7,729 bases of DNA. It comes from Elusimicrobiota bacterium. Lineage in GTDB: Bacteria > CAYTYR01 > UBA6262 > DAOVJB01. The notes beneath the pieces were generated by a model. The model was not told the DNA's origin. It was given only the letters and a program-made list of their open reading frames with translations, and ran no database searches. Each line of letters opens with the position of its first letter. The first letter of the stretch is position 1. Positions 1 through 7,729 of the stretch are shown here, piece by piece. Position numbers and translations under genes: made by a program. The stretch lies in NCBI GenBank assembly GCA_030673425.1, contig DAOVJB010000053.1, positions 1 to 7,729 of the forward strand, given 5' to 3'.

Positions 1-1
1 A

Positions 2-1210
2 AAAGAGTTAAGAAATGATACAGAAAAATGGCACGGGATTATAAAAGAATCTTCCATGGATGATTGGTTAAAAGATGCTCTCATCAATAACCTCTATGTC
101 TTGTTTTCATCTTCGTGGTGGACGAGGGAAAATAAGTTTGCCCTTTATGAAGCCCCTGTAATCTGCCCTTTAATGGGAACCTTAGACGTCAGGTTTTATG
201 GTTCGGTTCCTATAGCTTTATTGTTTCCTGAGTTGGAGCTATCAGCATTAGAGCAGTTCCGCAGGGCTCAGCGTCCGAATGGGTATATTCCTCACGACCT
301 GGGCTGGGAGCGGCTTGACCTTGCTAATGACGGGACCACATCGCCTCCTCAATGGAAAGACCTGAATTCTAAGTTTGTATTGATGGCTTACAGGGATTAC
401 TTATGGAGTGGAAACAATGTTTTTATTGATACTTTTTATCCAAACATTAAAAAGGCTATGCAGTGGCTGTTTGCTACTGACAAGAATAAAGATTATCTTC
501 CGGATAACGAAGGTGCAGACCAGACTTTTGATTTGTGGAAATTTTTCGATACCAATGCTTATACGTCCGGATTATTCTTAGCCGCTTTAAGGGCATCTGA
601 AGAGATTGCGAAATTAAACAAGGACGAAGAGTTCGCCGGAGAATGCCGGGACTGGTTCAATAAAGGACAGAAAAGTTTTGAAGAAGAATTGTGGACGGGA
701 AAATTCTATAAAAATTGCAGTGGTAATGAAAAAAGAGATATTAGCTGCACATTATCTCAGTTAAACGGTCAATGGTATGCGCATATGCTTAATTTAGGTT
801 ATATCTTGGATAAGGAGAGAATAAAGGTTGCAATAAAAAATATTTTTGAATTAAATGCTAAAAAATGTAAGTATGGAGGGTTGAATTCAGTACTTCCTAA
901 CGGTAAGATTGATGAGAGCTCAGGACACTCAAGGGTAATCTGGCCGGCTATGAACTATGTTTTTGCGGCATTAGCAATTTATGAGGATTTACCTGAAGTG
1001 GGCTTAAGCTTAGCCAAAAAGATATGGGAGAATATCGCCTATAATGTTAAGAATCCATGGAATCAGTCAGATGTTGTTTATGCTAATGACGGAAGTTATG
1101 GATTCGGTGACTCTTATATGAGGAATATGGCCGTATGGGCTATCTTCATAGCTTTAGCTGCTAAAAATGATGAGTTAAAAGAAAGTTTAGAAAAACTAAG
1201 AAGTAAATAA
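2..1210 (+). CDS. GH116-family beta-glycosidase (GBA2-like), C-terminal catalytic part, 5' truncated by window edge
   Basis: This is the catalytic (alpha/alpha)6 domain of a glycoside hydrolase family 116 enzyme, which cleaves beta-glucosides or beta-xylosides by a retaining mechanism. The frame has no stop between the left edge and the ATG at 56, and the 18 codons before it continue naturally into the domain, so that ATG is an internal Met. The usual N-terminal beta-sandwich domain lies outside the window. Visible family motifs include the YEAP segment (Glu codon 149-151, the likely nucleophile by alignment from memory with human GBA2 Glu527), IPHD, WKDLN-KFVL-YRDY (353-397), and DQTFD (518-532), which carries the likely acid/base Asp. 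GQWYA and the C-terminal YMRNMAVWAI segment also match GBA2. The transporter gene starts 19 bases downstream, which suggests a shared role in glycoside use. Family call is strong; the substrate cannot be read from sequence. Confidence 0.9.
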   Translation, partial: KELRNDTEKWHGIIKESSMDDWLKDALINNLYVLFSSSWWTRENKFALYEAPVICPLMGTLDVRFYGSVPIALLFPELELSALEQFRRAQRPNGYIPHDLGWERLDLANDGTTSPPQWKDLNSKFVLMAYRDYLWSGNNVFIDTFYPNIKKAMQWLFATDKNKDYLPDNEGADQTFDLWKFFDTNAYTSGLFLAALRASEEIAKLNKDEEFAGECRDWFNKGQKSFEEELWTGKFYKNCSGNEKRDISCTLSQLNGQWYAHMLNLGYILDKERIKVAIKNIFELNAKKCKYGGLNSVLPNGKIDESSGHSRVIWPAMNYVFAALAIYEDLPEVGLSLAKKIWENIAYNVKNPWNQSDVVYANDGSYGFGDSYMRNMAVWAIFIALAAKNDELKESLEKLRSK

Positions 1211-1229
1211 CAAACCTCCAGGAGCAGTA

Positions 1230-2201
1230 ATGCTACTGCCTATAATCCTATGTGCTTTATCCGGCATCCTTCTAGGAAGCTGGACTATTTTCATGCGCAA
1301 AAGTGAACCCCACCAATTTGAAAATTTTTTCATAGTCTTTGTAACAATCCTCTCTTTTTTATTTATAGCATATTGTATATTTTTTACAGGAATCAGACAA
1401 TTTAATCAGGAAATTCATAATGCCTCGGTACAGGCCTGGTTCTGGATAGCTTTAGGCGGCATAGGATGGGGGATAGGGCAGATACTTTTCGGCTATGGGA
1501 TAACAATGTTAGGATTGGCGCTAGGGTATGCCATTATGATAGGGGTATCGATGCTTATCGGAACCTTTGTCACGATGTTTTTTATGGGGGGCATACCGCA
1601 AACCGCACCTCGTATTGTTTACTTATATGCTACGTTGGGTGTAGTAATATCTTTAGGTGGTGTAATTTTAAGTGCCTGGGCAGGTCAGATCAAATCATCT
1701 AAACTCAAGATAAAAAATTTTCCAAAGGGATTGTTGGTTTGTGTCGCATCCGGTAGTATCGGGTCCCTTTTTGCCCTTTCTTACGCAGGAGCTACAAAAA
1801 AAGCGCCCGGGTTTCTTACGACATGGCCGACAATGGCTGTGATAGTTTTTATATATTGGTTTGTACAGTTTGTATTTCTGGCAGGCAGAATTTACAAACT
1901 TAAATCATGGGAGCTTTTCTCAAGAGATACCCGGAAATATTTCTTACTGCCTTTTATCAGTGCAGTATTTTTTGCTGTTGCATTGGTTTTTAATTTTGAG
2001 GCTACAGATAAGGTAGGGATATCTTTAGCTTATCCGATGATGATGGGGATACAGATATTTGCCGGTAATGTATGGTCATTTGTGATGTTTAAGGAATGGA
2101 TACATGCTCCAAAAAGAGCCGTTAATAGACAATATTTAGGGCTGTTTCTACTTTTGATAGCTTCAGTTTTAATCGGGAAAGCAATGGGTTATATAAAATG
2201 A
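1230..2201 (+). CDS. RhaT-like sugar transporter of the drug/metabolite transporter superfamily
   Basis: A 323-residue inner-membrane protein with about ten hydrophobic helices (approximate residues 1-22, 33-54, 70-91, 94-120, 129-151, 166-187, 195-219, 236-258, 263-290, 302-322). Length and layout fit L-rhamnose/proton symporter RhaT (344 residues in E. coli). The third and fourth helices carry a Gly-rich GGIGWGIGQILFGYGITMLG segment followed by LGYAIMIGVSMLIGT, which resembles the RhaT pattern of WGIGG...LGMSLG...GT. The start is supported by AGGAG at 1220-1224, five bases before the ATG. It follows the GH116 gene by 19 bases, so it probably imports a sugar released by that enzyme or a related one. 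Rhamnose itself is not shown, because no rhamnose catabolic gene is visible. Other sugar carriers of the same superfamily are an alternative. Confidence 0.75.
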   Translation: MLLPIILCALSGILLGSWTIFMRKSEPHQFENFFIVFVTILSFLFIAYCIFFTGIRQFNQEIHNASVQAWFWIALGGIGWGIGQILFGYGITMLGLALGYAIMIGVSMLIGTFVTMFFMGGIPQTAPRIVYLYATLGVVISLGGVILSAWAGQIKSSKLKIKNFPKGLLVCVASGSIGSLFALSYAGATKKAPGFLTTWPTMAVIVFIYWFVQFVFLAGRIYKLKSWELFSRDTRKYFLLPFISAVFFAVALVFNFEATDKVGISLAYPMMMGIQIFAGNVWSFVMFKEWIHAPKRAVNRQYLGLFLLLIASVLIGKAMGYIK

Positions 2202-2206
2202 CAAAT

Positions 2207-2213
2207 AAGGAGG
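2207..2213 (+). promoter_or_regulatory. Strong Shine-Dalgarno that decides the DUF3467 start
   Basis: AAGGAGG lies five bases before the ATG at 2219. The earlier in-frame ATG at 2198, which overlaps the transporter stop as ATGA, has no comparable site, so 2219 is preferred. Confidence 0.8.
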
Positions 2214-2218
2214 AAAAT

Positions 2219-2515
2219 ATGAATGAGCAAAAGAAACAGATAAAGATTGAGATTGACGAACAGACTGCCGGGGGTATTTATGTTAATTTGGCATTGATAA
2301 GCCATACTCAGACAGAATTTGTCATGGATTTTTTATTCCTGCAGCCGCAGACGCCCAAGGCAAAGGTCAGGTCAAGGATTATTACCTCACCATCTCATGC
2401 CAAAAGGCTTCTTTTGGCTTTACAGGATAACCTCAAGAAATATGAAGAAAAGTTCGGCAAGATTGAGATAGCAAGAGCTCCTGAGGGGGATAAACAAATA
2501 GGTTTTATTATGTAA
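2219..2515 (+). CDS. DUF3467 family small protein
   Basis: A 98-residue protein of the DUF3467 family, whose function is unknown. It has no signal peptide or membrane segment, so it should be cytoplasmic. The recognisable core is GIYVNLALISHTQTEFVMDF (residues 19-38), followed by LFLQP, then RIITSPSHAKRLLLAL (53-68) and a final amphipathic helix NLKKYEEKFGKIE (71-83). The length is typical of the family. I placed the start at the ATG with the strong AAGGAGG. A longer version from 2198 would add seven residues (MTNKEEN) and overlap the transporter stop by four bases. It sits between the transporter and the phosphodiesterase and is probably co-transcribed; the context gives no clear functional hint. 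Confidence 0.82.
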   Translation: MNEQKKQIKIEIDEQTAGGIYVNLALISHTQTEFVMDFLFLQPQTPKAKVRSRIITSPSHAKRLLLALQDNLKKYEEKFGKIEIARAPEGDKQIGFIM

Positions 2516-2556
2516 TAAAAATAATCAGCTATTCTGTAGCGCTTTACTTTTTAATT

Positions 2557-2566
2557 AAGGAGGAGG
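2557..2566 (+). promoter_or_regulatory. Extended Shine-Dalgarno before a GTG start
   Basis: The AAGGAGGAGG stretch ends three bases before the GTG at 2570 and its inner AGGAGG repeats offer several registers. It supports GTG as the true start, because the protein then begins MRIGVISDTHG as expected for the family. Confidence 0.75.
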
Positions 2567-2569
2567 CTC

Positions 2570-3121
2570 GTGAGGATAGGAGTTATAAGTGATACACATG
2601 GTAGCCTAAGTGCATGGAAAAAAGTTATAGGAACGATATTTAGCAATGTAGATATGATTTTACATGCAGGTGACCTTTTTTATTACGGACCGCGTAATCC
2701 TGTTCCCGAAGGTTATGCTCCCGGAGATTTAGCTAATGCGATGAACAAGTTAGAAATTCCCATAATAGCAGTAAAGGGAAATTGTGATTCAGAAGTAGAC
2801 CAACTGGTGACTAATTTTCCGATACAGTCCCCGTTTGCTTTTTGCCAGATTGATCATTTGCGTATCCTCGTTAATCATGGACATGAACTGGATGATGAGC
2901 AGAAGATTGATATTGCCAGGAAGTGGGGAATAGATTTATTTATCTGTGGTCATACCCACCGCCAGAAGTTAACCCGGGACAGTGGAGTGGTGTTATTAAA
3001 TCCGGGAAGCCCGTCTTTACCTAAAGAGGAACCAACAGTTGCTATAGTTGATATAAACAAAAAAGGTGAAGCTGAAATAAGAGTGATTAATGCAGATACC
3101 GGCGAGGTAGTTCTTGAGTAA
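2570..3121 (+). CDS. yfcE: YfcE-family metallophosphodiesterase
   Basis: A 183-residue calcineurin-like phosphoesterase of the YfcE/MJ0936 group; E. coli YfcE has 184 residues and shows Mn-dependent phosphodiesterase activity on artificial substrates, with its natural substrate unsettled. All metal-ligand motifs are visible: D8-T-H10, G34-D35, G70-N71-C-D73, N102-H103-G-H105 and C126-G-H128-T-H130. The segment YYGPRNPVPEGYAPGDLA followed by GNCDSEVDQ is closely like E. coli YfcE (HGPRNALPEGYAP, GNCDSEVDQM), so this is a likely orthologue rather than a distant family member. NPGSPSLPK (residues 144-152) is the usual C-terminal active-site turn. Translation starts at GTG. The gene follows DUF3467 after 54 bases and precedes cinA by 22 bases. 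Confidence 0.92.
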   Translation: MRIGVISDTHGSLSAWKKVIGTIFSNVDMILHAGDLFYYGPRNPVPEGYAPGDLANAMNKLEIPIIAVKGNCDSEVDQLVTNFPIQSPFAFCQIDHLRILVNHGHELDDEQKIDIARKWGIDLFICGHTHRQKLTRDSGVVLLNPGSPSLPKEEPTVAIVDINKKGEAEIRVINADTGEVVLE

Positions 3122-3143
3122 TTAATACAAATAATGAGGATGT

Positions 3144-4421
3144 ATGCATACTGAACTTGTTTGTGTTGGTACTGAATTATTAACAGGGCACCTGAATACA
3201 GATAGCGCGTTTATCGGACAGAAATTACCGGATATAGGTATCAGACTGGATTTAGAGACTACTGTTGCTGATAAAAAGAATGATATAGAGAAAATCTTTC
3301 AAGAGGTCTTAAGAAGATCAGACCTTATTTTTGTGACAGGAGGGTTAGGTCCGACTTTTGATGACCTGACACGTGAAGTATTAGCTAAAGTCTTAAAGAA
3401 AAAGCTTGTTTTTAATAAAGAAGTAATGGAAACCATTGCTTATCGTTTTGCTAAAAGAGACATAAAAATGCCAAAAGAGAATGACAGGCAGGCGTATATA
3501 ATCGAAGGTGCAAAGGTCATTCCTAATAAATCCGGTACAGCCCCCGGGATGATTATCGATTTGAAAGTCAATCCTGTTAAGAGTCAGAAATCTCCTGTTG
3601 TAATCATTCTTCTTCCGGGTCCCCCGAAAGAAATGCAGCCAATGATAAGAGATATCGTTCTTCCTTACCTGAAGAATAAGTTTGAGCGGAAGATAATCAA
3701 AACTCATCTTATCCATGTTTGTGGATTAACCGAGTCCGAAGTTGACCAGAAGATAAAGAATATAGTTGAAACTGAAAGGAGGCTGGAAGCAGGAGAGTTG
3801 ACATTTGCTCTTCTGGCCCATCCGTCAGTTATAGATATAAAAATCACAGCCTCAGGTACTGATGAAATGGTAATTGACGGCTTAATTAAAAAAGCTGCAG
3901 GGGAAATAAAAGATTGCTTGAAAGATGATGTCTTCGCAGAAAACAACCAAACCCTGCAAACAACTGTAGGTTACTTACTGGGTAAGAAGAGGAAAACACT
4001 TAGTATAGCTGAATCATGTACAGGCGGATTGCTAGGCAATGTTATCACCAGTTCACCAGGGAGTTCTCTCTATTTTAAGGGCGGAGTTATAGCCTACAGC
4101 AACCAGGTTAAAACAGATATATTGAAAATACCTGAAGAAATACTTGATGAACACGGTGCTGTAAGTAAAGAAGTTGCTCTTACTATGGCACAAGCTATAA
4201 AAGGACTATATCAGACTGATTTTGCACTTGGTATTACGGGTATTGCAGGTCCTGGCGGTGGAACAGATAATAAACCCGTGGGTCTGGTTTATATAGCATT
4301 GGTTTCAAAAGGTAACCAAGTTACAAAAGAATGTAAATTTATCGGTTCCCGTCAGGAAATAAAATTTGCATCAGTTATAGCTGCTTTAGATTTATTACGC
4401 AGGATGTTGTTAAAAAATTGA
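3144..4421 (+). CDS. cinA: CinA: ADP-ribose pyrophosphatase-like domain plus nicotinamide-nucleotide amidase (PncC)
   Basis: A 425-residue, full-length two-domain CinA. The N-terminal MoaB/MogA-fold domain (about 1-175) shows VGTELLTG (8-15), TGGLGPTFDDLTRE (65-78), SGTAPGM (130-136) and LLPGPPKEM (156-164); in this family it hydrolyses ADP-ribose. A middle domain (about 180-265) links to the C-terminal PncC domain (about 270-425), with AESCTGGLLG (289-298, catalytic Ser expected at 291), GGVIAYSNQVK and GITGIAGPGGG (363-373). PncC deamidates NMN to nicotinate mononucleotide in pyridine nucleotide salvage. The start has GAGGA at 3136-3140, only three bases before the ATG; the ATG at 3140 is in another frame. 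An extra stretch around NPVKSQKSP (143-151) lies between two N-terminal strands. thpR starts nine bases after the stop. Confidence 0.95.
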   Translation: MHTELVCVGTELLTGHLNTDSAFIGQKLPDIGIRLDLETTVADKKNDIEKIFQEVLRRSDLIFVTGGLGPTFDDLTREVLAKVLKKKLVFNKEVMETIAYRFAKRDIKMPKENDRQAYIIEGAKVIPNKSGTAPGMIIDLKVNPVKSQKSPVVIILLPGPPKEMQPMIRDIVLPYLKNKFERKIIKTHLIHVCGLTESEVDQKIKNIVETERRLEAGELTFALLAHPSVIDIKITASGTDEMVIDGLIKKAAGEIKDCLKDDVFAENNQTLQTTVGYLLGKKRKTLSIAESCTGGLLGNVITSSPGSSLYFKGGVIAYSNQVKTDILKIPEEILDEHGAVSKEVALTMAQAIKGLYQTDFALGITGIAGPGGGTDNKPVGLVYIALVSKGNQVTKECKFIGSRQEIKFASVIAALDLLRRMLLKN

Positions 4422-4430
4422 GGGTTAACG

Positions 4431-4991
4431 ATGCGTACCTTTATTGCTCTTGAGGTTAACCAGAAGGTCAGGGAAGAGATTGCCTCTGTACAGACCGAAT
4501 GCAGGAAGATAGCTCCGGATGTAAAATGGGCAAAGGCAGGAAATATCCATATCACATTAAAATTTTTAGGAGAAGTTGCTCCTGAGGATATAGAAAAAAT
4601 AGAAAAAGCGGTTAAAAGGGCAACAGGTGGATTCAAAGATTTCAGAGTAACTTTTATTGATATGGGAGGGTTCCCTAACACTAAAAATCCTAGAGTAATC
4701 TGGGTTGGTATATCTGAAGGAAAAGAGTATGTAGGTAATCTGAGTGAAGCAATTTCCAAGGAGTTGGTCCCTTGCGGGTTTTTACCCGAGGAAAGACCAT
4801 TTATTCCTCATCTGACTATAGCAAGAGTAAAGTCAACAAAAAACAAGAGAAAGCTTGTACAGAAAATAGAGAGCCTGAGAAATACTGATTTCGGAGAAGG
4901 CTTGATTGACAGAGTTTTAATTATCCAAAGTAAATTAAGTCCTCAGGGACCTTGTTATTCAGTGTTAAAAGAAATAAAATTTAATGGTTAA
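4431..4991 (+). CDS. thpR: RNA 2',3'-cyclic phosphodiesterase (2'-5' RNA ligase family)
   Basis: A 186-residue 2H phosphoesterase of the ThpR/LigT family, which hydrolyses RNA 2',3'-cyclic phosphate ends and in vitro can join or split 2'-5' linkages. It starts MRTFIALEVNQKV as family members do and carries both catalytic HxT motifs, H40-I-T42 (in HITLKFLGE) and H127-L-T129 (in PHLTIARVK), with RPFIPH before the second. Length is normal for the family (about 175-190). The GAGGG ribosome binding site (4420-4424) overlaps the cinA TGA, so translation is probably coupled to cinA. The cinA-thpR pair is seen in many bacteria, often followed by recA; here ruvX follows instead. Confidence 0.93.
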   Translation: MRTFIALEVNQKVREEIASVQTECRKIAPDVKWAKAGNIHITLKFLGEVAPEDIEKIEKAVKRATGGFKDFRVTFIDMGGFPNTKNPRVIWVGISEGKEYVGNLSEAISKELVPCGFLPEERPFIPHLTIARVKSTKNKRKLVQKIESLRNTDFGEGLIDRVLIIQSKLSPQGPCYSVLKEIKFNG

Positions 4992-5017
4992 ATTTATAAG
5001 ATTTAAGGAAAACCTAT

Positions 5018-5434
5018 ATGCGAATCATAGCTTTAGATGTAGGACAAAAAACTATAGGGGTAGCAGTGAGTGACCCGTTAGGCTATACCGCTCAGGGTAT
5101 TGATACTATTTTGCGCAAAAATATAGATGAGGATATCAGGCAGATTAAAGATTTAATAAGTAAGTATGAAATATCTGAGATTGTTGTGGGTTTCCCTAAA
5201 AATATGGATGGGACCATAGGCAGAAAGGCGGAGGAAATTAATGAGTTTATTAAAATTTTAAGAGAAGCGATAGAATTAAATATAAGAAAATGGGATGAAA
5301 GATTAACCACAGCAGCGGGTGAGAAGATATTGCTTCAGGCAGATATGTCGAGAAAAAAAAGAAAAAAGGTGATTGATAAAGTAGCCGCTTGTTTAATTCT
5401 TCAGAGTTATTTGGATAGGCGAAGAAATGATTAA
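5018..5434 (+). CDS. ruvX: RuvX/YqgF Holliday-junction resolvase-like, pre-16S rRNA nuclease
   Basis: A 138-residue RNase H-fold protein of the YqgF/RuvX family, tied to processing of 16S rRNA 5' ends in E. coli and proposed to resolve Holliday junctions. Motifs are complete: LDVGQKTIGVAVSDP (residues 6-20, with acidic D7), EIVVGFPKNMDGT (54-66), WDERLTT (92-98) and VIDKVAACLILQSYLD (118-133). Length is standard. AAGGAA at 5005-5010 lies seven bases before the ATG. The last eight bases overlap the start of mltG, so the two genes should be translated together. B. subtilis has a related cluster (yrrK near yrrL), which supports an old neighbourhood. Confidence 0.94.
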   Translation: MRIIALDVGQKTIGVAVSDPLGYTAQGIDTILRKNIDEDIRQIKDLISKYEISEIVVGFPKNMDGTIGRKAEEINEFIKILREAIELNIRKWDERLTTAAGEKILLQADMSRKKRKKVIDKVAACLILQSYLDRRRND

Positions 5435-6416
5435 AATCCCCAGGATTGAGTTTTTAATAAAGCTAAAAAACACAAAAAGAAACATTTTTTTTGTGCTTTT
5501 TGTTTTTTTGGCAGTTATTACTTTATTTTTCTTATATCCCCGGCAACCTGTTATTTCAAAAACAGTCGTTATTACCTCAGGTATGAGTGCCCGGGATATT
5601 GCGCATCTACTGAAAAAGCATGAATTAATTACTAACGAGACATTTTTTTTAATACTTACTAAGATTAGAGGAGCGCAGGATGCGCTACAGGCTGGTGAGT
5701 ATTTATTTAATAGGAAGATGGGAGCTAATTCTATCTTAAATAAAATAATAAAGGGAGAGATCGAATACATTAAACTAACTATTCCTGAAGGTTATACTTA
5801 CAGACAGATTGCTGAACTTATTGAGGAAAAGAAATTAGGGAATAAAGAAAACTTCTTAAAAGAAGTTGAAGATAAAGAACTCCAAGGGTATTTATTCCCT
5901 GAAACCTATCTTGTTCATTCACAAACAGATGAAAAACAGATTATTCAAATGATGAATGAAAAATTCAATAAGGTTTTTGATACAGAGCTTAAAAAGAGGG
6001 CAAAAGAAATCAGATTAACTGAAAAAGAAGTGGTTATACTTGCTTCTATGATTGAAAAAGAGGCTAAAGATGATGAAGAGCGGAGTCTTGTTTCCAGCGT
6101 ATTTCATAACCGCCTGAAACGTGGTTGGTTGCTGGAATCTTGTGCCACTGTTCAGTATGCGTTGGGTAGACATAAACCGAAATTAACCTACGATGATTTG
6201 AAAGTGAATTCCCCATATAACACGTATATACATCCTGGTTTACCTCCTGGTCCAATATGTAATCCAGGAGAGGCCTCTATCAGGGCAGCTTTATACCCGC
6301 AAGATTCGGATGCTTTATTCTTTGTTACAGGGGAAGACGGAACTCATAGATTTTCAAAGTATTATAAAGAGCATTTGAGAAAAAAAAGGAAGAAGAGTAG
6401 AAAAACATTGCAATAA
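5427..6416 (+). CDS. mltG: Endolytic murein transglycosylase MltG (YceG family)
   Basis: A 329-residue inner-membrane enzyme that cuts nascent peptidoglycan strands and so acts as a glycan chain-length terminator. A single N-terminal membrane anchor (about residues 19-37, NIFFVLFVFLAVITLFFLY) follows a short basic cytoplasmic segment. The periplasmic part has a LysM-like region (about 45-110) and the YceG catalytic domain: TIPEGYTYRQIAELI (118-132), LQGYLFPETY (152-161), VVILASMIEKEA (202-213, catalytic Glu210 by comparison with E. coli Glu218), NRL (228-230) and SPYNTYIHPGLPPGPICNPG (262-281). The sequence ESCATVQYALG (237-247) replaces the QTDPTV-type stretch of E. coli. A basic tail (RKKRKKSRK) ends the protein. 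The ATG overlaps the ruvX stop by eight bases. This is the last gene before a 257-base gap. Confidence 0.95.
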   Translation: MIKIPRIEFLIKLKNTKRNIFFVLFVFLAVITLFFLYPRQPVISKTVVITSGMSARDIAHLLKKHELITNETFFLILTKIRGAQDALQAGEYLFNRKMGANSILNKIIKGEIEYIKLTIPEGYTYRQIAELIEEKKLGNKENFLKEVEDKELQGYLFPETYLVHSQTDEKQIIQMMNEKFNKVFDTELKKRAKEIRLTEKEVVILASMIEKEAKDDEERSLVSSVFHNRLKRGWLLESCATVQYALGRHKPKLTYDDLKVNSPYNTYIHPGLPPGPICNPGEASIRAALYPQDSDALFFVTGEDGTHRFSKYYKEHLRKKRKKSRKTLQ

Positions 6417-6492
6417 ATTTCATTTTATGGTATATAAAAAATAAAGAAAATATAAAATATGTAATTATTAAAGGAATAATATAAATTAGAAA

Positions 6493-6522
6493 TTGTCAAA
6501 TAATTTCTGCTAATTCTATACA
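6493..6522 (+). promoter_or_regulatory. Candidate sigma70-type promoter
   Basis: TTGTCA (6493-6498, five of six matches to the -35 consensus) is followed after 18 bases by TATACA (6517-6522, four of six matches to the -10). Transcription would start near 6530 and cover the leader and terminator. Since the region is very AT-rich, such matches are not rare, so support is modest. The -35 lies in an imperfect inverted repeat (6485-6494 with 6502-6514, two-base bulge) that could be an operator. Confidence 0.35.
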
Positions 6523-6560
6523 AACAGAAGGAAATGCAGATAAAAATTTGGGGGTATTTT

Positions 6561-6582
6561 AAACTTAAAAACAAAACTTAAA
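6561..6582 (+). repeat. Short direct repeat AAACTTAAA, two copies
   Basis: Two identical nine-base copies, at 6561-6569 and 6574-6582, are separated by four bases just upstream of the leader ribosome binding site. They could be a binding site or simply low-complexity sequence. Confidence 0.35.
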
Positions 6583-6598
6583 CCGGAGGAAAACCGTA

Positions 6599-6619
6599 AT
6601 GATACACTCAAGTCTATAA
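6599..6619 (+). promoter_or_regulatory. Possible leader peptide ORF (MIHSSL) overlapping the terminator
   Basis: GGAGGA at 6585-6590 is placed eight bases before an ATG that opens a six-codon ORF (MIHSSL, stop TAA at 6617-6619). The codons cover the whole left arm of the terminator hairpin (6606-6615). A ribosome stalled or moving here would block the hairpin and let transcription continue into the PilZ-methyltransferase gene, the classic attenuation layout. The peptide has two Ser codons but no striking run of one amino acid, so any sensed signal is unclear. It may also be a chance ORF. Confidence 0.35.
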
Positions 6620-6655
6620 TGTAATTTTGATATGTCTTAAGACTTGAGTTTTTTT
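6606..6655 (+). terminator. Intrinsic terminator just upstream of the PilZ-methyltransferase gene
   Basis: ACTCAAGTCT (6606-6615) pairs perfectly with AGACTTGAGT (6640-6649) around a 24-base loop, and seven Ts run from 6649 to 6655. The loop and right arm also hold the perfect palindrome GTCTTAAGAC (6634-6643), which could form a competing smaller hairpin. The terminator ends four bases before the Shine-Dalgarno of the next gene. It may end a small RNA or the upstream transcript, or act as an attenuator. Confidence 0.75.
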
Positions 6656-6659
6656 ATTT

Positions 6660-6665
6660 AGGAGG
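6660..6665 (+). promoter_or_regulatory. Shine-Dalgarno of the PilZ-methyltransferase gene
   Basis: AGGAGG is eight bases before the ATG at 6674 and fixes the start, giving the protein the expected PilZ opening MDRRKFHRI. Confidence 0.8.
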
Positions 6666-6673
6666 ATTATTCT

Positions 6674-7729
6674 ATGGATAGAAGAAAATTTCATAGAATT
6701 GGAGCCACTTTTCCTGTTGAGTTGGAAGTTGAGAATAATATCCCTTCGAAAATAGTTGGTGAGATAGACAATATTAGTGAGGGAGGATTAGGACTTTTTT
6801 TAGAAAGTTCTTTACCTCAATATACCAGTTTTATCATTCGTATAGGGCTACCCTGCGGGCATTTTCCAATAAAAGTTCCTGTACAACTGATATGGGAAAA
6901 TTCTATAGCAGAATATGAAAAATTCAACTGTGGAGTACGGTTCTTAAAATTGGAAGATGAGCATCTTTTTAGTTTAAGAAAGATATTATCTCAGTATAAG
7001 TTCTTAGATAAAAGATTTACTTCTTTAATAGAGAATATGAGGCAATTTCTTAAAGAGATTAAAAATAAGTTTGATAAATTTGATAAAACAAATAGTAATA
7101 AACAAAGAGAAATTAATTTTATTGACGTAAATAAAAGAAATATATTCGATGAATTGACCTATTATTTTGATGAAATTTGGCATGTCGTTGAGGCTTTTGA
7201 TAAAGATAAATATATTATCCATCAGGACTATTGTCAACAAATATTAGGCTATTTACTTTTAGATTTGATTGAAACCAATAGACGAGTATATCGAAAACCC
7301 CTAGGTTATTCTGGTGACTATATGATGATGAATTATATTTATGATTATCATGACAATCAATTCTTAGGAGATTCATCTTACCAAAAGCTTATTAATAATT
7401 ATACTTGTAATATTCCTGTTTCCTGTTCTAATATTAAGCGTAAGAATTTTCTTAAACAAAAAATTTTAGAAACAATGAAAACAAAAAATAGAGCAAAAAT
7501 TATGAGTGTGGGTTGTGGCTCTGTTAGAGAGTTGATAGAATTATTAAAAGAGGGAAAAATTACTGAATCTTTATCATTTGAGTGTTTAGATTTTGAGAAA
7601 AGAGCTTTGGATTACGTTAGCAACGAGATTGATAAGATAGCATTTGACAAGAAGCAAACTTTGTCTATTAGTTATATTCGTAAAAACATAGCAGGCATTA
7701 TAAGGGATAAAAAATTAAAAGAAGAGATT
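6674..7729 (+). CDS. PilZ domain fused to a PhcB-like SAM-dependent methyltransferase, 3' truncated by window edge
   Basis: The visible 352 codons have no stop and run off the right edge. Residues 1-110 are a PilZ domain: RRKFHR (3-8) supplies the RxxxR c-di-GMP motif (R4, R8), NISEGG (33-38) the (D/N)xSxxG motif, and CGVRFLKLEDEHLFSLRKIL its end. Residues 111-150 are a Lys/Asn-rich linker. From about 155 comes a helical segment, then RKPLGYSGDYMMMNYIYDY (207-225) and IKRKNFLKQKI (254-264), which I recall as typical of the domain before the methyltransferase in PhcB-like proteins. The SAM-binding motif I is KIMSVGCGSVRELIEL (275-290) and the motif II acidic residue lies in SFECLDFEKRALDYV (301-315). 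PhcB of Ralstonia makes 3-hydroxy fatty acid methyl ester signals. I infer a c-di-GMP-controlled methyltransferase; the product is unknown. GC content is lower than in the genes before it. Confidence 0.82.
   Translation, partial: MDRRKFHRIGATFPVELEVENNIPSKIVGEIDNISEGGLGLFLESSLPQYTSFIIRIGLPCGHFPIKVPVQLIWENSIAEYEKFNCGVRFLKLEDEHLFSLRKILSQYKFLDKRFTSLIENMRQFLKEIKNKFDKFDKTNSNKQREINFIDVNKRNIFDELTYYFDEIWHVVEAFDKDKYIIHQDYCQQILGYLLLDLIETNRRVYRKPLGYSGDYMMMNYIYDYHDNQFLGDSSYQKLINNYTCNIPVSCSNIKRKNFLKQKILETMKTKNRAKIMSVGCGSVRELIELLKEGKITESLSFECLDFEKRALDYVSNEIDKIAFDKKQTLSISYIRKNIAGIIRDKKLKEEI

Follow-up and report, generated by a model that had tools for sequence, protein, structure and literature searches.

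A gene at the end of the window encodes a PilZ domain and a methyltransferase in one polypeptide, and this fusion, located beside a sensor kinase gene, is real and conserved. We propose, with a probability of about one half, that the protein is a c-di-GMP-gated carboxyl methyltransferase that makes a hydrophobic ester signal, and that this ester is sensed by the adjacent kinase.

The PilZ-methyltransferase gene and its continuation on a second contig

The window is the whole of contig C13 (7729 bases), which belongs to an assembly of 1.3 Mb in 199 contigs. The open reading frame at 6674-7729 codes for 352 amino acids from the ATG at 6674 and has no stop codon up to the window end. The features of the gene and of the region just 5' of it are as follows.

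6606-6656, + strand: hairpin followed by a T-run, terminator-like, just 5' of the ribosome site (fold z -1.39, not significant over the stretch)
6660-6665, + strand: ribosome-binding site AGGAGG of the PilZ-methyltransferase gene (from the sequence)
6674-7729, + strand: PilZ-methyltransferase gene, codons 1-352 of 453, open at the contig end
6677-6967, + strand: PilZ domain, residues 2-98 (Pfam PF07238, E 1.4e-10; E 1.3e-11 in a separate genome scan)
6683-6697, + strand: RxxxR c-di-GMP motif, RKFHR, residues 4-8 (from the sequence)
6770-6787, + strand: [D/N]xSxxG c-di-GMP motif, NISEGG, residues 33-38 (from the sequence)
6968-7126, + strand: inter-domain linker of ~53 residues (from the alignment; helical in a low-confidence model of the relative L015)
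7127-7729, + strand: class I methyltransferase domain, N-terminal two thirds (five-member profile, E 1.2e-91; fold of L015)
7304-7333, + strand: family motif GYSGDYMMMN (GYxGD), residues 211-220 (family alignment)
7508-7522, + strand: SAM-binding motif I, VGCGS, residues 279-283 (sequence and family alignment)
7715-7729, + strand: 15 bases shared exactly with the end of contig C104 (L027) (from the sequence)

The hairpin at 6606-6656 may either mark the end of an upstream unit or act as a leader attenuator. A riboswitch 5' of the gene, considered on account of this leader hairpin, was rejected, as there was no Rfam match and the fold was not unusual.

When the genome was searched with a profile, the C-terminal part of a methyltransferase was located at one end of contig C104. 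This part opens with the codons for LKEEI, the five residues with which the window frame closes. Joining C13 and C104 in frame gives a protein of 453 amino acids, with the last 101 codons contributed by C104, in agreement with the 455 amino acids of L015. The overlap, the reading frame and the homology together make a strong case that the two contigs are joined in this way. The original prediction, which had left the gene open at the contig end, saw a danger that catalytic motifs might be lost past that edge; with the frame extended to its stop through the second contig, C104 is seen to carry both YASGIFDYLTD, a family motif, and the C terminus of the protein in intact form.

The methyltransferase half and its relation to PhcB

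A GCG-type SAM-binding motif I had originally been placed at residues 279-282, together with a GYSGDYMMMN block. The motif stands with a trivial shift of its exact span (GCG at 280-282, VGCGS at 279-283), and the block is present, GYSGDY being residues 211-216. The truncated C-terminal half of the window frame alone matched no Pfam model. The full-length protein L015 from a Candidatus Omnitrophota bacterium, which has the same PilZ-methyltransferase architecture at 37% identity, matches Methyltransf_25, Methyltransf_23 and Methyltransf_12 at E ~1e-5, slightly below the cut-offs, and certain other full-length family members exceed methyltransferase Pfam cut-offs. NCBIfam contains no model naming this methyltransferase family. 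A structural model of the methyltransferase half of L015, built from a four-sequence alignment (pTM 0.70, mean pLDDT 67), resembles class I methyltransferases broadly, the best match being 3ocj (Z 16.4, 218 residues, rmsd 3.4). Structure prediction had been suggested as a check on the original reading; according to this model, the L015 half has a class I methyltransferase fold, and it is the fold rather than the substrate that the model reveals. A full-length model from a two-sequence alignment (pLDDT 39) was set aside.

The Phc system of Ralstonia and Cupriavidus comprises the methyltransferase PhcB, the kinase PhcS, PhcR and PhcQ, and is associated with methyl 3-hydroxymyristate or 3-hydroxypalmitate. 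The original prediction saw a resemblance between the window protein and PhcB. This was examined through the best proxy, a 468-amino acid protein encoded on a Paraburkholderia graminis plasmid, rather than through Ralstonia PhcB itself. The P. graminis protein matches the methyltransferase half of L015 at E 6e-24, and its operon, with the order methyltransferase, kinase, receiver, receiver, resembles phcBSRQ. The P. graminis methyltransferase has Arg22, as in PhcB, where this residue has been named (PMC6989110), and the catalytic histidine of the kinase at position 233 is close to His230 of PhcS (PMC11960443). Leu161 of PhcS and Arg154 of PhcQ were sought in P. graminis as further fingerprints, and neither matched. 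A protein from another phylum (G462) is 39% identical to the P. graminis protein (184 of 468 positions), and the third gene of its operon joins a receiver to a histidine kinase ATPase domain, thereby sharing the layout of PhcR, in which a receiver is combined with kinase domains (PMC8578825).

In a maximum likelihood tree of 74 methyltransferase domains, for which the root is arbitrary and some branches are long, the window sequence and eight relatives form a supported clade. This clade lies inside a 16-row group with the P. graminis and G462 proteins (99/87), and its grouping with the proteins of phcBSRQ-like operons has supports of 99/87 and 97/81. From the comparison with the P. graminis proxy, we infer that the methyltransferase half belongs to a PhcB-related family.

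The resemblance to PhcB thus holds in part. It is favored by the phcBSRQ-like operon of a relative, by the tree clade shared with P. graminis and by the position of the window methyltransferase gene directly 5' of a membrane histidine kinase gene, with regulators near the corresponding pairs of relatives. In contrast, PhcR (receiver and kinase) and PhcQ (receiver) are absent beside the window pair on C104, and the Phc-type N-terminal domain is absent from the window protein, which has PilZ in its place. The sensor of the window kinase also differs, being HisKA_7TM with GAF and PAS matches instead of a Phc-type sensor domain, and the lineage of the window is far from Burkholderiales. The genes after the window kinase were read by eye as an ECF sigma factor followed by an anti-sigma factor; because these genes are found there and PhcR and PhcQ are not, the operon is not classified as Phc. 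With both of the tested Phc features lacking, the window protein is likewise not classified as PhcB. The idea, formed by eye, that the Phc-type N-terminal domain is itself PilZ-like was rejected at an hhalign probability of 0.3%, a value that comes from alignments of low diversity and is weak evidence.

The PilZ half and the exchange of input domains

Both c-di-GMP contact motifs noticed in the original prediction, at residues 4-8 and 33-38, are confirmed as RKFHR and NISEGG, and the PilZ domain that they define scores 41.9 bits against the Pfam PF07238 cut-off of 22.5. The RxxxR motif is conserved in all PilZ-methyltransferases having a complete N terminus. The second motif, [D/N]x[S/T]xxG, is kept in most of the PilZ-carrying relatives and has been lost in the G025 group. 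The same genome has six GGDEF matches above the cut-off and seven PilZ matches, so c-di-GMP is probably made and used in this organism. These observations support the assignment of the PilZ half as the c-di-GMP input of the window methyltransferase, with binding and gating predicted from the sequence.

With a five-member profile (A2) and a limit of E 1e-8, the methyltransferase family was found in 64 of the 237 genomes from the phylum of L015; at E 1e-15, it was found in 19 of 386 genomes, mostly of other groups and including the window's own. The searches of the G020 and G025 phyla reach only 10 and 9 genomes; a CheR match in G020 (L011) was recognized by its sequence and its flagellar neighbor as an ordinary chemotaxis methyltransferase. 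Common to the five profile members are P, GYxGD, motif I glycine, DYLxD, GG, W and R positions, of which P, G, Y, G and D around GYxGD are invariant in all five. About 20 relatives have PilZ at the same position. Since the architecture is conserved in so many relatives, the fusion that was originally read from a single frame is not a chance event; it is real and recurrent.

The input domain on the methyltransferase varies among the relatives. Besides PilZ, it can be a receiver (L067), a receiver together with PilZ (L069 and L072) or HTH_17 (L086), and some members have none. The methyltransferase closest to that of the window, at 63% identity, is the receiver-bearing L067. This exchange supports regulation of the enzyme through a swappable input, for which the version in the window would be c-di-GMP. 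The best reading is that the window protein is one version of a modular system with varying inputs. It is conceivable that the PilZ domain no longer binds c-di-GMP and has been retained only for docking or dimerization, leaving the methyltransferase ungated. This would fit the relatives that function with other N-terminal domains or none, the G025-group PilZ domains without the second motif, and the Phc-type N terminus that is not recognizable as PilZ. However, both motifs are exact in the window protein and in most PilZ-carrying Omnitrophota relatives, and what replaces or precedes PilZ in L067, L069 and L072 is a receiver, another regulatory input. We regard the loss of c-di-GMP binding as quite improbable.

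Pairing of the methyltransferase with an adjacent membrane receptor

On C104, the gene for a kinase of 839 amino acids begins 7 bp past the methyltransferase stop. The kinase has HisKA_7TM, GAF and PAS matches, HisKA and HATPase_c. In the L015 locus, the PilZ-methyltransferase gene overlaps the downstream 7TM kinase gene by 4 bp. To place this gene order in context, we used about 60 loci that were picked by methyltransferase score alone; their genes were called mechanically and identified with small in-house profiles. The next gene is visible in 51 Omnitrophota-group loci, and in 43 of them it is a 7TM kinase gene on the same strand, with gaps of -11 to +27 bp. As a control, a 7TM kinase follows 22 of 441 other genes of the same loci (Fisher p ~4e-37, a value to be read with the relatedness of the loci by descent, as the 43 are not independent events). 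No kinase is found as the next gene in Rhizobium, in Deinococcus and in 8 of the 51 Omnitrophota-group loci. At some of the exceptional loci, the intervening genes encode a GMC oxidoreductase, an FAD oxidase, or two methyltransferases, one of which is ICMT-type. Response regulator genes are frequent on both sides of the methyltransferase-kinase pairs. The methyltransferase-kinase-regulator operon is apparently a general signaling module of the Omnitrophota-group phylum.

An operon of methyltransferase, 7TM kinase and response regulator recurs in L067-L126, also without PilZ. It is also noted that in the Omnitrophota genome G040, the gene of a different, only distantly related methyltransferase (L031:1324-2301) has a 4-bp overlap with that of a 7TM kinase.

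In loci outside the Omnitrophota group, P. graminis, G462 and the G025 group encode as the partner a kinase whose membrane sensor is of another kind, and G524 and G473 encode an adenylate cyclase. One membrane sensor domain is common to these partners. The sensor of the G524 cyclase matches those of the kinases at E 1e-15 to 1e-8, and the G473 cyclase has a weaker match and a more distant copy. The membrane adenylate cyclases that follow the methyltransferase are encoded at L157:4269-5717 and L158:6392-7735, and the Phc-like kinase sensor is shared clearly in L157. Two Phc-like kinases with such a sensor have sub-threshold MASE8 matches.

The combination of a single enzyme with receptors that differ in output would be the pattern expected of a signal synthase and its receptor. 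A membrane receptor gene, for either a kinase or an adenylate cyclase, nearly always adjoins the methyltransferase gene, and two family members match the CheR model weakly (E ~1e-3). It could therefore be suggested that the methyltransferase modifies a protein in a CheR-like manner, most likely the neighboring membrane receptor, such that c-di-GMP tunes the sensitivity of the receptor and not the output of a signal. We consider receptor methylation unlikely. The sensors of the partners differ, HisKA_7TM in some and Phc-like in others, which would not be easy to reconcile with a shared substrate receptor, and further points against it come from the genes associated with acyl chains.

Association with acyl-chain genes

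A FadL-type porin is encoded one gene upstream of the methyltransferase in seven loci (L071, L068, L106, L109, L093, L108 and L084). The porin of L071 matches PF03349 at E 4e-64, and those of the other six loci were assigned by similarity to it. A FadL/TodX-like outer membrane porin is a possible route for a hydrophobic signal. Near the FadL gene of L071, on the opposite strand, is a gene for a second PilZ-like protein of 325 amino acids with the match at its C terminus (L071:4970-5944).

In L160:7102-8922, a patatin-like phospholipase is fused to the same methyltransferase family; a protein kinase gene adjoins this fusion. On an Enterobacter ludwigii plasmid (L130:583-3717), a polyketide synthase ends, downstream of its KS and ACP domains, in the methyltransferase, which may free the chain in the form of a methyl ester. 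The porin, patatin and polyketide synthase associations point to acyl chains as substrates, and would fit methylation of such a chain at its carboxyl group, whether the chain is released or bound to a carrier. The two fusions and the upstream porins speak against a receptor protein as the substrate. So does the comparison with Phc: of the systems whose product is known it is the nearest, and that product is a fatty-acid methyl ester (PMC8578825).

The acyl-related neighbor genes would equally suit an envelope-lipid or fatty-acid methyltransferase that serves in membrane adaptation, with the kinase as a membrane-state sensor of the same pathway and with no cell-to-cell signal. Between methyltransferase and kinase there is an ICMT/phospholipid methyltransferase relative in one locus and a GMC oxidoreductase in another. 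Escherichia coli YnbC, a distant relative (profile E 3.7e-5), is a hydrolase-methyltransferase whose gene lies beside those of putative phospholipid enzymes. YnbC is comparable to the window family as a distant class I methyltransferase, and several family members pass the cut-off of PF12147 (Methyltransf_20), but YnbC has no GYxGD motif and is joined to an alpha/beta hydrolase in one protein. We give membrane adaptation a low probability, as the receptor genes that follow the methyltransferase are of several unrelated output types, a pattern that would suit a signal with its receptor better.

Proposed mechanism and comparison with known systems

In the proposed synthesis and sensing of an ester signal, the methyltransferase half would use SAM to methylate an acyl chain at its carboxyl group; the chain would probably be that of a fatty acid or a 3-hydroxy fatty acid. 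The resulting methyl ester would be hydrophobic and would leave the cell. Binding of c-di-GMP to the PilZ half would change the activity of the methyltransferase, so that the output of the ester would track the c-di-GMP level. The adjacent 7TM histidine kinase would then sense the ester, made by the cell itself or by its neighbors, and relay the signal to response regulators. The substrate, the direction of control by c-di-GMP, the export of the ester and the ligand of the kinase are the steps of this scheme that we infer.

PilZ domains fused or linked to effectors are familiar from BcsA, YcgR and PilZ-DnaK. The window protein is similar to these in that a PilZ domain with both motifs kept is joined, as the likely c-di-GMP input, to an effector, and differs from them in that the effector is a methyltransferase of the small-molecule type. 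The original prediction knew of no characterized example of such a fusion, and likewise no description of a PilZ-methyltransferase fusion was found in the open-access literature that was searched. DSF signaling of the RpfF/RpfR type also ties a fatty-acid-derived signal to c-di-GMP (PMC13220807). In that system the signal alters c-di-GMP, whereas in our proposal a single polypeptide contains the synthase and the domain through which c-di-GMP would act on it.

We tentatively extend the proposal to a class of sender-receiver systems in several phyla, each consisting of a PhcB-family carboxyl methyltransferase and a co-encoded kinase or cyclase. In Omnitrophota and relatives, the varying inputs (PilZ, receiver, both, or HTH) would gate a fatty-acid ester signal through c-di-GMP or phosphorylation.

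Implications

To our knowledge, detailed accounts of quorum sensing by fatty-acid methyl esters are confined to Ralstonia and close relatives. If the proposal is correct, Omnitrophota and other largely uncultured lineages would use the same fatty-acid methyl ester chemistry. The module would also help in finding receptors for such esters, since the receptor gene adjoins the synthase gene, and the two adjacent genes encode all that an in vitro test requires. Quorum sensing usually alters c-di-GMP; here the order would be reversed, with the second messenger acting on the signal synthase itself, and the internal state of a cell may thus govern what it signals to its neighbors.
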